Positions 1 through 64,000 of a stretch of DNA of 64,000 bases are shown here, one piece after another. How positions within the stretch are numbered: the stretch's first letter is position 1; the number at the start of each line of letters is the position of its first letter. Made by a program: the position numbers and the translations under genes. Source of the stretch: Nitrospirales bacterium (GTDB lineage Bacteria > Nitrospirota > Nitrospiria > Nitrospirales > UBA8639); contig JALDRK010000004.1 of the NCBI GenBank assembly GCA_031315915.1, positions 62,001-126,000 of the forward strand, written 5' to 3'. Below the pieces are notes generated by a model. The model had not been told where the DNA came from. It saw nothing but the letters and a program-made list of their open reading frames with translations, and did no database searches.

Positions 1-48
1 TATCCCCACCATCTTCCCTGCAGCGGCATCTGTTTCATAATGGCTCAT
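1..48 (-). CDS. Start of a gene running off the left edge
   Basis: An ATG on the minus strand at 48-46 is preceded by a good ribosome binding site (AGAGGA, 6 nt upstream). The frame stays open to the window edge, giving only MSHYETDAAAGKMVGI. The product cannot be identified from 16 residues. The 300 bases to the right (49-348) would be its promoter region, and I see no other gene there. Confidence 0.5.
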   Translation of the reverse strand, partial: MSHYETDAAAGKMVGI

Positions 49-348
49 GAGTTTTCCTCTGTTAAATTTTTATGGAATTCCCTTCCCAAGATCGGAAGGA
101 TCCTCGTGCTTTAACACTCGCATACGCCATTGACCTTTCCCCTCTCTTTCAAAGGCAAAGAAGCTCTGAAATGTCTTGCTTGAACGTTAAATCACTCTAG
201 GATTTTTTCTTCCGTCTTGGGAAACCGTCATTTCTACAGATTAAATAGATAGAGAACAATCCGTGAATAGACAAATACCGAGTTCCGCTCGGAAAGACAT
301 CCAGAAGTCACATCGTTTTGAAGATTGTTGGATAAAGATTCCGAAAGC

Positions 349-566
349 TTAGTGAATCTTGATGATTCCTAGGTCGGAACCATCCTGGGAACCTTTGACC
401 GTGCCCTCCCAGGTTCCATCTCCTTTATCACGAGGGTTCCTGGCCCACGGAACTCCGTAAAAAAGCCTGCGCATTCCGGATGAATAATATTCGCGTCATA
501 GTTCCCTGAGTTTATTGGAACCTCTTTAAAAACAATGAGATTGTTCTTCAATACCGGCGGCTTCAC
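349..566 (-). pseudogene. Possible frameshifted small gene
   Basis: Two overlapping minus-strand frames both look protein-like. One starts at a GTG at 566 and reads a beta-rich stretch up to about 430. The other continues from there as GDGTWEGTVKGSQDGSDLGI and stops at 349. Joined by a one-base shift near 425 they would make one protein of about 70 residues. No family is recognised and no ribosome binding site decides the start, so chance cannot be excluded. I see nothing else between 567 and 751. Confidence 0.2.
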
Positions 567-751
567 TCAGGCAGCTAGCAAAGATTTTGCCAAAGCATAA
601 AAATACTCTGACGGTTTCAGGTGAAATATAGTGAGTCAAAACAAGGGATTTATCCAGTTGTCATGCAAGAAAATTAGTATAGCGTAGGGATAAAACGAGA
701 CCTGCGCCTCAAAAAACACTTTATTCACCTGATTTACCAGAGAGGGTTTTT

Positions 752-1057
752 ATGCCACACACCATCATGAATGGTCCCACTGTCGACCATAAATTCGAAA
801 ATGACCTCGCCAACGTAACGGATCAATCATCTTGCAAACGATGTGGAGGTTTATTTGTCGAAGGTTATTGTTTGGATGTGAACAATCCGGAAGGGCAATT
901 ATGGATCACGACCAAAAAATGCATCCAGTGCGGCAACGTAATCGACCCCATAATTTTAAAAAATCAGGAAGCGTCTCGCACTCATTTTCCTGAAGCGGAG
1001 CGGACGGCACGCCCTAGGCCGTCCTATGGGGTCTCCTTGCGAAGACGGAAACCATAA
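752..1057 (+). CDS. Small double-CxxC zinc-ribbon-like protein
   Basis: A 101-residue protein with cysteine pairs at residues 28/31 and 57/60 plus a further Cys40. The spacing suggests one zinc-binding ribbon. The second knuckle reads CIQCGNVIDPIIL. It is a paralogue of the protein at 19075-19347, which shares the RCGG knuckle and a CIQCGxxIDPxIL knuckle. Start: ATG preceded by AGAGAGG. The basic, proline-containing tail after residue 75 is not shared with the paralogue. The role is unknown; such ribbons are often regulatory or RNA/protein-binding. Confidence 0.7.
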   Translation: MPHTIMNGPTVDHKFENDLANVTDQSSCKRCGGLFVEGYCLDVNNPEGQLWITTKKCIQCGNVIDPIILKNQEASRTHFPEAERTARPRPSYGVSLRRRKP

Positions 1058-1268
1058 ATTCCGAAAAATTCCCGTCGATCAGGCGGTCGGCATATCACCG
1101 GTCGTGTATTCATACTCATCAGGAGGTTCTTCTTTCTCTCTGATGCCGGAGAACATCTCAGAACCGCCCAATTTTTCCAGAGAGATATTTGCGGAGGCCC
1201 GAGTGTTGGGGAACACGATTTACCTTTTTCCTTCTTCGCTGTGCAACGGTGCTTCCACTATCAGACCC

Positions 1269-1670
1269 TTAGCCTCTTGCCACGTTTTCAAGCCCTTCGA
1301 TGACATTTTGGCAGTCAATGCATGTTTTGGCGAACGGTAAAGCATTCAACCGCGCCTTACTGATCGGCTCTCCACAGTCCTTACAAAATCCATACGTCCC
1401 GTCACGAAGCCGAGTCAGCGCTTCATCAAGAGAAATCCGCATTCTATGCCAGACATCAAGCAATGAAAGCAGTTGATCAGCCGAGCTATCACGAGACGCC
1501 ATATCTTGATCATCCATGGCCGGTTCCTCCCGCCACTGTTCCTGATCCTGCCGACGCTGGATAATCAGGCCATCAATTTGTTTCTGAACATCTCTTTTTT
1601 TATCCAACAACATTTGCCGCAGACCATCGTATCGCACATCAGGTGCGACTTTGCGTAAAATTGTCTTCAT
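1269..1670 (-). CDS. TraR/DksA-family zinc finger protein
   Basis: A 133-residue protein with an N-terminal alpha-helical half and a C-terminal C4 zinc finger (C96, C99, C117, C120) in the context CKDCGEPISKARL, the TraR/DksA signature. Family members bind the RNA polymerase secondary channel, or act as smaller TraR-like variants. The coiled-coil half is acidic and carries a DDQDMASRDSS stretch reminiscent of the DksA tip. The ATG is preceded by AAAGGAG and overlaps the stop codon of the upstream 54-aa ORF (ATGA). It is therefore probably the last gene of the GH15 operon. Confidence 0.85.
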   Translation of the reverse strand: MKTILRKVAPDVRYDGLRQMLLDKKRDVQKQIDGLIIQRRQDQEQWREEPAMDDQDMASRDSSADQLLSLLDVWHRMRISLDEALTRLRDGTYGFCKDCGEPISKARLNALPFAKTCIDCQNVIEGLENVARG

Positions 1671-1831
1671 TTTTCGACTCCTTTGGTGATGACCGCCGCC
1701 TTCAGCGGAGTCTTGCCTTCCTTCTTCACGACAAACCTTCTTTTTCGCTTATCTGCGCATACGAAAATCCGATTCCCGACAGACCGTTGGGTTGCTCCAC
1801 CGGACAATACAGAAGTCCCCGTCCAAATCAT
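1667..1831 (-). CDS. Hidden 54-aa basic protein coupled to both neighbours
   Basis: This frame starts at an ATG overlapping the stop codon of the GH15 gene (ATGA at 1828-1831). It ends in a TGA overlapping the ATG of the DksA-like gene (ATGA at 1667-1670). The 54-residue product is basic in its middle and C-terminal part (DKRKRRFVVKKEGKTPLKAA). Overlaps at both ends argue strongly that it is translated. No family is recognised. It could be a small nucleic-acid- or polymerase-binding partner of the DksA-like protein, but that is a guess. Confidence 0.55.
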   Translation of the reverse strand: MIWTGTSVLSGGATQRSVGNRIFVCADKRKRRFVVKKEGKTPLKAAVITKGVEK

Positions 1832-3642
1832 TTCATTCGACGATTTAGCTCATACGCCGCGCTGATTAAGGCCAAATGAGTCAGAGCCTGAGGAAAATTT
1901 CCAAGTTGTGCCATTCCGGGACCAATGGCTTCACCAAATATTCCGAGATGATTGGCATGTCCCAGCATCTTATCAAACAGAAAATGAGCTTTTTGGACAT
2001 CACCGGCGCGCGACAAACACTCGATATACCAAAATGTACACATCGAAAAACTTCCGTGTTCCTTCGGAAGCTCATCCAAATCTTGGTTCTTTTCCCTAAA
2101 GCGATAGACAAGCGAATCTTCCACAAGATGGGATTCAATGGCCTGTAAGGTCAACAACCATCGAGGATCCATTGGACTGACAAATTTCACCAATGGCATC
2201 ATCAAACTCGAGGCATCCAAAATTTGACTGCCTTTACATTGAACGAAGCATTTTCGCTCCGGATTCCAAAAATCCTGCATCACCTCCTGATAAATCTCGT
2301 CCCGAACTCGCTCCCACCGCCCGATGGCTCCGGGAAACGACCGTTGTTTCGCCAATCGGATACCCCGATCGATCGCCACCCAACAGAACAATCTCGAATA
2401 CAGGAATTCCCGAGGTTGCCCTCGAAATTCCCATACACCGTGATCCTCGACTTGCCAGTGATCACAGACCCAATCAATAAGGCGAGTGAGATTTTTCCAT
2501 AGATCGTACGAGATGAGTCTTCCATGTTTATTCGACAAGTAGACGGAATCCATGAGAGCCCCTAACCCATCGAGTTGTAGCTGTTGATGGGCGGCATTGC
2601 CGATCCTGACCGGCCCCGACCCTTTATACCCTTTCAAATGTGAAAGGATTCGTTCAGTCAGATCCCTCTCCCTCTCTGCCTCAATCCCGTACATGACCTG
2701 AAGCGGACTCTGACCATCCAGATGAGTAAAACGGGCTTCTACCCATTCGTTAAACGCAATAGCCTCTTTGGTAAATCCCAGGCGTAAAAACGCATAAACG
2801 GTAAAGGCCGCATCCCGTATCCAGGTATAACGATAATCCCAATTTCTTGTCCCCCCGATGGTTTCCGGAAGCCCAAATGTGGGCGAAGCCACAATAGCCC
2901 CGGTGGGACGATAAGTCAGCATTTTGAGGATCAAGGCGGAACGATGGATAGTCTCCCGCCAGCGACCTTCATACTGGCAAGCAGTCAGCCAGTTTTGCCA
3001 AAAATTCATAGTGGCTTTAAAGACTTCGGATACCTCTTCGGGGTTGGAAGCGGCGGCCTGATCGTTATTGCCGGCATCTTCCAGAATGAAAGTGGCATGC
3101 TCGTCGGCTTTCAGAGAAAATTCCGCAATCGCATCCCCTTCTCTCACCTGCAAAGGGATAGACGCATGCAGCCGTAGTCGGGTTTCATCGGGGCCACGGG
3201 AAACAAAAATCACTTCCTTCGCATGATGTTTTAACAGGTCATGCCCGGCCCTGGCATAATTGAACCGCGGGGCACACCGCATCCTATACTGCAAGTGACC
3301 TCTCACCGTTTTCACCCGCCGTACCACATTATGTATTTGGCCGGCTTCCTCAACCGGCATAAAATCCGAGATTTCCCCCATGCCTTCATCAGCATACAAT
3401 CGGGTTAACAGAATATTGGTGTCGGTAAGATATAATTGCTTGCGCTGCCCATTATCATGTGCCGCATGGATGGAAAACTCTCCCCCGTTCTCGTCATCCA
3501 GCAACGAAGCAAAAACTGTGGGGGAATCAAAACGGGGGAAACACATGAAATCGATCGAACCGTTCATTCCCACCAAGGCCGCCGTATGCAAATCACCGAT
3601 GACCCCATGCTGTTCGATAGGAAGGTACGCCATCAATGACAT
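1828..3642 (-). CDS. Glycoside hydrolase family 15 protein (glucoamylase/trehalase-like)
   Basis: A 604-residue cytoplasmic protein with no signal peptide. Residues 1-200 form the beta-rich N-terminal domain seen in bacterial GH15 enzymes. Residues from about 215 to the end match the (alpha/alpha)6 barrel, with the hallmark GGTRNWDYRYTWIRDAAF at 263-280 and a late acidic catalytic region (ELPKEHGSFSMCTFWYIEC). The family hydrolyses alpha-glucosides from the non-reducing end; single-domain bacterial members include glucoamylases and trehalases, so the substrate is open. It is the first gene of a coupled operon with a 54-aa ORF and a DksA-like protein. A role in glycogen or trehalose turnover under stress is inference. 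Confidence 0.9.
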   Translation of the reverse strand: MSLMAYLPIEQHGVIGDLHTAALVGMNGSIDFMCFPRFDSPTVFASLLDDENGGEFSIHAAHDNGQRKQLYLTDTNILLTRLYADEGMGEISDFMPVEEAGQIHNVVRRVKTVRGHLQYRMRCAPRFNYARAGHDLLKHHAKEVIFVSRGPDETRLRLHASIPLQVREGDAIAEFSLKADEHATFILEDAGNNDQAAASNPEEVSEVFKATMNFWQNWLTACQYEGRWRETIHRSALILKMLTYRPTGAIVASPTFGLPETIGGTRNWDYRYTWIRDAAFTVYAFLRLGFTKEAIAFNEWVEARFTHLDGQSPLQVMYGIEAERERDLTERILSHLKGYKGSGPVRIGNAAHQQLQLDGLGALMDSVYLSNKHGRLISYDLWKNLTRLIDWVCDHWQVEDHGVWEFRGQPREFLYSRLFCWVAIDRGIRLAKQRSFPGAIGRWERVRDEIYQEVMQDFWNPERKCFVQCKGSQILDASSLMMPLVKFVSPMDPRWLLTLQAIESHLVEDSLVYRFREKNQDLDELPKEHGSFSMCTFWYIECLSRAGDVQKAHFLFDKMLGHANHLGIFGEAIGPGMAQLGNFPQALTHLALISAAYELNRRMK

Positions 3643-3702
3643 CCGTTTCTTTCGTTCAGAAAGGTTCCCACCTGGAAAGATCGCTACCGCGACCTTGCAC
3701 TG

Positions 3703-3792
3703 TTAAAATGGATTCTTGAAAGAGAAAGATGTGACCGGCCTGTTTTCCAGAAAAGGATCGATGGCATGGTGCTCATGGGCATAGCGACGCAT
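3703..3792 (-). CDS. Possible 29-aa peptide upstream of GH15
   Basis: The frame ATG(3792)-TAA encodes 29 residues, His-rich at the N-terminus (MRRYAHEHHAIDPFL), with a strong ribosome binding site (GAGGTG, 5 nt upstream). It lies between the 170-aa gene and GH15 on the same strand. It could be a small protein or a leader peptide. The call rests on the binding site and position only. Confidence 0.3.
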   Translation of the reverse strand: MRRYAHEHHAIDPFLENRPVTSFSFKNPF

Positions 3793-3846
3793 TTCGTCAC
3801 CTCGCGTCTATGACGGATTTCGACACTTCTTTTCTCAGCCTCACAT

Positions 3847-4359
3847 CTACAGTCGCTTTAGCTTTCTGACCTCTTTGACCAATTTGACGGCTATGGCAGG
3901 CTCACCTTCTTCCGCCATAACCTTGGCCGCTTCTAAAATCATCGCCGATTGGGCACGATGGAGGTCGTGTGATGCTTTAGAATCTGGAAGCCCACTCGAA
4001 CGGTCCGAACGGTCCAATCGTTTTTCTACATCGGCAGCTTCAAGAGCTTCCTCAAAACGACCTTCATGCACCAACCCTCGTATTTCTTTCGCAATAAGTT
4101 GAGGGAATTGCGACAGAGGTTTGGATTCCACATCGTCATCCACACGAATGTCATCCCATGTCGTCAGATCCATTGGGTGAATGGTCGGTGGATGATCCTG
4201 AAATCCCATCACAATCCTTCCTTGTTGTTTTTCTTTTACGATCCAATTCAACGCTTTTAATGCCTGATCCACTAATTGATCCGGCTCAACCCCTAGAATG
4301 GTTTGCAATCGCTGAAACTCTGCCCATTGTGTTTGAGAGACCCGAACGAAGACTTTCAT
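3847..4359 (-). CDS. Hypothetical protein, 170 aa
   Basis: No family recognised. The N-terminal 50 residues (MKVFVRVSQTQWAEFQRL, then LVDQALKALNWI) resemble the short strand-helix-helix pattern of ribbon-helix-helix DNA-binding proteins. The middle is acidic and the C-terminal 70 residues are predicted helical (EEALEAADVEKRL, EEGEPAIAVKLVKEVRKL), like a short helical-repeat tail. It has no signal peptide or membrane segment. The start ATG is preceded by GGAAGCGGG. A regulator is possible, unproven. Confidence 0.65.
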   Translation of the reverse strand: MKVFVRVSQTQWAEFQRLQTILGVEPDQLVDQALKALNWIVKEKQQGRIVMGFQDHPPTIHPMDLTTWDDIRVDDDVESKPLSQFPQLIAKEIRGLVHEGRFEEALEAADVEKRLDRSDRSSGLPDSKASHDLHRAQSAMILEAAKVMAEEGEPAIAVKLVKEVRKLKRL

Positions 4360-4797
4360 GCTATATCCCGCTTCCTACCCTTTTCCTTGTGATCACAGTC
4401 TGGATCTCATATCAATGGGGCAGTGTACCACGATTCTATTTTTTCCCAACTAGAAAAAACCCTGGTTTTCAACTCTCTAGGCATAGGCAAACTTCTGTGT
4501 GTATGCTTCCCGGCACTCAAATCATCATTCTCATAAAGAGGGCTGGCTTGGAATGATTGTCATCCCGGCAAACAAGGCATGGCTATGAGTATCTGCCATA
4601 ACTTCACAAGCAGGTGACCAACAAAAGAAAAATCGCAGGCGCGCGTATGGCGGTGCAGGACGAAAGAATTAGAATTCAGCCTAACGATTGAATCATCTGA
4701 TAAAATAGAAAAGAAGTAAGAGATGACGAGGATAGCGCCGCTTTCGCGGCGACTCCATCAAAAACGGAAGTTATCAATCTTCACCAAGAGGGATATC
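4360..4797. other. Divergent intergenic region
   Basis: This lies between the minus-strand 170-aa gene and the plus-strand coiled-coil gene. No convincing ORF is seen. A small perfect hairpin, CGCCGC-TTTC-GCGGCG (4736-4751), sits about 45 nt before the start of the next gene and would be in its mRNA leader. Confidence 0.5.
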
Positions 4798-5037
4798 ATG
4801 ACACATTTCTTAAATTTCGAGGAATTGGAAAAAGAAATCCTCTATTTACAAGAACAAAATCAAAAACTCATTCAGGAACTGTCCGAGGTTGTGAAAGAAA
4901 ATCATCGACTTCGTGAGGAAATGTTTCAAAAGAAAAAATCATCTGAGGGACGTCCTGCGAACAAGAAAGACAGCCAATCGACTTCCCAAGCCCATGATTC
5001 AAAAAGCTACAAGGGCGGAGGACTCTGCTTAAACTAA
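4798..5037 (+). CDS. Small coiled-coil protein, 79 aa
   Basis: The start is placed at ATG 4798, preceded by AGAGGGATATC. Residues 5-45 form a heptad-like coiled coil (FEELEKEILYLQEQNQKL followed by ENHRLREEM). The rest is a lysine/serine-rich, probably disordered tail ending KGGGLCLN. No enzyme domain. It resembles the short leucine-zipper-like proteins that form dimers. It stands alone, convergent with the downstream dehydrogenase. Confidence 0.65.
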   Translation: MTHFLNFEELEKEILYLQEQNQKLIQELSEVVKENHRLREEMFQKKKSSEGRPANKKDSQSTSQAHDSKSYKGGGLCLN

Positions 5038-5149
5038 CCCGCGCTTGACTGTCGGAAAATTTCCATTTCGAGCCTAGACAAAACACCATCCGACCATCGA
5101 CGAATAATATTTTGACACTTTTTCCATATTCATTGGAAGCTTGCATTCT

Positions 5150-6214
5150 TCATGAAATAGAGGGCATCTTTTTCTGCGATATGGTCTGATTCTGTTTGAA
5201 GAATGGGCCTTTCATGCCTTTCGATCTTCTGGTCCATAGGCACGACAAGAACAGTGCGGCTGTGCCGGCTAAGACCAACCAGCCCCGATTCATGGATGCC
5301 CATAATTGCAAGCTTGATCTCCGAGCTCTTCGATTAAACAGGCCGCGGGCTCCCCTGTCTTCAGGAACAGGCGTCCAGAGGTTGTCAGGACGTGTCGAAT
5401 CAATGGGCATTTGTGTTTGCTGTCCGGCATAGGCCACTTCGGCCAGGTAATGATCCAGGAGACCAGGAATACATTTTTCTCCAAGGATAGTCTTCACGGT
5501 CGGCATGCCGACCCACAGTTCACGGCGTTCATGAGTGGCTCCAAACACAATGGCCTCAGCCATGACCTCCGGTTGATAAATCGGTGGAACCGGTTGAGGA
5601 TGATTGGGCAGGCGACTTTTAATCCATCCAAATTGCGGAGTATTGACGCCCGGCAAATGCACCATGGTTACGCGAACGTGGCTGCCGTCGTGAATCAACT
5701 CCGAACGAAGTGATTCCGTAAAGCCTTTTACGGCATGTTTGGCCGCACAATAGGCGGATTGGAGAGGAATAGCCCGATAGGACAAGGCTGACCCGACTTG
5801 CACAATGACCCCCCGATTCCTCGGCAGCATCCGCCGGAGGGCGGATAACGTGCCATGCACGTATCCGAGATACGTGACGTTCATCACCCGTTGGAATTCT
5901 TCCGGCGTGATCTCGATGACGGGCGACAATACGGAAACCATCGCATTGTTCACCCAGATGTCGATCGGGCCAAAGATATCCTCTACTCTTGACGCAACGG
6001 CCTCAAGTTGATTGGGATCGGCCACGTCGGTTGGAATAACCACTGCCTGTCCTCCTAACTGTTCAACTTCGTGACGGGCACCTTCCAATCCCACCTGTCC
6101 TCGCGCGACCAGACCGATATTGGCTCCTCGTCGAGCAAATGCTCTGGCGGTGGCACGGCCTATGCCGGCGGAGGCACCCGTGATGACCACAACTTCCTGT
6201 TCACGCGCCTTCAT
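5150..6214 (-). CDS. SDR family oxidoreductase with C-terminal membrane anchor
   Basis: A 354-residue short-chain dehydrogenase. It has the Rossmann glycine motif TGASAGIG (12-19), NNA (89-91), and catalytic Ser142, Tyr155 and Lys159 (YCAAKH). The start was chosen at MKAREQ because a GGAGGAACT box sits just upstream. After the SDR core (about 1-250) comes an extension ending in a single hydrophobic helix near residues 310-328 (GWLVLAGTAALFLSCLW) and a basic tail. That makes it a longer, probably membrane-tethered member. The substrate cannot be deduced. Confidence 0.85.
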   Translation of the reverse strand: MKAREQEVVVITGASAGIGRATARAFARRGANIGLVARGQVGLEGARHEVEQLGGQAVVIPTDVADPNQLEAVASRVEDIFGPIDIWVNNAMVSVLSPVIEITPEEFQRVMNVTYLGYVHGTLSALRRMLPRNRGVIVQVGSALSYRAIPLQSAYCAAKHAVKGFTESLRSELIHDGSHVRVTMVHLPGVNTPQFGWIKSRLPNHPQPVPPIYQPEVMAEAIVFGATHERRELWVGMPTVKTILGEKCIPGLLDHYLAEVAYAGQQTQMPIDSTRPDNLWTPVPEDRGARGLFNRRARRSSLQLWASMNRGWLVLAGTAALFLSCLWTRRSKGMKGPFFKQNQTISQKKMPSIS

Positions 6215-6626
6215 AGTTCCTCCTTGCAAGACCGCCATGACGGGGTCGCCTCATCAAGTACGGTCAAACCAGTCCAATGATTCCTGTCGGTCGGTCTCTT
6301 TCCTTGATCCTACACGAGCCATTGCCTCAGGCGTATTTTTTCGAACGGTATCCATTCGACTCCTGCCTGCGTTGACGATCATTCGAAAAGTCTTTCATCA
6401 TTTGATTTTCCCCGGATACATGGCTCCACGGAATAATCGCCACGGCAACTGGAAGTGGCGTCTGTGGTTGACCGTGTTCCATAGAAAGTTCGTTTTTCTT
6501 CAATGGTTAGGCTCGCAAATATATCGGCCCCGCCAACACGAGATTGATTCCACGAATTGAACACGAAACGGATGGCGGTGAACTTCGTAAACACGTGGGT
6601 CGATTAATCACGTCTTGAGGACACCA
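6215..6626. other. Intergenic region upstream of the SDR gene
   Basis: About 410 bases between two minus-strand genes. A plus-strand frame of 46 codons from 6420 has no ribosome binding site and is not called. No terminator or strong palindrome was seen. Confidence 0.4.
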
Positions 6627-7034
6627 TCAGGGAAATGGAGAGGGCTCTTTCATGAACTCAGGGTCTCCCAGCGGCTGAGCGTCCTCTTCACCAGATTGGG
6701 AAGGCTTTGGAGGGTGCGGAGGATCAGAGGGCACCGGGGTCTCGAATGGGAAAATATCAGGTTCGCCGGTGGGAGACTCAGATCGAATAGAAGGCGTGGG
6801 GGATGCAGTCCCACCCGCGCCGATATCGGGAGGCCGGTGCACGCCTCCACCGATAAGAGGAGAATTTTCCGATTCGGTTTCAGATGTGGCTCTCGGAAGC
6901 TGTGAGGAAAAATCCGAAGGCTCATCTCCCCAAACAGGCCCTGTTAGCCCGCACATGGTAGCCAGCAACATTCCCATACACGTGCCTCGTGGTCGGGAAA
7001 AATTTTTATACTTTGAACGCCGGTCATCTTTCAT
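6627..7034 (-). CDS. Secreted proline-rich protein
   Basis: A 135-residue protein starting at ATG 7034, with GGAG 8 nt upstream. A signal-peptide-like segment (TCMGMLLATMCGLTG, ending near PVWGDEP) is followed by about 100 residues that are low-complexity and rich in Pro, Ser and Glu (PFETPVPSDPPHPPKPSQSG). It is probably exported and disordered. Composition resembles the proteins at 30556-30795 and 46335-46727 but there is no clear alignment. Function unknown. Confidence 0.6.
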   Translation of the reverse strand: MKDDRRSKYKNFSRPRGTCMGMLLATMCGLTGPVWGDEPSDFSSQLPRATSETESENSPLIGGGVHRPPDIGAGGTASPTPSIRSESPTGEPDIFPFETPVPSDPPHPPKPSQSGEEDAQPLGDPEFMKEPSPFP

Positions 7035-7243
7035 GAGATGCTCCATCGTCGACACCGCATGTCTGAACCCTCCAGATGGCGGATTGGGCTGCAGGAACGA
7101 TTATAGGCTCGCATGAGCCATGGACCCGTCCGTATTTCACTCCATAGACGAAACTTCAGGTCGGTGCCCCTCACTTGAAAAAATCGATTCATGACTCCGG
7201 AAGGCGGTCTGATCGTGAACGCACTTCCTGAACTTGGTTATTC

Positions 7244-8821
7244 TCACAACGCCCGAAGATATGCCGTCAGATCCGCTTTTTCCTCTTTCGTTAACGACAC
7301 CCCTGTGACCAATGCAAAAAACTCCACGGTATCCTCAAGTGTCAGAAGACGACCATCATGAAGATAGGGTGGGGAATCCTTAATGCCGCGCAAAGGAAAC
7401 GTTTTGATCGACCCTTCCGCTCGACCACGATAAAATCGTTCAACCCGTAAATCATGCATCAAATTATCGGTAAAGTACGGAGGAGGATGGCACGCCGCAC
7501 ATTTGGCTTTTCCATTAAAGAGATCCTGCCCCCGCATTTCCTGCTCGGTGGCTTTCTCTGAATCCAAACGACCGAACACATCCAATTTGGGAGCCGGCGG
7601 AAAATCCACCAGCTTCTGAAATTGAGCCATTTTCATGACTTCGTTGCGGGTCAAATCCCGCCGTCCCTTTTTTTCGGCAGTGGCCTGGTCATGATCGAAA
7701 TACGCGGACCGATTCTCAAATTCGGAAAAATCTTCCACCGAGACCAAAGCGCGTTTGGACCCAAACGTTTTCTGAATATTCACGCCACGCAATGACGGTG
7801 TTTCGATTCGGAACCTGGAGAACTGAGGTCGGGTATCCGGATTCAGGTGAATGGCCCCATTGGTATGACCGTTGACATGACAATCCAAACATGCGACGCC
7901 CCGACTGGGAGCCATGGTTTTTCGATCATCGGTGGCATTGAATTGTTGTTGGGGAATTTTCTCCACCAACAATCGCAGTCCGTCAAACTGCACGGGCGAC
8001 AGCACGCCGTCAAAGAGTTGATAGAAATTTTCATTCGTAACTTCCTGCCCTTGTGACACGTCTCCGAGATCGGGACGGCTTGTCAAAAACAGGGGCGGCG
8101 GAAATTCAGGCAAAAAATGTTCCGGAATGTCATGCACCACATCGAAGCGTTCCCGCTCCTGATGAATCTCGGTCATCATGCCTGGGAAAACCATTCCCCC
8201 TGTCGAATGCAGCGGATGCGGCATGGGCAGGTACGGAAACAGCGTTTCGGATTTAATTTCCTCCGGTGTCTTCTTAGCGAGTTGTTCCCAGGTGAGTCCC
8301 TGAGGCAATCGGGCCGTAGGCCCCATAGGAATGGGCTTTCCCCGGGTCATGGTCGCTCCCTCCACAAATCGGGGAGTCAAATCGTACCGTGCCTCAAGCA
8401 GTTGATGTTGCTGTTCCCGGATGGATGCGCGCTGGCCCCTCTCCCGCTCCAAGACCTGCTCAAAGGGTTCATCGGGGCTCAGATCAAATGCGAAAGAACT
8501 CCGGGTTCTTCCGCCAAACGTATGAATATCCGGAGGATTGAGTGTACCGGGTTTGGCCTTGGGAGCCTCTACCGTATCCCCATTTCCGAGAGGTTGATAT
8601 TGAGGATAATCCCGTTTCCAATCTTTGATCACAGCCGGCGGAGCGATAGGCGGCACTAATTGTTCCGGTCCGGGCATGGCTTTCCAACTATTCGTGTCCG
8701 TCTGATTCGCTGCATAGACTAACAAGTATCCGCCCGTCATAAGGACAAAACCGCAGATGAAGCCAACGAGGGCCATCCAGTGGAACCGAGAAACTGCTCT
8801 AGGGGTCGTCAACATTTGCAT
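7244..8821 (-). CDS. Dihaem cytochrome c peroxidase-like protein
   Basis: A 525-residue protein. One N-terminal membrane helix (about 15-37) anchors a periplasmic domain. Two haem c motifs are present: CLDCH (311-315) and CAACH (441-445). The C-terminal section (TFPLRGIKDSPPYLHDGRL, then LEDTVEFF) is typical of the MauG/CcpA dihaem peroxidase superfamily. The long segment between the anchor and the first haem (40-300) is not part of the usual 320-350-residue peroxidase fold and has no recognised domain. The likely role is periplasmic electron transfer or peroxide reduction. Start: ATG preceded by AAAGGATACA. It follows the 159-aa gene by 91 nt on the same strand. Confidence 0.8.
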   Translation of the reverse strand: MQMLTTPRAVSRFHWMALVGFICGFVLMTGGYLLVYAANQTDTNSWKAMPGPEQLVPPIAPPAVIKDWKRDYPQYQPLGNGDTVEAPKAKPGTLNPPDIHTFGGRTRSSFAFDLSPDEPFEQVLERERGQRASIREQQHQLLEARYDLTPRFVEGATMTRGKPIPMGPTARLPQGLTWEQLAKKTPEEIKSETLFPYLPMPHPLHSTGGMVFPGMMTEIHQERERFDVVHDIPEHFLPEFPPPLFLTSRPDLGDVSQGQEVTNENFYQLFDGVLSPVQFDGLRLLVEKIPQQQFNATDDRKTMAPSRGVACLDCHVNGHTNGAIHLNPDTRPQFSRFRIETPSLRGVNIQKTFGSKRALVSVEDFSEFENRSAYFDHDQATAEKKGRRDLTRNEVMKMAQFQKLVDFPPAPKLDVFGRLDSEKATEQEMRGQDLFNGKAKCAACHPPPYFTDNLMHDLRVERFYRGRAEGSIKTFPLRGIKDSPPYLHDGRLLTLEDTVEFFALVTGVSLTKEEKADLTAYLRAL

Positions 8822-8912
8822 TGTATCCTTTCTGCTACTTTTTTCTCCATGCCCACATTTTCTCTTTCATCCAGATCAAAATGGAGCGAAAGGCCATCGA
8901 ACAATCAGGTCA

Positions 8913-9392
8913 TTAAGGTTGTTCCCATACCGCCCTCCCATTGGCATCGAACAATCGAATGAGAGGACTTCCATCATGATTCAACCGAATCTGGGCTCTC
9001 GGCGTATCGGAATGATCCCGCAGAACAAAGGACGGAACGTCATCGGCTTCGACCTCCAGGGCCGCCCTCCGCTTGCAATCCTGACCATAGAGGGTAATAC
9101 CCGTGCGTTCTTTTCCAAAGACCGCGAAAGATGCCCGTCGATCACATTGCGCATCTCCCAAAATCAAAGCCGGATGTTCCTCATCCCACAACCCTAACGT
9201 GGCCCGCACTTGACCGTCTGCATTCACAATATTGATTCCTGATGTAAAAATGGGGCGATTTGATTTGACCGATGATACTTCAGCCATGGTGAGCCTGGTG
9301 GAAGTTAAAAATATTCCGGCAATCGAACCCAATACCACCGAGCCGATTAATGTGACGATCACGGTCAGTTTCGTGATAGAGATAGACGTCAA
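8913..9392 (-). CDS. Membrane-anchored beta-repeat protein
   Basis: A 159-residue protein starting at TTG 9392, chosen because a GGAGG box sits 8 nt upstream. One N-terminal membrane helix (about 8-31) is followed by short beta-hairpin-like units: INIVNADGQVRATLGLW, LEVEADDVPSFVLRD, IRLNHDGSPLIRLFDANG. Such units are typical of proteins annotated only as hypothetical. It probably sits on the outer face of the inner membrane. It is upstream of the dihaem protein and may be co-transcribed. A 28-bp palindrome lies 56 nt before its start. Confidence 0.65.
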   Translation of the reverse strand: MTSISITKLTVIVTLIGSVVLGSIAGIFLTSTRLTMAEVSSVKSNRPIFTSGINIVNADGQVRATLGLWDEEHPALILGDAQCDRRASFAVFGKERTGITLYGQDCKRRAALEVEADDVPSFVLRDHSDTPRAQIRLNHDGSPLIRLFDANGRAVWEQP

Positions 9393-9447
9393 CGGTTATT
9401 CCTCCTATTGTTCATCGACAACACTCGAAAAAAAGAGATACTGCGCT

Positions 9448-9475
9448 CGGTGAAGGTTTACGTAAACGCTCACCG
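9448..9475. promoter_or_regulatory. 28-bp palindrome upstream of 8913-9392
   Basis: Outer arms CGGTGA / TCACCG flank a perfect core GTTTACGTAAAC, and only two base pairs in each arm are mismatched. Read on the minus strand, it is followed 11 nt later by a run of seven T. It may be a dimeric regulator operator or an attenuator hairpin. The gap before the T-run makes a simple terminator less likely. Confidence 0.5.
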
Positions 9476-10155
9476 ACTGTAACTTTGATACGATGCCTAG
9501 GCTTTCCTGTTGCCTCCTACTCTTCTCTGGATGGACATACCATGGCATAACTTTGTCTTAGACGTGACCTGGGAAAAACCCTGGAATGATTGGATGAGAG
9601 CCCGTGAATCACATACCGCCAAAGTTCTGTTCGAAACGACAGGACTATTTCCGGTCGAATTCTTGAGAACCGACTGCCCAACCCGTGGCTCTGGAATCTC
9701 CCGCATATGGGATAGTCCGTCTCGTTGAGGAATGACGTCACCTGGGTCGAAAATTTCTAGGAGGAAAATAGGCCGATGAGGCGCACTCGCCCCTGCCTTC
9801 CCTGGCAGACTTGAATCCTGTTGATAGCAGACCGTTTTCCACCTTGCATCGCAGCAAGGGTTTACTCCAGTTGGACGAGGTTCGGGAAATGACTATAGTA
9901 GGCCTAAGTGGCTTCTTGCCACGAACCGATTTCTTTTTGGGACAATCATGGATACCCCCAAGGCCGGATCGGGTTCAAGACAGGGCATTCAGAGGATGGG
10001 AGTTTTGACCGGAAGCCGAAGGGAGCTTCCTCGTGTCTGCCTTACGAATAATTTGGTACCATGAGGTAACCTGAGAAAACAGTCCAATCATCTGTGGCGA
10101 AAAATTCACGGCAGGGGAAAATCCAAAGGATGGAACCACGCATGTCAGGGCATTT
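9476..10155. other. Long divergent intergenic region
   Basis: About 680 bases with no gene I can support. A 12-codon frame at 9776-9814 (MRRTRPCLPWQT) has a good GGAGG box but no other support. The region should hold the promoter of the NarL-type regulator at 10156. Confidence 0.45.
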
Positions 10156-10833
10156 ATGAGTATGAGTACTATCCAACGAACGCGGATTTTTCTCGTCGAC
10201 GACCATCAATTGGTGTTGGAAAGTTACCGGCAGCTACTGGAACCTCGATTTGAGATTGCAGGCGAATCCAGCAACACCATACATTTGAAGGATCACATCC
10301 GGGGAGTCAGTCCGGACATCGTGCTACTGGACATTTCCATGCCGGCTCAATCGGGGTATGACTTGGCCAAGGAATTAATTCGCTCTTTTCCGAAAATAAA
10401 AATTATTTTTGTCTCCATGCATCTCGAACCGACATTTATTATGGAAGCCTTCCGATCGGGAGGCAAAGGCTATGTTCCAAAACAGACGGCAGGCAATGAA
10501 TTGGTCGAAGCCATAGAGCATGTTATGGGAAACCGGATCTATATGTCTCCACTTATTCCGGAAGACGTTCGCAATACCGTCAATCTCCAAATGACGGGCA
10601 TCCAGACATCCGAATTGTCGGGAAAACTGACCCCGAGGCAGCAGGAGATATTAAGACTCGTGGCGCAAGGATTATCGGCCAAGGATATTGCGGAGATTTT
10701 GAACATTACTCAAAGCACAGTAGCCTTTCATAAGGCGCAAATCATTCAAACGCTGGGGCTCAAATCCAAAGCCGAACTGACGAAGTATGCGGTATTGAAC
10801 GGAATCTCTCCGCTCAAAGAAACACAGGGATGA
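10156..10833 (+). CDS. NarL/FixJ-family response regulator
   Basis: 225 residues. The receiver domain (about 8-130) has the acidic pair DD (15-16), phospho-acceptor D59 (LLDIS) and a conserved Lys in PKQ. A C-terminal LuxR-type HTH (about 155-220) starts LTPRQQEILRLVAQGLS. It acts as a phosphorylation-dependent transcription factor. No kinase is adjacent; the HisKA_3 kinases at 15963 and 19854 are the type that normally pairs with NarL regulators. It is about 40% similar by eye to the regulator at 11136, which faces it. Confidence 0.9.
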   Translation: MSMSTIQRTRIFLVDDHQLVLESYRQLLEPRFEIAGESSNTIHLKDHIRGVSPDIVLLDISMPAQSGYDLAKELIRSFPKIKIIFVSMHLEPTFIMEAFRSGGKGYVPKQTAGNELVEAIEHVMGNRIYMSPLIPEDVRNTVNLQMTGIQTSELSGKLTPRQQEILRLVAQGLSAKDIAEILNITQSTVAFHKAQIIQTLGLKSKAELTKYAVLNGISPLKETQG

Positions 10834-10845
10834 AACAAATGGTCT

Positions 10846-10866
10846 CCATCACCCATTCGGTGATGG
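10846..10866 (+). terminator. Hairpin after the response regulator
   Basis: A perfect 8-bp stem, CCATCACC / GGTGATGG, with a 5-nt loop, begins 13 nt after the stop codon. No long T-run follows (CTTC), so it may be a weak terminator or an mRNA 3'-end stabiliser. Otherwise 10867-11135 looks empty. Confidence 0.4.
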
Positions 10867-11135
10867 CTTCAAAAGACCGTCAGGGTTCTGCAAGAATACC
10901 CGCATCACTCGCATCTCCCACTCCTATCCCTCTTTCTCATTGGACCTAAAAGCCAAGTTATCGTGAGTGCAGGATGGTGAGTCTTCCGTTTCCGTCTTTT
11001 TTCACAAAATGGAGCACATTCCATATGTAACCCAGGGAAAAAGATGCACGGTACCGGGATTCAGGATAGATGAAACCATACCAGACTTGTAAAATCGAAT
11101 AAGGCTGGAGGTATCAACAGAGGGCCTGGGAGAGC

Positions 11136-11789
11136 CTAAGTGGAGATGATACCTTGTGAAATCGCATATTTGGTCAACTCTGAAGTCGTTTTTAAGCCCA
11201 ACGTCTGCATAAGTCGGGTTTTATGAAACTCGACCGTTTTCACCGCCAAATTTAATATGATGGCGACTTCTTTATTGGATTTTCCCTCGGCAACCAGTTG
11301 AAGAATTTCAATTTGCCGTTGGGTTAACTTGATGGCCCCGGACTCAGACTTCTCAACGGGTTTCGACGAAACCATCCAGGCACGATCCACAATGGTCTGG
11401 GCAATCGACGGGGAAATATAGGTGTGTCCCAAAAACACCTCTTTTATGGCAAATACTAATTCGTTGGTTGAAGATTGCTTTAAAATATATCCCGATCCGC
11501 CGGCTTGAAAGGCATCTCGCACATAACTTTCCTCACCGTGCATGGTCAAGAAGATCAGCTTCGTGTGAGGTTCGTATTTTTTGATTTGCCGTGCCGCTTG
11601 CAACCCATTTAACAGAGGCAGGGAAATATCGATAACCGCCACATCCGGAGTATGTTCTCTCACGGCCTGAACCAAGGCATGGCCATCGGCAACGCATCCA
11701 ATTAAAGTAAAGTCCTTTTCCAAGAGCTTGGTAAGGCCTTCGCTTACCAAAACATGGTCTTCCGCTAAAAGCACACGTGGTTTGTCCAT
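11136..11789 (-). CDS. NarL/FixJ-family response regulator
   Basis: 217 residues: receiver (1-125) with ED (10-11), phospho-acceptor D54 (VIDIS) and a conserved Lys (ILKQS), then a LuxR-type HTH (about 148-210, LTQRQIEILQLVAEGKS). It has the same architecture as the protein at 10156 and shares its ending (TKYA...GI). The two are probably an old duplication. Convergent orientation, no adjacent kinase. Confidence 0.9.
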   Translation of the reverse strand: MDKPRVLLAEDHVLVSEGLTKLLEKDFTLIGCVADGHALVQAVREHTPDVAVIDISLPLLNGLQAARQIKKYEPHTKLIFLTMHGEESYVRDAFQAGGSGYILKQSSTNELVFAIKEVFLGHTYISPSIAQTIVDRAWMVSSKPVEKSESGAIKLTQRQIEILQLVAEGKSNKEVAIILNLAVKTVEFHKTRLMQTLGLKTTSELTKYAISQGIIST

Positions 11790-12215
11790 AAGGAGAGGGG
11801 GCGAGTCGGTTATGGCAATGAAATCCGGCTGGCCCCATTATGAGTAATTCCTGAAAATAAGTCTACAGGTTTTCCAGGGGAAAGAAAATAAATCTTTGTC
11901 GTCCAGGAAGTCTGGCGTGACATCTTGCAATCGGCGGGCCACTTCTCTTTCCCAAAACTCCGATCTGGAAGACAGTCGAGGAACGACGAATGCGGTAGCC
12001 GGAGTTACAGAAGGGTAAGGAACAGAAAACGGCAGCGGGAAGGCTTTTAAAGCGGCATTCCCCTTGGTTGAGGCATACAACCAAGGGGAATGCGATCCGG
12101 GTAACGTGAAAAATCAAAAAGACAGGTCAGGGAACTCGACTACCCGATCTTCAACGGTGAATGACATTCCACGGCCAAGCTAAACCGGTTTGCAGGAGAA
12201 GACTCGATGTATTTT
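11790..12215. other. Intergenic region between sod and the regulator
   Basis: It holds the 16-bp-stem inverted repeat described separately. An 80-codon minus-strand frame (11838-12080) begins with TTG inside that hairpin and has no ribosome binding site, so it is not called as a gene. Nothing else is seen. Confidence 0.4.
12055..12093. repeat. Perfect 16-bp inverted repeat
   Basis: GCATTCCCCTTGGTTG, a 7-nt spacer, then its exact reverse complement. It lies about 125 nt downstream of the superoxide dismutase stop and 270 nt upstream of the regulator start. No T-run follows on either strand. It could be an mRNA-stabilising hairpin, a transcription-termination aid or a miniature element. No second copy was noticed in the window. 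Confidence 0.7.
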
Positions 12216-12830
12216 TCATCGGATCTCTCCTTGCCGTCGATTGACGACCTCCCAATCGACATTGGACAAAAAACTATCGATATACTTTCCACGTTCCGAA
12301 GGAGAAAAATCAAGAAGATAGGCATGCTCCCAAACATCCATCACCAGGAGCGGCGTAAAACCCGCCACGTTCCCGAACTCGTGAAGACTGACCCAATGAT
12401 TGGTTATGTGTCCGTTGTTTGGGTTTTGATAACAAATCGCCCACCCGACTCCACGCATTTTTCCGATGCTGGAAAAATCGGTTCTCCACACTTCCACGCT
12501 TCCAAAACTATTTTCTATCGCTTTCTGTAATTTATCGTGTTTCTTCAGCTCTTGAGATTGATCCGAGGTCAAATTTTCGAAATATAATTCATGAAGAACC
12601 ATGCCATTGTATTCGAACCCCAGCCGTCGCGTCAGTTCCGAATACGCGGGCATCTCCTCCTGGTCGACTTTTCCATCCTTCAGAATGTCTGCAATGTGCT
12701 GAGTCAAGAGGTTCGTGGCCTTGACGTACCCCTCATACAATTTAAAATGCATGTCCAGAGTCTGATCCGAAATGCCCTTCAACCCTTTCAGAGGAAACTT
12801 TTTGGCTGTATAAGATTGTAGTTGGTTCAT
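12216..12830 (-). CDS. sod: Fe/Mn superoxide dismutase
   Basis: 204 residues. The metal ligands fit the family: His28, His80, and Asp165/His169 in DVWEHAYLLDF. The C-terminal helix IDSFLSNVDWEVVNRR is also typical. No signal peptide, so probably cytoplasmic. The usual HHxxHxxxY helix near the first ligand is replaced by LDMHFKLYEGYV, and MVLHELYFENL replaces the common N-H-x-x-Y context. It thus belongs to a divergent subgroup, and metal preference cannot be assigned. Start: ATG directly after AAGGGGGGT. A 38-aa ORF sits 24 nt upstream on the same strand. Confidence 0.85.
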   Translation of the reverse strand: MNQLQSYTAKKFPLKGLKGISDQTLDMHFKLYEGYVKATNLLTQHIADILKDGKVDQEEMPAYSELTRRLGFEYNGMVLHELYFENLTSDQSQELKKHDKLQKAIENSFGSVEVWRTDFSSIGKMRGVGWAICYQNPNNGHITNHWVSLHEFGNVAGFTPLLVMDVWEHAYLLDFSPSERGKYIDSFLSNVDWEVVNRRQGEIR

Positions 12831-12854
12831 ACCCCCCCTTCCGACCTGCCTGGT

Positions 12855-12971
12855 TCAGACAAGCGTCAGCTGTCGTGTGATTTCAAAAATACTTTGCATC
12901 ATTGATTGTGATGCCACAATAGAGCCTTCAGCCGACCCGTACAACTGGTGATATCCCTTGAATCGAATCAT
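12855..12971 (-). CDS. Possible 38-aa protein upstream of sod
   Basis: ATG 12971 is preceded by GGAAAGGAAAA. The frame reads MIRFKGYHQLYGSAEGSIVA and continues to a TGA 24 nt before the sod start. Good ribosome binding site and operon-like position. No family recognised. A GCATCA...TGATGC inverted repeat (12896-12914) lies inside it. It could be a leader ORF. Between 12972 and 13251 I see no gene. Confidence 0.4.
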   Translation of the reverse strand: MIRFKGYHQLYGSAEGSIVASQSMMQSIFEITRQLTLV

Positions 12972-13251
12972 TTTTCCTTTCCGGAAATGTAAAAAAAAAC
13001 CGCAGCAGCAGAATCAGATCGACATGGAAAACGACACCTCCCCATTAAACGGAGCATCGGATATGCCATGACCTGAGAACACCGTAAGGTTAACGAAAAT
13101 GGCCGGATCTAAAGAACAAAGACAACGGATGGCTGAACCCTCAAGCATTCCGTCACACATCAATCCATCGCGAACAACACCTTCACACCGTCACATCGAC
13201 CGTCCGTGGATATCCGTGGTATGAGAGCCTTCCTATTATCATTCATCGGAA

Positions 13252-13404
13252 TTAGAGTCGCCCGGTGACCGCCAAAACTACAACGATTAACAGGAGAAGG
13301 CCCAAGCCCCCACTAGGATAATATCCCCAATTGGCGCTATGCGGCCATGTTGGTAACGCGCCGACTAGCAACAGTATAAGGATAATTAATAATATCGTAG
13401 ACAT
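13252..13404 (-). CDS. DUF3309-family small membrane protein
   Basis: A 50-residue protein with two hydrophobic segments (MSTILLIILILLLVGALP and GLGLLLLIVVVLAVTG) joined by a turn (TWPHSANWGYYPSGG). This is the recognisable layout of DUF3309 small membrane proteins, found in many Gram-negatives, often near stress genes. Start: ATG preceded by AAGAGGAG. It begins 3 nt after the stop of the upstream 74-aa gene, whose last codons form its ribosome binding site. Confidence 0.8.
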   Translation of the reverse strand: MSTILLIILILLLVGALPTWPHSANWGYYPSGGLGLLLLIVVVLAVTGRL

Positions 13405-13407
13405 GTT

Positions 13408-13632
13408 CTATACTCCTCTTGGTTTCACCCACGGTCCCAAAAATCTCATTCCCTGTAGATCACCTCCAGACGGTAATTCAGAGACCGAGGGATTGTGTTT
13501 CGATTGAGCTTCCAGAGCTTGAAAAATACCCGAAGATGAAATTTTCAAAAAATCTCTTCTTGAGGGTCTTTTACTCAGCACGGATGAACGTACAATTGAT
13601 GTAGAGGCAACTTTTACTCGTTTCCGTTTCAT
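13408..13632 (-). CDS. Small basic protein with an isolated SRRDFLK motif
   Basis: 74 residues, starting at ATG 13632 behind an AGGAGGG box. The N-terminal 35 residues are basic (MKRKRVKVASTSIVRSS) and lead into SRRDFLKISSSG, which matches the twin-arginine export consensus. No hydrophobic core follows (IFQALEAQSKHNPSVSEL), so genuine Tat export is doubtful. Operon with DUF3309. Function unknown. Confidence 0.55.
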   Translation of the reverse strand: MKRKRVKVASTSIVRSSVLSKRPSRRDFLKISSSGIFQALEAQSKHNPSVSELPSGGDLQGMRFLGPWVKPRGV

Positions 13633-13960
13633 CACAATCCCTCCTTTTGTCCAGGTCGATTGGCTCCCGCCGAACCTCTTTCCGGCAATCATTCTTGCAG
13701 ATCCAGCCCGAAGGATAACCTACGGAAAACCCTTGATCGGCCGACCTTCCGCCCTGGTTCCGAGCAATACCCGCGATATGCTGGCATACATAAGATCGGT
13801 CCCCATGGACAGTGCAACAACGAGATCCAGATCTCACTGGCTTAGACATTCTCCAAAGCAGAAGGCTATACTTTCCTCTCATCCTCCAGGAAAAAAGGGG
13901 CGCAATGCCATTCTTGAATTGTCATCGTTTACAAGTTAGCGTGTGCAGAGGAGTTCTCCG
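13633..13960. other. Divergent promoter region
   Basis: It lies between the minus-strand 74-aa gene and the plus-strand sensor kinase. No ORF supported; it presumably carries both promoters. No clear -35/-10 pair or palindrome was picked out. Confidence 0.4.
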
Positions 13961-15508
13961 GTGAAAGCTCAAATCAGCCCTAGTCACGTCAACTCCCAGG
14001 AAACCTTCGCAACCCCTCAAAGATTTTCCTCCTCCCCTGAAGCCCATCCAACGGCATTACCGCCCATCGATTCGGCAAGATCCGTGACCAACCCCCAACG
14101 AGGGATAATGGTTCTGCTTTGCCTTCTCGTGACTGGAATTTTCGCCTTGGATGTGATGACACCTGTGGGAGTCACCGACGGCATCCTCTATGTGACGGCC
14201 ATCCTGATGACTCCGTGGCTACCCAATAAACGTGCCCCTTTCATTGTAGCCGGCGTATGCACGGTCCTCACGATTTTTGGCGTCGTCTGGTCTCCGGGAA
14301 TCAACGTGATCTATTCGGGAAGCATCCTCGCCTGGAACGCCTTCATTAATCGAATCTACGCGATTATCGTCCTGTGGGCCACCGCGTGGCTCAGCTATCA
14401 ATATTGCCGAAAAACCGAACATAGCCTTCGATTGGCCTCCATTGTGGAAAGCTCGCAGGATGCCATCATCGGACAGACCCTCCAAGGAAGGATTACCACG
14501 TGGAATAAAGGGGCCGAACGTATTTTCGGGTATACGGAACAGGAAGTCCTGGGAAAATTCATGACTATTCTTTTTCCCCCGGATCGATTTTTGGAGGAGC
14601 CTGAGATTCTGGGCAAGCTTCAACGGGGGGAGACGATTGTCAATCTTGAGACCGTTCGCCGACGGAAAGATGGAGCGACATTTCCCGCCTCGATAACCGT
14701 CTCGCCCTTGGTCGACAGGTGGGGAAAAGTCGTGGGGGCTTCGAAAATTCTTCGGGATGTGTCGAAAGAAGCCCGCATGAAAGATCTCATGGCGGTCCAG
14801 TCCCTGGTTCTGGCCCGTCATGCCGCCGATTTAAAGCAGTCTAACGAAGATTTGGAACAATTTGCCTATATTGCTTCCCATGATTTGCAGGAGCCTCTTC
14901 GGACCATTCATGGCTTTACCCAGCTCTTGGAATCCCGCTACCGAGAGCGCCTGGACGATCAAGGCCGAGAGTTTATCGGATTTGTGACGGATGCCGCCTC
15001 ACGAATGCAAACGTTGATCCAGGATCTGCTGAAATATTCCAGAATCCAGTCTCAGGAGCTCAAGCCCGCTTCGGTCGATGCAGAGGAGGTGGTCACGGAA
15101 ATCCTCAATCACCTGCTTTTAACCATCGAAGAAAAACATGCCACGATCACCCACGATCCTTTGCCGACCATCCGGACCGATCCGGGACACTTCCACCACT
15201 TGCTCCAAAACCTTCTGACCAATGCCCTGAAGTTTGCCGGATCCGACCCGCCATGCATCCATATTGCCGCACGGGAAACCGATGCGGAATGGGAGTTTTC
15301 CGTCCGAGACAACGGCATTGGAATCGCTCCCGACTTTCACGAACGAATTTTTTTGCCGTTTAAACGGCTCCATCATCGCGGAGAGTATCCAGGAACCGGA
15401 ATCGGCCTGGCTGTTTGCAAGAAAATCGTGGAACGGCGGGGGGGGCGCATTCGGGTGGAATCCGAACCGGGCAAGGGCTCGACATTTTCTTTTTCCTTAC
15501 CAAAATAA
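13961..15508 (+). CDS. Membrane PAS-domain sensor histidine kinase
   Basis: 515 residues from GTG 13961, which has AGAGGAG 7 nt upstream. Order: disordered N-terminus; three or four membrane helices (about 45-145); PAS (about 155-275, AGAERIFGYTEQEVLG type); HisKA with the phospho-acceptor in SHDLQEPLRTIHGF; HATPase with N box (NLLTNALKFAG), DNGIGI and GTGIGLAVCKKIVERRGG. This is the phytochrome/cyanobacterial-type kinase family that usually partners a single-domain Rcp1-like receiver. Exactly such a receiver gene follows 14 nt downstream. Confidence 0.92.
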   Translation: MKAQISPSHVNSQETFATPQRFSSSPEAHPTALPPIDSARSVTNPQRGIMVLLCLLVTGIFALDVMTPVGVTDGILYVTAILMTPWLPNKRAPFIVAGVCTVLTIFGVVWSPGINVIYSGSILAWNAFINRIYAIIVLWATAWLSYQYCRKTEHSLRLASIVESSQDAIIGQTLQGRITTWNKGAERIFGYTEQEVLGKFMTILFPPDRFLEEPEILGKLQRGETIVNLETVRRRKDGATFPASITVSPLVDRWGKVVGASKILRDVSKEARMKDLMAVQSLVLARHAADLKQSNEDLEQFAYIASHDLQEPLRTIHGFTQLLESRYRERLDDQGREFIGFVTDAASRMQTLIQDLLKYSRIQSQELKPASVDAEEVVTEILNHLLLTIEEKHATITHDPLPTIRTDPGHFHHLLQNLLTNALKFAGSDPPCIHIAARETDAEWEFSVRDNGIGIAPDFHERIFLPFKRLHHRGEYPGTGIGLAVCKKIVERRGGRIRVESEPGKGSTFSFSLPK

Positions 15509-15522
15509 TCTGAGAGGCAATC

Positions 15523-15966
15523 ATGGATGGTGACGTTGAAATATTGTTGGTCGAAGACAATCACGCGGATATTCGCTTAACCCAAGAAGCCTTCAAAGAA
15601 GCCAAAATTCGCAACAATCTTTCCGTGGTGCAGGACGGAGCGAGCGCCGTGGAATTCATTCAACAACGAGGTCCCTATCAGCGGGCTCCACGTCCCGACC
15701 TCATTCTTCTGGACTTAAACTTGCCTAAAATGGATGGTCGAGAGGTCTTGGAGTTCCTGAAATCCGGTTCCGATACCAAGCACATTCCGGTCGTCGTTCT
15801 CACCACGTCCGACGATGAGGAAGATATCCTCCGCAGCTATAAGCTGCATGCCAATGCTTATCTGGTGAAGCCGATCGACATGATGCAATTTATCAAAATG
15901 ATACACTCCCTGGAGGGATTTTGGCTCTCCGTGGTGAAACTCCCTCCCAAAACCCGACGATCATGA
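15523..15966 (+). CDS. Rcp1-like single-domain response regulator
   Basis: 147 residues: a lone receiver with ED (11-12), phospho-acceptor D64 (LLDLNLPKMDG), a conserved Thr (LTTSDDEED) and Lys (VKPID). There is no output domain. The elongated beta4-alpha4 region (TTSDDEEDILRSY) is typical of the Rcp1 class. It sits between two kinases and is likely phosphorylated by the upstream one. Its stop overlaps the next start (ATGA). Confidence 0.92.
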   Translation: MDGDVEILLVEDNHADIRLTQEAFKEAKIRNNLSVVQDGASAVEFIQQRGPYQRAPRPDLILLDLNLPKMDGREVLEFLKSGSDTKHIPVVVLTTSDDEEDILRSYKLHANAYLVKPIDMMQFIKMIHSLEGFWLSVVKLPPKTRRS

Positions 15967-17933
15967 CGGACAAGGCAGCGTCTTTCATTCACCCCATTCT
16001 CTTTGTCGAGGATAATCCTGCCGACTTCCACCTGGTCCGCCAGTATCTCAAAGATGCTTCAGGCCTCTCGGCATTTCACCTCACCCACGCGCATTCACTC
16101 ACGGAAGCGGCAACATGCCTCGAAACCATGGATTTTCAGATCATTCTCCTCGATCTCAATCTACCCGAAACGAACGGGTTGGAGACCCTCAAACGCATTC
16201 AGGCAATCACGACCGTGCCAATCGTCGTGCTCACGGTCACCGAGCAGGAGCCCATCGCACTGGATGCCATTAAGCTGGGGGCGCAGGACTATATTGCCAA
16301 ATCGCAATTGAATTCCACTCTCCTGCCCAAAGTCCTGACCTATGCCATAGAACGGCATAACAACGATCGGATGCGCCATGAGAGCGAAACCAAATACCGC
16401 CTTTTTGTCGAAGGCGCTACCGGTCTGGCCTTTATCATTCTGGACTTGGATGGAAAAATCACTCACTGGAACACCGGGGCCGAGCGATTGTTCGGATATA
16501 GCGATGAAGAAGCGTTGGGAGAACATTTTTCCATGCTCTTTACTCCGGAAGATCAAACATATGGCCGACCGGAACGGGAATTAGAACGCGCTAAAACGGA
16601 TGAAAAAGGGGATGACGACAATTGGGTGATCCGGAAGGACGGCTCGCGGTTTTGGGCCAGCGGGGCCGTCACAGCCATTCGTGACATGCGAAATCGCCTG
16701 ATCGGATTTGCCAAGGTGATCCGGGATAAAACCCCCCAGAAGGAGGCCACCGATCACATTGCCCAACTCAATCGCACATTGGAAGATCGGGTCAACCAGC
16801 GCACAGAGGAACTGATGAGGAATCAGGAGCGCCTTCGGGCCATGGCCTCTGACCTGACGTTGACCGAACAACGTGAGCGACGGCGTCTGGCGACCGATCT
16901 TCATGATTATTTGGCACAACTTCTGGTCGTTTCCCGTTTAAAGTTGAGCCACGGACAATCGCTGACAGACATTCAGGCTCTGCAACAATTAATCAATGAA
17001 ACGGACTCCATCATGGAACAGGCTCTGGTCTATACCCGAACGCTCGTGTCCCAACTGAGCCCAACCTGCCTGTATGAATTCGGATTGGCCGCCGCCATAA
17101 AATGGTTAGGATCCGAGATGGCCAAACAGGAATTAATTGTGGAAGTGAACGGAGGGGATCACATTCTCAACCTCGATGAAGATCAGGCCATTCTCATCTA
17201 TCAATCGGTGCGAGAGCTGTTATTCAACGTATTGAAACATTCGGGGGTGCACAAAGCCATCGTCACGCTTTCTCTGGAACCAGATGACATCCTGCATATC
17301 GAAGTGAAGGACCAGGGTCGAGGCTTCAAGGAAGGAACCCTGGAAAAGGTTCCAGCCTCCACAAATAAATTCGGTCTGTTTAGTATCCGGGAACGCCTGG
17401 AAGCCCTTGGGGGGGAGTTATCGGTCACCTCGATCCTCAATGAGGGAACCCGAGTGTTGTTGCGCATTCCCCTGGAAAAGAAATTGGAAAGCCTCTCAAC
17501 ACAGCGTGTGCCGTTAGAAGCCGCATCTCAACACATGAAACACCGGCCTACGCGAACAGAACCCTTATGCGTCAGAATCCTGGTGGTCGATGATCATACC
17601 CTGGTCCGGGAATCCTTCAGCCACGTCTTGAATGCCGAACCTGGATTTACAGTCATCGGAGAAGCGGAAGACGGGCAACAGGCCGTCGATCTGTGCCGGA
17701 CCTTACATCCGGATGTCGTCATCATGGATCTTCATATGCCGAATGTGGATGGGTTGGAAGCGACTCGACAGATAAAAGCGAAATTTCCGCAAACGGTCGT
17801 CATCGGACTGTCGGTCTATGACACTCCTGAGGTCGCACGTTGGTTCAGAGACGTTCAGGCCGAAGGCTTCGTGACCAAAAGCGGGCCGGTAGACACCCTT
17901 ATCCAAACCATCAGACGGTTTTCATCCGTTTGA
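15963..17933 (+). CDS. Hybrid receiver-PAS-HisKA_3 kinase-receiver protein
   Basis: 656 residues; start at ATG 15963, which overlaps the previous stop. Order: receiver (10-125, D64 in LLDLNLPETNG); PAS (about 140-255); coiled coil; HisKA_3 dimerisation domain with the phospho-acceptor in RERRRLATDLHDYL; HATPase (about 390-500, DQGRGF, FGLFSIRERLEALGG); second receiver (about 535-655, DDH, IMDLHMPNVDG). It is cytoplasmic. HisKA_3 kinases signal to NarL-type regulators. The C-terminal receiver resembles a NarL receiver whose HTH is missing. It shares this kinase-receiver half with the 1447-aa protein at 19854. Confidence 0.92.
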   Translation: MTDKAASFIHPILFVEDNPADFHLVRQYLKDASGLSAFHLTHAHSLTEAATCLETMDFQIILLDLNLPETNGLETLKRIQAITTVPIVVLTVTEQEPIALDAIKLGAQDYIAKSQLNSTLLPKVLTYAIERHNNDRMRHESETKYRLFVEGATGLAFIILDLDGKITHWNTGAERLFGYSDEEALGEHFSMLFTPEDQTYGRPERELERAKTDEKGDDDNWVIRKDGSRFWASGAVTAIRDMRNRLIGFAKVIRDKTPQKEATDHIAQLNRTLEDRVNQRTEELMRNQERLRAMASDLTLTEQRERRRLATDLHDYLAQLLVVSRLKLSHGQSLTDIQALQQLINETDSIMEQALVYTRTLVSQLSPTCLYEFGLAAAIKWLGSEMAKQELIVEVNGGDHILNLDEDQAILIYQSVRELLFNVLKHSGVHKAIVTLSLEPDDILHIEVKDQGRGFKEGTLEKVPASTNKFGLFSIRERLEALGGELSVTSILNEGTRVLLRIPLEKKLESLSTQRVPLEAASQHMKHRPTRTEPLCVRILVVDDHTLVRESFSHVLNAEPGFTVIGEAEDGQQAVDLCRTLHPDVVIMDLHMPNVDGLEATRQIKAKFPQTVVIGLSVYDTPEVARWFRDVQAEGFVTKSGPVDTLIQTIRRFSSV

Positions 17934-17941
17934 CGATTTTC

Positions 17942-18667
17942 CTACTCGAAAGGCGAACCGATGGCCCTCTTTCCGTCTATGACCTCACCCTTCGAAATTT
18001 CCAAGCGCCTTCCCGTCAGCATCTGATAGGCTTGCCGAAGGTCCCTGGCGGGAGACACCTGCATGAGAAAAGGCGTTTGCCAGTCACTATCCTCCTGATA
18101 TCGATCTTCCGGAACGATGACTCGTTGAATATGGGCGGAATGGGCCGCATAAATTTTCAATGGAATACCTCCAACGGCTCCTATGCGACCGTCGCGGGTG
18201 ATTTTTCCCGTCACGACTCGATGGGCAAGGATGGGATGATGATTGGCCATGGCCAACACGGCCAGACTTACCATCGCGGAAAGACTTTCACCAAAAATTC
18301 TCACTCCGTAATAGGGAACGGTAAGAAAAATATCCCACGTCCTCGGATTCAGTCCCGCAGCGACCGCCGAGGATTTAATGCCCTCCTGAATGGCGATTTG
18401 AGTCAAGGGTGAAAATTTTCCCGGAAGACTTGAAAACGAGACATTCATCGCTTGCTGCTCTTCCCGGATCCTGAATTCAATATCGAGCGTGGCCACCACC
18501 CCAATCGGCTGATGGTTTTTATCGAGGGTGGTTCCCAGAAAATCCACCGATTGCCGGTGCCAAAGGGAATCATCGGCCACCGCAAGAGAAGGGAGCTCAC
18601 CCCATCCCGCCATCGCCATCCCGATCACGGCTCCGAATACAACGACCCGTTTCACCGCAAGGTTCAT
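17942..18667 (-). CDS. Exported Lon-type (S16) protease domain without AAA+ module
   Basis: 241 residues. An N-terminal signal peptide (about 1-31, FGAVIGMAMAGWGELPSLAVA) is followed by a fold matching the Lon proteolytic domain. Predicted catalytic Ser130 lies in FGESLSAMVSLAVLAM and Lys171 in GAVGGIPLKIYAAHSA. The strand VTGKITRDGRIGAVGG is the Lon hallmark. There is no ATPase domain, so unlike Lon it must act without unfolding, in the periplasm or outside. Some family members are stand-alone processing proteases. It is the last gene of an operon with a 129-aa exported protein (3 nt upstream) and a zinc-ribbon protein. Confidence 0.75.
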   Translation of the reverse strand: MNLAVKRVVVFGAVIGMAMAGWGELPSLAVADDSLWHRQSVDFLGTTLDKNHQPIGVVATLDIEFRIREEQQAMNVSFSSLPGKFSPLTQIAIQEGIKSSAVAAGLNPRTWDIFLTVPYYGVRIFGESLSAMVSLAVLAMANHHPILAHRVVTGKITRDGRIGAVGGIPLKIYAAHSAHIQRVIVPEDRYQEDSDWQTPFLMQVSPARDLRQAYQMLTGRRLEISKGEVIDGKRAIGSPFE

Positions 18668-18670
18668 GAA

Positions 18671-19060
18671 TCAAGGCTCCGACACAGGTAAATAAGGTTT
18701 AATATCTTCCGGGCGTCCCTCGACCATCTGGTCCACAAAAAGGTCGAACGTTCCATCCCGATCCTCGTCGATCCAATAAAATAAGGGCCATTCCATGGTG
18801 TGAACCACCGTATTCCAATATTTATTGTATTCGGAAATAATAATTTGTCTGGCCGTTCGAAAATCAACGACTCCGTCCCGACTCAATGAGTATTCGCGTA
18901 TATACAGACCCGTGATTATATTCACGTCTTCCTTCACCAGATATTCTTCGCCCGGTTCCGCGGGGGGAGTGGCGGCCAGACCGTTTCCTCCCGTCGAGAT
19001 GCCGAAGCAAAAAACTACGGCCAAAACTATGTGATACCAGCTATGACGATTCCGTTTCAT
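18671..19060 (-). CDS. Exported protein with Ca-binding-like DxDxDG loop
   Basis: 129 residues, starting at MKRNRHSWYHIV with a clear signal peptide ending near GGNGLA. The mature part contains YWIDEDRDGTFDLFVDQM, a DxDxDG loop of the EF-hand/dockerin type that often binds calcium. No family recognised. It lies directly upstream of the S16 protease and directly downstream of the zinc-ribbon gene, so it may be a substrate or regulator of that protease (inference). Confidence 0.6.
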   Translation of the reverse strand: MKRNRHSWYHIVLAVVFCFGISTGGNGLAATPPAEPGEEYLVKEDVNIITGLYIREYSLSRDGVVDFRTARQIIISEYNKYWNTVVHTMEWPLFYWIDEDRDGTFDLFVDQMVEGRPEDIKPYLPVSEP

Positions 19061-19074
19061 GATAGTCACCGGGT

Positions 19075-19347
19075 TCACATAGGGAAAACGGCCGATTGCT
19101 GACCGCCATCGTCGACTTGAGGCTTCAACCGGTTGAGGAGAATAAAGGGATCGATCAACTCGCCGCATTGAATGCAATGCTGCGCCTTGAACCGAAAATC
19201 TTCATAGTCCGAAAAAATATCCATACAGGTGTCTCCGATCATCATGCCCCCACACCGCGAACAGTGCCGGTCATTCATTTGTTTGACGATGCGAGGAAAG
19301 ACATCAGGATGATTCGTTCGAATGGATTGCAATGAGAAAGTTTGCAT
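19075..19347 (-). CDS. Zinc-ribbon-like protein, paralogue of 752-1057
   Basis: 90 residues. The start was placed at MQTFSLQ because a GGAGGAGG box precedes it. Cysteine pairs at 29/32 and 58/61 plus Cys41 match the spacing of the first paralogue, and CIQCGELIDPFILLNR is nearly the same as its second knuckle. No membrane segment. It begins the operon leading to the exported S16 protease. Role unknown. Confidence 0.7.
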   Translation of the reverse strand: MQTFSLQSIRTNHPDVFPRIVKQMNDRHCSRCGGMMIGDTCMDIFSDYEDFRFKAQHCIQCGELIDPFILLNRLKPQVDDGGQQSAVFPM

Positions 19348-19618
19348 ATCGTCCTCCTCCATACATAAATGGTGATATTCCTCATCTGATGATCTTGACT
19401 GTACAGCCGGGCAACAGAAATCCCTACTACAGGAAACCCTTGGACTTGTCGGGAAATTCCCTTGAAATCGCCGAGCCCAGGCGGGAGGGATTGAACACGG
19501 AGAGGAGACGGGCTAAGGCCGCATCGCGATCGACCCAAAGAACAAGAGAAGAATATGCTTCAACTTTCTTCTGCGCCGGACGCAGACGGGAACGGAAGAT
19601 CAACAGACAAGATATTCT
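19348..19618. other. Intergenic region upstream of the zinc-ribbon operon
   Basis: No gene supported. A plus-strand basic frame from a TTG near 19491 to 19625 has a GGGAGGGA box but an odd Arg-rich composition and is not called. Confidence 0.35.
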
Positions 19619-19753
19619 TCATTGACACACGAAAAAGCCGTTTTCATCCGCATCCCGCCGTTCGGTAGTGTTTCCTGAAGTACGCTGTCCGATGTTGAAA
19701 GATCCCTCTTTATCGGGACACGGTCCCCTGACCTGATCGGCTCTTTCGGCCAC
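19619..19753 (-). CDS. Possible 44-aa Cys-containing protein
   Basis: From GTG 19753 (GGAG 5 nt upstream) the frame runs to TGA 19619. An ATG in frame at 19783 is an alternative. The product contains GPCPDKEGSFNIGQRT and ends DADENGFFVCQ. The D-x-N-G-x-x-x-C ending is seen in many short secreted or calcium-binding-like proteins. It lies between the CheB/CheR fusion and the zinc-ribbon operon. Coding status is uncertain. Confidence 0.33.
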   Translation of the reverse strand: MAERADQVRGPCPDKEGSFNIGQRTSGNTTERRDADENGFFVCQ

Positions 19754-19853
19754 AAGGTCTCCGATCCTTACGCCAATGATCATAATGGCATGGAATAGCC
19801 ATCACGACAGGATAATGATCGAAACGGATAAGGGAAATCGCGAGGGATCTGCC

Positions 19854-22800
19854 CTATCTCTGCCGGCTCGCGCGAACGATTTCGGCAAACGTTTGGAAGG
19901 AGTCCTCTTTCGTGACGTATTGGTCTCCACCAGCCTCGAAAAATGCGTCTTTCACTAATTGATCCCCATGCATGGACAATCCGATCACATGGACAAACGC
20001 ATGCGTGGCTTTAATCGCACGGGTCGCCTCGATACCATTCACTCCCGGCATATTGATATCCATCACCACCACATCGGGAGCAAGGGTCTGAACAAGCGAG
20101 ATAGCCTGTTCCCCGTTTTCGGCTTCTCCGACGACTTGAATATCGGAACAGGGCCCCAATAAGGTCCGCAATCCTTCGCGAAAGATGGGATGATCGTCCG
20201 CAATCACCACACGAATGACGCCTTCGAGTTTTTCCTTGTCATCGAAATGAATGATCGGACGAGAGGAGGACGTCGGGCGGGAAGCGGGGCTTTCAACCGA
20301 CAGGGGAATCCGCATACGAACACGGGTACCCGCTCCGATTGACGATTGAATATCACATTCACCTCCCACCCCATGAATACGCTCCTGGATATTCAGAAGT
20401 CCGAATTTCTGCAACCTGGACGAATCATCGGAGAGGGCGGAAAGATCGAAGCCGCAACCCTCATCCGTCACTTGAAAAGTAATGGACGCCGGAGAATCCT
20501 GGGAGATATCAATGCAGGCTTTCGAGGTCCCGGCGTGCTTCATGACATTGAAGAGTAATTCCCGTAGCCCATGAAACAGGATCTCGGCAATCGCCTCGGG
20601 AATATGAGGGGAAGCATGGTCAAGATGGGAAGTGACCGTGACATCCAAATTGTAGCGGGCCATTTTTTGGGCCAACCAGGGAATGGCTTTCAACAGTCCG
20701 AATTCATACAAAATGGGAGGGCTGACCTGAGTGATGAGGTCACGCGTGAATTGCAAGGCATCAGCCAAGGAATCTTCAATCTCGGTCACGATTTGGGTAT
20801 GGGTGTGGGTTAATCCTGATTGCAGCAATTGACTGGTTTTGATCTTTCCGACCACCAGCATCTGGCATAAATAATCGTGCAATTCGGTGGCGAGTCGTCG
20901 ACGTTCCCGTTGCTCTGCCATGACAAGTTCCGAGGAAAGCTGACGAAGACGCTGCTCATGCTGAGTCAGCTTGCGCGTCCGTTCCAGGACGCGCCCCTCC
21001 AACGATTCTTTGACCGATTCAAGCTGCGACTCGATTTTCTTACGGTGAATGGCAGAGGCCAGAATATTCGCCATGGTTTGCAGGAATCTGACATCGTCCT
21101 CAGAAAATTCTTTTTTCGACCGCGTATGCACGCTCAGCACGCCATGGTGCTGACCTGCCTGATCCCGAATGATGCAACTGAGGCCGCTCACCACCTGATG
21201 ATCGCGGAGAAGCCAGGAGTCGGAAAATCGCGTCTCTTCGGCAAAATTTTCGACGATCACCGATTCATTGGTTTGCAGGGTATAGCCGGCTTGGGATTCC
21301 AGGCCTGTGCCCACCATCGCCTGTCCCACCAGCCCATCCTTCCACCCTATTCCCGCACGAAGGAGAAGAGATTGTTTGTCCGGCATCAACTCCAAGATCT
21401 TGACCAGGTCGATCATCAAGATGTCTTTGAGCAGCCTGACACATTCATTCATGACTTTGATCAGATCCCGCTCCTGAAGCGCAAATTGCCCGAAGCCGGC
21501 CACTGCCGTCTGCTGCTGCGAAAACCGGAACACATGATTTTCCATCTTTCGGACATGAGTAATATCCACAAAGGTCATCACCACTCCCAGCATTTGGCGC
21601 TCGGATCCACAATAGGGGCTCATCCGAGACAAATAGATGCGAGGATCTTGAGGGAACTGTCGGATTTTTTCATTGGGCTGGGCGGTACGAAGCACGTCTT
21701 CGATATCCGTTTTGAGTGTGTCATCCCGGGAAAATGAGGACAATTGGTTGATGGGGCGGCCTACGTCAATCTCCAGAAACTGGAACAACTGTTGAGCCGC
21801 GGGAGTATATTTCTGGATGCATAAGTCGGCATTGAGAAACAAGGTCGCAATTTCCGTCGTCCGGAACAGATTTTCCATATCGTTATAGGCCTGATCCAGT
21901 TCTTCCACCTTACCGACGAGTTGAGTGTTGACCGTCCCTAATTCTTCGTTCATAGACTGCAATTCTTCCTTGGAAGTTTGCAGTTCTTCGTTGCTGGCCT
22001 GTAGTTCCTCATTGACGGAAAGCAGTTCTTCGTTCGACGATTTTAATTCCTGATTTGAGGTCTCCAATTCTTCCACGGTGGACTGCAGTTGGGCCTGAGT
22101 CGTTTTGAGATCCTGCTCCAAATCCCGGATCAGCCTGTTTTCTTCCTTAAAGCCCTTATCCCGTTTTTTCGAGGCTCTCGGATTGGGTGAACTCAACCCG
22201 TACTCCCGAAAGACCACCATGAACCACTCCGATTTCTCCGTGGATGGGAACAGAGGTCTGACGATCACGTCCAACAAATGAGCGCCCTCTTCGTTGCCCT
22301 GCCGGACCTGCTTCTGAATAATCTCTTTTCCGTTTTTGATCGCCTGAAAGATAGCCGTACGCAGAATCACCCGTAAGTCAGGCCGGACCATATTCAACAA
22401 ATTGATATTGGGCTTTCCCGGAGGCAACTGGAGATACGTCCGGGTCTGCCCGGAGATGTGTTGAATCGTACCATCACGATCGATCAGCACGGCCGGAGGG
22501 CCGTAATCCTGTCTGACCAACCAATCGAATTGTTGCGTAATTTTTTCCTGCCCCTGGGAAAAGTGCAGGGTTCCGGCTTTCTGGATGGAGGTCTTCCCGG
22601 TACCCACACGAACCGGCACCTTCCCAGATACCGGATTCACGGCCTCCTTGACTTGGAAAATCCGATGCGGTTTATGGATTGACCGAAAATATGGAGAGTT
22701 CTCCGCCGCATGTTCGGATGGGCCAAGAAACAGAAATCCATTCCGGTTGAGAGAAAAATGAAACGCGGAAAACACCTGAGCATGAAGAGCCGCATCCATG

Positions 22801-24197
22801 TAAATAAGAAGATTCCGACAGGAAATAAGATCCATGTGGGAAAAAGGCGGATCGCTGATGACATTATGAAGAGAAAAGGTGCAGACATCGCGAATGGAGG
22901 AAATCACCCGATAGACATTGCCCTCCCGTTGAAAAAACCGAGAAAGCCGGTCGGTCTTCACCTGATCGGTGATCGGCTCAGCGTATCGACCGGACCGAGC
23001 GATCTCCAATGCCTCCTCATCGAGATCCGTCGCAAAAATTTGAATGGACAAGCCGAGATTCTTCTGTTTGACATGCTCATACAACACCATGGCAATGGAA
23101 TACGCTTCCTCGCCGGTGGAACAACCCGGCACCCAGACTCGGATGACTTCTCCCGGTCGTTTGGAAGCGGCAATTTGGGGGATCACATCACGCGAGAGCG
23201 CCTCAAATCCTTTGGGGTCTCTGAAAAACTGCGTGACGCCAATCAGCAGATCCTGAAACAGATGCTTGGCCTCCTCGGGAGAATGTTTCACTCGATCCGC
23301 ATAGACCGCGGCACTATACAGATGGAGCACCTGCATGCGCCGCCGAATCCGTCGGCACAACGTGCTTCGTTTATATTGACGAAAATCATGACCGGTATGG
23401 CTTAAGAGGTGGGCACAGATCGCATTCACGTGCCTGTCGGTATCCTCATCCAGATTCTGCCATCCTTTTCCCTGCTGCAGGCCTGACAGATGGCCGGCAT
23501 ATTCCGTGAGGACCTTCGGCATGCGGTCGACTGCCACAATATGATCGACCAGGCCTGACAAAACCGCACTCCTCGGCATACCGTCGAATTTGGAGGTCTC
23601 GATCGATTGCGCAATAGACATTCCTCCCTGTTCCTTGATGGCGCGAATTCCGGCGGTCCCATCCGAGCCCGTGCCGGACAGGATAATGCCTATGGCATGG
23701 GGACCTTGATCCTGTCCCAGGGACCGGAAAAAATGGTCGATGAGCATGACGCGCCCCTGTGAGGAGGAAGCTTCGGCCAAACGAAAGATCCCACCTTCGA
23801 TCGTCAGCAGAGCATGGTGGCGCAGGGTATAGATATGATTCGGTTGCACCGGCATATGGTCCATGATGGCATGGATGGGCATAGCCGTGTATTTGCTCAA
23901 CAGCTCCGCGAGTAAACTGTCGTAATCTGGAGCCAAATGTTGCATCAGCACAAAACCGATACCGCTATCCGGAGGAAGAAGGGCAAACAGTTTCGTAAAT
24001 GCCTCAAACCCGCCTGCCGAAGCACCTATTCCGACGATGGGGAAAGGACCGGTCATGGAGTGATCCGAGATCTCCGAATCACCCACAGAGGGATCCCTGG
24101 GTGAGGAAGCGTGCGGCGGTGTACGTGAGGACTTTTGTGGCTTCTTTCCGGTTTTGGCTTTCGCTGCGAGCGGACGTTTCGCGGGAGGGCGTTTCAT
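19854..24197 (-). CDS. CheB-CheR-PAS-GAF-HisKA_3 kinase-receiver fusion
   Basis: 1447 residues. Order: basic Pro/Lys/Ala tail (1-45); CheB methylesterase (about 50-235, Ser60 in GIGASAGG, His87, Asp179); CheR methyltransferase (about 255-520, VWVPGCSTGEEAYS); PAS; long coiled coil with repeated SNEEL/SVNEEL units; PAS (about 800-910); GAF (about 920-1080); HisKA_3 (RERRRLATELHDYL); HATPase; C-terminal receiver (DDHP, VMDINMPGVNG). CheB/CheR-kinase fusions are usually cytoplasmic sensors unlinked to flagellar chemotaxis; no chemotaxis genes are nearby. The terminal receiver is NarL-like without HTH, as in the 656-aa protein. No clear ribosome binding site precedes this ATG. Confidence 0.92.
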   Translation of the reverse strand: MKRPPAKRPLAAKAKTGKKPQKSSRTPPHASSPRDPSVGDSEISDHSMTGPFPIVGIGASAGGFEAFTKLFALLPPDSGIGFVLMQHLAPDYDSLLAELLSKYTAMPIHAIMDHMPVQPNHIYTLRHHALLTIEGGIFRLAEASSSQGRVMLIDHFFRSLGQDQGPHAIGIILSGTGSDGTAGIRAIKEQGGMSIAQSIETSKFDGMPRSAVLSGLVDHIVAVDRMPKVLTEYAGHLSGLQQGKGWQNLDEDTDRHVNAICAHLLSHTGHDFRQYKRSTLCRRIRRRMQVLHLYSAAVYADRVKHSPEEAKHLFQDLLIGVTQFFRDPKGFEALSRDVIPQIAASKRPGEVIRVWVPGCSTGEEAYSIAMVLYEHVKQKNLGLSIQIFATDLDEEALEIARSGRYAEPITDQVKTDRLSRFFQREGNVYRVISSIRDVCTFSLHNVISDPPFSHMDLISCRNLLIYMDAALHAQVFSAFHFSLNRNGFLFLGPSEHAAENSPYFRSIHKPHRIFQVKEAVNPVSGKVPVRVGTGKTSIQKAGTLHFSQGQEKITQQFDWLVRQDYGPPAVLIDRDGTIQHISGQTRTYLQLPPGKPNINLLNMVRPDLRVILRTAIFQAIKNGKEIIQKQVRQGNEEGAHLLDVIVRPLFPSTEKSEWFMVVFREYGLSSPNPRASKKRDKGFKEENRLIRDLEQDLKTTQAQLQSTVEELETSNQELKSSNEELLSVNEELQASNEELQTSKEELQSMNEELGTVNTQLVGKVEELDQAYNDMENLFRTTEIATLFLNADLCIQKYTPAAQQLFQFLEIDVGRPINQLSSFSRDDTLKTDIEDVLRTAQPNEKIRQFPQDPRIYLSRMSPYCGSERQMLGVVMTFVDITHVRKMENHVFRFSQQQTAVAGFGQFALQERDLIKVMNECVRLLKDILMIDLVKILELMPDKQSLLLRAGIGWKDGLVGQAMVGTGLESQAGYTLQTNESVIVENFAEETRFSDSWLLRDHQVVSGLSCIIRDQAGQHHGVLSVHTRSKKEFSEDDVRFLQTMANILASAIHRKKIESQLESVKESLEGRVLERTRKLTQHEQRLRQLSSELVMAEQRERRRLATELHDYLCQMLVVGKIKTSQLLQSGLTHTHTQIVTEIEDSLADALQFTRDLITQVSPPILYEFGLLKAIPWLAQKMARYNLDVTVTSHLDHASPHIPEAIAEILFHGLRELLFNVMKHAGTSKACIDISQDSPASITFQVTDEGCGFDLSALSDDSSRLQKFGLLNIQERIHGVGGECDIQSSIGAGTRVRMRIPLSVESPASRPTSSSRPIIHFDDKEKLEGVIRVVIADDHPIFREGLRTLLGPCSDIQVVGEAENGEQAISLVQTLAPDVVVMDINMPGVNGIEATRAIKATHAFVHVIGLSMHGDQLVKDAFFEAGGDQYVTKEDSFQTFAEIVRASRQR

Positions 24198-24435
24198 TAG
24201 AGAGGTTCACTTTTTAATTCACGGGATCGTCCTTCTGTATGATAGGTCATGACCGGTCTGGTTGATGATAGAACAACACAGGGAATACAATCAAAGGAAC
24301 AATTTTGACGGGTTATGACCTTCAGATCATCGCCTTCTGAACACCCAGCGGCCTTCCACGACCGATCTTGCCGTCAACGAACATCCCTAACATTCGGCTC
24401 AATCCCGGTTGACCGCCCTAGCGGCCGGATTCCGG

Positions 24436-24873
24436 CTATATCCTCAAAGACTCGGTTGTCAACGCGGGGCTCTCGTTGAAAGAACTGTCCATACCGACTG
24501 ATTTGGGAAGTGCTTCCGACAACCGGTATTTTCCTTGAAAAACCTTATCAAGTTCATGCTTGGTGTAAATGACGATGGCCAGTTCACAAATTCCTGCATT
24601 GGTCAGATAGGATTGTATGGCAGGGTGCACATTATACAAATAGACACTTTTTCCATGTTCCTTGGCTTTATGGACCACCTGAAAAAGCGTCCAAGTCCCA
24701 ACAGGGCTCAAGACGGACAGCGAGTTCAAGTCAATGATGATTAATGACACGGGAGACGAAATCACATGGTTCAACAATAAATCGGTTCGGTTGAGATTGG
24801 ATGAATTGAGACTCGGATCGGCGGTGAGCGTCAGAACAACAAGTTGGCCAGGAGTACTAATGGTACATTTCAT
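24436..24873 (-). CDS. STAS-domain anti-sigma-factor-antagonist-like protein
   Basis: 145 residues from ATG 24873 (GGGAGG upstream). The beta/alpha pattern fits a STAS domain: VVLTLTADPSL; SLIIIDLNSLSVLSPVGTWTLF; KSVYLYNVHPAIQSYLTNAGI. The serine usually phosphorylated in SpoIIAA-type proteins falls near LSVLSPVG. A Ser/Thr-rich tail follows from 120. No partner anti-sigma kinase is adjacent. A small hairpin, GACCAG-AGGGT-CTGGTC (24915-24931), lies upstream of its start. Confidence 0.6.
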   Translation of the reverse strand: MKCTISTPGQLVVLTLTADPSLNSSNLNRTDLLLNHVISSPVSLIIIDLNSLSVLSPVGTWTLFQVVHKAKEHGKSVYLYNVHPAIQSYLTNAGICELAIVIYTKHELDKVFQGKYRLSEALPKSVGMDSSFNESPALTTESLRI

Positions 24874-25129
24874 CAGGATGTCCTCCCTTGAATCCATACA
24901 TAGATATGAAAACAGACCAGAGGGTCTGGTCCCTATGAATGAAAAAACAGGTCAATTGTACCTATTCCTGGCATCCGGACTACTATCTAAAACCCTTGAG
25001 TAGTAATGCCTAAGATGCTCATCGGCTCATGCGGCCGAATTCGTTTTCGCCTTGCAGATAAGAACTTCAAGGTATTTGAAATTGAGGGAATTTTCACTGA
25101 TCCCTGACGGCATCCCGTCTTCTATGCGC

Positions 25130-25159
25130 ATCGTTCGAGGGCCTGAGCCCTTGAACGAT
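25130..25159 (-). terminator. 13-bp hairpin directly after the BON gene
   Basis: ATCGTTCGAGGGC and its complement (one G-T pair) around a CTGA loop. It starts at the stop codon of the minus-strand BON gene. No T-run follows, so it may be a Rho-assisted stop or an mRNA 3'-end hairpin rather than a classical terminator. Confidence 0.5.
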
Positions 25160-26640
25160 CAGGGGACGATTTCCTCCACCTGCAACCGATTGACGACCTC
25201 ACTGGCTCCGGCCTCATACGCCTGCTGTTCGGCTATCACCCGTTGATGTCCATGGTCCACGGATCCCGTCAAGATGGCCTTGCCGTCTTTCACGGTTGCC
25301 ACAATATCCTGTCCAGATAAAAACGGGCTCCACCACACTTGATTCTCGATGTCCAATTGAATTTCCCAGTCCGTTTTTCCCGTTTCGGGTTTCGTAAAAA
25401 CGATCTGGTTCAACAAACTCTTCATCCCCCGAGCCCGTGAAGCGATGTTTTCGGCATGGTTCCGTTCATAGATTGATTCAACGGTGCCGGTCAGCAAAAC
25501 CGCCCCATTCCTGACGGAAACTTCAAGCGTATATTTTCCCAGCACAGGATCGCGAGTGAATTCCGTCATGACTCGATCCTGAATGTCATCATCCGTGAAG
25601 ACGGTGTCAGGCCGGACTGTGATGAAATTCCGTACCGATCGAATTCCCACGACGTTCCATACATCCTGTTCTGCGGCCCGTTTCATGGAGAGAAACGGCA
25701 CATGTCCGTCCAGCGTCACCACCCCCTGGTGAACCGCCACCTGAATGCCAAATGGGCCCACCCGCCGGTCATCGGCCAAAACCTGCTCAATGATTTCCGC
25801 CAAAACCCGGTCGGATGTTTCGGGCCGATGAGAACGAATCATCGGATCGGGGGATGTCCACTGTACGGTGATTCCGCGGACATCCACCTCCCGGATGCCC
25901 TTCACCCAGGCCAAGTGTTCGACCCGGTTTTTTTCAAAGGCATTGCCCACGATACCATTCAGCATGGCTTTTCCTTGCCGGACCTCGACAGCCAAATTCA
26001 TCGGCCTTTCCACCCACACATCGAAGGCAAGACGACGGACAATGTCCTCCCGCATCGCAGAGTCCGTTCGCCTTTGAGTCGCACGGACGGTCAAGGCATT
26101 GCGAACCTCGCGAACGCCTTTCACCATTTTCGCCAAATTGTCCGCGGTATCTTTGACCTGCCGGGACGGAACGTTTCCCTTCAACACCACCAAACCCTGT
26201 TTGACATCCAGATAAATATCGGCGGGGTCAACAACCGGATCGTTGTGAAACAAATATTCCAGGTGTTGGGTGATGACCTTATCATCTATGGCCCCCACAG
26301 GACCGACCGAGACACGGTCGATCACTCCCCGCACTCCCCGAATGAGTTGAGAGAGTTCACTTGCCCGTTGCCGCGTCCACAAGCTATCCGCTGTACCCGT
26401 GAGCGTCGCCATGCCATCCTTGACCGACACGTTGATGGCGTCAAACGATTTTCGCCCCACCCGCGCTAACTGATCCTTAATGGCCACGGCAATGAGCGCA
26501 TCATTCAACTCCTCTTGAAAATCCTCAGAACCCTCAGAGAGGTTGGCCGCATCGTCCGTGGCCATTCCCTGCCCCAGCATGAAACAGTAAACCGCAGAAA
26601 ATATGATGAAATGAATGCACCAGCGCATATTTTTAGGCAT
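25159..26640 (-). CDS. Exported protein with six BON domains
   Basis: 493 residues from MPKNMRWCIHF, with a signal peptide (cleavage near GQGMA). Six consecutive BON domains of 70-75 residues follow, each with the pattern V-x-V-x-x-G-x-x-x-L-x-G-x-V: VSVKDGMATLTGTA, LDVKQGLVVLKGNV, VEVRQGKAMLNGIV, VAVHQGVVTLDGHV, VSVRNGAVLLTGTV and a last one with VKDGKAILTGSV. BON domains (OsmY type) bind membranes or lipids and are linked to osmotic and envelope stress. Most relatives have two or three, so six is long. No good ribosome binding site at this ATG; an upstream in-frame GTG at 26760 also lacks one. Confidence 0.88.
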   Translation of the reverse strand: MPKNMRWCIHFIIFSAVYCFMLGQGMATDDAANLSEGSEDFQEELNDALIAVAIKDQLARVGRKSFDAINVSVKDGMATLTGTADSLWTRQRASELSQLIRGVRGVIDRVSVGPVGAIDDKVITQHLEYLFHNDPVVDPADIYLDVKQGLVVLKGNVPSRQVKDTADNLAKMVKGVREVRNALTVRATQRRTDSAMREDIVRRLAFDVWVERPMNLAVEVRQGKAMLNGIVGNAFEKNRVEHLAWVKGIREVDVRGITVQWTSPDPMIRSHRPETSDRVLAEIIEQVLADDRRVGPFGIQVAVHQGVVTLDGHVPFLSMKRAAEQDVWNVVGIRSVRNFITVRPDTVFTDDDIQDRVMTEFTRDPVLGKYTLEVSVRNGAVLLTGTVESIYERNHAENIASRARGMKSLLNQIVFTKPETGKTDWEIQLDIENQVWWSPFLSGQDIVATVKDGKAILTGSVDHGHQRVIAEQQAYEAGASEVVNRLQVEEIVP

Positions 26641-27068
26641 GACGATCAATAATCGGAAGGAAGCAGGAGACACTATGCTTGAAAGCAACGAGTCAGTCAG
26701 CTGACAAATGCGCCGGAATTCCAAAGAACATGTCCGAAATGTCGTAGGCAGGACGCTCACGATGTTGAGCTGAGGCGGCCAGATCGCTCGTCTTCCGGAA
26801 TCAGTCAGTGAGGAAATGACAAGAATTCATGGAACGCGGATTTTCTTGCTATCCCTGAATTTTCGTTTCTCTACTTTTTGCTTGCCATTCGGGTTAACCG
26901 CTCTCCGCGACTCGTCCAGGGTGATCTTTGCGGAATCAAGGATATTAACAGTACAAATGAGGGTCGGATTTTTTTTATTTTGTACTCAGCAAGTTTAATT
27001 TTTTAATCATCTGTTTCTGTGTTTCTGTTTTTATATTTAATTTATCCCCCGAAATGAGGAGAAGAGTC
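26641..27068. promoter_or_regulatory. Divergent AT-rich promoter region with inverted repeat
   Basis: It lies between the BON gene (minus) and the HTH gene (plus). An 8-bp inverted repeat AGTACAAA ... TTTGTACT (26950-26957 and 26979-26986) spans a T-rich stretch. The segment just before the plus-strand gene is notably AT-rich. A 60-codon frame at 26816-26998 is not convincing. Confidence 0.4.
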
Positions 27069-28019
27069 GTGAAAACACTGACAACGCCTTCATCTGAGCT
27101 TGTTTACAATTCAGAGGATTTCAAACAGTTTATGCCCTCGAACTTTTCCTCCATGTTGGAACGATCATCGGCCCTCATCCGTCGAATATTACAAGACATG
27201 GGTCAATGGGCCGACAACACGGCTCATGAAAAACTCCTCCTCCGCCTGTCCTTCGATCTTCTGGAACGATTCATCCAATATTGCCCGTCTCAACTTCCGG
27301 GTCGCCCACCGTTGTTATTGGACGGTTTTATTTCCGAATATTTCGGCAAACCCCAGGAACAGGAAATTGGGAGGTCAACGGCATCCAACCCCATCCTTCA
27401 TCGTTTTTTGGACGGCCTCCTCAAACGAGCCGTGTTAAGCCGGGACGCGTTAGTCTGTCTGTTTTACCATTTTTATGGGATGAAACCGGTGGAAGTCGGC
27501 TTTTTATTGGGATTGGAAGAAGGCCAGACCCAACGCATCTACAAGAACTTCGCCCGCTGGCGCCAGGCCGGCTGGCATCAGTCCACGAAAGAAGCCGGAT
27601 TGACTTCTGAAGACCTTCATGCGTTAACGGACGCTCACACTTCTAATCCATCCCGTTTCCATGAGGAGGTGGGGCAGCAATTAGATTCTCTCCTGTCGTT
27701 CTATCGAAAAAGCGATCCTCCCTATTATCCATGTTTGTCGATCAATAAATGGCAGGACATGTTTAGTGAAGGATACGGATTCGATTATCGAATGTGGCAT
27801 CTTCCCTTATGTCTGTCCTGCATGCGATCCGTCCGAGACTTGGGAGATTCATTTCTCCTTAACCCTCAGATCCAACTGAATCTTCAAATATTTCCTCATT
27901 CCTTGAAAGACGACGAATCAGCCAGTCCATGCACCACTATTCATGATCGACGAACTGAAAGAAGAAGACAGGCATCTCATACAAAGGTCCGATTAGCCCA
28001 TTCTTCTATGGCGTGTTAA
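27069..28019 (+). CDS. HTH protein of unknown function, 316 aa
   Basis: The start was chosen at GTG 27069, preceded by GAGGAGAAG; an ATG 15 nt upstream overlaps that box. The middle third (LSRDALVCLFYHFYGMKP, then VGFLLGLEEGQTQRIYKNFARW) looks like a sigma-70 region-4 type helix-turn-helix. The N-terminal helical part is unrecognised. The C-terminal part has CLSINKW and LPLCLSCMRS, a pair of Cys that could bind metal, followed by a basic tail. It could be an orphan sigma-like regulator. No anti-sigma gene is adjacent. Confidence 0.6.
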   Translation: MKTLTTPSSELVYNSEDFKQFMPSNFSSMLERSSALIRRILQDMGQWADNTAHEKLLLRLSFDLLERFIQYCPSQLPGRPPLLLDGFISEYFGKPQEQEIGRSTASNPILHRFLDGLLKRAVLSRDALVCLFYHFYGMKPVEVGFLLGLEEGQTQRIYKNFARWRQAGWHQSTKEAGLTSEDLHALTDAHTSNPSRFHEEVGQQLDSLLSFYRKSDPPYYPCLSINKWQDMFSEGYGFDYRMWHLPLCLSCMRSVRDLGDSFLLNPQIQLNLQIFPHSLKDDESASPCTTIHDRRTERRRQASHTKVRLAHSSMAC

Positions 28020-28142
28020 GTCACCTTCGCCCTCGAGAGTGACTGGAGCCTTCGAAAATCGGCCTTTACACGTGAGACAGAAAGACGAGCACAGGCAACC
28101 CTGCTTCATGGCTCGGCAACTCAGCCACATTCATAACCGAAA

Positions 28143-28580
28143 CTAGCCGGATCTGTCTTTCCGTTCTTCAATCATCGCATTAAAAGTTGACGTGCATTTG
28201 CGGCCTCCATCGACTTGCGGAATCAAATTCTGAAAGGCTTCATGGAGAAGATGGCGGTCAAGAGGCTTGTTCAGCGTATAGGGTACTCCCAGCATGCGGG
28301 CAAATTGCTCTACGTTATAACTGTCATGCTTGGAGGGAGAAAATGTGCCAATGACAGGAGGATGTCGCTCCTGAGAGGTAACTTCATTGATGAAAGCCAA
28401 TGCACTTTTTTCCGGATGAAACAGATCCACCACGATGAGATCGATGCTCTGCGACTGGTAGATTTGCCTTCCTTCAAAAAGTTTTGTGGCGACGATACAG
28501 TGGAGTCCCCATTGCTCACAAAGAACTTCAACGGTTCGGCGTACATTAGAATCACGGTCAATGAGAAGTACGACAGGCAT
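28143..28580 (-). CDS. Divergent receiver-domain protein
   Basis: 145 residues from MPVVLLIDRD. It has a receiver fold with D8/D10, phospho-acceptor D52 (LIVVDLFHPE) and Lys near 103 (TLNKPLD). No output domain. The start is placed where the fold begins; the frame stays open upstream for 55 codons, with no ribosome binding site at any candidate. Its partner is unknown. Confidence 0.65.
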   Translation of the reverse strand: MPVVLLIDRDSNVRRTVEVLCEQWGLHCIVATKLFEGRQIYQSQSIDLIVVDLFHPEKSALAFINEVTSQERHPPVIGTFSPSKHDSYNVEQFARMLGVPYTLNKPLDRHLLHEAFQNLIPQVDGGRKCTSTFNAMIEERKDRSG

Positions 28581-28659
28581 CAGATGCGCCCAATGAGCCT
28601 GGGAGCATGCCAGGATACTGGAGCCATGACGAAGGAAAAAATTCACTCTACTTTGCATC

Positions 28660-29049
28660 TTACAGCGGTTGATTGACCAAAAGGGTCCTGTGATGCATGC
28701 GTTGATTTTCCTTCGTTTCCTTGTATAACTCCGGTCCGACATCACTGTGCCCAGGGTTTACCCCTCCCCAAGGCTGAAACGAGTATGTGAACATGACACC
28801 GTGAAAGCCTACAGGCGGCAGGGATATTTTCTCGATGGAATCCTCAGTAATCCGTCTCGGAAAATGAGGAGGGTCCTGGCTTGCATTGGTTATGATGTCT
28901 AAGGCCACGAGCACAATCACCCCCACCAGCGAAAAAATGGTGCCGAATAGCGACAGGGATGAGTGCTTCCAAAAGCATCCATGCTGAAGTATTCCTGAAT
29001 TCATTTCTCCTGTCTTCGGTCTATTCAGCATATGATTATTTATTCCCAT
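28660..29049 (-). CDS. Hypothetical single-pass membrane protein
   Basis: 129 residues. One hydrophobic segment at about 33-54 (SLFGTIFSLVGVIVLVALD) is followed by a polar domain with PPVGFHGVMFTYSFQPWGG. Start: ATG 29049 with AGAGG upstream. No family recognised. A perfect 19-bp dyad lies 60 nt before the start. Confidence 0.5.
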   Translation of the reverse strand: MGINNHMLNRPKTGEMNSGILQHGCFWKHSSLSLFGTIFSLVGVIVLVALDIITNASQDPPHFPRRITEDSIEKISLPPVGFHGVMFTYSFQPWGGVNPGHSDVGPELYKETKENQRMHHRTLLVNQPL

Positions 29050-29108
29050 ACCGGGCCTCTATCTGAAATGGCCTTCGTTTAAGAATAATCGTTCCACGTC
29101 GGACATTC

Positions 29109-29127
29109 CGAATAATGCGATTATTCG
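29109..29127. promoter_or_regulatory. Palindromic operator candidate
   Basis: CGAATAATGCGATTATTCG: perfect 8-bp arms around 3 nt. A further half-site-like GAATAATCG lies about 25 nt nearer the start of the minus-strand gene at 29049. The layout suits a dimeric repressor. Confidence 0.45.
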
Positions 29128-29343
29128 CCGAGGGAAACCTTTTTCATGGCAAGAAACCTTCAACGGTGCATCGTACATTGTACATTCAGGAGTCCGGCCC
29201 ATTCATACTCAGTAATATGCCAGACACATTACCGTCTTTTGCTCTCCTCGTGTGTCACACAGAGGATTGGCTTTTTGAGTCCAAGCGCCAAAGTCCAGAT
29301 ACTGTTTTCCGAACGAGATCCCTTACAAGCACCACCCGGATTG

Positions 29344-29424
29344 TTAAAATCCTATGATCCCAAACAGCCACAAAACCAAAATTAAACTTAACGGAACGCC
29401 TAAGAGCCATAAAAGAAGTGGCAT
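29344..29424 (-). CDS. 26-aa hydrophobic membrane peptide
   Basis: MPLLLWLLGVPLSLILVLWL followed by FGIIGF, with an excellent ribosome binding site (AAAGGAGG, 5 nt upstream). This is essentially one membrane helix interrupted by a Gly-Val-Pro kink. Tiny proteins of this type are common and rarely annotated. The strong site and clean composition support translation. Function unknown. Confidence 0.6.
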   Translation of the reverse strand: MPLLLWLLGVPLSLILVLWLFGIIGF

Positions 29425-29814
29425 ATGTCCTCCTTTGTCATCAGACATGAATCTTCATAAACGATTGCTTGAATTCCAGTCGGCTTTTTACCCATATCAA
29501 CCATTAACTGAACGTGACCTTTCCACCGAATCCACCTTAGCGCTCTTGATGCCGTACTGTGAACGGACAAATTTTCAGCAGCCATGTCGAAATCATCTAA
29601 CGTCAGGTCAATGTGCCGTGACCTCTCTTCCCATTTCAGGACCTATGAAGGTGCTTACACCATCCAATTGGCTGTTTGTGGGGAAAAGAACAGAGAAAAC
29701 AAAAAACCTGAATCCTATCTTTAATCTCTGCCTCAATCCGAACAGGGCATATCTCTGCCCAGGAATTGAAAATTCCTCTATCCCACGCATGAAAAGATAT
29801 GATGGCTAATGCGA
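29425..29814. other. Intergenic stretch with degenerate coding signal
   Basis: On the minus strand, from about 29640 to 29400, two frames alternate in looking protein-like: RHIDLTLDDFDMAAENLSVH, then YGIKSAKVDSVE in another frame, then HVQLMVDMGKKPTG back in the first. No start or ribosome binding site fits a full-length protein. It may be a decayed gene. Otherwise empty. Confidence 0.25.
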
Positions 29815-29898
29815 TTAGGCAGTCGGATGACACCCGATGGTCGTTGAACAGAAAGCCAAATAGGGATCCTGGAGCACGCCGGCAACGCCATCACACAT
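29815..29898 (-). CDS. 27-aa ORF coupled to the 97-aa gene
   Basis: The ATG overlaps the stop of the preceding gene (TAATG at 29896-29900). The frame encodes MCDGVAGVLQDPYLAFCSTT followed by IGCHPTA and contains three Cys. Translational coupling gives it some credibility. No family recognised. Confidence 0.35.
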   Translation of the reverse strand: MCDGVAGVLQDPYLAFCSTTIGCHPTA

Positions 29899-30191
29899 TA
29901 CAACCCCTCGGGTTGATTCTGCTCCACATGTAAACGGAGGCGATTTTGAATGGTGTGCCGCGGATCCCGCGTATAATGATAGGGATCTTCGTCAACAGTC
30001 ACAATCCTCAAGGGAACCGTGATCCGTTCTTTTAAGTGAGGAAAGGTTTCCTGGAATGTCAGATGGACGACATTCTCCGTACAGCCCTCTACCAGAGCGT
30101 TTAATCCTTGCACATCCGTAAAATCTACCGTGATTCGTTCATTCGGATTCACCCAGGGTCTGATCAATTCCGCTTTTTCCTGATTGGTCAT
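29898..30191 (-). CDS. Hypothetical protein, 97 aa
   Basis: The start ATG follows a GGGAGGAACAC box. The product is soluble with alternating beta segments (ERITVDFTDVQGL; ENVVHLTFQETF; ERITVPLRIVTVDEDPY), perhaps a small beta-barrel. No family recognised. Same strand as, and close to, DUF1328 and the 27-aa ORF. Confidence 0.6.
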   Translation of the reverse strand: MTNQEKAELIRPWVNPNERITVDFTDVQGLNALVEGCTENVVHLTFQETFPHLKERITVPLRIVTVDEDPYHYTRDPRHTIQNRLRLHVEQNQPEGL

Positions 30192-30242
30192 GTGTTCCTC
30201 CCGCCTTTGCCTTAGGCTTTCGAGCCACCTTTTTCAAAATTT

Positions 30243-30422
30243 TCACGTGATTTTTTTATACACCACTATGCCGATGAAGAGAAGCAAACCGCATAAACCC
30301 AAAAAAAGATAGAACAAAATTTTCGCAATCTCGGCCGCTCCTTCAGCCACACCCGTAAAACCGAACACTGCGGCAATCAGAGCAATGACCAGAAAAATAG
30401 CGGACCATTTCAGGAAAATCAT
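30243..30422 (-). CDS. DUF1328-family small membrane protein
   Basis: 59 residues from [20 protein letters not shown]. Two membrane helices are separated by [12 protein letters not shown], the DUF1328 (YtjA-like) pattern with the conserved GxAxxAAxIAK loop. Members are widespread, often stress-induced, and of unknown function. The frame continues upstream, but the helix start and an AAGAGG box support this ATG. Confidence 0.8.
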
Positions 30423-30555
30423 AGAGGCCTCTTGTTTGTCGGCCGTCCCGTTTGACGACCCTGATGATGCCTTCTGATCGGCGTGAAAGCATTGAGTGGC
30501 GAAACCGTTGCCGACCATCGTTCAACCGTTCGGAAATATTCAGCCGATCCTGTGG

Positions 30556-30795
30556 CTACCAATATTTCGTGAATGCCGTTCCTTCTTCATTAAATGTTTT
30601 TATGGGATGATCCGATGGGTCGGGAGGATCTCCGATGGGTGGAGCATCCTTGTTTCGCTTTTTGCCAGGCACTGGAGGATCCTCGATCGGTGCAGGCAGA
30701 GGATCCCGATTCGGTGGATGGATAGGTGGTTTTTTCTTTCCCGGCTCCGGAGAAGTTTCCATCAGAGAGGGAAAGGGTTGAGCAACCGTTCTCAT
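30556..30795 (-). CDS. Small proline-rich protein
   Basis: 79 residues from ATG 30795 (GGAGG, 6 nt upstream). About a quarter of residues are proline, in repeats such as KKPPIHPPNRDPLPAPIEDP and PPIGDPPDPSDHP. It resembles short, probably disordered proteins found beside membrane-stress genes in many Gram-negatives. No signal peptide is obvious. Confidence 0.5.
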   Translation of the reverse strand: MRTVAQPFPSLMETSPEPGKKKPPIHPPNRDPLPAPIEDPPVPGKKRNKDAPPIGDPPDPSDHPIKTFNEEGTAFTKYW

Positions 30796-31124
30796 CAAGG
30801 TCCTCCAAAATCGATTATGAGATCCGCATCTGCCCCAACCATGCACATCACACCGTCGTCCTTAAATCATCCGTCTTTAAATCATCCCTCGTTCGCAGGT
30901 GTTGAACGTCATCCTTACCCACAGCCTGAAGGACTCCTGACTTGGTCGGCTGCTTACACATTTCCAGACCACGTCTCATCGAAATATGTTTTATTGTGCC
31001 TATGGGAAACCCACCTCAAAAAGAGACAAGTTTCCATTCAGGGGGAACTCTTTTATCCATATGAGTCAAGATCCTACTCTGCTAGAGATAAGGAGAATGA
31101 ATATGCAGTACAGGTAAGTTGAGT
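30796..31124. other. Intergenic region upstream of the AI-2E gene
   Basis: A plus-strand frame ending at 31122 (…GELFYPYESRSYSARDKENE…) looks somewhat coding but has no good start, so it is not called. A mini-ORF, MNMQYR, with an AAGGAGA box ends 10 nt before the AI-2E start. A direct repeat TTAAATCATCC occurs twice near 30870-30890. Confidence 0.3.
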
Positions 31125-32312
31125 ATGCCCCCGACCACCACCCCATCGCCAAGATCTCAATTTCCCGCTGATAGACATTTATGGGAAATTGTCCCCTGCC
31201 GCGATCTTTTCATATTGATCGTCGCCGGATGTGTGATCGGGGTGTGCTTTCTCTTACAAGCCATTCTCATTCCCGTTTTTATCGGATTGGGCCTGGCTTA
31301 CCTAATCAATCCAGCCCTGAATTACGTCGAGAACACATGGAAGCTGCCCCGATGGGCGGCTGTGACCTTCATGGCCATTGTCATCGGTGTCCCCCTGGCA
31401 GGACTGGGCATCTGGATCGCTCCGGTTCTCATCGAACAAACTCAAGAATTTGTCAACAACATTCCATCGTATGTATCGGTCCTGGCTCATCGACACGGTG
31501 TCGAATTGAAAGAATTTTCTCGCAGCTTTCAGGAATTTTCCGCCAACCTTCAACAGGACCCTCTTAGCACGATCAAAACGGTTCTTGCCGGAACGGGCCA
31601 GGTCCTGCATATCACAAATCTCATCGTTGGGACCTTGTGGAGTTTTCTGTTTTCGTTTTCTCTGATCGTGATCTATTTTTTCTTTTTTGCGTGGAGTTTT
31701 CCTGCTCTCCAACGGTCATGCTGGAGGATGATAGAAGCCATCGGAGATCCCCGGTGGCCGGCCTTGCTCACCAAAATGAATCAGGCCATTGGAGATTTTT
31801 TTAGGGGTCGCCTGCTGATTGCTCTTCTCATGGGCGGGATGTTTGGGATCGGCTGGTGGTGGGTAGACGTTCCCTATTGGGGACTCCTGGGAATCGGAGC
31901 CGGTCTGTTGAGTCTCATACCCTATGCCGCAACCGCCAGCTGGCCGCTCGCCATTCTTCTGAAATATTTAGACCTGTCCGTAGGGGCTCAGACTGTGGAT
32001 CACTTCTGGATGGATGTGGTTGTGTGGCCAAGTGTCGTGTATCTGATCGTCCAGGTATTCGAAGGATGGGTGCTTACCCCATGGGTTCAAAGTCAGTCCT
32101 CCGATCTGAGTGCCGCCACCGTATTATTGGCGGTTCTGATTGGTGGAGCACTGGGAGGTGTTCTGGGACTCATTTTGGCAATTCCCTTAACGTCCTGCAT
32201 GAAAATCATGGCTCATGAGTTCATTGTTCCGCGATTCACCGCTTGGAAGAATACGGATCGTTCTCTCATCGTGTCGGCGACGACTCACAAACATCTTGGC
32301 GAGGAACCCTGA
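31125..32312 (+). CDS. AI-2E family transporter
   Basis: 395 residues. It has about eight membrane helices in the typical order: an N-terminal pair (LFILIVAGCVIGVCFLL, ILIPVFIGLGLAYLINP), a third helix, a periplasmic/cytoplasmic helical domain (about 105-185), then four or five helices including GIGAGLLSLIPYAATASWP and GGVLGLILAIPL. The family includes the AI-2 exporter TqsA and Na+/H+ antiporters; substrate unknown. ATG 31125 was chosen over a TTG two codons upstream. Confidence 0.88.
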   Translation: MPPTTTPSPRSQFPADRHLWEIVPCRDLFILIVAGCVIGVCFLLQAILIPVFIGLGLAYLINPALNYVENTWKLPRWAAVTFMAIVIGVPLAGLGIWIAPVLIEQTQEFVNNIPSYVSVLAHRHGVELKEFSRSFQEFSANLQQDPLSTIKTVLAGTGQVLHITNLIVGTLWSFLFSFSLIVIYFFFFAWSFPALQRSCWRMIEAIGDPRWPALLTKMNQAIGDFFRGRLLIALLMGGMFGIGWWWVDVPYWGLLGIGAGLLSLIPYAATASWPLAILLKYLDLSVGAQTVDHFWMDVVVWPSVVYLIVQVFEGWVLTPWVQSQSSDLSAATVLLAVLIGGALGGVLGLILAIPLTSCMKIMAHEFIVPRFTAWKNTDRSLIVSATTHKHLGEEP

Positions 32313-32414
32313 ATGCATGATCTAAGCGACCGGGTCAACCCATATACGATTCGGCTCCACGCACTATCCGCCGGAAATGAAAATCTTTTCAAGTGATGAT
32401 GGAGGACATTGATA

Positions 32415-32876
32415 ATGGGCGAGATTGGCCTTGATCTGAATTGGCCTCAAATCTGGAATCATTTCTATCACTTGGTGATTGCCTTTGTTCTGGCGATCCC
32501 TCTGGGTTGGGACCGTGAGCAACGGTCTCACAGCGCGGGACTTCGAACCTTCCCTCTTGTGGCCTTGGGCTCTTGTGCCTATATGCTGACCGGCATTCAT
32601 GTTCTGAACACTACCGACGCGGAAGCGCGGGTCGTCTACGGCATTTTGACCGGAATCGGTTTTATAGGCGGAGGAGCCATATTAAAAGAGGGCGGGAATG
32701 TCGCCGGAACGGCTACGGCGGCCAGTATTTGGAACACCGGAGCGATCGGACTCGCGGTGGCCTATGATCGATATGAAATCGCCCTTGTGTTGAGTCTCTT
32801 AAATTTCTTGACGTTTCGCGTGATGCGGAGATTGAAAAAAAGAACGGATGTCCACGATCAACCGAAAGATATGTAG
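32415..32876 (+). CDS. MgtC/SapB family membrane protein
   Basis: 153 residues with four membrane helices and the family hallmarks LGWDREQRSHSAGLRTFPLV, ILTGIGFIGGGAILKEG and TATAASIWNTGAIGLA. Members with only the transmembrane domain are linked to Mg2+ limitation and acid or envelope stress. Start: ATG 32415, 9 nt after GGAGG. Confidence 0.9.
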   Translation: MGEIGLDLNWPQIWNHFYHLVIAFVLAIPLGWDREQRSHSAGLRTFPLVALGSCAYMLTGIHVLNTTDAEARVVYGILTGIGFIGGGAILKEGGNVAGTATAASIWNTGAIGLAVAYDRYEIALVLSLLNFLTFRVMRRLKKRTDVHDQPKDM

Positions 32877-32943
32877 CGGGCAGCGCAGAAAAAGGAAACG
32901 GTGAGACCTCATGATTGGGAAAGAATCTCTCGTCTGATGCCGG

Positions 32944-34350
32944 TTATGTGGGCATGCCGTGATAGGCCTTTATAGGTCCTTTTGTCGCACGCGGGCCATT
33001 GGAACCGGCCCGGTAGTGTTGCAACGGAACCCATCCTTCTTGCCATCCATCGACAATCGGTTGTACGACTTTCCACATCTCTTCCGCCTCGTCATTCCGA
33101 ATAAACCGCGTCGGATTTCCGGACAGCACTTCAAGAAATAACCGCGCATACGGGGGAAGGTCGGAAGGTGGCATGGAACCATTCAATGCCAGCGGTATGG
33201 TATGACCTCCCCCCTGGCCTTTTCGGGGAGAGAATTCCAGATCGATCGTCTCGTTCTCGAGATTGAACCGGAGGAGATTGGGCGGTTCAGCCAATTCCGG
33301 GGTCAATATCCCGAGAGGGGTTTTTTGAAATAAAATACGAATTTCCTTTGTATCCTTCTCCATTGCCTTTCCCGACTGCAAGACAAACGGCACGTTCTGC
33401 CATCGCGCATTATCAATCCTCAACGTGACACGGGCAAACGTTTCCGTTTCTCGCTCAGGAACGACGCCCTCTTCGCTGACATAATCAGGTATATCTTTTC
33501 CGCCTATCGTTCCCGACCGGTAACGGGCTCGGAGTGTAAATTTTTGAATGTCGGTCATGGACATTTTCCTAATGGACCTCAACAACTCCACTCGTTGGTC
33601 CCGGAATGCTCTCTCCGATTCGAGCGGGGCCGGCTCCATCGTGAGTAACACCATCATCTGCAGTAGATGATTTTGAACCATATCCTTAAGAGCCCCTGCG
33701 CGGTCATAATAGGCGCCCCGCCCCTCCAGTGCGAGAGTTTCATCCCACACGATTTCGACCTTGTTGATATATTGGCGTTGCCAAATACGTTCGAACGGTT
33801 GCTTCTCAAAACGCAGGTTCAGAATGTTTTCAACTGTTGGTTTTCCCAAAAAATGGTCCATACGGAAAATGGACTCTTCAGAAAACCGTTTGTCCAATAT
33901 CCGGTTTAACGCCTCGGCTTCTGCATAACTCAATCCAAACGGTTTTTCGAGGATAATCCGAGAAGCCTTGGGAATTTTGACATCCTCCAATGCCGTAAGC
34001 ACCGAGCCGAATAAACAGGGGGGGAGCCCCAAATACATAATACAAGCGCCTAAAGAGTGAGAAAAAATTCGTTTCAGGTGTGCAGGACTTTTGAGATCCT
34101 TGACCTGATGATATTTCAAGAACGGCAACAGTTCGAGGCGGGAGTCCGGAGGTATGGATGGACGATGCGTTCCTAAGACTTCCGAGACGTACTCCTGAAA
34201 TTGCGGAGTTGTCCAGGGACGTCTTCCCACTCCGATAATAGTTAGGCCATTCGGCAACCGTCCATGACTCACCAAATGACTCAAAGCGGGAAACACATAC
34301 CGCTTGGCCACATCTCCTGTCGCGCCAAAAATCACCAGATCCGAGATCAT
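32944..34350 (-). CDS. zwf: Glucose-6-phosphate 1-dehydrogenase
   Basis: 468 residues. It catalyses glucose-6-phosphate to 6-phosphogluconolactone, the first step of the oxidative pentose phosphate or Entner-Doudoroff route. The N-terminal coenzyme motif GATGDVAKR (9-17), EKPFG, and the active-site motif FRMDHFLGKPTVENILNLRF (family RIDHYLGKE) are clear. The Gly-Asp-Val and Phe-Arg-Met variations are mild. The C-terminal domain is complete. Start: ATG with AAAGGGACTC upstream. It stands alone; no pgl or gnd adjacent. Confidence 0.95.
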   Translation of the reverse strand: MISDLVIFGATGDVAKRYVFPALSHLVSHGRLPNGLTIIGVGRRPWTTPQFQEYVSEVLGTHRPSIPPDSRLELLPFLKYHQVKDLKSPAHLKRIFSHSLGACIMYLGLPPCLFGSVLTALEDVKIPKASRIILEKPFGLSYAEAEALNRILDKRFSEESIFRMDHFLGKPTVENILNLRFEKQPFERIWQRQYINKVEIVWDETLALEGRGAYYDRAGALKDMVQNHLLQMMVLLTMEPAPLESERAFRDQRVELLRSIRKMSMTDIQKFTLRARYRSGTIGGKDIPDYVSEEGVVPERETETFARVTLRIDNARWQNVPFVLQSGKAMEKDTKEIRILFQKTPLGILTPELAEPPNLLRFNLENETIDLEFSPRKGQGGGHTIPLALNGSMPPSDLPPYARLFLEVLSGNPTRFIRNDEAEEMWKVVQPIVDGWQEGWVPLQHYRAGSNGPRATKGPIKAYHGMPT

Positions 34351-34574
34351 GAGTCCCTTTCAAGGAATTAGGACACTTGAAGCCAACAACCCATCAATCT
34401 AACAGGAAAATAGTGGAGAAGGTCCGAATGACAAAAGAGCATTCTTCTCCGTTTTGGGAGTTATCGGATAGAGACCAATCCAGCCCAAGCAGTCGGTCAG
34501 ACTGAATGGCACCTCATCGCTGCTGCTTCATCCTGATTGTTCATATTCCTCCTGAATCAGAAGATCAATATTCC

Positions 34575-35255
34575 TCACCAATAGTGAGGTTTCCCATAAT
34601 GTCGATACAGATTGATCTCGTACACGCGTTCGATGGGTGCGGTTGGGTCGTACTCCGGAGAGTTTTTGATCTGTTCTTGGCTCAAATCCACCACAATCTT
34701 TCGCTCGGGCCATTCAATGGATTTGTTCCACATCGGACTGATCAGAACTTGTTTCCCCGCCAACCATTTTGAGGTATCCACCACGATATACCGCACAATC
34801 CAATCAGTATCTTCCACGAGAAAATTGATGATTTTTCCAATTTCTCCGTCCACAGCCATGAGAGAGAAGTCTTTTAACCCGTTGGCACTGGTGAGGAGGC
34901 CGGGGAAAACCGTTAATTCCTCCTCATCTACCGGGAAATAGGTGGACCATTGATAGTATTGACAAATTTCCCGTTCTTTCTGCCAGGAAAGTGGTTTTTC
35001 GATTTCGAATTTTGGAGCCTGTTCAACCTGAGATTTTTTCACCAAGGCCGGAAAGGAGGCTGTTTCCCACTTGGGGCCAAGAAGGCTCTCCCTGGAAATC
35101 AACACATGGCGACCTTGCAACCAGTTTCCGGTATCGGCCGCCACATAATGAACCTTCCAGGTTTGATCATTGAAATAGAGATCAGCGACAGTCCCAATCG
35201 TTCCATCCAATCCCTCCACGACACAATTCCGAATCTTATTCAAATCCCGCAACAT
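34575..35255 (-). CDS. Double PRC-barrel protein
   Basis: 226 residues with two PRC-barrel domains (about 1-75 and 120-195). Repeat one: GTIGTVADLYFNDQTWKVHY then DTGNWLQGRHVLIS. Repeat two: GEIGKIINFLVEDTDWIVRY then DTSKWLAGKQVLIS. PRC-barrels occur in photosynthetic reaction-centre H subunits, RimM and many stress-related small proteins. No signal peptide. Start: ATG with AGGAGGG upstream. One of four PRC-barrel genes here. Confidence 0.88.
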   Translation of the reverse strand: MLRDLNKIRNCVVEGLDGTIGTVADLYFNDQTWKVHYVAADTGNWLQGRHVLISRESLLGPKWETASFPALVKKSQVEQAPKFEIEKPLSWQKEREICQYYQWSTYFPVDEEELTVFPGLLTSANGLKDFSLMAVDGEIGKIINFLVEDTDWIVRYIVVDTSKWLAGKQVLISPMWNKSIEWPERKIVVDLSQEQIKNSPEYDPTAPIERVYEINLYRHYGKPHYW

Positions 35256-35451
35256 GTTTTTCCCTCCTGAACTTGTTCGAAAGAAATTTTCGTCGATCTC
35301 GGAAAAGCCTTCAAGAAAGAGCCGACAAGGGCTTGGAGAGGTTGGCTGTCAAGGCTTCACAGCACCGACAACCTGAACCTCTCCACACATCCTTCTCTAC
35401 CTCTACGATAGACCGACAGAGACCGACGGGCCGGAAACCCTTGCTCTGGCC

Positions 35452-35784
35452 TTAGCGAGATTTCTTGGAGGAACTCTGGCTGGAGACCTTCCCGCCTTTG
35501 CTTTTCTTTTTGAGGTCTTCCATAGCCTGCGCGGCTTTTCCGTCGCTCGAAGACGCATTGGGATTTTTGGAGTCCACCTCTTCCATCTCGGTCAATTGAT
35601 CCGCACGTGACCCCGGACCGCTTCCTGAGGGAAGAGACGTTTCGCCAGAAGGCGTGCTTCGTTGAATGTTTTCCGGGACATTCTTATCCCCTGCATCGCT
35701 TTTCATCCCCTGGCCTGCGAATCCCATGGAACTGGTACCGACCAGAAATAACACCGCCATGATGATTTGACCTCTGTGCATCAT
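35452..35784 (-). CDS. Small exported protein, low complexity
   Basis: 110 residues from ATG 35784 (GGGAGG upstream). A signal peptide (GQIIMAVLFLVGTSSMGFAG) is followed by a Ser/Gly/Lys-rich disordered region with acidic and basic blocks (KKKSKGGKVSSQSSSKKSR at the end). No family recognised. Its layout resembles the frameshifted gene at 45401-45755. Confidence 0.6.
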   Translation of the reverse strand: MMHRGQIIMAVLFLVGTSSMGFAGQGMKSDAGDKNVPENIQRSTPSGETSLPSGSGPGSRADQLTEMEEVDSKNPNASSSDGKAAQAMEDLKKKSKGGKVSSQSSSKKSR

Positions 35785-36284
35785 AACAACACCTCCCTTT
35801 AGCAATAATGTGATGTCAGTTCCTAGCGAGGAGATTATTTTTAAGCTCGCAAAAGACTTGTAGAGCTCATCAAATAACATCCCCTCATATCTCGGAATCG
35901 AACTCTGTTATTGGTGTAACATGCTCGTGTCAGGGAACCAATGGACAAATGGCCAGAGACCAAATTGCAAATGTCCATCCCTAGTCAAACAAGGGACATA
36001 CCGACTATGCCCGATATCTCTTTTATCTTTCCGTTCAATAATTCTAATCATGGTACGTTTTGCGAGAAGCGCCGGACACGGTGCTGGGGGTTACATGGAA
36101 CATTACTGGTCAATCCATCCCTCCGATCACTCGTTAATGTTTAGCAGGAAAAATCAAAAGGAAATTACGCTGGAAAGTGCTATTGTTTTCACAAAAGCAT
36201 CCTGATTATGTTATACAAGTCCCACATGCTCCAATTAAGGACCATGACCACAAATGATACGCACCGACTTCAAACTCCTAGGGC
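35785..36284. other. Divergent intergenic region
   Basis: 500 bases between the exported low-complexity gene (minus) and the protease/7TM/ligase operon (plus). No ORF supported. AT-rich segments near 36180-36220 could hold the plus-strand promoter, but no clear -35/-10 pair is seen. Confidence 0.4.
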
Positions 36285-36833
36285 ATGTTCATGTGGTTGA
36301 CCCCATCACGATTTCAATTTGAGATTGGCGGGCTCTGTCTGTTCATTATCTTCATCGGGTCTTTCATGGTTCATGAAGCTCCAGCCCTCGGAAAAGATTC
36401 CCCTCAACAGGCCGGATGGATCGAACGGGTGACGATTTACCCAGGGTCCATTCCCCTGGAAGCCAAACTGGATACCGGAGCTTTTAGTGCCTCTCTTCAT
36501 GCGGAAAACGTATCCACGTTTTCCCGCAAGGGAGAATCCTGGGTGAAATTCGACGTGCCTCAGGACAATGGCCAATCCGTCACCTTCGAACGAAAAGTGC
36601 ACCGAACAGTCAAAATCAAACGTCACAAACAGAAAGCCACGGAACGTCCGGTGGTCTTACTGGGGATTTGCATTGGAAATCATTACGAAGAAACGGAGGT
36701 CAACCTTGCCGATCGCAGTAATTATAAATATCCCTTATTAATTGGCCGTCTATTCTTAGCGGATCGCCTTGTCGTCGATGCCTCCCGGACACATCTTCTG
36801 ACCGCCGACTGCCCCGACGCGCCCCGCCAATGA
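36285..36833 (+). CDS. Retropepsin-like aspartic protease (PF05618-type), exported
   Basis: 182 residues. An N-terminal membrane helix/signal (about 12-32) is followed by a compact domain with AKLDTGAFSASLHAENV, the D-T-G-A motif of the family long called ATP-dependent zinc protease and now viewed as retropepsin-like. The conserved late motif NYKYPLLIGRLFL follows. It overlaps the next gene by ATGA. In this family, genes co-occur with an inactive transglutaminase-7TM protein and an ATP-grasp ligase, as here, suggesting cleavage or trimming of a ligase-modified peptide. Confidence 0.85.
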   Translation: MFMWLTPSRFQFEIGGLCLFIIFIGSFMVHEAPALGKDSPQQAGWIERVTIYPGSIPLEAKLDTGAFSASLHAENVSTFSRKGESWVKFDVPQDNGQSVTFERKVHRTVKIKRHKQKATERPVVLLGICIGNHYEETEVNLADRSNYKYPLLIGRLFLADRLVVDASRTHLLTADCPDAPRQ

Positions 36834-38368
36834 ATCGAATTCATTTCTATTCCTTGATCTTCATTCTTTCCCTCCTAGGTCTTTCCATTTTTTTCTATAA
36901 AGTGGCGGTCTTGGGATTTCCCCTCAATCCCGAAGAACAATCCGAAGTGTGGAACGTGGAAACCCGGATCACCTTTCAGGGGAAAGGGGAAACCGCAAAA
37001 ATTTCCATGTTTACACCGCAATCCATCCGCCCTTATGTCGTCACGACAGAATCCTTTGTCGGGCAAGATTATGGGGTCACGGAAAAAACCGAAGGTCCCA
37101 ACCGTCTGGTCACATGGTCGACCCGGGAAGCAGATGGCGTTCAAATCTTGTACTACCGGGGCATTATTCGCCAAATGAAAGATTGGGAAACGGATATTGA
37201 AGAGTTTATCGAATCGCCGCCTCCCTCCCAAGAGTCTCAAGGAAAACTCCCCCCCCTGGAAGGCGCGTTTCTTCAGGCCGGCATGGCCCTGTTGGGTGAA
37301 GTCAAGGACCAATCGGCCGATACGGAATCCCTAGTCTTGAGCCTGATCAGAAGACTTACCAAAGAAGAACCAGCCCCCCATGAAGCGCTCCTGCTCTCTC
37401 AACAACCTCCTGAACAAGCCATCGCCCAAGTGCTGACATTAAACGGCACACCTGCCAGAGTCGTGCATGGCATTGAACTGAGCCGTGAAGCGAAAACCGT
37501 GACATTGAAAGTGTGGCTCGAAGTGTCCGAACAGAACACGTGGGTGCCTTTCGATCTGGAACTCATCCAAAAGGGGATTCCCGATCCCTACCTCCCCTGG
37601 TGGCGCGGGGATGCTCCACTCTTCCAGATCGAAGGCGGGACCAAACTGGAGTTCCGTCTGTCTGTCAGCCCCAATCAGGAAAAAGCTATTCAGGCCGCCG
37701 TTGCACGGGGAATGGTGATGAATCCTGCCTGGCTGAAATTTTCCTTGTTCAGTCTTCCGGTGGAAACGCAGGTCGTCTATCACATATTGATCCTTATCCC
37801 TGTCGGGGCTTTTCTCCTCGTCATTCTCCGTAATGTGGTAGGGCTGAAAACTTTCGGAACGTTCATGCCCATTCTGATTGCCCTGGCTTTTCGCGAAACT
37901 CAATTGCTCTGGGGATTGATTCTCTTCTCCATGCTGATCGGATTAGGACTGGCCGTACGTTTTTATCTGGATCATTTAAAATTACTTCTGGTTCCGCGGC
38001 TGGCAGCCGTGTTAATCGTCGTGGTGCTGATGATGGGCGCATTAAGCGTGTTTTCTCATCATTTAGGCATTGTCCGAGGGCTTTCCGTCGCATTATTTCC
38101 GATGGTCATTGTCACCATGACCATTGAACGGATGTCCATTGTCTGGGATGAACGCGGGCCGGTCGAAGCCCTCCAGCAGGCGATCGGAAGCTTATCGGTC
38201 GCGGCCTTGACCTATTTACTGATGAGTCTCCAAATCATGGATTATCTCTTCTTTACGTTTCCGGAGCTGCTCCTCATCTTGTTGGCGTTCACGATCGCCC
38301 TCGGACGATACACGGGCTACCGCCTGCTTGAAATTCGACGGTTCCAGAGACTCCTGGAACAACCATGA
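36830..38368 (+). CDS. Inactive transglutaminase domain fused to 7TM protein
   Basis: 512 residues. A membrane helix at 5-27 is followed by an extracytoplasmic domain (about 30-300) of the transglutaminase-like fold with no evident catalytic Cys-His-Asp. Seven membrane helices (about 305-500) include FGTFMPILIALAF, the family signature. Known elsewhere only as part of a conserved trio with a peptidase and an ATP-grasp ligase. It overlaps both neighbours by 4 nt, so the three are certainly one operon. Confidence 0.88.
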   Translation: MNRIHFYSLIFILSLLGLSIFFYKVAVLGFPLNPEEQSEVWNVETRITFQGKGETAKISMFTPQSIRPYVVTTESFVGQDYGVTEKTEGPNRLVTWSTREADGVQILYYRGIIRQMKDWETDIEEFIESPPPSQESQGKLPPLEGAFLQAGMALLGEVKDQSADTESLVLSLIRRLTKEEPAPHEALLLSQQPPEQAIAQVLTLNGTPARVVHGIELSREAKTVTLKVWLEVSEQNTWVPFDLELIQKGIPDPYLPWWRGDAPLFQIEGGTKLEFRLSVSPNQEKAIQAAVARGMVMNPAWLKFSLFSLPVETQVVYHILILIPVGAFLLVILRNVVGLKTFGTFMPILIALAFRETQLLWGLILFSMLIGLGLAVRFYLDHLKLLLVPRLAAVLIVVVLMMGALSVFSHHLGIVRGLSVALFPMVIVTMTIERMSIVWDERGPVEALQQAIGSLSVAALTYLLMSLQIMDYLFFTFPELLLILLAFTIALGRYTGYRLLEIRRFQRLLEQP

Positions 38369-39312
38369 CTATACTCAAGGCCTACTCTCAACTGTCTGAA
38401 CTCGGCATTCTTGGTCTGAATCATCGAAATGCCGTCTACACACTGGGGTTCAATGAACGTCGCTTTTATCCGTTGGTCGACGATAAAGTCCGGACCAAAT
38501 CCCTGTGCTCGGAAGCAGGGGTAGCCGTTCCTGCTCTGTACGGAACCATTGAAATTGAGCGGCAAGTCCGTGATCTCCCTCATATCGTCGCCGAACAAAC
38601 CGAGTTTGTGATCAAACCTGCCCATGGAAGCGGGGGCGATGGGATTATCGTCATCAAGGGACAAGTAAAAGATAAATATCGCAAAGCCAATGGTGTCATG
38701 ATCTCCCTGGAAGACCTTCAACACCATATTTCCAATGTGTTAAGCGGAATGTACAGCCTGGGCGGAGCAACCGATACGGCTTTGATCGAATATTGCGTCA
38801 ACTTTGACCCCATTTTCGAATCGATCAGTTATCAAGGTGTCCCGGATATCCGCATTATCGTTTGTTGTGGCGTGCCGGTGATGTCGATGGTTCGACTTCC
38901 CACACGCATGTCTGACGGAAAAGCCAACTTGCATCAGGGCGCATTGGGCGTGGGGTTGGACCTCGCAACCGGTACCACCTTGACGGCGGTATTGCTAAAT
39001 GACGTGGTCACGGAACATCCCGATACAGCCAACCCGGTCACCGGGATCAAGATCCCGAATTGGACGGACCTTTTGACCTTGGCTTCTCGATGCTATGATA
39101 TTTTTCACCTCGGGTATCTGGGAGTCGATATCGTCTTGGACAAGGAGTATGGCCCTTTGCTTCTTGAAGTCAATGCCCGCCCCGGCCTCAATATCCAAAT
39201 TGCGAATCAAGCCGGGTTGCTTCCCAGGTTGAATCTAGTGACCAACAGGGCATGCGATTTACCTGACGTTCACGCTCGGGTCGCGTTTGCCATTGAACAT
39301 TTTCATACTTAA
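38365..39312 (+). CDS. ATP-grasp alpha-L-glutamate ligase-like protein (RimK-related)
   Basis: 315 residues, cytoplasmic. ATP-grasp core: FVIKPAHGSGGDGIIVIKG (nucleotide loop), an acidic metal site and LLEVNARPGLNIQIANQAGL near the C-terminus. RimK relatives add glutamate or other amino acids to peptide C-termini. In this trio the acceptor is not known. It overlaps the 7TM gene by ATGA. Confidence 0.9.
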   Translation: MTILKAYSQLSELGILGLNHRNAVYTLGFNERRFYPLVDDKVRTKSLCSEAGVAVPALYGTIEIERQVRDLPHIVAEQTEFVIKPAHGSGGDGIIVIKGQVKDKYRKANGVMISLEDLQHHISNVLSGMYSLGGATDTALIEYCVNFDPIFESISYQGVPDIRIIVCCGVPVMSMVRLPTRMSDGKANLHQGALGVGLDLATGTTLTAVLLNDVVTEHPDTANPVTGIKIPNWTDLLTLASRCYDIFHLGYLGVDIVLDKEYGPLLLEVNARPGLNIQIANQAGLLPRLNLVTNRACDLPDVHARVAFAIEHFHT

Positions 39313-39549
39313 GAAAAGCTCCATCAATTCTTCCGTTGACTCTTCCCCAAGCTTTTTCCCGATCCCCTAATATTTTCATTCTCATTCCCTGAATCGATAT
39401 CCTCTGGCCTTCAGCGTTTCCATCCGGACTTAGACATTTTTTCCATATCGACGATTCACTTGTCTTTTGAGTTTTTTGCTTCATTCGACCATGATTCCTA
39501 TTATCCTGTTTCATTTTATGTATTTCTTTGATGACAATGAATTCTGAAA

Positions 39550-40047
39550 ATGACGGCACCACATTTTAAGGGCACGAGTCACATATTTTCTTTCATCTGC
39601 CTGACCATCTTGGTCCTGGCAGCCATGACCGCTTGCCATCCCACTCCTCGGATCGTGACGAATCCTGTCGTCGGAGCCAAGACCCAGGATCTTCAGGAAT
39701 ACATCATGACTGCAAGACACACGACTTCTTGCACTGACTCCACCGCTGAAACCGTGAACGACACAGGTATGGAAAGGTGGGAGGTGTCTGCATCAGGACG
39801 ATTGGAAGGGTCATCGACGGAAACAACGGAAAGCACGCTATCGAAACCAGGACTCTGGCGGGAACTCCGTACAGCATCTATGAAAATCGGAAAGACGATC
39901 AGGTCTATCGGGAAACAACGAGGATCCCCATCGACACCACACGATCCTCTGCTCACGAACACATCTGTAGTCCTGACAATCAAAGCTCATACGTTTCATG
40001 AACCTGTCAGCGCAAAGATCGCTCGATTAATCAGGGAAACCTTATGA
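39550..40047 (+). CDS. Putative lipoprotein
   Basis: 165 residues. Signal peptide with a lipobox-like LAAMTAC (Cys near 29), then a Thr/Ser-rich polar domain with no recognised fold. No strong ribosome binding site. Its stop overlaps the start of the M48 protease gene (ATGA), so the two are co-translated. A minus-strand frame at 39188-39562 is judged a shadow. Confidence 0.6.
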   Translation: MTAPHFKGTSHIFSFICLTILVLAAMTACHPTPRIVTNPVVGAKTQDLQEYIMTARHTTSCTDSTAETVNDTGMERWEVSASGRLEGSSTETTESTLSKPGLWRELRTASMKIGKTIRSIGKQRGSPSTPHDPLLTNTSVVLTIKAHTFHEPVSAKIARLIRETL

Positions 40048-40916
40048 CTTCACAACCGGATCGCCTCACGACAAACAAGCTCAAATGGGTCACGATGGTG
40101 CTTATGTTATCGGGAGCGGCAATCGGATGCGAAACCGTCCCATACACCGATCGATCCCAGTTAGTGGTCGTGCCTCAATCCCAGGCCTCGCAGATGGGTG
40201 AGCAGGCGTTCCAGCAAATTCTCTCTGACCCTAAGATCAAACAGTCTCAATCTCCTCAGGAACAAGAAGCCGTGCAGCGGGTCGCGGAGCGAATTATTCA
40301 AGCCGCCAGAGAGTCAAAGTTTGCCGAAGATGCCAAAACGTTCAACTGGGAAGTCATTGTGATCAAAGATGATCAGACGAAAAATGCGTTTGCTCTTCCC
40401 GGCGGAAAAATCGCGGTCTATACGGGCATCTTTCCTGTCGCCAAAAATGATGCGGGGCTCGCCGCCATATTGGGGCATGAAGTCGTTCATGCGTTGGCAC
40501 GCCACGCCTCGGAACGCATGAGCCAGGAGGTGCTGGCTCAAGCCGGCTTAACCGCTGCCGCAGTCGGCCTGGGCGCAAGCGGTGCCGGTCCTGGTGTGGG
40601 GCAAGCCGCCATGGCTGCTCTCGGTCTGGGGACCAGAGTTGGCGTGCTCCTCCCGTATAGCCGGACACATGAATCCGAAGCGGATTCGATCGGATTGATT
40701 CTCGCGGCCACAGCGGGATATGACCCTCAAGAAGCCGTACGGGTCTGGCAACGCATGCAGCAAGGCGGCGAGGGAGCCCCTCAGGAGTTCTTGTCCACCC
40801 ATCCCAGCCATGAGACACGAATCAAGCGTCTCACTGAGGCTATGCCGGAAGCCTTAACCATTTACCGGAATGTCGAACATGCTCCCGAGAATCAGCTTCC
40901 CGCTGTCAATCCATAA
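40044..40916 (+). CDS. M48-family metalloprotease lipoprotein
   Basis: 290 residues. The lipobox ends at Cys29 (GAAIGC). The zinc motif HEVVH (145-149) is followed by the third-ligand motif HESEADSIGL. This is the LoiP/BepA-like class: periplasmic, membrane-tethered proteases involved in outer-membrane protein quality control. No TPR domain, so closer to LoiP than BepA. Translationally coupled to the upstream lipoprotein. Confidence 0.92.
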   Translation: MTSQPDRLTTNKLKWVTMVLMLSGAAIGCETVPYTDRSQLVVVPQSQASQMGEQAFQQILSDPKIKQSQSPQEQEAVQRVAERIIQAARESKFAEDAKTFNWEVIVIKDDQTKNAFALPGGKIAVYTGIFPVAKNDAGLAAILGHEVVHALARHASERMSQEVLAQAGLTAAAVGLGASGAGPGVGQAAMAALGLGTRVGVLLPYSRTHESEADSIGLILAATAGYDPQEAVRVWQRMQQGGEGAPQEFLSTHPSHETRIKRLTEAMPEALTIYRNVEHAPENQLPAVNP

Positions 40917-40953
40917 TCGGCGGCCCTCCCGGCTGCAGATGTCCAACAAATGC

Positions 40954-41307
40954 TCAGGACGAGGGTGCGGCTGCATCACGATTATGAAGATGAGCAGGAG
41001 GATGCGTGGCCTCAACAGCCGTAAAGGTTTCCAGGATGGTATAGGAATGACTGGCACCTTTTGGAACAACCCAACAGTCTCCCGCATTCAACAAAATCGT
41101 TTGGCCTTCAAGTTGAAGTTCCGCGCGTCCTTTGATCACATAGCCGATCGTTTCATAATCCCTGGATGAGGAGCCCTGCGTGAGTCCGACCGGAAGTTCC
41201 TCCCATAATCTCATGGTAAGTCCGATTCCGGTCGCAAGATATTTCTGCCCCATCGGACCCATGGGAGAACGTTCGGTTTGCACTTTTTTGATACTGGCAT
41301 CAACCAT
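40954..41307 (-). CDS. Cupin-domain protein
   Basis: 117 residues. A single cupin barrel with GYVIKGRAELQLEGQTILLN and DCWVVPKGASHSYTIL. The first metal motif is incomplete (SSRDYETIGYV), so metal binding is uncertain. The sequence ends in an A-T-H-P-P-A-H-L-H tail. Start: ATG with AGGAGG upstream. Convergent with the M48 gene. Confidence 0.85.
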   Translation of the reverse strand: MVDASIKKVQTERSPMGPMGQKYLATGIGLTMRLWEELPVGLTQGSSSRDYETIGYVIKGRAELQLEGQTILLNAGDCWVVPKGASHSYTILETFTAVEATHPPAHLHNRDAAAPSS

Positions 41308-41451
41308 CGGTATACGTGCCTCCTGTTTAAAAAGATGAACTCCATATTAGTATGTCTCTTGGAATCCAACAGTCATACTCTGGAAAACCCTGGTTGATGA
41401 GAGGGAAAATCCGTTGACATGTTCGGTTTCCAACAGGAAAGAAGGTGAATC

Positions 41452-42999
41452 GTGAAAGTTCTAGCCGTTCATCCGGGTCCCTTGATGTACACCAAAATTT
41501 TTTTGCGTTTAGAACCGCTTGGCCTGGAACTTGTAGCCGGAACCGCTCGTAAGGCGGGTCATGACGTCCGATTGATCGATCTGCAGGTCGAGACGCAGCA
41601 GGACTACTTCAGGATGGTGAAGGCATGGCATCCCGATGTGGTAGCCATCTCCGGTAATTATCTGGCAAATGTGCCCGAGATCATCGATCTGGCCAAAATG
41701 ACTAAGGCGATGTGTCCGGACATCTCGATTATCGCGGGAGGACATAGTCTTTCTTTCGTCGCCCGAGAAGTCCTGGAGCATGCTCAGGGGGCCATTGACG
41801 CAATCGTCAAAGGGGAAGGGGAACCGGCCATCGTCCCACTCCTGGCCGCTCTGGAACAGGACCGGAACTATCTATCCAAGGTTCCTGGGGTTATCACCCC
41901 ACACGCTGAAGGTCCACCTCCGGTGTTCCTCACGTCATTGGACGACGTAAGACCTGCCCGAGATCTCCTTCGTCATCGACGAAAATATTTTCTTGGAGTC
42001 CTTGACCCTTGTGCATCCATCGAATTCACACGCGGATGCCCGTGGGATTGTTCATTTTGCAGCGCATGGACATTCTATGGACGGAGCTATCGTCCGATCA
42101 GTCCTGATGTCGTTGTCGATGAATTGGCGGGCATTCGAGAACCGGGAGTCTTTGTGGTGGATGATGTCGCCTTTATTCAGGCGGAGCACGGCATGGCCAT
42201 CGGGGAAGCCATCGCTCGGCGCGGCATCAAAAAATCCTATTATCTGGAAACCCGCGGCGATGTGCTCTTGAGAAACAAAGAGGTGTTTCGTCTGTGGAGA
42301 CGTCTGGGCATGCAATACATATTTATCGGAGTGGAAGCCATCGATCAGGAGGGGCTCCAACGTCATCGAAAACGAATATCGCTCGGTAAAAACTTCGAAG
42401 CCCTGGAATTCGCCAGATCGCTCGGCATGACGGTCGCCATCAATATCATCGCGGATCCGACATGGGACCGTGAACGGTTTGCCACGGTGCGCCAGTGGTG
42501 TCTTGAGGTTCCGGAAGTAGTCAACATCAGCGTGAATACCCCTTACCCCGGCACGGAAACCTGGCGTGATGAATCGTCCAACGTGCTGACTCGCGACTAT
42601 CGGCTGTATGACATTCAGCATGCCGTGCTTCCCACCACATTGCCGCTCCCGGAATTTTACGAGGAACTGGTCAAAACGCAACGCATCTTGAACACGAAAC
42701 ATTTGGGATGGAAAGCCCTCAAAGGCACCATGAAGATTGCTGCCGGTCATCTCCTTCGAGGCCAGACGAATTTTGTGAACATGCTCTGGAAATTCAACCA
42801 GGTCTATAATCCGCAGCTTCAACTAGCGGATCATCGGCGTCCGGTAAATTATAAAATGTCTCTTCCCACCGCCGACCAGCCTTCGCAAAGAACGGATTTG
42901 CTGTACATCCATCGTCCCAAAGGCCGGACAAGCCGGGCATTGGACGCATCCACGCAGGAATTTGTCGATTCGACCAGTTCGAGATCCACAAGGGCGTAA
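41452..42999 (+). CDS. hpnR: Hopanoid C-3 methylase (B12-binding radical SAM)
   Basis: 515 residues from GTG 41452 (AAGAAGGTG upstream). The N-terminal B12-binding domain (1-140, LGLELVAGTARKAGHDVRLI) is followed by the radical-SAM Cys triad C196, C200, C203 (RGCPWDCSFC). Conserved HpnR stretches include DDVAFIQAEHGMAIGEAI, YYLETRGDVLLRNKEVFR and NISVNTPYPGTETW. It adds a methyl at C-3 of hopanoids. No other hopanoid gene is adjacent, as is common for hpnR. The last 50 residues are a variable tail. Confidence 0.92.
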   Translation: MKVLAVHPGPLMYTKIFLRLEPLGLELVAGTARKAGHDVRLIDLQVETQQDYFRMVKAWHPDVVAISGNYLANVPEIIDLAKMTKAMCPDISIIAGGHSLSFVAREVLEHAQGAIDAIVKGEGEPAIVPLLAALEQDRNYLSKVPGVITPHAEGPPPVFLTSLDDVRPARDLLRHRRKYFLGVLDPCASIEFTRGCPWDCSFCSAWTFYGRSYRPISPDVVVDELAGIREPGVFVVDDVAFIQAEHGMAIGEAIARRGIKKSYYLETRGDVLLRNKEVFRLWRRLGMQYIFIGVEAIDQEGLQRHRKRISLGKNFEALEFARSLGMTVAINIIADPTWDRERFATVRQWCLEVPEVVNISVNTPYPGTETWRDESSNVLTRDYRLYDIQHAVLPTTLPLPEFYEELVKTQRILNTKHLGWKALKGTMKIAAGHLLRGQTNFVNMLWKFNQVYNPQLQLADHRRPVNYKMSLPTADQPSQRTDLLYIHRPKGRTSRALDASTQEFVDSTSSRSTRA

Positions 43000-43049
43000 C
43001 GGATGCTTTTGTCATCCCTTCTGTCGTCTTCGAGCCGCGTCGGCATCGC

Positions 43050-43084
43050 AAAAAAAAGAACCCCGCGGCACGACGCGGGGTTCT
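43050..43084 (-). terminator. Rho-independent terminator of the PRC-barrel gene
   Basis: A perfect 11-bp stem, AGAACCCCGCG / CGCGGGGTTCT, with a 6-nt loop. Read on the minus strand it ends in T7. It lies 45 nt after the stop of the minus-strand PRC-barrel gene. It may also slow plus-strand transcription out of hpnR. Confidence 0.85.
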
Positions 43085-43128
43085 CCCTCTCCAGTGTCGT
43101 GTCTACAGGGGGATCGCCGTTACATGCT

Positions 43129-43491
43129 TCAGATATCCCAATAGGGTTCGTATCCGTAATAATTGTGAATACCTTTCCCCCATGTCACATCGGCCATATC
43201 CGGCCAATTATCCTTATCAAAACCCGGGGCCTTTTCCAATTTCTCCTTACTGACATCCAACAAAAAAACTTTCTCCTCCTGAATCACGCTGAAGGCCTCC
43301 CAGGGAATCGCAAATAACTTGTCGCCCATTCCCATAAAACCGCCGAATGACAGCACCGCATAGGCGATTTGCCCTCCGGCCAGATCGATCATCAGATCCT
43401 TGATTTCACCAAGATCCTCCCTTCCACTGTTTTGGACGGTCGTGCCGGTAATTGAACTCGACGAAAGCACCTGACGAATTTGTGTAGGCAT
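43129..43491 (-). CDS. PRC-barrel protein
   Basis: 120 residues. A PRC-barrel at about 8-85 (GREDLGEIKDLMIDLAGGQI; GDKLFAIPWEAFSV) is followed by KAPGFDKDNWPDMADVTWGK, the tail typical of stress-related bacterial PRC proteins. Cytoplasmic. Start: ATG with an ideal AAGGAGG. Divergent from the large PRC gene at 43713. Confidence 0.92.
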   Translation of the reverse strand: MPTQIRQVLSSSSITGTTVQNSGREDLGEIKDLMIDLAGGQIAYAVLSFGGFMGMGDKLFAIPWEAFSVIQEEKVFLLDVSKEKLEKAPGFDKDNWPDMADVTWGKGIHNYYGYEPYWDI

Positions 43492-43712
43492 AAAACCTCC
43501 TTATAGTAAAAAAAGTAAATGGGGGCGACTGACCTAGAATGCATAGAGATTCATATCATGAAAACAAGTTCGCTTCGAACTATCATAAACCCTAGCAAAG
43601 AAGGGAACAGGACAAGGGTTTCGCACAGTTGTTCCTTTTTATAAATACGATATGCTGTGTCAAACATCATCCAACCATTTCGTTTACATCAAACAACAAG
43701 GAGGCATCCAGG

Positions 43713-45290
43713 ATGTTTACTCGAAGCAAAATGGTCAAATCATTGGTTCTAGCAGGCATGCCCTTTTTGACGTTGCCGTTATTAGCCGAATCCGGCATCT
43801 CACGGGATCGTGGTCAAGGTGGCAACGGAGGCTGGTCATCTTCGCAAGAACGAATTGTGAGCGGGGAGATTTTCAAGAAGCGGGGGGACGAAATTACTCT
43901 CCGGGGCAGTAATGGAGAGCGAATCAGATTTCGCATCAATAATCAAACAAATCAATTGTGCCCACGAGGGAGCAGGACATCCGACTCTTCATCGACCGTC
44001 ATGGAATCTTCGTCTCACAAGCAACAGAGTGCTTCAGATTCCGGACAAACCTCGAGCGGCAGCCTCTTCGGCAGTCCGAGCGGACAGACGTCCGGTCAAC
44101 AGTCTCAACAAATGGGGTTTAAATTTGGGGAGTGTAATTTTCAAAATGGTGAATTTGTAAGAGCGAAAGTGGACGAAAATGGCAATGCCACATTCGTCCG
44201 GTCTATGGGAGACAGCCAAGAATATTATGGTACGGCAGGAGTAGGAGAAGAATATTTTGTTCTTCCTGCCGGCCAACTCGGCGGATTGGATATATCAGAT
44301 AAGGATGCCCATTACTCCGTCAAATCTACCGAAGGCCAGGAAATCGGAAATATCTACAGAGTGATGGTGAATGATGAAGGTGACATGACCTATGCCATCG
44401 TCAGGAAGAAAGACGGCCAATTAATTTCTGTTCCTTGGCAAGCGTTAGAGGGGGCAGGGAATAAATCGTTTAAGTTGAAAGTGACCCAAAATCAATTGGG
44501 AAACCTTCCAATCATCAAAGAAGGGGAAAGTGTCGGTTCTCATGTACAGCAACATTGGGACCTGACGGAAAGGGAACGCCAAAATCTTGCCAAGTGGAAC
44601 GAGCGAACGGATGATTTTAATGAAACGAGAGACCGCTACTATGAAGACACTCCGACGTTTCCTGGCAATCGTGAAGGATATGATCGATATGATCAACGCC
44701 GCTCCAGCATGAACCGCTCGGGAGGGAATCGGCAACCGACTCAACCTCGTTATCAAGACCAATACTTTGACGACTCCCAGGTCAGACATTACGGATTCAG
44801 TCCATCCGAATATCCCCCGCCCGAGAATGCGCCTCAATATGAACAGGCTGATCAGCAACGTTCATTCGATCGGAATCGTCGAGAGTATGACAGACGCGGC
44901 CAAGACCGGTCTCGTATCACCCGTTCAGGAGAAGACCGTCAACCGACTCAACCTCGTTATCAAGATCAATATTTTGACGACTCCCAGGTCAGACATTACG
45001 GATTCAGTCCATCCGAATATCCCCCGCCAGAGAGTGCGCCTCAATATGAAGGGGCCGATCAGCAACGACGATCTTCGGATGATGTTCGGAATCGTATGGG
45101 TCAACGGTCTATGTATTCCCAAAGTCGTGAGAGAAATTATAACGATACCTTTAGGGATATCCCCAATCAATACGATACGACTACCCGAAGGAGCCAGTAT
45201 GATCCGCAACGTGAAAGAGCCGATCAGTATCAATCCAGGCGTTCAAGCATGAGAGATTATGATTATCGACCTGACCAATATCGCCCGTAA
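43713..45290 (+). CDS. Exported PRC-barrel protein with duplicated QYFDDSQVRHYGF repeat
   Basis: 525 residues from ATG 43713 (AAGGAGG upstream). A signal peptide (to about 27) is followed by a polar stretch and a Ser/Gln-rich linker. A PRC-barrel (about 205-285, GQEIGNIYRVMVNDEGDMTY) comes next. The C-terminal 200 residues are very hydrophilic and Arg/Gln/Tyr/Pro-rich, containing two near-identical units: QPTQPRYQDQYFDDSQVRHY, then GFSPSEYPPPE. The unit repeats every 69 residues. It is probably a disordered surface or periplasmic region. Function unknown; strongly hydrophilic proteins of this sort are often desiccation- or stress-related. Confidence 0.8.
   Translation: MFTRSKMVKSLVLAGMPFLTLPLLAESGISRDRGQGGNGGWSSSQERIVSGEIFKKRGDEITLRGSNGERIRFRINNQTNQLCPRGSRTSDSSSTVMESSSHKQQSASDSGQTSSGSLFGSPSGQTSGQQSQQMGFKFGECNFQNGEFVRAKVDENGNATFVRSMGDSQEYYGTAGVGEEYFVLPAGQLGGLDISDKDAHYSVKSTEGQEIGNIYRVMVNDEGDMTYAIVRKKDGQLISVPWQALEGAGNKSFKLKVTQNQLGNLPIIKEGESVGSHVQQHWDLTERERQNLAKWNERTDDFNETRDRYYEDTPTFPGNREGYDRYDQRRSSMNRSGGNRQPTQPRYQDQYFDDSQVRHYGFSPSEYPPPENAPQYEQADQQRSFDRNRREYDRRGQDRSRITRSGEDRQPTQPRYQDQYFDDSQVRHYGFSPSEYPPPESAPQYEGADQQRRSSDDVRNRMGQRSMYSQSRERNYNDTFRDIPNQYDTTTRRSQYDPQRERADQYQSRRSSMRDYDYRPDQYRP
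44733..45067 (+). repeat. Two-copy in-frame tandem repeat
   Basis: 44733-44860 and 44940-45067 are 128-bp copies differing at about seven positions, mostly in third positions. The offset is 207 bp (69 codons), so the reading frame is kept. The high DNA identity suggests a recent duplication. Confidence 0.85.
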
Positions 45291-45310
45291 AAAAAGGGTA
45301 AACAAAGAAA

Positions 45311-45341
45311 GCCCCCTGGGTTCTCCATGAACTCAGGGGGC
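45311..45341 (+). terminator. GC-rich hairpin after the PRC-repeat gene
   Basis: GCCCCCTGGGTTC pairs with its complement (one G-T pair) around TCCAT, 20 nt after the stop codon. No T-run follows on the plus strand, but the stem is very stable. Confidence 0.6.
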
Positions 45342-45400
45342 AACAATCCAAAACATTTTTTGGATGGTGTTAATTTTCTATATCATTTGGGAGGTGTGAA

Positions 45401-45755
45401 ATGACGAAATTGTTGACCATAATGGGAATGATTGTCTTTCTTGTTTTTTCAAGTTTTTCCGCGTTTGCAGACCAACGGGGAATGAATTCTCCACAATCCA
45501 CCGAATCCCCGGCCAAGCAGCAATAAGCAAAAAGAAGGATCCTCAATCGACTCCAAAAGTTCTTCGAGACAATCCACGGAACCTTCGGAATCGGAAGAAC
45601 AAAAAGCGGCTCGTCCCGGTGGAGTGGGTGAAGATGATCCCGCAACATCAATGTTTGGAAGCTCAAGTACCCTTCCCCCCAGTGAAACGTCACCAGGATA
45701 TACCGGAACAGATAAAGAGGCTGAGCAACGAGAACAACGTCAAAAAGGCATGTAA
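45401..45755 (+). pseudogene. Frameshifted small exported protein gene
   Basis: ATG 45401 has a GGGAGG box and begins a clean signal peptide (LLTIMGMIVFLVFSSFSAFA). After 41 codons the frame hits TAA at 45524. One base over, a well-composed frame continues (KEGSSIDSKSSSRQ, then EEQKAARPGGVGEDDP, DKEAEQREQRQKGM) to TAA 45755. Removing one base near 45524 would restore about 117 residues. Either a recent mutation, a sequencing error, or the 41-residue product is genuine. The product would resemble the low-complexity exported protein at 35452-35784. Confidence 0.6.
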
Positions 45756-46334
45756 AAGAATCATAATCTCTTGGAATGAGTATAAAACAACTCAATTACG
45801 CCAAGGACATCCGCACACGCGGGGAGGAATGAAGTCAGCGGACCGATCGACAGCAAGACGACCGATCCGCCGACTTCTTCCAGCATAAAAACTCTTCCGG
45901 ACTTCCCTGAATTATCTCAAATTTTATAGATACGTCATTGAATCCTGTCGGTTGCTGCCGGCTTCTCATATCCCCAATGACGAATTGCTTGCTTATCCTA
46001 GGCAACGGTATTTGCAGGGTAAATTCTTCTGTTTGCCTCAAGACTTTCAATTTCAAGAGAATTTCCTGCCGGTTCTTTCTTTCCGGAAAGGTTAGAAACG
46101 AAATCTACTTGGTCAAGTCGTTGGAGAGTTAGCAACTGTTCTCTGACAAATGTTCCACCTAACAATCATCGATAGGCAAGAAAAGCTCATACGGAACCAT
46201 TTCCAGATATCGCAAGGCTCCCCCTCTTCCAAACCGACCGAGTATTCGCATCTTCAGAAATGACATGTACCCATACGTCTAGCGCACGAAGAAACTAGTC
46301 AAAATTGGGTGCACCGAGAGTTTGAGAGAATGCT
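45756..46334. other. Intergenic region, mostly featureless
   Basis: An imperfect hairpin spans 45831-45877 (GAAGTC...GACTTC with an inner CGATCG/CGATC pair), a possible end for the upstream transcript. A minus-strand TTG-initiated frame at 45835-46056 (73 codons) has a weak ribosome binding site and is not called. Nothing else is seen. Confidence 0.35.
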
Positions 46335-46727
46335 TCAATTGTTCGGGGCCTTCTCCGGAGTTCTTTTTCCCAATTCTTCCGGTGAGAGTTGCTCCAATTC
46401 TTCTTCAGTCATTCGTTGACGAGTGGTGGGATCCACAGCCATTTCGGGATCGACCACCGGCGGAGTGATCACCGCATCGGGATCAGGAGGTACATCCGGC
46501 TGTATCACCATTTCAGGGTCATTCGTCGGAGGAATGATCGGTGTGTCGCCAGCCTCTTCCTTTTCATCCCGTTCATGCGTCTGAATTCCCGGCTTTTGCT
46601 GATCATTGAATGTGAACGCACGGACAAAGGCATGTGTCGGGGCGAGCGCTCCCCCCGTACTAATAAGGAATAGGAGACCTGCCAATGTCAGAACATGGAC
46701 TCGCAATCTTTTGTTTATTGTACGCAT
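46335..46727 (-). CDS. Small exported proline/acid-rich protein
   Basis: 130 residues. Signal peptide (LRVHVLTLAGLLFLISTGGA) with cleavage near APTHA. The mature part is rich in Pro, Asp and Glu, with a repeated DPEM unit (TNDPEMVIQPD; VVDPEMAVDPT), and ends in a helical stretch (RMTEEELEQLSPEELGKR). Start: ATG with GAGGTG upstream. Function unknown. Confidence 0.65.
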   Translation of the reverse strand: MRTINKRLRVHVLTLAGLLFLISTGGALAPTHAFVRAFTFNDQQKPGIQTHERDEKEEAGDTPIIPPTNDPEMVIQPDVPPDPDAVITPPVVDPEMAVDPTTRQRMTEEELEQLSPEELGKRTPEKAPNN

Positions 46728-46985
46728 ACGTCACCTCTTTCATGCATGGCGCCCCACCGCCAAATATCCAAGGGGTTCATCAGTATCCGTCTATCATGAC
46801 CGGCCTAACAGAAAAAAAAACCTGGCAAAAACCCTGGGGAATCAAATCATGTCCCTCTCAAGGGAAGACACGAGAGGAAGCGAGGGTTTCTTACAGGCAC
46901 ATTTTTTATGACCGCCGCCTACAATACACTCAGTTTTGAACGACAGACGATTCCTATTCATTTCAACAAAAAGGAAATCCACATC

Positions 46986-47792
46986 ATGAACTCAAAACGC
47001 AAAACCAGTGGAATGCTCGGCATGGTGTTCGCCTTCGGCCTGGCTGGCGGGAGCCTTTCGCTGGCCATTAGCGAGTCCGGAACTCTCCAGTCCCAGAAAA
47101 GTGACCTCTTACTCAATGCGAATTCTCTTATCGGGAATTCGGTAATCGATCAATCCGGAAAAGAATTGGGGACGGTAAAGGATTTGATGATTGATCAAAA
47201 AACCGGAAGAATTTCTTACATTATTCTTACATATGGTGGAACATTCGGCGGGACACTGGGAATTAACGCGGAAAACTATTCGATTCCCTGGAATGACGTC
47301 AAGCTGACCAAGCAGGACGAGAAGATGATCGTTGAGGTGGCCGAGGCTCCTATTGGAGAAAAAGCCACACCATCAAAACGTTCCTTTACTCATGCGCAAA
47401 CTTCCACCTCAATGGATCACAACGATTTTGATCCTGCGACAATTGCTACATTCGAAGGAACCGTCGAGAATGTCGGTCACGATATGTTTGAGTCAGGGGT
47501 GGATCTGACAGACAGTCTCATCGTGCTGGACGTGAAAACGTCATCAGGTCAGGAACGGGTTCGTGTTGCTCCTGATAATTACTTGAAGGAGCAGGGCCTG
47601 GACATCAAGGAAGGCGATAGGGTTGAAGTGACCGGCTCACGGATCAATCGTGAAGGCAAAGATCTGGTCCTAGCCTCGAAAATCGTACTCAAAAGAAATG
47701 GAAAGGTTTTGGCTCTGAGACAAGATAATGGAACGCCGAAATGGAGCATGGAGGAAACCATTCACACGAAGAGTAGATCACAAACCCAATAA
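46986..47792 (+). CDS. Exported PRC-barrel protein with OB-like C-terminus
   Basis: 268 residues from ATG 46986. Signal peptide (about 1-32), PRC-barrel (about 40-115, GKELGTVKDLMIDQKTGRIS; ENYSIPWNDVKL), linker, then a C-terminal beta domain (about 150-250, TFEGTVENVGHDM; ERVRVAPDNYLKEQGLDIKE; GDRVEVTGSRI) that resembles a small OB-fold. PRC/beta-domain combinations are typical of periplasmic stress proteins. Monocistronic, with a hairpin downstream. Confidence 0.85.
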   Translation: MNSKRKTSGMLGMVFAFGLAGGSLSLAISESGTLQSQKSDLLLNANSLIGNSVIDQSGKELGTVKDLMIDQKTGRISYIILTYGGTFGGTLGINAENYSIPWNDVKLTKQDEKMIVEVAEAPIGEKATPSKRSFTHAQTSTSMDHNDFDPATIATFEGTVENVGHDMFESGVDLTDSLIVLDVKTSSGQERVRVAPDNYLKEQGLDIKEGDRVEVTGSRINREGKDLVLASKIVLKRNGKVLALRQDNGTPKWSMEETIHTKSRSQTQ

Positions 47793-47822
47793 AATATAGA
47801 GACGCTCGGGATGAAAGAAAAA

Positions 47823-47839
47823 GGCATTCGTCGGATGCC
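47823..47839 (+). terminator. Possible terminator
   Basis: A short stem GGCATTC / GGATGCC (one G-T pair) with a 3-nt loop, preceded by an A-run and followed 5 nt later by TTTTT. It lies 30 nt after the PRC gene. The rest of 47840-48057 looks empty. Confidence 0.5.
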
Positions 47840-48057
47840 ATTGTCTTTTTCGTTCTTCCGGAACAATCGACGCGATTTCCTGAAGAACACTTCTTTCCTC
47901 CTTTTGACTCGAGATTCTATCCCAGCTCTGTTATTGGCCTGAAGCAACAAGGGTTTCTTCCAGTTCTTTCTCAAGAGAGAGCCTGGTATAAGGAGGCCTT
48001 AACAATTTTCTACCGCTTGAATCAGAAAAACGCGAAGAAGGAAAAAAGGATTTCACA

Positions 48058-49188
48058 ATGGGGCGATTACCAAAATCACAATCTGCTTCTCGAAAAATCC
48101 GTTATGCCGTGGTGGGATTAGGCTACATCGCTCAAGTCGCAGTATTGCCGGCTTTTGCCCATGCCAAGAAGAATTCGGAATTAGCGGCTCTGATTTCCGA
48201 TGATCCGAAAAAATTGCGTCAACTCGGGAAACAATACGACGTCAATCATCTCTCCTCCTATGATCAGTATGAAGAATGTCTCAAGCGGGCGGAAATTGAT
48301 GCCGTCTACATCGCTCTTCCCAATCACTTGCACTGTGAATACACCGTTCGCGCTGCGAAAGCGGGGGTGCATGTGCTGTGCGAAAAACCCATGGCCCTCT
48401 CCTCATCCGAATGTGAAACCATGATTCGAACGACTGACCATTGTAGCGTCAAATTAATGGTGGCCTATCGCCTCCATTACGAAGAAGCCAATCTTCGCGC
48501 CATGCAAATGGTTCAATCGGGAAAAATCGGCGAACCCCGTTATTTTCAATCTGCCTTTAGCCTTCCCGTCAAAAACAAAGAGAACATTCGCTTGCAGGAA
48601 GAAACCGGAGGCGGAACCCTCTGGGATATCGGCATCTATTGTCTCAACGCCGTCCGGAATCTGTTTCAAGCCGAACCGATCAAGGTCTATGCCGTCACAT
48701 CAGGGAAGGGAAAAGACCGGTTTCAGGAAGTCGAAGAAATGACTGCCGCGGTCCTTCAGTTCCCTGACGAACGTTTGGCTTCCTTTCTCTGCAGTTTTGG
48801 CGCAGCCGATGTGTCTGAATTCCGAATTGTCGGAACGAAGGGCCAAATCCGGTTAACCTCGGCTTATGAATATGTGGAACCCATCACTCATCATGTGACA
48901 ACGAACGGAAAAGAAAAAAAGACCACGTTCTCCACACGCGACCAATTTGCTCCACAGCTCTTGAAGTTTTCGGATTGTATTCTGCATGACTCCGTCCCAG
49001 AACCTGCCGGCGATGAAGGCTTGCATGATGTCCGAATCATCGAGTCGCTCTATCGTTCCGCACGAATCGGACAACCGATTACCCTGAAAAAGCTCTTACG
49101 AAAACGCCGGCCGACGGTGCGACAACAACTTCGTCGCCCCCCTGTCAAAAAACCCAGGCTCATTCATGCGCAGAGCCCGTCAGGCTGA
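48058..49188 (+). CDS. Gfo/Idh/MocA-family oxidoreductase
   Basis: 376 residues. NAD(P)-binding Rossmann start VVGLGYIAQVAVLP (18-31), EKP motif (109-111, CEKPMALSSSE) and the C-terminal sheet with GGGTLWDIGIYCLNAVRNLF, close to glucose-fructose oxidoreductase-like members. It probably oxidises a sugar or sugar derivative. An Arg/Pro-rich tail follows from about 345. No signal peptide. Start: ATG with AAAAAGG upstream. First gene of a putative sugar-oxidation operon that includes an ASRT-family gene. Confidence 0.9.
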   Translation: MGRLPKSQSASRKIRYAVVGLGYIAQVAVLPAFAHAKKNSELAALISDDPKKLRQLGKQYDVNHLSSYDQYEECLKRAEIDAVYIALPNHLHCEYTVRAAKAGVHVLCEKPMALSSSECETMIRTTDHCSVKLMVAYRLHYEEANLRAMQMVQSGKIGEPRYFQSAFSLPVKNKENIRLQEETGGGTLWDIGIYCLNAVRNLFQAEPIKVYAVTSGKGKDRFQEVEEMTAAVLQFPDERLASFLCSFGAADVSEFRIVGTKGQIRLTSAYEYVEPITHHVTTNGKEKKTTFSTRDQFAPQLLKFSDCILHDSVPEPAGDEGLHDVRIIESLYRSARIGQPITLKKLLRKRRPTVRQQLRRPPVKKPRLIHAQSPSG

Positions 49189-49261
49189 ATATCGGAATAG
49201 GATAGGACAGTCCAAGCATCGACCTGCAAAACGGCCTTTACATTCACACGGAGACAGAGCC

Positions 49262-49480
49262 ATGACCGAACGACCGCACAGGACCGATGTCACGTTTCCT
49301 GCGACCTTATCGGAACAATACACGATGGCCAGAGACTATCGGGAGGAGGCCGAACTGGACAAAGATTGGGAACGACAATATAAAACTCGTCAGATTCACA
49401 GATCTAACCATCAGGCAAAACATGAAAGCCGATCGACAGGAAAGAATCAACGGCGCACATCGCACATGAGGAAACCATGA
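49262..49480 (+). CDS. Hypothetical 72-aa basic protein
   Basis: MTERPHRTDVTFPATLSEQY, then a charged helix (MARDYREEAELDKDWERQY) and a basic, probably disordered tail. CGGAG sits upstream. No family recognised. It is located between the Gfo/Idh gene and the ASRT gene, 13 nt before the latter, suggesting co-expression. Confidence 0.5.
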   Translation: MTERPHRTDVTFPATLSEQYTMARDYREEAELDKDWERQYKTRQIHRSNHQAKHESRSTGKNQRRTSHMRKP

Positions 49481-49493
49481 TAGGGAGATGAAG

Positions 49494-49871
49494 ATGACGA
49501 TGGGATCGACACGCTGGGCCATTCCTGAAGGGTATATTCCCAAAGACAGTCATGGACCTGAACCGCAGATGACGAGTCACGAAACGGCTTGTTTGTTGAA
49601 TGTGTCGGATATCATGGCCCATGTCCGCATCACGATTTTTTACTCCGATCGGGAACCTGTCGGACCATACGAAGTTATGATACCTCCCCGACGAACCATG
49701 CATCTTCGATTTAATGATTTACGGAAACCACAGCCCATACCCAGAGATACCGATTTTGCGAGCGTCATTGAATCCGATATTCCGATTGTCGTCCAGCATA
49801 CCCGGCTCGATTCCAGGCAGGCTGAAAACACTTTGTTATCGACCCTGGCGTATTCAGACCGGACGGCATGA
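49494..49871 (+). CDS. Sensory rhodopsin transducer (ASRT) family protein
   Basis: 125 residues from ATG 49494, chosen because the GGGAG box would overlap an ATG 6 nt upstream. It matches the Anabaena sensory rhodopsin transducer family almost throughout: TRWAIPEGYIPKDSHGPEPQ, TSHETACLLN, YSDREPVGPYEV, RTMHLRFNDLRKPQPIPRDT and ASVIESDIPIVVQHTRLDSR. In Anabaena the protein works with a rhodopsin, but most family members occur without one and have been proposed to bind sugar-like ligands. The neighbours here support the latter. Confidence 0.9.
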   Translation: MTMGSTRWAIPEGYIPKDSHGPEPQMTSHETACLLNVSDIMAHVRITIFYSDREPVGPYEVMIPPRRTMHLRFNDLRKPQPIPRDTDFASVIESDIPIVVQHTRLDSRQAENTLLSTLAYSDRTA

Positions 49872-49932
49872 ATATTCATGGAATCCAAACACGTTCCTTT
49901 GGTAAGTCGTGGGAACGAGAGAGGATCATAAC

Positions 49933-51684
49933 ATGGCCAAAACCGCCGCTGATGTCTTGATTGACAAACTTCAAAATTGGGGAGTCGAAGTGATTTTCGG
50001 TCTTCCGGGTGATGGGATCAATGGAATCATGGAAGCGCTCCGCACACGACAGGACACGCTCCGGTTTATTCAGGTCCGCCATGAGGAATCGGCGGCCTGG
50101 ATGGCATGCGGCTATGCCAAGTTCACGGGAAAATTGGGCGTCTGTCTGGCCACATCGGGTCCCGGCGGCCTCCATCTGCTCAATGGGTTGTATGACGCAA
50201 AAATGGAACGGCAACCGGTGCTGGCGATCACCGGACATCATTTTCATGATTTGATCGATACCCATGCGCAACAGGATGTCAATCTGACAAGAGTCTTCGA
50301 GGATGTCGCCGTCTACAACACCCGCATCATGAGCGCCACGCACGTGGAGAATGTCGCGGATCTGGCCTGCCGGACCGCGCTGGGATACCGGGGAGTTGCG
50401 CATATGAATTTTCCGGTTGATCTTCAGGAATCCAAAGCGGAAAAAGGATATTCCAAACGGAACATTCCACACCATTCAACGGAAATCTATTCCCGCTCGG
50501 CCCGTTTGCCCAACGAATCCGAGCTGGAGGAAGCGGCCAAGGTCTTGAATGCCGGGAAACGCATTGCCATCATGGCCGGAGCCGGAGCCCTCGGCGCCAC
50601 GGATGAATTGGAAAAGGTCGCAGAAATTCTTGGAGCCCCCATCATCAAACCTCTGCTGGGGAAAGCCGCCGTGCCTGATAACAGTCCCTATACGACCGGC
50701 GGAATCGGCTTACTGGGCACGACGCCATCGCAAGAGGCCTTGGAGGATTGCGATACCTTGTTTCTCATCGGCACGTCTTTTCCGTACATGGAGTTTTATC
50801 CGAAGCCGGGTCAAGCCCGGGCCGTGCAAATCGACCTTGATCCCGCACGAATCGGGCTTCGGTATCCGGTGGAAGTCGGATTGGTCGGCGATTGCCAGCG
50901 CACGCTTCAACAGCTCCTCCTTCTTTTGGAACGCAACGACCATCGCAAATTTCTTGAACGGGCTCAAACGGAAATGAACAAATGGCGAGCGCTGATGGAA
51001 GAACGTGGGACCCGGAAGGATAAGCCCATGAAGCCGCAAGTCGTGGCGTGGGAGTTGGGAAAACGTCTCTCCGATCAGGCCATTGTTTCCTGTGATTCGG
51101 GAACCATTACCACCTGGTGGGCGAGACAAATTCCCGCTAAACGGGGACAGAAGCATACGGTGTCGGGAACGTTGGCGTCGATGGCGTGCGGGTTGCCCTA
51201 TGCGATCGCCGCACAAATTGCCTATCCGGATCGCCAATGTATCGCGTTCGTCGGGGACGGTGGATTTTCCATGCTCATGGCGGAGTTCGTGACCTGTGTC
51301 AAATATCAATTGCCGGTAAAAGTGATCGTCATCAAGAACAACACGCTCGGACAAATCAAATGGGAACAGATGGTTTTTCTCGGAAACCCTGAATACGGCT
51401 GCGAGCTGCATCCGATTGATTTCGCCGCCGTGGCGCAAGCCTGCGGCGGCACGGGATTGACGATTGAAGATCCGGCCGACTGCGGTCCCATGTTGGAGCA
51501 AGCCCTGCAAATGCCCGGACCGGTGCTGGTGCAAGCCGTTGTGGATCCCTTTGAACCTCCTATGCCTTCCAGTATCACCATGAGTCAGGCTGCCAAATTT
51601 GCCGAATCATTGGTACGAGGCGAGCCGAACCGAATGAAAATTGCCCTGACTGCCCTCTCGGATCGGGTCCGCGAACTGGTGTAA
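49933..51684 (+). CDS. Thiamine-diphosphate-dependent enzyme (pyruvate oxidase/dehydrogenase-like)
   Basis: 583 residues from MAKTAADVLIDKL (GAGAGG upstream). Three-domain layout: N-terminal Pyr domain with the catalytic Glu in VRHEESAAWMA; central domain (about 190-340); C-terminal PP domain with the TPP motif GDGGFSMLMAEFVTC ... VIKNN. Closest in style to PoxB/pyruvate oxidase and the many ThDP enzymes of uncertain substrate. It decarboxylates 2-oxo acids. Next to the ASRT and Gfo/Idh genes, it may process a sugar-derived 2-oxo acid. Confidence 0.9.
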   Translation: MAKTAADVLIDKLQNWGVEVIFGLPGDGINGIMEALRTRQDTLRFIQVRHEESAAWMACGYAKFTGKLGVCLATSGPGGLHLLNGLYDAKMERQPVLAITGHHFHDLIDTHAQQDVNLTRVFEDVAVYNTRIMSATHVENVADLACRTALGYRGVAHMNFPVDLQESKAEKGYSKRNIPHHSTEIYSRSARLPNESELEEAAKVLNAGKRIAIMAGAGALGATDELEKVAEILGAPIIKPLLGKAAVPDNSPYTTGGIGLLGTTPSQEALEDCDTLFLIGTSFPYMEFYPKPGQARAVQIDLDPARIGLRYPVEVGLVGDCQRTLQQLLLLLERNDHRKFLERAQTEMNKWRALMEERGTRKDKPMKPQVVAWELGKRLSDQAIVSCDSGTITTWWARQIPAKRGQKHTVSGTLASMACGLPYAIAAQIAYPDRQCIAFVGDGGFSMLMAEFVTCVKYQLPVKVIVIKNNTLGQIKWEQMVFLGNPEYGCELHPIDFAAVAQACGGTGLTIEDPADCGPMLEQALQMPGPVLVQAVVDPFEPPMPSSITMSQAAKFAESLVRGEPNRMKIALTALSDRVRELV

Positions 51685-51963
51685 AGACACACCTCTTCGG
51701 CGAACATCCGCAAAAAAAAGAGACGGTCGATTCAAGAAAAATTGTTCGACTCATCCGACCATGAGGATGGTCTCGCGTATCCATACCTGCTCTTCAACCT
51801 GTATTACATTCTCCACGTACGATTAAAAAATCCACGTCGGGGGTTTTTGGCAATGCCTCTGTCGGAAAATTGTCATCATCCAAGGGTTATGAATAGTTGT
51901 AAGCACCACTCAAGAGTGTCAATCTTGTCTCGTAACAAAAAAACCAATCATAGCTTTCTTTAA
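51685..51963. other. Intergenic region after the ThDP enzyme
   Basis: A small hairpin GACCAT-GAGG-ATGGTC (51757-51772) is present. No terminator with a T-run and no supported gene. Confidence 0.35.
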
Positions 51964-52185
51964 TCACCACATACTATTGGATGGAGCGATTTTTACGGGA
52001 ATCCCGAAGACTACAATTATCAACGAGACTGTGATTCCAATTACGATGCCGACTCTGTCTCCGAATCGATGCGGATGATTATGAATAAGAGGGAAAGACG
52101 ACACCGGGATTTTTTCGGATATGGGAGGCGGAAGAACAAGAAGCGTTTGATTGGTCATTCTGTTTCGCTTGTAATCTTTGCCCAT
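51964..52185 (-). CDS. Possible small tail-anchored membrane protein
   Basis: 73 residues from ATG 52185, or 64 from ATG 52158; neither has a good ribosome binding site. The frame looks coding well upstream of both, but no start codon is available there. The C-terminal third holds a single strong membrane helix (VGIVIGITVSLIIVVFGIPV) with a short tail. Antisense in orientation to the flanking genes. No family recognised. Confidence 0.4.
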   Translation of the reverse strand: MGKDYKRNRMTNQTLLVLPPPISEKIPVSSFPLIHNHPHRFGDRVGIVIGITVSLIIVVFGIPVKIAPSNSMW

Positions 52186-52347
52186 AGAGATGGCATCGTG
52201 AAATGAGAGGGAACCGTATTGGGCATGAAATAATTCTGATTGGAGGACAGCCGCAAATACGTCTAAAGAAACCCGATCATGATTATCCTCCCTCGAAAAT
52301 AATCGTGGCCGAATTTCTCCAAATTTCGCGTAAGAGTAGGTGACATT

Positions 52348-53451
52348 GTGCCGGATCGGGGTGGAATCGATACCCACATTCAAGCGATTGAGACATCCGC
52401 CTATCGCATACCAACCGAGCATCCCGAAGCAGACGGGACCTTGACATGGAATTCCACCACTCTGGTCAAAGTGGAAGTCAAAACCCCAGCGGGCCAGGGC
52501 TGGGGATACACCTATGCCGACCTGGCTACCGCCATTCTGATTCAAGAGACCCTGTCTCACGTCCTGAAGGATTATGATGCCATGGCTATTCCCGATTGTT
52601 GGATGGCCATGCGAAGGTCGATACGGAATCTGGGAAATTCAGGCATGGCTGCCATGGCCATCGCCGCTGTCGATACGGCTTTATGGGATGTCAAAGCCCG
52701 TGTTCTGGAGATTCCCCTCGTCACGCTGATCGGCGCAGCGCATTCGGGCATTCCCGTGTATGGAAGCGGAGGCTTTACGTCCTATACCGACGCACAATTG
52801 GAAGCACAATTGGAATCATGGACCGCACAGGAAATCCCGCAGGTCAAAATGAAGGTCGGACAAAACCCCACGGAGGATCTTCACCGGGTCGATCTCGCAC
52901 GGAAAGCTCTTTTGCCGAATACGCGTTTATTTGTCGATGCCAATGGGGCCTATTCGATAAAACAAGCCTGGTGGTTTGCCGAACGGTTTGCCGAATCCGG
53001 AGTGCAATGGTTCGAAGAACCGGTCTCGTCCGATAATCTGACCGGTCTTCATGCCATCAGAGAGCACGCGCCGCCATCCATGGAAATTGCGGCCGGAGAA
53101 TACGGTTACGATGCTCGATATTTTCAAAGCATGCTGGATGCTGAGAGCGTCGATGTGCTGCAGGCCGATGCTTCTCGTTGCGGCATCACCGGATTGTTAC
53201 AGGTCGGCGCATTATGTGAATCCCGGTCTATGCCGCTTTCAGCTCATTGCGCGCCGTCACTTCACCTGCACCCGGCCTGTACGCTGCATTCCCTGCGGCA
53301 CATCGAATATTTTCACGATCATGTCCGGATCGAACGGATGCTCTTTGACGGCTTCCCGACCCCGGTCAAGGGGATCCTCTATCCGGATTTGAGCCGTGCC
53401 GGACACGGCTTGGATTTGAATCGAGCGGATGCCGCTCAATTTGCTCTTTAA
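52348..53451 (+). CDS. Enolase-superfamily dehydratase (mandelate racemase/muconate lactonizing type)
   Basis: 367 residues from GTG 52348 (AGGTGACATT upstream). Capping domain at the N-terminus, then the (beta/alpha)7 barrel: VKMKVG with Lys167/Lys169, metal ligands Asp197 (DANG), Glu223 (EEPVS) and Glu251 (AAGEYGYD), and a late His300 in SAHCAPSLHLHPA. This resembles sugar-acid dehydratases such as the galactonate and gluconate types, or muconate cycloisomerases. Substrate not deducible. It runs into the FAD/Fe-S dehydrogenase gene 77 nt later. Confidence 0.88.
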   Translation: MPDRGGIDTHIQAIETSAYRIPTEHPEADGTLTWNSTTLVKVEVKTPAGQGWGYTYADLATAILIQETLSHVLKDYDAMAIPDCWMAMRRSIRNLGNSGMAAMAIAAVDTALWDVKARVLEIPLVTLIGAAHSGIPVYGSGGFTSYTDAQLEAQLESWTAQEIPQVKMKVGQNPTEDLHRVDLARKALLPNTRLFVDANGAYSIKQAWWFAERFAESGVQWFEEPVSSDNLTGLHAIREHAPPSMEIAAGEYGYDARYFQSMLDAESVDVLQADASRCGITGLLQVGALCESRSMPLSAHCAPSLHLHPACTLHSLRHIEYFHDHVRIERMLFDGFPTPVKGILYPDLSRAGHGLDLNRADAAQFAL

Positions 53452-53528
53452 GGTTTTCTTCAGAGGGCACGCGTAGACGTCGGTGACCAAAGACCGGCAA
53501 TCATTTTCTCAATAAGGACAGGCTGCTC

Positions 53529-56500
53529 ATGTTTCCCAAACCTTTACCTCTCCTGAATCTTGATTCCGGGAACCCGGTGCGACGCGTACACCCTGCCGTT
53601 CGGGATAAAACCCACGAATTATCCTCACATCTCCGGGTCTCCATTGAAGGAGAAGTACGTTTCGATGAAGGGAGCCGGGCATTATATGCCACGGACGCCT
53701 CGAACTACCGGCAAGTGCCTACCGGGGTGGTGATTCCTAAATCCGTCGAGGACGTTATCCAAACCGTGGCCGCCTGTCACCGATACGAGGTTCCGGTCCT
53801 TTCCCGTGGCGGAGGCACAAGCCTGGCCGGTCAATGCTGTAATGTCGCCGTGGTCATGGATATGTCGAAATATCTGCATGCCATTCTGGAACTTGATCCA
53901 TCGGCACGTCGTGCGCGGGTTCAGCCCGGACTCGTCCTAGACGTTCTGCGACAGGCAGCCGAAAAGCATCACCTCACGTTCGCCCCGGATCCTTCCACGC
54001 ATGATCACTGCACCTTGGGCGGCATGATCGGCAACAATTCCTGCGGAGTCCATGCCCTGATGGGCGGAAAAACCATGGAGAATATCGAAGAGTTGGACAT
54101 TCTCACCTACGATGGTCTCCGGATGCGAGTCGGTACAACCAGCGAAGAGGAGGCGGCACGCATCATTGCCCGTGGGGACAGGCAAGGAAAAGTTTATGCC
54201 AAGTTACAAGCCATTCGAGATGAGTATGCTCCGCTTATTCGTTCACGCTTCCCCGATATTCCTCGGAGAGTCTCGGGATATAACCTGGACCAGTTGCTGC
54301 CGGAACATGGGTTCCATCTGGCCCGGGCACTGGTGGGTACCGAGGGAACTTGTGTAACCGTCTTGGAAGCCACAGTCCGGCTGATCCACAGTCCGCCAAG
54401 ACGAAAACTTGTCGTGCTGGGCTATCCTGATATTTATCGGGCAGGAGATCATCTGCTGGATATTTTGGCCCATCACCCGATCGGGTTGGAAGGTCTGGAT
54501 GAAATTCTGGTGAGAGATATGACCAGAAACCACCTCCACGTTGATAATCTGGCCCTGCTTCCGGAAGGAGGAGGCTGGCTGCTGGTGGAATTTGGAGGAG
54601 ACACCGAAGACGAAGCCGATGGTCGTGCACAAAACCTCATGGAAGAGCTCCAAAAGCAACCGCACGCCCCTACCATGAAAATCTATGACGATCCCATGCA
54701 GGAACAGCAGGTGTGGATTATCCGAAAATCTGGTCTCGGCGCAACCGCCCGGGTTCCGGGCAGCGATGACAATTGGACCGGATGGGAGGATTCGGCGGTT
54801 CACCCGAAAGATGTGGGAAATTACCTCCGAGATCTCCGCACCTTGATGAGTCGCTACGACTATCAGTGTGCACTCTATGGACATTTTGGCCAAGGCTGCA
54901 TTCATACCCGGATTAATTTTGACTTGAAGACACAGGGAGGCATCCAAACCTATCGTAACTTTGTGGAAGAAGCTTCCGATTTGGTGATGCAGTACCGCGG
55001 ATCTTTTTCCGGTGAGCATGGCGACGGACAATCACGCGGGGAATTATTGCCGAAAATGTTTGGCGCGGAATTAATGACCGCATTTCGGGAATTTAAACGC
55101 GCATGGGATCCCGACTGGAAAATGAATCCCGGCAAAGTCATTGATGCCGATCCGCTTGACCACCATCTGCGCTTGGGAACGCCGTACGATCCTCCCCATC
55201 CGGCCACTCACTTTCACTATCCGGACGACCATTTCAACTTTGCTCGAGCCACCCTGCGCTGCGTCGGCGTCGGGGATTGCCGGAGAATGGAAGGCGGTAC
55301 CATGTGTCCCAGCTATCGGGTTACGCGGGAGGAAATGCATTCGACGCGGGGCCGTGCACACCTGCTCTTCGAAATGCTTCAGGGAGATCCCCTGCGTAAC
55401 AGTTGGCGGAATGAACACGTCAAGGAAGCCTTACAACTCTGTTTGGCCTGCAAGGGGTGTCTGCACGAATGTCCCGTCAATGTTGATATGGCAACCTATA
55501 AAGCCGAATTTCTTTCACATTATTACCGTGGACGTCTGCGTCCCCGCGCGGCCTATGCCATGGGCCTCATCTACTGGTGGTCGAGAGTAGCCTCAAAATT
55601 TCCCACAGCCGTCAATACGGTGACCCATGCCCCATTGTTGGGTCACCTGATCAAAAAGATCGGCGGCATCGCTCCGCAACGGGACATACCACGCTTTGCC
55701 TCCCAGACGTTTACGACCTGGTTTGGCCAACGACGCAAACCTGCCCCGACCGGCATACCCGTGCTGTTGTGGCCCGATACTTTCAATAATCATTTCTATC
55801 CTCACGTCCTCCAGGCAGCCGTCAATGTCCTGGAACGGGTTGGATTTCAGGTGACTATTCCCTCTCGTCCTCTTTGTTGCGGCCGGCCCCTGTATGATTT
55901 TGGCATGGTGCCGACCGCCATTCGGCTGCTGCGTCAAATATTACAGACACTCGACACCGTTATCGCAGAAGGTATGCCGGTCATCGGATTGGAGCCAAGT
56001 TGCGTGGCCGTATTTCGTCATGAATTAGTGAACCTGTTGCCTCATGATGAACAGGCAAAACGGTTGTCCCGGCTTACGATGACCCTGAGTGAGTTTCTGA
56101 ACCGGAACCTTGAAGACTTCGCCTGGCCACAACTTCACCGAAAGGCTCTCGTTCACGGACATTGTCATCAAAAAGCGGTCATGGGTATGGCCCCGGATAT
56201 AAACCTCCTCAATCACATGGGACTGGACTGCACGTTTCCGGACTCAGGATGTTGCGGCATGTCGGGTTCATTCGGATTCAAAGCCGAACATTATTCGATG
56301 TCTCTTTCGATAGGGGAACAGACGCTGCTTCCTCACATTCGAGGAGAAAGCAACGATACCCTGGTCATTGCCGACGGATTCAGTTGTCGCGAACAAATTG
56401 CCCAAACCACCGGCAGGCACGTGAAACATATATCGGAGATCATTGAGATGGGAATGAGTTCCCATCATACGGAGAGCCTGCCAACGAGAGAAGATGGACC

Positions 56501-56552
56501 GATGGATCACCATGCCACACGATCCATCATGAATCATGGAAAAAGGAGGTGA
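53529..56552 (+). CDS. FAD-linked oxidase/Fe-S protein, YdiJ-like (D-2-hydroxyacid dehydrogenase)
   Basis: 1007 residues. FAD-binding PCMH domain (about 45-300, VLSRGGGTSLAGQC at 90-103; CTLGGMIGNNSCG), FAD-oxidase C-terminal domain (to about 555, SGEHGDGQSRG), then an Fe-S region (GDCRRMEGGTMCPS; CLACKGCLHECPVNVD) and two CCG motifs (CCGRPLYDFG; CCGMSGSFGF). This is the layout of E. coli YdiJ-type fusions of D-lactate/D-2-hydroxyglutarate dehydrogenase with GlpC-like modules. It passes electrons from a D-2-hydroxyacid to the quinone pool. The gene sits in the sugar-acid module, so the substrate may be an aldonate-derived hydroxyacid. Confidence 0.92.
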   Translation: MFPKPLPLLNLDSGNPVRRVHPAVRDKTHELSSHLRVSIEGEVRFDEGSRALYATDASNYRQVPTGVVIPKSVEDVIQTVAACHRYEVPVLSRGGGTSLAGQCCNVAVVMDMSKYLHAILELDPSARRARVQPGLVLDVLRQAAEKHHLTFAPDPSTHDHCTLGGMIGNNSCGVHALMGGKTMENIEELDILTYDGLRMRVGTTSEEEAARIIARGDRQGKVYAKLQAIRDEYAPLIRSRFPDIPRRVSGYNLDQLLPEHGFHLARALVGTEGTCVTVLEATVRLIHSPPRRKLVVLGYPDIYRAGDHLLDILAHHPIGLEGLDEILVRDMTRNHLHVDNLALLPEGGGWLLVEFGGDTEDEADGRAQNLMEELQKQPHAPTMKIYDDPMQEQQVWIIRKSGLGATARVPGSDDNWTGWEDSAVHPKDVGNYLRDLRTLMSRYDYQCALYGHFGQGCIHTRINFDLKTQGGIQTYRNFVEEASDLVMQYRGSFSGEHGDGQSRGELLPKMFGAELMTAFREFKRAWDPDWKMNPGKVIDADPLDHHLRLGTPYDPPHPATHFHYPDDHFNFARATLRCVGVGDCRRMEGGTMCPSYRVTREEMHSTRGRAHLLFEMLQGDPLRNSWRNEHVKEALQLCLACKGCLHECPVNVDMATYKAEFLSHYYRGRLRPRAAYAMGLIYWWSRVASKFPTAVNTVTHAPLLGHLIKKIGGIAPQRDIPRFASQTFTTWFGQRRKPAPTGIPVLLWPDTFNNHFYPHVLQAAVNVLERVGFQVTIPSRPLCCGRPLYDFGMVPTAIRLLRQILQTLDTVIAEGMPVIGLEPSCVAVFRHELVNLLPHDEQAKRLSRLTMTLSEFLNRNLEDFAWPQLHRKALVHGHCHQKAVMGMAPDINLLNHMGLDCTFPDSGCCGMSGSFGFKAEHYSMSLSIGEQTLLPHIRGESNDTLVIADGFSCREQIAQTTGRHVKHISEIIEMGMSSHHTESLPTREDGPMDHHATRSIMNHGKRR

Positions 56553-56555
56553 CTT

Positions 56556-56759
56556 ATGCTGACAATCGGCTTCATATTATTGGTGATAGCGGGAATCCTT
56601 GCCATGCTGGGATTCGGCCTCGTGAGCTCTCCGGCGGTAGGGCCCGTCAGGATCGCATTCTATTTTGTTCTGATTTTCTCGCTCTCACTTCTGGCCTACG
56701 GGATAGTTCAAGAGGAACAACATGCCGATCCGAAAGTCCCGATCCAGGCACAAAACTAA
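56556..56759 (+). CDS. Small two-helix membrane protein
   Basis: 67 residues: two membrane helices (MLTIGFILLVIAGILAMLGF and VRIAFYFVLIFSLSLLAYG) and a short charged tail. It starts 3 nt after the YdiJ-like stop, with an ideal AAGGAGGTG that overlaps that gene's last codons. The tight link suggests it serves the same complex, perhaps as a membrane anchor for the dehydrogenase (inference). Confidence 0.75.
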   Translation: MLTIGFILLVIAGILAMLGFGLVSSPAVGPVRIAFYFVLIFSLSLLAYGIVQEEQHADPKVPIQAQN

Positions 56760-56841
56760 CGGGGGAAACAACCGGGAATCTGAGAGATGCACTGGCCGGC
56801 AGGGTTCAGACAAAATCGTTTCGCACACCTGATTTTGGGAA

Positions 56842-58191
56842 TCAGAGCAGTTTTGACCAAAACAGAAGGACGCTATGACCTCCCATTTCCGGTCCATCCC
56901 GATCGCGAAAGATGCCGAAATTATAACTGTAGTTTATTTCAATCTGTGATCCCCAAGGGGCGCCGCTGACCACACCGCCTCCCACCGCCGGCAGCATATC
57001 CACTTCGTTTCGAATGGAGCCGTCATTCCGAAAACGGGGGCGTTCGATCGCGGACCACGTTCCGCGTATATATGGATACAGAAAAAACAGGGCCTCGTAT
57101 TGATACGTGAGGTTGGCGATAGCATACTTCCGGGGGAACAATTCATTGAACGCGGGTCCGGGAATGAGCGGACGGGATAAGGATTCCCATTCGTACCCGG
57201 TGGGTCGTCCCGGCAGCCTGAAAGTTGAAAAACGATCCAAATTTTTCCCGATTCCGCCATACATGGTGGCAATCAACCGATGTCGTTCGGTAGGTATCCA
57301 CGGCAACTTACCCGCCACGGCGGCATACAGGCTCGCCAACATAAATGTCTTCTCATTATCGCCAAGATTCAACGCAGCAAACTCCGGGTCTCCCCACCGA
57401 CGCCAGTGCGTGCGATGTCCATACAGGGCATCTCCTCCCAAAGCCCAGCCTTTATGAAGCAATTCCTGGAGATTTCGTTCCAGTTTATCTATTCGAAGAC
57501 GCGCATGAACCCGCCCTTCATAGGTATTGTAAGGCACCGTAAAATTATCCGATGTTTTGGAACTGCGATCAAACCACCGATAACCGGGTTCATATGTTAA
57601 AGAAAAATCAAACGCATTGTCCTGATGCCAGGGAGATAAGGAAGTACGATAGCCGATACCGATACCCGCGAAGACATAATTCCACTCCAGGTCGACCTGA
57701 CTGATTCGTTGTCCTTCAACATATTGATACCTGCCGAATGGAATGATCAAATTTTCAAATGTTACGACTGCAAACCAGGGACTGAGAGACGTCAGACCAT
57801 GGTCGTATTGAACGTCGTTGAACGCTCCGGAAAAGGTCCCGCGGAAGCGGCGGTTTTCTTCTTCCCAATTGCGCCAGACATACAGTGCGCCTAACGGAAG
57901 TATTTCCAGTCTGCTGGGCCCGTCGGGAACCCAGCTCACGCCGATATTGACTGCAGTCACATACCGGCGGTCCCGTGAAGGAATATGAACTTCTTTTCCC
58001 AGAAATTCCGTCGTATACGGTTGTCCCGCAAGCGGGGTCTCATCCGCTTCACCCTGCACCGCATTTATCGGATTGCCCAAGAAACACACCGTCAATATCA
58101 ACAGACCGACAGGAGCGGAGGTCGAACGGAAGCTGTCGCGTTCATCCCAACATGCCCATGCAGTGCGGGATAAGAGTCGCACCACACTCAT
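56842..58191 (-). CDS. Outer-membrane beta-barrel protein
   Basis: 449 residues. After an N-terminal signal-like segment (about 28-46), the sequence consists of alternating amphipathic strands rich in Tyr, Trp and Gly (RYVTAVNIGVSWVPDGP; YVFAGIGIGYRTSLSP; FNELFPRKYAIANLTYQYEA) and ends in an aromatic/hydrophobic C-terminal strand (HSVLLFWSKLL), as in outer-membrane barrels. No known family by eye. Its 3' end converges on the two-helix gene. Confidence 0.7.
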   Translation of the reverse strand: MSVVRLLSRTAWACWDERDSFRSTSAPVGLLILTVCFLGNPINAVQGEADETPLAGQPYTTEFLGKEVHIPSRDRRYVTAVNIGVSWVPDGPSRLEILPLGALYVWRNWEEENRRFRGTFSGAFNDVQYDHGLTSLSPWFAVVTFENLIIPFGRYQYVEGQRISQVDLEWNYVFAGIGIGYRTSLSPWHQDNAFDFSLTYEPGYRWFDRSSKTSDNFTVPYNTYEGRVHARLRIDKLERNLQELLHKGWALGGDALYGHRTHWRRWGDPEFAALNLGDNEKTFMLASLYAAVAGKLPWIPTERHRLIATMYGGIGKNLDRFSTFRLPGRPTGYEWESLSRPLIPGPAFNELFPRKYAIANLTYQYEALFFLYPYIRGTWSAIERPRFRNDGSIRNEVDMLPAVGGGVVSGAPWGSQIEINYSYNFGIFRDRDGPEMGGHSVLLFWSKLL

Positions 58192-58292
58192 GACGACACC
58201 TGACGGCCGGGTCGAATGCCAACAGAAGTGTGTACAGCAATGAGAAAAGTCCGGGCTGTACGCAGATGAATCATAAGGGAACTATCACAAGG

Positions 58293-58955
58293 CTAGCCGG
58301 AAGCCTGATGCGAATAACGGGACGACCGTGTGGACAGCACATAAGTCAGGACAATCGCGAGAAACGCTCCGATCAGCGCGACGGTCATATCTTTCTGAGC
58401 ATCCCATTCATCTCCCTGTGTCCCCAGATAGGCCTCTCCCAATTCCGGACGGACCAGAAGAACAACCCACGATTCAATAATTTCAAAGAATCCACTCAGG
58501 GCCAAAATGCCGCTAATTGGCAGATAATAAGCCCAGAACCCATGAATTTTTACGTGGCGCAGGAAAATTTCACGTAACGGATACGCCAAGAGCAAGCCGA
58601 ATGAAAAATGGGCGATGCGGTCGAAATGATTACGCTCCAATCCCCACCATTCCTGAATCCAAAAACCGAAAGGAACTTTTGAATACGTATAATGAGCTCC
58701 GATGGCGTGAAGAGTCATAAACACGGTAAAGAGAACGTACGAAAGATCCGAAAACGGGTATTTCCGGTAGGTCACAAGCAAAACCATGACCAGGCCGATG
58801 GCCAGGATATTTTCGAGAAACCAATCGTGGCGGTCGAGCGGCTCAATGGCAAGAAATATCCATATCGCCAGATACCAGGCGATCAGGCCGTGAAGTAGGC
58901 GCTGCTCGTGAAACGGTTTCTGATTAGTGGCGGTCGCCGCAGTGGTGAGAAGCAT
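58293..58955 (-). CDS. DUF2238 integral membrane protein, copy 2
   Basis: 220 residues with about six membrane helices. Family motifs: FTVFMTLHAIGAHYTYSKVP; GLERNHFDRIAHFSFGLL; LGTQGDEWDAQKDM. The DUF2238 (YjdF-like) family has no known function. Its start overlaps the end of copy 1 by 32 nt. The two copies are clearly tandem duplicates that have since diverged. Confidence 0.88.
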   Translation of the reverse strand: MLLTTAATATNQKPFHEQRLLHGLIAWYLAIWIFLAIEPLDRHDWFLENILAIGLVMVLLVTYRKYPFSDLSYVLFTVFMTLHAIGAHYTYSKVPFGFWIQEWWGLERNHFDRIAHFSFGLLLAYPLREIFLRHVKIHGFWAYYLPISGILALSGFFEIIESWVVLLVRPELGEAYLGTQGDEWDAQKDMTVALIGAFLAIVLTYVLSTRSSRYSHQASG

Positions 58956-59589
58956 GAGGAAGGCCCACCGACCTTTCCGGGGAACATGTCAGACGAAACC
59001 CCGACAATTTCCGTGAACAGATGACGATGAGCAACCAGATCAGGACGCCATAGAACGTTGCAGCCATATCCTTCTGAGCATCCCAGATATCTCCCTGGGC
59101 GCCAAGATAGGCGAGACCCAATTCCGGATGCACAATCCGGGAGACCCATGACTCAAGCACTTCCCACATCCCCCCTAACCCCACGAGGGTCAGCACAACC
59201 ATCCCGGATCGGACCCATGAGGCCATGCCGGCGATTGTCCTGAAGAGTTCCTGCAACGGGTGGGCAAATAATAAACCGAAGCAAAAATGAACAATGCGGT
59301 CAAAATGATTGCGGGGCAATGCCAACCATTCCTCCAACCAGAGCCCCAAAGGCACCTGAGCATAGGTATAGTGGGAGCCAATCGTATGTAACGTCAGAAA
59401 GACCGTGATGAACACATAGGAGGCGAGTGAGAAAGACCATCGCCGATGCGTGAGAGTTAACAGACCGACAAAAAGCAGAGGGAGAATATTGGCAAAGGCC
59501 CAACTTTGAGGATCATGAGGAGCCACCCCCATAAAAAAAAAGAACCCGATATACCACAGTAACAAACCGGTCATGACCACGTGCTTCAC
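58924..59589 (-). CDS. DUF2238 integral membrane protein, copy 1
   Basis: 221 residues. The start was chosen at GTG 59589 because of a GGGAGG box 6 nt upstream; earlier in-frame ATGs lack one. Motifs match copy 2: FLTLHTIGSHYTYAQVP; ALPRNHFDRIVHFCFGLL; LGAQGDIWDAQKDM. A hydrophilic tail overlaps the start of copy 2. The 235 bases upstream (59590-59824) look empty. Confidence 0.88.
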   Translation of the reverse strand: MKHVVMTGLLLWYIGFFFFMGVAPHDPQSWAFANILPLLFVGLLTLTHRRWSFSLASYVFITVFLTLHTIGSHYTYAQVPLGLWLEEWLALPRNHFDRIVHFCFGLLFAHPLQELFRTIAGMASWVRSGMVVLTLVGLGGMWEVLESWVSRIVHPELGLAYLGAQGDIWDAQKDMAATFYGVLIWLLIVICSRKLSGFRLTCSPERSVGLPHASHHCGDRH

Positions 59590-59824
59590 GTTCTTCCTCC
59601 CTGAAGTCAATAATACCGACATACTCCACTGGCCAATATATTGTCTCTCAGGAATCGGGGAATCACAAGTCATTGGGAGAAAAACCCTTGTTATGACCTG
59701 GAGTTACGGGTCTCGCATCTAACGGCATGGACGAAATAATCTCCTCGATTTGTGATAAGAGTTTCCCGCATACCGTGATGAATCTACTCAACGATTTCAA
59801 CCCATTTCAGGAACATTAATGATC

Positions 59825-60046
59825 CTAACGGGTGGGCGAAGCCGTCGGACGTCTTGTCGATGAACCCTCTGCCCGAGCCGGAGGGCCTTTCATAAATCGA
59901 TTGCATCCGCTGTTGCCGGACACCAGCAATCTGTAGGGTTGCAAATTTTCATCGATGCACAATCCCATGGTGTGATCCTCAATTTTTGCTGCCGGTTCGA
60001 TTTGCCACCATTGGCAGCTTTTACATAATCCCCATTGTTCGGCCAT
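59825..60046 (-). CDS. Small four-cysteine protein
   Basis: 73 residues from ATG 60046 (AAAGGAAAAG upstream). Cysteines at 8, 11, 30 and 48: a CxxC (LCKSCQWWQ) followed by single Cys in MGLCIDEN and NSGCNRF. The pattern suits one zinc or iron-sulfur site. A Pro/Thr/Arg tail follows. Family not recognised. Confidence 0.6.
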   Translation of the reverse strand: MAEQWGLCKSCQWWQIEPAAKIEDHTMGLCIDENLQPYRLLVSGNSGCNRFMKGPPARAEGSSTRRPTASPTR

Positions 60047-60367
60047 GTTTCTTTTCCTTTCGAAAGTTGAATAGCGGGAATGCTCGTCCGACGGCAGCTT
60101 GATCCATCCAAACATGACATCCTCGTCGTCTGGATGCTTGTGACCACATCTCTTCCTTTTCGAGAGTTTTCCATGAACCGCCGGTCATTCAACCGTGATA
60201 AATGTACTACAGCACACATGGGCATGGGTGACATATGGATTAATTCGTCAGCCAACATTCGTAAATGTCCATCTCCGAAGTTATGCAGGTCAGCGGTGAG
60301 GAAAAATCAACCCACCCGAAGTTAAAAAAGAAGGCAAGCCGTAAGATCCGTCGAAGAGGAGAGACAC
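60047..60367. other. Intergenic region
   Basis: Frames on both strands are present (for example a minus-strand frame from 60258) but lack ribosome binding sites and show poor composition. Nothing supported. Confidence 0.35.
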
Positions 60368-60439
60368 ATGAATACAGATACAATGTTGTCCTTCCTCTTG
60401 ATGTTCATTGCGATAAGAAATAAATGTTCTGTTTTTTAA
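60368..60439 (+). CDS. Possible 23-aa hydrophobic peptide
   Basis: MNTDTMLSFLLMFIAIRNKC, then SVF. A strong GAGGAG box sits 6 nt upstream. One short hydrophobic segment. It could be a small membrane peptide or leader. No homologue known to me. Confidence 0.35.
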   Translation: MNTDTMLSFLLMFIAIRNKCSVF

Positions 60440-60545
60440 AGACAGAAATTTTCAGAAGAGAGAGAGATCACACAATGTTCCTTTGTCTTTAGCCCGTCCA
60501 CGAAACTATAGAGCTACCGGTGGTGTGGAAATGTTCAGGATTGTG

Positions 60546-60971
60546 CTATCTCTTGTTTGTCTTGGGCGTCCGACGGGTCTTGCCGCCCTGGACCGACAAT
60601 TCCCAGCGATAGCCATCGGGGTCGTAGAACCATATCCCCATATGCGGAGAACCCAGGGATTCCGGACCGATTTCGTCGCCCGGATCCTCCACTTTCACTT
60701 TGTGTTTTTTCAAGTGTCCGAGCGCCTTTCGAAGTGTCGTCAGGGTTCGCAAATGGAACGACATATGGCCGAGCGTGTTGGGTGACGGCTTACCTTTCGA
60801 TAACGCGATCGTCACAGACTCGTTCCCGACCGCCACGCCTCCCTCGAACTCAAATTCTTTGCGCAATCCCAGAACACGCACGAACCATTTCGCACTCTGC
60901 TTTGGATCACGGACGGCTAATCCAAAGTGACCGACCTGACCAAGTCTAAACGGCACTCTCGGATTTCCCAT
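60546..60971 (-). CDS. VOC-family (glyoxalase/dioxygenase-fold) protein
   Basis: 141 residues from MGNPRVPFRLG (AGAGGTG upstream). A single VOC domain with paired beta-alpha-beta units: GQVGHFGLAVRDPKQSAKWF at the start and MGIWFYDPDGYRWELSV at the end. The metal-ligand His/Glu positions are present (H15, H70, E138-like). Basic tail. The family includes glyoxalase I and antibiotic-resistance proteins; substrate unknown. Confidence 0.88.
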   Translation of the reverse strand: MGNPRVPFRLGQVGHFGLAVRDPKQSAKWFVRVLGLRKEFEFEGGVAVGNESVTIALSKGKPSPNTLGHMSFHLRTLTTLRKALGHLKKHKVKVEDPGDEIGPESLGSPHMGIWFYDPDGYRWELSVQGGKTRRTPKTNKR

Positions 60972-61173
60972 TTCGTCACCTCTGAATGATGATAATGGCA
61001 TACATGTCTATGATCTGAAGCCTCTAGCTTCCCCTCAATGAAGGGCACTCTCAATTTTTGTTGATGAGTGGCTTTCATTGGCATTACGGGAAATATTCTT
61101 TTTCTGATCGAAGCTGTGCGCCTCATCCGCGATTATTCCTTTGCAGGATTGTTTTTTGACTAGCAGTATTGGC

Positions 61174-61287
61174 ATGCCGATCAATTTCCCTAGGTGCCTT
61201 TATTGTCAAAACCGAATGCAAAGAAAAGACTGCGATGACTGCAATCGACCGAGATGTCAGAGAGCAAGGGATAAAAGCAAGCTATAA
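61174..61287 (+). CDS. Possible 37-aa zinc-ribbon peptide
   Basis: MPINFPRCLYCQNRMQRKDC, then DDCNRPRCQRARDKSKL. A CxxC...CxxC arrangement plus one more Cys, and a basic tail, are typical of a short zinc ribbon. No clear ribosome binding site. It ends 6 nt inside the DUF72 gene on the other strand. Possibly a fragment of a larger gene. The remainder of 60972-61173 is empty. Confidence 0.4.
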   Translation: MPINFPRCLYCQNRMQRKDCDDCNRPRCQRARDKSKL

Positions 61288-62000
61288 CTTTCTTATAAGA
61301 TTTTTTGCATCGTGCGGCGCACACGCTTTCTGATCGTTGTCGAAATAACAAAACACGTCACGCCCGTTATCTTTCCATTTTTTAAATTTCTTCGCGTATG
61401 CGTTTAAACGGCGACCGTCATACGATCCCTCATAGGCTTTTTCCGGGCCGTGCAGGCGGATATACACAAAATCCGCCGTTAGCTTCTCGGGCGAGCGGTA
61501 GTCTTTGTAATCGTAAATGCAAAGCGCAACGTTATGGTTCTTTAGGATTTGGTAAATCTCTTCTGTCAACCAGCTTTTATCACGGAATTCAAACGTATAG
61601 CGATGGCCGGATGGCAGAACCTTGATGAAATTTTTCAGCCTTTTAGAATTCACATGCCAGTTTGGTGGCAATTGAAACAAAACAGGGCCTGTTTTGTTGC
61701 CAAATGGTTTGATAGCTTTAAAAATTTTTCGGTACTGTCCCCCGGATCTTTTAGCTTTTTATGATGCGTTGCATAGCGGCTGGCTTTTATCGAAAAGAGA
61801 AAGTTTTTAGGCGTATTTTTCCGCCAGGTATCAACGCTATTCTTTGATGGCAGGCTGTAGAAGCTATTGTTGAGTTCCGTGGCTTTAAAACTGTCTGCAT
61901 AGATTTCAAGAAATTCCGAACTGCCTATATTTTTCGGATAGAAGGATCCTTTCCATCCTTCATAACTCCAACCGGATGTGCCAACATAGATCTGTGCCAT
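61282..62000 (-). pseudogene. DUF72 gene broken by a one-base frameshift
   Basis: The N-terminal frame (start 62000, MAQIYVGTSGWSYEGWKGSF) and the C-terminal frame (FEFRDKSWLTEEIYQIL; YIRLHGPEKAYEGSY; DVFCYFDNDQKACAPHDA) together make a normal DUF72 protein of about 239 residues. The frames meet at 61691-61696. There, one A appears lost from an A-run on the coding strand, in the middle of the conserved GPVLFQLPP motif. Either a recent mutation or a sequencing error. Codon use is more A/T-rich than its neighbours, which may indicate transfer. Confidence 0.8.
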
Positions 62001-62497
62001 TATTACATCTGTTTAGCACTAAGACATTTACAATCGAAAACTGATCGAGGTTTCCAGGTTATCCAATCATTTTATTCCCAGCCTCATGACCGCAAAGCGA
62101 ATCGGATATGCCGATAGACAGCCATCATATTTCCTTCTACCTTCGAAGGGATTAAAAGGTTTCTCTCATCACTCATCATCACTATTATCCGACTGTCTGA
62201 ATTAACGTGGAACTGTAATGAACCCTTGAGAAATGACGTCAGACAAAAGCGGATCCATAGCCTCACTGCAGCCGCATGAGATACCCTCTAATCAGTCTCC
62301 CCTTGTTATCCAGGTGCTTCTCCATGCCTCTCTCCATTGCCCAAGCAGTACGTCCCTCCCTTGACAAAATTCCGGCATAATGTAACCATTGGATACATTG
62401 CGCCAGACAGCACGATTCAGACATATCAATCGTGAACGAGATTCACGCATGCGACATGATTCAAGTGGATGCATGACTTGAGATCTGATGGGTTTCC
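62001..62497. other. Intergenic region upstream of imuB
   Basis: It holds TTGACA at 62361-62366 and the 19-bp palindrome. Minus-strand frames (62084-62266) lack ribosome binding sites and are not called. No imuA or lexA gene is present. Confidence 0.45.
62380..62398. promoter_or_regulatory. Candidate SOS (LexA-type) operator
   Basis: ATGTAACCATTGGATACAT: eight of nine base pairs are symmetrical around a central T (arms ATGTA-n-CCA / TGG-n-TACAT). TTGACA, a good -35, lies 14 nt upstream, so the palindrome covers the expected -10 position, ideal for repression. It is about 100 nt before imuB. No LexA consensus for this group is known to me, so the regulator is inferred from the target genes. 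Confidence 0.55.
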
Positions 62498-63715
62498 ATG
62501 AACCGTCACATTGTCTGCTTTACCATTCCCACGTTCCAAGTCGCTCTGGCTCGCCTTGAAGAGGCTTCTCTGACAACGCGGCCGGTTGCCGTTGCCCTTT
62601 CATCAAACCCGCGATCCGTGATTACGGAGGCGTCGAAAGAAGCCCGGCGCGATGGCATCGTGACGAATATGTCCGTTGCCCAGGCTCGTCGACTCTGCCC
62701 TTCTCTCCATGTACGCTCGCCTCGTCCCGATCGCATACGCCAAGCGAATCGCGCACTTTTACGTGTGGTAGAGCGGTTTACGCCAATCTGGGAATCGGTT
62801 CAGCCGGGACATTTCTATCTTGATTTGACAGGCACCACACGGTTGTTCGGCCCGGCGTGCGACACGGCCATGCGAATGCGGCAAGAGATCGCCCGGCAAT
62901 ATCGATTGAGTGGCATGGCGGGGATAGGAAATAGCAAGTTGGTCTCGTACATGGCCTCAACATTGGTGGAGCCTCCTCAACTCTGTGACATTCGGTCGGG
63001 TTCAGAGGAAGCCTTTCTCGCGCCCCTCCCGGTCGATACGCTCCCGCTGACGGCAGCCTCCCGCAAGACCATCTTGATGAGACTGGATGATGTGAATGTC
63101 CGAACCTTAGGAGAGATCGCGCGAATACCGCTCGCCGACCTCGTGCCGGTATTGGGACAGCATGCCACTCTGCTGCATGCCTGGGCCCGCGGTATCGATC
63201 CATCACGGGTACTCCCTCCGGCGAGACAGCCCGGCGTTGAAGCCACGCTGAATCTGGAGCCCGGCGAACTTGATAGCAATCGGCTCCCCAGCCTGCTGTA
63301 TCGTCTTCTCGAATACATTTGCCGTGAGTTACGCCGTCAGCAACGGCAATGTCATGAACTGACAATCCGCTTGCAGTATGGTGACAACGTCGAAGTCGAG
63401 CACTCTCAGCCTGTTCATCCGGGAACCTTGTGGGAAGTCGATCTGATGCCCTGTGTTTCTCGGCTGTTTGTTCGATGTTTTCGGAGGCGCATTCGCGTGC
63501 GAACGCTGACCGTACGGGCAGGACATCCTTTGCCGGTGGCCGAACAGCTCACGCTCTTTGGATGGGACAATCAAGCGTCATCGATGGCCTCACGACCAGC
63601 CTGTCGCCTGGCGCTTGCCATGGATACCCTTCGTGTCCGTTTTGGACATGGAGTCATCGGGTGGGGAAAGGCACAACCGGATGCAGGCGTTCGTTCATCT
63701 TCACGTACATTCTAA
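62498..63715 (+). CDS. imuB: ImuB-like inactive Y-family polymerase
   Basis: 405 residues. It keeps the Y-family fold: palm/fingers (about 1-150; EASKEARRDGIVTNMSVAQARR), thumb with GIGNSKLVSYMAS and helix-hairpin-helix (LGEIARIPLADLVPVLG), and a little-finger domain. The catalytic acids are gone: IVCFTIPTFQVAL replaces the D-x-D motif, and SVQPGHFYLDLTGT lacks the D-E pair. This is typical of ImuB, which acts as a non-catalytic partner of DnaE2 in translesion mutagenesis. It lacks the long C-terminal extension of many ImuB proteins. It overlaps the polymerase gene by 35 nt. Confidence 0.8.
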   Translation: MNRHIVCFTIPTFQVALARLEEASLTTRPVAVALSSNPRSVITEASKEARRDGIVTNMSVAQARRLCPSLHVRSPRPDRIRQANRALLRVVERFTPIWESVQPGHFYLDLTGTTRLFGPACDTAMRMRQEIARQYRLSGMAGIGNSKLVSYMASTLVEPPQLCDIRSGSEEAFLAPLPVDTLPLTAASRKTILMRLDDVNVRTLGEIARIPLADLVPVLGQHATLLHAWARGIDPSRVLPPARQPGVEATLNLEPGELDSNRLPSLLYRLLEYICRELRRQQRQCHELTIRLQYGDNVEVEHSQPVHPGTLWEVDLMPCVSRLFVRCFRRRIRVRTLTVRAGHPLPVAEQLTLFGWDNQASSMASRPACRLALAMDTLRVRFGHGVIGWGKAQPDAGVRSSSRTF

Positions 63716-64000
63716 CTATTCACCGATGGCCGGGGTCTCCTCGTTGGAGGACCTCTGCGAGACCGCGCAGGCACAAGGGTCCGATACCCTGGCCTTAACG
63801 GATACGAACGGATTGTATGGCGCGATGCGATTCGTAGATGTCGCAACGCGCTTCGGACTCAAGCCTATCCTTGGGGCGGAACTCGTTCACAAACAACATC
63901 GTGCAGTGCTCTTGGTTAAAACGACAGACGGCTATGACAATCTCTGTCGTCTGCTCTCAGCCCGTCATTGTGACAGCGCGTTTGATATGCTCTCGGCCGT
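63681..64000 (+). CDS. dnaE2: DnaE-type polymerase (probable DnaE2), N-terminal part
   Basis: It starts at ATG 63681 inside imuB (GGAAAGG upstream) and is open to the window edge. The first 107 residues form a PHP domain: FVHLHVHSNYSPMAGVSSLE with HxH, then LALTDTNGLYGAMRFVDVAT and LKPILGAELVH. TDTNG replaces the usual TDHxG, so one PHP metal ligand is lost. Pairing with imuB makes the error-prone DnaE2 role likely, though DnaE1-type cannot be excluded from this fragment. Confidence 0.8.
   Translation, partial: MQAFVHLHVHSNYSPMAGVSSLEDLCETAQAQGSDTLALTDTNGLYGAMRFVDVATRFGLKPILGAELVHKQHRAVLLVKTTDGYDNLCRLLSARHCDSAFDMLSA

Follow-up and report, generated by a model that had tools for sequence, protein, structure and literature searches.

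The DNA analysed here (the window) is a stretch of 64,000 nucleotides from a genome of the Nitrospirales. At its end it contains imuB and the 5′ part of dnaE2, preceded by a TTGACA hexamer and a 19 bp palindrome, the candidate operator (Table 1).

Table 1. Coordinates of features upstream of and within the imuB-dnaE2 region of the window
Feature	Position	Strand	Basis
Putative −35 hexamer TTGACA	62361..62366	+	Sequence; TTGAC[A/T] kept in related promoters
Operator, 19 bp palindrome ATGTAACCA-T-TGGATACAT	62380..62398	.	Conserved at unlinked imuB and at XRE-S24 repressor starts
Possible −10 element AACCAT inside the operator, TGT upstream	62384..62389	+	Inference; 17-nt spacer to TTGACA
imuB, inactive Y-family polymerase homologue, 405 aa	62498..63715	+	PF00817 and PF11799
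ImuB QLTLF motif	63545..63559	+	Read from sequence
dnaE2, 5′ part (1053 aa in all, runs past the window)	63681..64000	+	Full frame in L044

Alignment of ImuB with 4ir1 showed other residues in place of the Pol IV catalytic acids (D8 to T, D10 to P, and D103/E104 to G/H). The protein also carries a QLTLF sequence, which we take to be a beta-clamp-binding motif (Table 1). The dnaE2 product contains PHP, DNA_pol3_alpha, finger and HHH_6 domains; its length and context are those of a DnaE2, but it scored below the cut-offs of both PRK05672 (error-prone) and PRK05673. The 35-nt overlap between the two genes indicates that they are probably co-transcribed. The preliminary description of this DNA had noted that imuA is missing, and our searches agree: there is no ImuA gene upstream of imuB in the window, where the neighbouring gene, on the opposite strand, is a disrupted DUF72 gene, and none of 60 relatives contained a protein scoring above the NF033429 cut-off. 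The weak matches to NF033429 were not accepted as ImuA: every one fell below the cut-off, and their lengths fit RecA and RadA. By these profile searches, the absence of imuA is a trait of the lineage and not a local one. The DUF72 gene (window 61282-62000, minus strand) is split into two overlapping frames of 116 and 132 aa, matching profile positions 1-88 and 86-216, and the frameshift means that it is a pseudogene, unless the assembly is wrong here. The window also contains a tandem duplication of a DUF2238 membrane protein gene, the two copies lying side by side with overlapping ends (58293-58955 and 58924-59673, minus strand).

The arms of the palindrome are complementary at eight of nine positions. 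A consensus scan reported no obvious sigma-70 −10 element downstream of TTGACA. The best fit is AACCAT, which was not among the reported elements and matches TATAAT weakly; if it serves as the −10 element, the operator would cover it. Taken by itself, a 19 bp palindrome of such quality is not rare and is barely above chance. Thus, the window contains 14 palindromes of equal quality, versus about 8 in shuffled sequences, and the chance of finding one in a 497-nt upstream region of the same composition is P = about 0.06. The exact 19-mer occurs once in this genome (genome-wide pattern search), and at up to three mismatches there were 13 forward matches versus 8 for a reversed-pattern control. 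With such near-chance mismatch counts, a search of this genome alone would have looked like a refutation.

A different picture was obtained when related genomes were compared. The operator was present at all eight imuB cassettes of the Nitrospirales that are unlinked to a repressor gene and have readable upstream DNA, with scores of 16-18/19. Besides that of the window, these are G004, G011, G015, G019, G022, L178 and L094; a ninth unlinked imuB (L034), in which the contig edge lies just after an apparent repressor C-terminus, stands outside this count. In the genus g5 (G004, G011, G015, G019 and G022) imuB stands alone and is preceded by TTGAC[A/T] and then by a site close to ATGYAACCATTGGWTRCAT, the 19-mer of G011 being identical to that of the window. 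For six imuB upstream regions, two bins cover the operator, with mean pairwise identities of 0.95 and 0.73; the surrounding bins gave about 0.21-0.49. All six aligned regions contain TTGAC[A/T] 5′ of the operator, with a spacer of 17-18 nt to a −10-like element. Conservation across species, and not single-sequence statistics, is what identifies the palindrome as a real control element, and on this comparison it is certainly functional across genomes. The proposal that TTGACA and a palindromic operator precede the imuB-dnaE pair was correct, and so was the statement that the site does not conform to CTG-N10-CAG or to GAAC-N4-GTTC: the Nitrospirales operator is ATGYAACCATTGGNTRCAT.

Elsewhere in the Nitrospirales, many genomes have imuB immediately downstream of a gene matching the LexA model. 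The same palindrome, often in perfect form (ATGTAACCATTGGTTACAT), is present at this repressor gene, where it overlaps the start codon or adjoins it. None of the 23 imuB genes located behind a repressor gene has an operator of its own (best score 14/19). In g5 genomes the repressor gene is located elsewhere on the chromosome and also carries the palindrome. Altogether, 69 distinct repressor genes with 55% identity or more were examined, and each is preceded by a palindrome at a distance of 17, 20 or 35 nt. In 66 of them it scored 15-19/19 and overlaps or adjoins the start codon, while the other three have variants scoring 13-16/19. TTGAC[A/T] precedes the operator in nearly all of these genes, and the start codon is usually formed by the last three operator bases or lies just past the operator. 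A scan of all GTDB species for the exact site accounted for all 34 loci with Nitrospir*-type titles: 30 are at a repressor start (among them L147, where the sequence read ends within the gene), three precede imuB and one precedes a small ORF (L175). Among the 46 other named loci only L171 has a repressor or imuB gene adjoining the site. This locus, from a genome labelled Proteobacteria (Centralia_MAG_52), contains a repressor-imuB-dnaE2 operon with a perfect operator (2749-4503), and its presence under the label of another phylum is due to either horizontal transfer or mis-binning. In a sample of the phylum, 77 of the 78 genomes matched by the repressor belong to one order.

Three imuB-linked repressor paralogues differ from this pattern in that the operator core is ATGTGACATTATGTCACAT or ATGTAACATTTTGTTACAT and the recognition helix is altered as well, from TTR..RRIP to CTRR..VPIP or VTRQ..MPIP. 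They belong to genus g12 (L021, L026 and L028), where they constitute a second repressor with changed operator and helix. Judged from these paired sequence changes, the g12 paralogue is a natural change of specificity.

The repressor consists of an HTH_3 domain (PF01381) and an S24 peptidase domain (PF00717, E = 4e-28), and the winged-helix DNA-binding domain of LexA (PF01726) is absent from it. Throughout 33 sequences, the cleavage pair A66-G67 and the catalytic dyad S100/K137 do not vary. An AlphaFold model (mean pLDDT 87) shows four helices at the N-terminus and lacks a wing. Among PDB structures it is most similar to LexA, UmuD and lambda CI, and its N-terminal part is matched at 1.6 Å by two XRE controller proteins, 2b5a and 4yba. 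The homology of the S24 part to LexA is strong. By domain content and predicted fold the protein is a non-canonical LexA, because it combines a CI/XRE-type helix-turn-helix with a LexA-like S24 peptidase in which Ala-Gly, Ser and Lys are intact. The operator positions place both its own gene and the error-prone polymerase genes under its predicted control.

We consider it highly probable that the palindrome is the operator of this Nitrospirales family of non-canonical LexA proteins, which would silence imuB-dnaE2 until DNA is damaged. A repressor dimer bound at the operator would occupy the −10 region of the promoter and keep imuB-dnaE2 off; an operator that covers the −10-like AACCAT, 17-18 nt from TTGACA, implies that the bound dimer would block the promoter. 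When DNA is damaged, RecA filaments would induce the repressor to cut itself at the invariant Ala-Gly bond and the dimer would fall apart, so that ImuB and DnaE2 are made and carry out error-prone lesion bypass. Through the same operator at its start codon the repressor would also repress its own gene. Many genomes have repressor, imuB and dnaE2 as one operon, and in the genus of the window and the related g5 the cassette is split, with imuB having its own copy of the operator. The location of the start codon at the end of the operator suggests that the repressor transcript from that promoter would be nearly leaderless. The lambda PRM promoter likewise produces a nearly leaderless mRNA.

What speaks against this explanation is that TIGR00498, single-protein, PF00717 and profile searches of the genome of the window (91.6% complete) found neither type of repressor. 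In addition, genes that flank the repressor in g5 (encoding a 133-aa protein and YdcF-like, KdsC-like and ManC-like proteins) are contiguous here, in the middle of contig C30, and no repressor gene lies beside them; the g5 neighbourhood is thus partly conserved, with the neighbours of one side remaining. The sole S24 protein of this genome (C2:17411, 214 aa) was rejected as the repressor on account of its different helix-turn-helix, the lack of a visible Ala-Gly and an unrelated upstream palindrome. It is an XRE-S24 protein of another kind (G000:C2:17411-17719; L091:1480-2124, minus strand), apparently devoid of Ala-Gly and with its own inverted repeat, GAGTCATGTCTCAC and partner. The repressor of this genome is either encoded in the unassembled ~8% or lost, and active regulation here depends on the former. 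The operator might accordingly be a relic, with imuB-dnaE2 now unregulated or under other control, and the repressor is also missing in many g4 genomes, most of which lack imuB too. Yet the operator is intact and identical to that of imuB in G011 although the flanks have diverged to background, which argues against an old loss, and at 91.6% completeness a single gene may be missing by chance. We regard a relic as possible but somewhat doubtful.

The regulon of the repressor seems to be very small. The genomes examined, G004, G011 and G015 among them, contain one to three sites at up to two mismatches, and none was found at up to three mismatches at the recA and dinB loci read, a threshold that weak sites could escape; the two matches encountered in this check have four mismatches each and are inside coding DNA. 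Other two-mismatch sites in relatives (L246-L250) were discarded as targets, being in coding DNA or without a consistent target. The few sites, together with their absence at recA and dinB, indicate that the regulon would comprise the repressor gene and imuB-dnaE2, without recA, which is unusual for a LexA protein and counts against the proposed explanation. In one genus a 118-aa protein is added to the apparent regulon (L175:5611-5964; also L095, L112, L205 and L253-L256). It is present in four of the 60 relatives, all of that genus, has no Pfam match and ends in a clamp-like QLRMF/QLRIF sequence, and in L175, L095 and L112 its gene starts at the same operator. This protein is possibly a third member of the regulon, perhaps similar to the stand-alone ImuB-C of Deinococcus.

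That recA and other SOS genes seem to be outside the regulon would also fit a site recognised by some cellular XRE protein unresponsive to DNA damage, such as an oxidative-stress or growth-phase regulator, in which case the cassette would not belong to the SOS response. XRE regulators of dnaE2 outside LexA do exist, DdiA of Myxococcus being an example (PMC12288472). However, the gene that carries the operator encodes an S24 protein with strong LexA homology in which all cleavage residues are invariant, and we therefore judge a damage-independent regulator to be unlikely. It is less probable still, and in our view very improbable, that a canonical winged-helix LexA has its box here and controls a full SOS regulon. 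Although a palindrome in repressor position before a classic SOS target is what such a box would look like, the genome of the window has no TIGR00498 match, the winged-helix LexA genes of relatives have GAACGATCGTTC upstream instead, and the small number of sites and the results for recA and dinB given above do not fit a full regulon. Moreover, G004, G011 and G015 (98-100% complete) encode the XRE-S24 protein and no other LexA-type protein. The suggestion of the preliminary description that the palindrome could be the LexA box of this lineage, to be checked by searching near lexA and recA, thus stands in part: in relatives the site is present at a LexA-like repressor gene, but this CI/XRE-S24 protein is not LexA proper, no site lies near recA or dinB in the genomes examined, the palindrome is not a general SOS box, and no lexA was found in the genome of the window. 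Finally, despite the modest statistics of the single sequence, a palindrome that arose by chance can practically be dismissed given its conservation and gene association over dozens of genomes.

Takeover of the SOS response by CI-type repressors has been reported twice, for Streptococcaceae and Bacteroidetes (PMC8565304); Nitrospirota are not mentioned in that study (Sanchez-Osuna et al. 2021). The Nitrospirales repressor resembles the non-canonical LexA of Bacteroidetes described there in its S24 C-terminus, its CI-type helix-turn-helix, a palindrome of fixed spacing and its association with error-prone polymerase genes. It differs in its operator, ATGTAACCATTGGTTACAT versus CTAA-N5-TTAG or GGA-N5-TTC in Bacteroidetes, and in that it belongs to another phylum, has a far smaller regulon without recA and often forms an operon with imuB-dnaE2. 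In the lexA-imuY-dnaE2 operon of Deinococcus deserti, a repressor, an inactive Y-family protein and DnaE2 are likewise encoded together without imuA, and operon induction and LexA cleavage are RecA-dependent (PMC8072749). Unlike the Nitrospirales, D. deserti has an extra small ImuB-C gene, and its ImuY is only weakly similar to ImuB (PMC8072749). The lexA-imuA-imuB-dnaE2 cassettes of Proteobacteria (Abella 2004, Erill 2006; cited in PMC3919608) also have an imuB and dnaE2 unit under an S24 repressor, in linked and split versions, whereas the Nitrospirales cassettes lack ImuA and have a CI-type repressor and a new operator. The architecture of an XRE/CI helix-turn-helix combined with S24 autocleavage is shared with the phage repressors lambda CI and HdiR, but the Nitrospirales repressor is chromosomal, nearly confined to one order and a predicted regulator of a host mutagenesis cassette. 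The literature searched contained no LexA box for Nitrospira or other nitrite oxidisers.

If correct, the proposed control of imuB-dnaE2 would constitute a further CI-type takeover of the SOS response, in another phylum and with a clear operator. Beyond this, the chances are about even that the SOS response of the Nitrospirales has been reduced to one switch, in which a captured phage-type repressor controls only itself and imuB-dnaE2, recA and the other repair genes lie outside, and repressor and operator have diverged in specificity where they were duplicated. Within the family, cassette linkage, operator and recognition helix vary in concert, which provides dozens of natural variants. The case also suggests that control of error-prone polymerases is the part of the SOS response that is retained when the rest goes, and a single 19-mer would provide a handle on mutagenesis in nitrite oxidisers.
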